A stretch of 5,044 bases of DNA from a bacterium (GTDB lineage: Bacteria; CSSED10-310; JAJRTK01): the NCBI GenBank assembly GCA_024278345.1, contig JAJRTK010000090.1:1-5044 (forward strand), written 5' to 3'. The notes beneath the pieces are model-generated. The model was given only the letters and a program-made list of their open reading frames with translations. It searched no databases and had not been told where the DNA came from. This document shows, piece by piece, positions 1 to 5,044 of this stretch. A program made the position numbers and the translations under genes. The first letter of the stretch is position 1. Each line of letters starts with the position of its first letter.

Positions 1-592
1 AAGAGGTGCCGAGGCTGGCGGTTTTTGGCCGGATGGAGACCTTGTAGTCGCGGACGTCGCGGAGTCCGATGAGGGCGACGGACTGTGGGAAGGCGCCGGG
101 TCTGCGCATGTAGCCGTCCCGGAGCTGGCGGAGGACGGAGACGAGGCTTTCGTCCAAAAGAGCGTCGATTTCGTCCAGGAAGAGGACGACGGGCCTGGGG
201 CAACTCTCCGCCCATTGCGCCAGGAAGAGGTTCAAGCGGGTGGCGGCACTCACGTCGGGGATCTTTTTCTTGGGTCGCAGTTCGGTGGGGAACTGCAGTC
301 GCGCTTCTTCGAGAAGCGACTCCACAACGGCCTGGACGGCTCCTTCGATGTTTTTTCCCATGGCCTGGGCCATTTCGCAACTTGCGTGGAGGGCGGCGTA
401 GTGACCCTCGGCGGTGAGAGTTTGTGCGAGGGTGCGGAAACAGGTGGTCTTACCCACCTGGCGTGGCGCGTGGATGACGAAGTAGAGCTCTTGATCGATG
501 AGGCGGCGGACACCGGGGATCCGGCGTTCCGGCGGGAGCATGTAATGTTTTTTCGGGTCACAGGGTCCGGCGGTATTGAAAAAGCGGTGCAT
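1..592 (-). CDS. AAA-type ATPase, N-terminal 197 residues (runs off the left edge)
   Basis: A P-loop ATPase of the AAA-like type that starts with a conserved-looking FNTAGPCDP...HYMLPPERR segment (residues 5-23). Visible motifs are a Walker A of the form HAPRQVGKTT (41-50), a Walker B VVLFLDEID (135-143) with the DE pair at 140-141, and LRDVRDYK (177-184), a probable sensor or arginine-bearing segment. The frame stays open to base 1, so the C-terminal domain is missing from view. The ATG at 592-590 is chosen because it directly precedes the family-like N-terminus. The frame stays open upstream as far as a TGA at 775-773, but that stretch is proline-rich low complexity without a start codon. 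A weak GGAA ribosome binding site sits 8 nt upstream. The proline-lined P-loop resembles archaeal-ATPase and Orc/Cdc6-like proteins. The specific function is unknown; a role in the neighbouring system is only inferred from same-strand proximity. Confidence 0.9.
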   Translation of the reverse strand, partial: MHRFFNTAGPCDPKKHYMLPPERRIPGVRRLIDQELYFVIHAPRQVGKTTCFRTLAQTLTAEGHYAALHASCEMAQAMGKNIEGAVQAVVESLLEEARLQFPTELRPKKKIPDVSAATRLNLFLAQWAESCPRPVVLFLDEIDALLDESLVSVLRQLRDGYMRRPGAFPQSVALIGLRDVRDYKVSIRPKTASLGTS

Positions 593-834
593 TTTGGGGG
601 TTCCGGGTTCTGGGTTCTGGGTGCCTGGTTTTGGGTTGGGTGCGAGGTCGTGGATGGGTTTGTCGGCGGTTTTTTGATGGATCCTGGGGGGAGGTGGCTC
701 CTGGCGTCGGCCGGATGGCCGGCGACAGGGGCGGAACGCAAGCTGGAGGTAGAGTTTGGGGAGAGCTTGGGTTCATGGTTTGGAGTGGGTGAATGGGAGG
801 CTTCGAACGGATGGCGCTGCTCCTGGTTGGCGGC
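593..834 (-). other. Intergenic gap between helicase and AAA ATPase genes
   Basis: No gene is supported in these 242 bases. On the minus strand the region lies downstream of the helicase stop and upstream of the ATPase start, so it should carry either a read-through leader or a separate promoter for the ATPase. I see no clear -10/-35 pair and no hairpin followed by a T-run. It contains a heptamer tandem repeat next to the ATPase start and a GC-rich imperfect hairpin at 706-726 (arms around CCGG-ATGG-CCGG). Confidence 0.6.
598..625 (-). repeat. 7-bp tandem repeat, four units, just upstream of the AAA ATPase start
   Basis: On the plus strand the units read GGGTTCC, GGGTTCT, GGGTTCT and GGGTGCC without gaps, and related GGTT/GGGTTGGG sequence follows up to about 640. 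On the coding (minus) strand the last unit, GGAACCC, supplies the GGAA that is the only Shine-Dalgarno-like sequence for the ATPase, 8 nt from its ATG. The other units read AGAACCC or GGCACCC. A slippage-prone repeat in a leader could vary between strains, but no effect can be shown here. Confidence 0.8.
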
Positions 835-2874
835 TCAGAAACGGGTGGTGTCGTTGGGGTTGGCGTGGTCCAGGGCCGTCCAGGTGGGCGCCCAGGCCGG
901 GGCGTTTTGGCAGAGTATGGAGAGGACGGGGTTCGCCAGGATTTCCTCTTCCTTGCCCAGGACGATGACCTGGGTTTTGGCCCTGGAGAAGGCGACGCAG
1001 AAGAGGCGTTGGATGTCTTCCATGGCTTCGGGGCTGCCGGGTTTCGGGTGGATTCTGCCCATGAGCCAGACATGCTCCGGGGAGACGGGATCGAAGATGA
1101 CCATGTCGGCTTCTTGTCCCTGGGAAACGTGGATGGTGCCTGTGATGATCCGCTTTTCCCAGAGCCACGAGAGGTGTGTTCGGGCCAGTTTTTTGAGGAG
1201 GTTGGCCTGGAAGCGGAAGGGCGTGAGGAGGAGGGTTTTGGCGTTGGGTTGTGCATCGAGGATCCGTTTGGCGAGGCCGATGGCGATCCATGCGCTTCGT
1301 TCGCAGCGTTTTCCGTTGTCGGTTCGCTGGTCGGTGACCTGGTCGAGGGCCATGGGAGGAAGGGGCATGCGCCAGGGGTCGAGGATGGCGACGGCGTTGT
1401 GGGGCCAGCCGCGGGCAAGGGGTGGCTGGCGAGGGTTGCCGACGGTTTTCAGGCGGCTTTTGTAGAACGCACTGGAGATCACGCGGCAGAGGTCTGGCGG
1501 CATGCGGTTCTGTTGGGTGAGGAGTGTGAGGGAGCCTTCGGCTTCCCGGCGCTCCACGTCGCTGTTCCTGACGGCGCTTACCAGGTTGAAGAGGGACTCT
1601 CCGACCCAGTGGATGGAGTTCTTGTCCTTGTGATTGCTGGAGCGGCGGATGGGCCCCAGTTGCCGGATGTCGCCGGCCAGGATCAGTTGGTCGGGCGGAT
1701 GTTCGCTCAGGAAGGGGATGCTCCAGAAGCGGCTCACCATGCTGGCTTCGTCCACGGCCAGGATCCATTTGCCGCGGGCCAGCGCTGCCCGCACGCTTTC
1801 CTTGTTGAATCCAGAGAAGACAGTGGTGACGATGATTTTGGCATCGCGGGCCATGCTCCAGAGGGTGGCTGACCTGTTGCAGATGATGTCGCCCAGCTTC
1901 GCGTAGAGGCGGCCCAACTTTCCCAAGAGTTTTTGGCGGGATCCCATGCTTTGGCCGGAGCTGAGCTTCTTTTGGGTTTTCTTGATGCACTTTCTCACGC
2001 TCTGGATCTTCGAGGCATATTTCCGGAGTTTTTCCGCCCAGAGCATGAGGTGCTTCCTGGACTCGAGAGCATGGAGGACGGGGTTTCCGGGGCGAATGAG
2101 TTCGCCAGCCTCCAGGGCCTGGTCCATTCTGTTGCGAGCATCGTCGATGGCCAGGGCCACGGTGTCCGTGGCGACATTGGTGGGGGCCAGGACCAGCATC
2201 TTGAAGCCCTCGATGGAGAGGGCGGAAACCAGGCTCCCCAGGGTGTAGGTCTTGCCCGTTCCGGGTGGTCCCCAGATCATGCTCAGTTTTCGACCGCCCG
2301 CCAGCAACGCCGATCTCTGGCGGTGCCGGAGGGTTGCATCCAGGTCGGCCAGCTCCTCCAGGTCGAGGCATTTCCCATCTTTGGCCCATTCGCCAGCTTC
2401 TATCTGGTCATAGGCCGTGGGCAGGTCGCGGCCGGCCTTGATTCGCCGCATGAGCCATCTTCGCATGCCGGCGCCGTAATCGGGTTCTATGAGCTTGAGG
2501 CGTTGTCCGAGCTTTGGCGAGGTCTGGTCCGTGGGGCTCTCCACGGTGAGCTGCGCTTCCTCGGGCATGATGGTCAGGGCGGCGCCATCCCAGAGCCGGC
2601 GGTTGTCGGGCAGGTAGCCCTCGGCGTCCCAAAATTCGTGATGCGCCTTGAGTCTGTCGCCAGCAGAGACGGTCAACAAGTGCAGGTCGTATTCTCGTTG
2701 CTGAGAGGTCCCCGGGAACTTGACGTAGCGAGTAAGGAAGAGGGTTTCAATGATCTCGAAATCGACACTATCGAGTCGTTTCCACTCTTCCACCAAGGCG
2801 TCCAAGATCCCCTGGTGGGAGCGGTCCAAGGAACGCGGCTGGTACTGCTGCCTGTACTTTGGTCTCCAGCTCAT
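835..2874 (-). CDS. Superfamily 1 (Upf1/DNA2/NAM7-like) DNA or RNA helicase, 679 aa
   Basis: An ATP-dependent nucleic-acid helicase or translocase, predicted cytoplasmic. All core motifs appear in order: Q186 before motif I, motif I GPPGTGKT (202-209), Ia VLAPTNVATD (228-237), II DEAS (375-378), III LAGDIRQLGP (399-408), IV QQNRMPP (454-460), V TIHVSQGQEAD (580-590) and VI VAFSRAK (627-633). The order and wording fit the Upf1-like SF1B group; substrate (DNA or RNA) cannot be told. Residues 1-180 form a mixed segment I do not recognise. A basic, probably helical stretch at about 270-345 lies between Ia and II, where this group carries inserted subdomains. The protein ends about 45 residues after motif VI, so no extra C-terminal nuclease is fused. 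The ATG overlaps the CARF gene stop by 4 bp, with AGGAG 8 nt upstream inside that gene, so translation is probably coupled. It is visibly less GC-rich than the CARF gene (31 of 60 bases at 1801-1860). Confidence 0.95.
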   Translation of the reverse strand: MSWRPKYRQQYQPRSLDRSHQGILDALVEEWKRLDSVDFEIIETLFLTRYVKFPGTSQQREYDLHLLTVSAGDRLKAHHEFWDAEGYLPDNRRLWDGAALTIMPEEAQLTVESPTDQTSPKLGQRLKLIEPDYGAGMRRWLMRRIKAGRDLPTAYDQIEAGEWAKDGKCLDLEELADLDATLRHRQRSALLAGGRKLSMIWGPPGTGKTYTLGSLVSALSIEGFKMLVLAPTNVATDTVALAIDDARNRMDQALEAGELIRPGNPVLHALESRKHLMLWAEKLRKYASKIQSVRKCIKKTQKKLSSGQSMGSRQKLLGKLGRLYAKLGDIICNRSATLWSMARDAKIIVTTVFSGFNKESVRAALARGKWILAVDEASMVSRFWSIPFLSEHPPDQLILAGDIRQLGPIRRSSNHKDKNSIHWVGESLFNLVSAVRNSDVERREAEGSLTLLTQQNRMPPDLCRVISSAFYKSRLKTVGNPRQPPLARGWPHNAVAILDPWRMPLPPMALDQVTDQRTDNGKRCERSAWIAIGLAKRILDAQPNAKTLLLTPFRFQANLLKKLARTHLSWLWEKRIITGTIHVSQGQEADMVIFDPVSPEHVWLMGRIHPKPGSPEAMEDIQRLFCVAFSRAKTQVIVLGKEEEILANPVLSILCQNAPAWAPTWTALDHANPNDTTRF

Positions 2875-2887
2875 GGCGCCAGCTCCT
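2871..2887 (-). promoter_or_regulatory. Translational coupling site: ATGA overlap with strong ribosome binding site
   Basis: On the minus strand the helicase ATG (2874-2872) shares bases with the CARF gene TGA (2873-2871). A good Shine-Dalgarno, AGGAG, lies at 2887-2883 with 8 nt to the ATG. This fixes the helicase start and argues for re-initiation by ribosomes finishing the CARF gene. Confidence 0.85.
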
Positions 2888-4025
2888 GCCGCCGGAGAAG
2901 GCCTCGGCCCAGCACTTCGTCCAGCTCCCGCATCCCCCGGCGCCAGGCCAGGAGTCTCGGGTCTTGTCGCAATCGTCGCATCCGCTCCTTCAGGCTTTCC
3001 ACGGCCCTCCCCGTGTTCTCCGCCACTTCGAGGAGCATCTCGGCCTCTTCCAGCAACGCCCGGGCCGCCGGCGGATCATCCTCGGCCCACCGCGCCTTTG
3101 CCGCCACGAGAAGCACCGCCGCCCGCGCCGCCCGCCTGTCACCCCCGCTACTGCGCCGCGCCGCCGCCACCAGGCCACGGGCCTCGGCACCCACGGGAAT
3201 CCCCAGTCTTCCCAGCGCCGGGAACTCCTCCGAAAGCACGCTGAAGCGGCCCGTCCGCAACGCGTGCGCCCCCCGCGCGAACCTGGCCCACTGGCGATCC
3301 AACCGCGACGCGCAACTCTCCTCGGCAACCTGCGAATAAAGGCGATGCGCCGGAAGACAAGCTCCACCCCGGAGCAGCGTCGCCGCCGATTCCCGCCGCA
3401 AGTCGCCAAACTGGTCCAGAACGTTGGGAAGCTCCTCGATCCGCTCGTGGTGCGCATAACCCCATTTGCCCCGTTCCTGGACCCCCCGGACATAGAAGAG
3501 GCGCCATCCGAAAAGACTGCCCACGCCGGCAATGGCCGCCGTCATCGTCTTCCTACCCCCTGTGATGTCCGCCCCCACCTGCCGCCCTCCAGGCAGCCCG
3601 CAAGCATCGAAGCAATCCCGCATCGTCCGGGCCATCCCGCCCACGTCCGTCCCGTCAATCCGCAGGTGGAGCCACGTACCCACATCCGCGCCCACCGCCT
3701 CTTCCACCTCCAGCCCATACTCCCGCGTTTCCGGCGTTTCCAAAAGCGCCACACTCCGGCTGGGATTCCCCAGAATCGCCAGGATCGGCGCATAAGGCTG
3801 CGTCCCCACCGGCACGAAAAGCAATTCCAACCGGGGAACCCCCTCGCGACCCATACGAATCCGTTCACAAGCCAAGGGAAACGTCGTCTTCCGGTAAAAA
3901 GCCGCGGCCTTCTCCGGGTCCGCCTCCCCCAGCCAAAACTCGACCGCCTCGTCGTAGGCATCGGATAGAGCCCCTCGCCACCGAGCACGGGTCGAAAGAG
4001 AAACGGTCGTCTTCTTGTGAGACAT
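2871..4025 (-). CDS. CARF-domain protein, putative cyclic-oligonucleotide sensor, 384 aa
   Basis: Residues about 65-190 look like a CARF domain, the Rossmann-like fold that binds cyclic oligoadenylates made by type III CRISPR complexes. A hydrophobic strand runs into FVPVGTQP (70-77), and DITGGRKTM (153-161) is the canonical (T)GGxKxM ligand-loop motif, followed by a strand at about 174-179. GGRKTM with arginine is known from CRISPR-associated CARF proteins and ring nucleases. The N-terminal ~64 residues are helical with many charged side chains. The C-terminal half (about 200-384) is Ala/Arg-rich and probably all helical; no PD-(D/E)XK, toprim, TIR, protease or membrane segment is visible. 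R248-x5-H254 only loosely resembles the HEPN RNase motif. The ATG at 4025 has AGGA 10 nt upstream and an in-frame TGA eight codons before it (4049-4047), so no longer start exists. The gene is very GC-rich (46 of 60 bases at 3061-3120). A non-CRISPR CARF role, as in RtcR-type regulators, is possible. Confidence 0.85.
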   Translation of the reverse strand: MSHKKTTVSLSTRARWRGALSDAYDEAVEFWLGEADPEKAAAFYRKTTFPLACERIRMGREGVPRLELLFVPVGTQPYAPILAILGNPSRSVALLETPETREYGLEVEEAVGADVGTWLHLRIDGTDVGGMARTMRDCFDACGLPGGRQVGADITGGRKTMTAAIAGVGSLFGWRLFYVRGVQERGKWGYAHHERIEELPNVLDQFGDLRRESAATLLRGGACLPAHRLYSQVAEESCASRLDRQWARFARGAHALRTGRFSVLSEEFPALGRLGIPVGAEARGLVAAARRSSGGDRRAARAAVLLVAAKARWAEDDPPAARALLEEAEMLLEVAENTGRAVESLKERMRRLRQDPRLLAWRRGMRELDEVLGRGLLRRQELAP

Positions 4026-4035
4026 GGGACACCAA

Positions 4036-4039
4036 TCCT
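4036..4039 (-). promoter_or_regulatory. Ribosome binding site of the CARF gene
   Basis: AGGA on the minus strand, 10 nt from the ATG at 4025. The spacing is slightly long and the match short, so initiation may be moderate. Confidence 0.5.
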
Positions 4040-4083
4040 GTTCAAGTCAACCAGGGAGCAACCTAAGAAACGAATGAACAAAA

Positions 4084-4112
4084 TCTATACAGAATCCAGC
4101 GAAAAAGTTCAC
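4084..4112 (-). promoter_or_regulatory. Candidate sigma-70-type promoter for the CARF-helicase operon
   Basis: On the minus strand GTGAAC (4112-4107) and TATAGA (4089-4084) are separated by exactly 17 nt. The -10 is reasonable, the -35 weak. They sit in a short AT-richer island (about 4060-4112) within otherwise GC-rich sequence, and would give a leader of roughly 50 nt before the CARF ATG. The only support is motif, spacing and position. Confidence 0.4.
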
Positions 4113-4236
4113 CGAATGCCCAGGCTTCCTGTTTGGCGCCGTGAAACCGGACCACCCCGGCGATGCCCTCCACCTCGGCTCCCAGTCCTTCACTTCTGCG
4201 CCATGGGGAAAGCGGCCTCATCCTCGCTCTGCATGG

Positions 4237-4257
4237 GTGCTGCGTTCCGCTCCCATC
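4237..4257 (+). repeat. Copy of dispersed GCGTTCCGCTCCCATC motif (inverted partner at 4998-5018)
   Basis: The 21 bases match the reverse complement of 4998-5018 at 20 positions, including an exact 17-base core (4241-4257). Partial similarity continues past the core, with CCATCCG shared further in. It is one of several imperfect copies in this spacer. Confidence 0.75.
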
Positions 4258-4431
4258 AGCGTCCATCCGGCCGCTGCTGTCCGCATCTCACGACCCATGA
4301 CTCGTTCCCGAAGCCCTCGAGCCGCCGTGCCCGGAGATCCGACCGGTGCCCCTGCTCACGCCGCCGCCCACGACTCCGGAATTACTCGTCAGCGGGGACA
4401 ATGATTGGAACTCCCCTTTTTCCTCGTGGCG

Positions 4432-4456
4432 GTGCGTTCCACTCCCAGCGGAACGA
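4432..4456 (+). repeat. Diverged copy of the GCGTTCC motif, forming a small inverted repeat
   Basis: GTGCGTTCCACTCCCA (4432-4447) differs from the main motif by a base in the CGCTCCC part. Here CGTTCC (4435-4440) and GGAACG (4450-4455) are inverted partners with a 9-nt loop. The right arm forms the start of the 44-bp tandem repeat. Confidence 0.55.
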
Positions 4457-4466
4457 CCGGGACCTA

Positions 4467-4480
4467 TCAAGCCGGCTTGA
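4467..4480. promoter_or_regulatory. Perfect 14-bp palindrome, copy 1 (possible protein-binding site)
   Basis: TCAAGCCGGCTTGA equals its own reverse complement. It could bind a dimeric protein or fold as a cruciform or RNA hairpin. It lies about 440 bases from the CARF start, too far for an ordinary operator. Confidence 0.35.
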
Positions 4481-4510
4481 CAAGTTGACCCAAGGAACGA
4501 GCGGGACCTA

Positions 4511-4524
4511 TCAAGCCGGCTTGA
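4511..4524. promoter_or_regulatory. Perfect 14-bp palindrome, copy 2
   Basis: Identical to the palindrome at 4467-4480 and centred 44 bp from it, close to four helical turns, so the two would lie on roughly the same face of the DNA. Function is unknown. Confidence 0.35.
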
Positions 4525-4583
4525 CAAGTTGACCCAAGGAACGAGCGGCCCCCTTCAACTCCGTGAATCCCGGCCGGCCCGCC

Positions 4584-4600
4584 GCCGGCAAGATGCCGGC
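4584..4600. repeat. REP-like hairpin GCCGGC-AAGAT-GCCGGC
   Basis: A 6-bp GC-only stem with a 5-nt loop, embedded in further CCGG-rich sequence (4571-4600). Elements of the form GCCGGCAAGATGCCGGC are reminiscent of dispersed intergenic repeats seen in some GC-rich bacterial genomes; that comparison is from memory. No T-run follows on either strand, so it is not a standard terminator. Confidence 0.5.
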
Positions 4601-4665
4601 ACCACCCTTTGGGCGGCGCAAGGTGTAAAGCAGATTCAGGTGGATTCGATAGGTCACCAACGATC

Positions 4666-4680
4666 CATGCCTTCGGCATG
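4666..4680. repeat. Small hairpin CATGCC-TTC-GGCATG
   Basis: A perfect 6-bp stem with a 3-nt loop, directly followed by a CGTTCC that starts another degenerate copy of the dispersed motif. No T-run follows. Confidence 0.45.
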
Positions 4681-4703
4681 CGTTCCCCGCCGGAGCGCCG
4701 CTG

Positions 4704-4721
4704 CTCACCCATCATTGCCCC
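4704..4721 (+). repeat. Degenerate dispersed motif, CCCATCATTGCCCC block
   Basis: CCCATCATTGCCCC at 4708-4721 matches CCCATCATCGCCCC at 4791-4804 in 13 of 14 positions, 83 bp apart. It is preceded by GCTCA, as other copies are preceded by CGCT. Confidence 0.5.
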
Positions 4722-4783
4722 ATTCCCAATCGAATGCCCCGGCCGCGGAGAACGCATCACCCCTTTGGAAGCCAGGTCATGCC

Positions 4784-4804
4784 TTCCGCTCCCATCATCG
4801 CCCC
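4784..4804 (+). repeat. Dispersed motif copy TTCCGCTCCCATC...
   Basis: TTCCGCTCCCATC (4784-4796) is identical to the core of the copy at 4237-4257, and its ATCGCCCC tail links it to the 4708-4721 block. Confidence 0.6.
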
Positions 4805-4997
4805 CGCCGCCGGCCTAGATGCCCCAGGGATTCCTGCGATTTCGCTTGGCCGTGTTCCCCTCTTCCCAACGGCATGGGAAGCCAAGTAAGAGAACTCCGT
4901 GGATGAGCCTATGGACCAATTTCCGGTGGTGCTTCAGCCCTAGGGCAATGGAGCGAAGGCGGCGGTAATGGCGAGCAGCGGGCGTCGGATGGCGACC

Positions 4998-5018
4998 GAT
5001 GGGAGCGGAACGCAACAC
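4998..5018 (-). repeat. Inverted copy of the dispersed GCGTTCCGCTCCCATC motif
   Basis: On the plus strand this contains GATGGGAGCGGAACGCA (4998-5014), the exact reverse complement of 4241-4257; over 21 bases there is one mismatch. With 4237-4257 it encloses about 780 bp of gene-free sequence. Confidence 0.75.
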
Positions 5019-5044
5019 GAAGAAGACAAAGGGTTTGCCGAGAA

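Follow-up and report, generated by a model that had tools for sequence, protein, structure and literature searches.

A CARF sensor gene overlapping the gene of a UPF1-like helicase: a putative two-protein effector associated with type III CRISPR systems

Background

Csm6 and Csx1, CARF-HEPN RNases of the CARF1 clade (TIGR02710-like), are activated by cyclic oligoadenylate (cOA) and are among the described systems most similar to the gene pair analyzed here. In other cases cOA sensing and effect are divided among several genes, as in the multi-gene system CalpL/CalpT/CalpS. Cami1-Cam3 (PMC11229360) and CARF proteins encoded with vWA-MoxR-VMAP or RNA polymerase genes (PMC10910872) are further multi-gene cOA systems. 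The CARF superfamily is defined by a Rossmann-like fold and the strand-4 motif [DN]X[ST]XXX[RK] (PMC4012209). Known cOA effectors comprise nucleases, proteases, membrane proteins, a few other enzymes, and transcription factors (PMC12669027, PMC11229360). A classification of cOA effectors from 2025 lists HEPN, PIN, RelE, PD-(D/E)xK, HD, caspase, and Lon types as well as other enzymes, regulators, and membrane proteins, and names no helicase; the word helicase is likewise absent from a survey of newly found type III effectors from 2024.

UPF1-like helicases are known from CoCoNuT systems, in which the helicase CnuH is encoded with homologues of the McrB GTPase and the McrC nuclease and, in some cases, with CARF proteins of the Can1/2-like or RtcR-like types (PMC11090510). 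Mokosh systems contain the helicases MkoA and MkoC. A literature search for CARF together with helicase or UPF1 returned only the work on CoCoNuT, reviews, and unrelated papers; an earlier mention in a supplementary table is possible. The original prediction regarded a CARF protein with a stand-alone superfamily 1 (SF1) helicase as an uncharacterized arrangement, and none of the described effectors that we found is a helicase of this kind.

Results

The window, i.e. the whole stretch of DNA analyzed here, is one entire contig (C7, 5,044 bp) of a draft genome of 6.06 Mb that is divided into 550 contigs. It carries a CARF protein gene, a helicase gene, and the first part of an AAA ATPase gene (Table 1). 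The positions of the first two reading frames and their overlap by ATGA were re-read in the sequence and agree with the original prediction. The same holds for the ribosome-binding site predicted inside the CARF gene ahead of the helicase start, which reads CTCCT at positions 2883-2887 of the plus strand. No cas gene adjoins the pair in the window, which comprises only 5 kb. We considered joining C7 to contig C326 via the common AAA gene but decided against it, since the copies, with 91-93% identity, are located at both ends of C326, which marks the gene as a repeated element and not as an assembly overlap.

Table 1. Features of the window and domains of the CARF protein
Feature	Position	Strand	Remarks
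CARF protein gene	2871..4025	-	384 aa; ORF, profile and fold matches
UPF1/IGHMBP2-like superfamily 1 helicase gene	835..2874	-	679 aa; ORF, profile and fold matches, motifs
ATGA overlap	2871..2874	-	CARF stop TGA and helicase start ATG in common
AGGAG ribosome-binding site of the helicase	2883..2887	-	within the CARF gene, 8 nt before ATG; read directly
AAA ATPase gene, first 197 codons	592-2	-	ORF running off the contig end
CARF protein, leading helices	residues 12-58		
CARF protein, Rossmann domain	about residues 65-202		
CARF protein, strand-4 motif DITGGRK	residues 153-159		
CARF protein, helical linker-like tail	about residues 202-384		without HEPN

Profile searches and structure prediction placed the first protein close to Csm6. 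In residues 36-239 it was matched by PADLOC CARF1-HEPN models (E 5.7e-19) and the Csx1 model (E 1.5e-12). TIGR02710 matched with E 1.4e-6 and 27.5 bits, below the curated cut-off of 83.9, so that the protein is not a member of this equivalog. A six-sequence CARF profile found Csm6 of Thermus thermophilus in the PDB (E 6.6e-10); the alignment spans Csm6 residues 25-340 and ends before the C-terminal part. Csm6 was also the closest fold to the AlphaFold2 model (mean pLDDT 81), with a Foldseek E of 2.4e-14, a Z of about 21, and an rmsd of about 12 that results from a different relative placement of the domains. The Rossmann domain matched the CARF domains of Cam1, Can2, and Card1 with Z 12-15 and was fitted to those of Cam1, Can2, Card1, and Cdn1 with an rmsd of 1.8-3.0. 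Further fold matches were the CARF domains of the ring nucleases Sso2081, Sis0455, and Sis0811, and the nearest solved relative of the model was crystallized with cA4. DITGGRK, in which D, T, and K are invariant among six aligned relatives (alignment A2), together with fold matches of Z 12-21 to many CARF proteins, assigns the protein to the CARF superfamily. The CARF-like nature of the first protein, as originally predicted, is thus borne out by its predicted fold as well as by the PADLOC and Csm6 profile matches.

The HEPN domain characteristic of the Csm6/Csx1 effectors was not found in the CARF protein of the window, and no conserved R-X4-6-H was detected in the tails of the paired CARFs. 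In the latter, the match to the best CARF1-HEPN model breaks off at about position 228 of 441. Five CARF-HEPN relatives without helicase (L079, L080, L081, L082, and L003), obtained as lower-scoring matches of the same CARF profile, matched this model to about position 420. We also considered a HEPN fold for the tail, in which the structural alignment reaches Csm6 residue 448, and rejected it because of the rmsd of about 12. Judged from sequence and model, the protein is a predicted Csm6/Csx1-type (CARF1) sensor with a helical tail and without HEPN RNase.

The partner was predicted to be a complete Upf1-like SF1 helicase, and this holds. The protein has every core motif (GPPGTGKT, DEASM, GDIRQLGPI, GTIHVSQGQEAD, and VAFSRAK), and AAA_11 and AAA_12 match above the Pfam cut-offs. 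SMUBP-2/IGHMBP2 (E 3.5e-35) and UPF1 (E 1e-31) were matched by profile, and IGHMBP2, SETX, UPF1, and SEN1 by fold. Motifs I, II, III, V, and VI and the closest relatives UPF1, IGHMBP2, and SEN1 identify a UPF1-like SF1 helicase. Residues 1-132 of the model, where an OB-fold (1B) with stalk helices was sought, mostly have a pLDDT below 50 and are unreliable. Within the 679 residues, no additional domain of nuclease or kinase type was recognized.

The pair is not limited to one genome. A scan with the two-sequence CARF alignment A1 yielded five loci, all with a helicase directly behind the CARF gene. These were found in bacterium CPR1 (L024), a Deltaproteobacteria MAG (L025), the MAG Dive96 (L026, identical to L007), a Fimbriimonadaceae MAG (L027), and an Acidobacteria MAG (L028). 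Alignment A2, used against three further sets, yielded G580, G888, G889, G890, G1135, and G1253 as additional genomes. Genomes were counted as testable if the CARF contig continues past the gene; L059 (G580), where the contig stops within the CARF gene, was left out. The pair is kept in all 11 testable genomes, which represent at least five phyla. According to profile searches, the helicase adjoins the CARF gene in every fetched locus with a continuing contig, in L076 with only the first helicase codons on the contig. The junction is an ATGA or T(G/A)ATG overlap in eight loci (L024, L025, L027, L028, L074, L075, L076, and L077). In L078 the helicase starts with GTG just ahead of the CARF stop, its first codons overlapping the end of the CARF gene. 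Pairing and overlap are far beyond chance, since both recur in 11 genomes. The copy in L007 lacks the CARF tail and the helicase N-terminus and its frames differ, and hence it is deleted or misassembled.

Profile searches of the loci of the lower-scoring CARF-HEPN relatives detected no helicase nearby, and a helicase search of 386 diverse genomes revealed no close relative outside a pair. Likewise, no relative of the pair was found with the single CARF sequence in genome contigs or plasmids, or in viral contigs with the single helicase sequence or the CARF alignment. With the helicase sequence, only distant UPF1-like helicases were obtained from plasmids. Unlike the single-sequence searches, the scan with the two-sequence alignment A1 recovered the family.

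In the CARF tree, the paired CARFs are located on one side of a branch and the CARF-HEPN relatives on the other (support 99/97, recovered in 100% of the bootstraps). Support for setting the paired helicases apart from three outgroups was only weak (72/73). Three groups are common to the CARF and helicase trees, namely the window with L024 and L025, L077 with L078, and L074 with L075. CARF and helicase distances were correlated over ten pairs (r = 0.80, permutation p 5e-5). The simplest reading of these sequence relationships would be a single exchange, in which the helicase was acquired as HEPN was lost, with both genes then inherited and transferred jointly.

Type III CRISPR or cOA-effector genes adjoin the pair, or its CARF gene, in 5 of 12 loci, which thereby show the position in or beside type III loci that is typical of ancillary effectors. 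The neighbor in L007 is a divergent Cmr1 gene. L024 contains PrimPol, Cas1, a TPR-cold-shock gene (TPR-CSD), and Csx1; PrimPol, Csx1, and TPR-cold-shock genes also occur together with Cas10 on contig C59 of the Acidobacteria genome. In L059, Csx1, Cas6, PrimPol, Cas1, Cas2, and the CARF gene follow each other on a single strand, and the CARF start lies about 9 nt behind cas2. In L077 the pair is flanked by Csx1 on the upstream side and by a Csx20 domain on the downstream side, and in L078 a CARF-RelE gene is coupled to it by ATGA. In the genome of the window itself, seven contigs carry a total of 20 RAMP-family matches, and at least five Cas10 genes with intact GGDD are present, and hence a source of cOA. 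These neighbors and the Cas10 genes match the expectation of the original prediction that a cyclase or defense genes would accompany the pair.

Linkage to CRISPR is not universal. No cas gene adjoins the pair in L025, L027, and L028, and in L025 the neighbor is a PADLOC candidate defense gene. In L075 and L076 from Armatimonadota, the pair lies behind an E1(ThiF)-Ubl-E2-JAB operon to which it is coupled by ATGA, and in L074 E2 and JAB stretches are located upstream. RAMP genes or a convincing Cas10 were not found in the pair genomes G386 and G387, both fragmented MAGs; in G386, Cas1, PrimPol, and Csx1 nevertheless adjoin the pair. Cas10 was not significantly enriched in pair genomes (3 of 6 versus 41 of 145), and these counts by themselves do not demonstrate the link to type III systems.

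Discussion

The sensor of the pair falls into the same branch as Csm6 and Csx1 by profile and fold, has a helical linker after the CARF domain, and occurs in a similar genomic setting. In contrast to these HEPN RNases, it lacks HEPN and is partnered by a separate SF1 helicase encoded in the overlapping next gene. The pair shares with the multi-gene cOA systems the division of sensing and effect among several genes, but these systems, as described, have no coupled helicase partner. CoCoNuT systems resemble the pair in their UPF1-like SF1 helicase and in the CARF proteins of some loci, whereas neither McrB and McrC nor the CARF types of CoCoNuT accompany the pair. Membership in type II or III CoCoNuT was rejected, as no McrB-like GTPase CnuB or McrC homologue was present among the scanned neighbors in L024, L059, L075, L077, and L078. 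MkoA of Mokosh was the best PADLOC match of the helicase (E 4.8e-30), in the helicase part only. The Mokosh models have 1,112-1,136 positions, whereas our helicase lacks the extra regions and has a CARF sensor as partner. With the match confined to model positions 629-1074 of 1112 and a protein of 679 aa, Mokosh was also rejected.

Comparative sequence analysis established the identities of the two proteins, the absence of HEPN, strict pairing, start/stop coupling, common ancestry, co-inheritance, and nearness to type III or cOA genes in five loci. The two genes probably constitute one module, an ancillary effector of type III CRISPR split over two proteins in which the cOA-bound CARF protein gates the helicase in trans. 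Upon infection, a type III Cas10 cyclase encoded elsewhere in the genome would produce cOA, most likely cA4. This ligand is favored because the neighboring Csx1, Csx20, and CARF-RelE are effectors and a ring nuclease of the cA4 kind (PMC12409355) and because of the ligand in the nearest solved relative. The CARF protein would bind cOA as a dimer and, having no RNase in cis, may switch on or release the SF1 helicase, with which it presumably forms a physical complex. Driven by ATP, the helicase would move along RNA or single-stranded DNA and may remodel nucleic acids or nucleoproteins on which the phage or the infected cell depends. Candidate targets are phage transcripts, R-loops or replication intermediates, and ribonucleoproteins of the infected cell.

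The original prediction allowed for an auxiliary of type III CRISPR or an independent system, and of these the former is better supported, both by the cas and cOA genes beside the pair and by the Cas10 genes of its own genome. An independent anti-phage module, stand-alone or mobile, might sense a signal not derived from type III systems, e.g. a CBASS-like nucleotide or RNA ends, and its nearness to cas genes would then reflect clustering in defense islands. The position directly behind the ubiquitin-like operon in L075 and L076, the PADLOC candidate next to the pair in L025, and the lack of adjoining cas genes in L027 and L028 fit such a module. We nevertheless consider it unlikely in view of the type III or cOA genes in 5 of 12 loci, one of them a same-strand cas operon, and of a sensor within the Csm6/Csx1 CARF1 branch.

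It is rather improbable that the CARF protein mainly tunes signaling as a ring nuclease or cOA sink while the helicase, ungated by CARF, works with the Cas complex, e.g. in clearing target RNA or R-loops. Ligand cleavage is common among CARF sensors (PMC12409355), and the CARF domains of Sso2081, Sis0455, and Sis0811 were among the fold matches; the closest match, however, was to the effector Csm6, helical linker included, and not to the compact ring nucleases, and the fact that CARF and helicase are strictly paired one to one and inherited together also argues against this role. An SF1 repair helicase beside a CARF remnant by chance, with no functional link, is very improbable. The L007 pair without its middle part and with disagreeing frames would be compatible with a remnant, but the occurrence of overlapping pairs in five or more phyla, the intact helicase motifs, and the correlation of CARF and helicase distances already contradict chance neighborhood.

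The preferred reading, a helicase gated by CARF within type III immunity, points to an immune effector switched on by the type III alarm molecule and of a kind so far undescribed. The chances appear evenly balanced that a cOA-gated helicase represents the first class of type III effectors with ATP-driven nucleic-acid remodeling as output in place of cleavage, proteolysis, damage to membranes, or control of transcription, possibly also linked to ubiquitin operons. If this is true, a cOA output would not need to destroy host RNA, a CARF sensor could relay its signal to a distinct motor protein, and a ligand-switchable helicase could serve as a tool. In Armatimonadota, sensors of the cOA type would furthermore be joined to bacterial ubiquitin-like conjugation operons.

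Genes adjacent to the CARF-helicase pair

In two Armatimonadota loci that carry the pair (L075 and L076), genes of a ubiquitin-like conjugation system are found immediately upstream of it, and the JAB gene is coupled to the CARF gene by an ATGA overlap. The locus of MAG Dive96 (L007) carries an incomplete copy, in which the CARF and helicase reading frames are joined out of register between positions 1950 and 2300 and about 140 CARF and about 175 helicase residues are absent. This junction may represent a deleted copy, an assembly fault or a frameshifted fusion.

Features near the CARF-helicase pair in the window and in homologous loci of other genomes (L074, L075, L076 and L078)
Feature	Location	Strand	Remarks
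E1(ThiF), ubiquitin-like, E2-like, JAB genes	L075 8411-11207		directly upstream of pair
E1(ThiF), ubiquitin-like, E2-like, JAB genes	L076 3953-1157	-	directly upstream of pair
E2/JAB stretches	L074 1-1028		upstream of pair
UvrD/GajB-like helicase gene	L078 3250-6054	+	convergent with pair
AAA ATPase, unknown and CARF-RelE genes	L078 8882-11543	-	same strand as pair, upstream
AAA ATPase gene	window 2-592	-	truncated by contig end
Tandem repeat	window 4450-4548		44-bp unit, 2.2 copies, 98% identical; upstream of CARF gene
Dispersed repeats	window 4948-5024, 4232-4318		

Repeats and type III CRISPR loci of the genome

The AAA ATPase gene of the window probably is a repeated or mobile element. Copies of 91-93% identity are located at both ends of contig C326 of the same genome (L019, 1-611 and 12723-13338), where they bracket a type III locus. 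The dispersed repeats share 79-92% identity with stretches in several type III contigs (L017, L019, L023). Across loci L017-L023 (contigs C71, C161, C326, C340, C377, C201 and C244), at least 5 Cas10 genes with GGDD and 20 RAMP matches were identified; few draft genomes would be expected to hold so many type III CRISPR genes.
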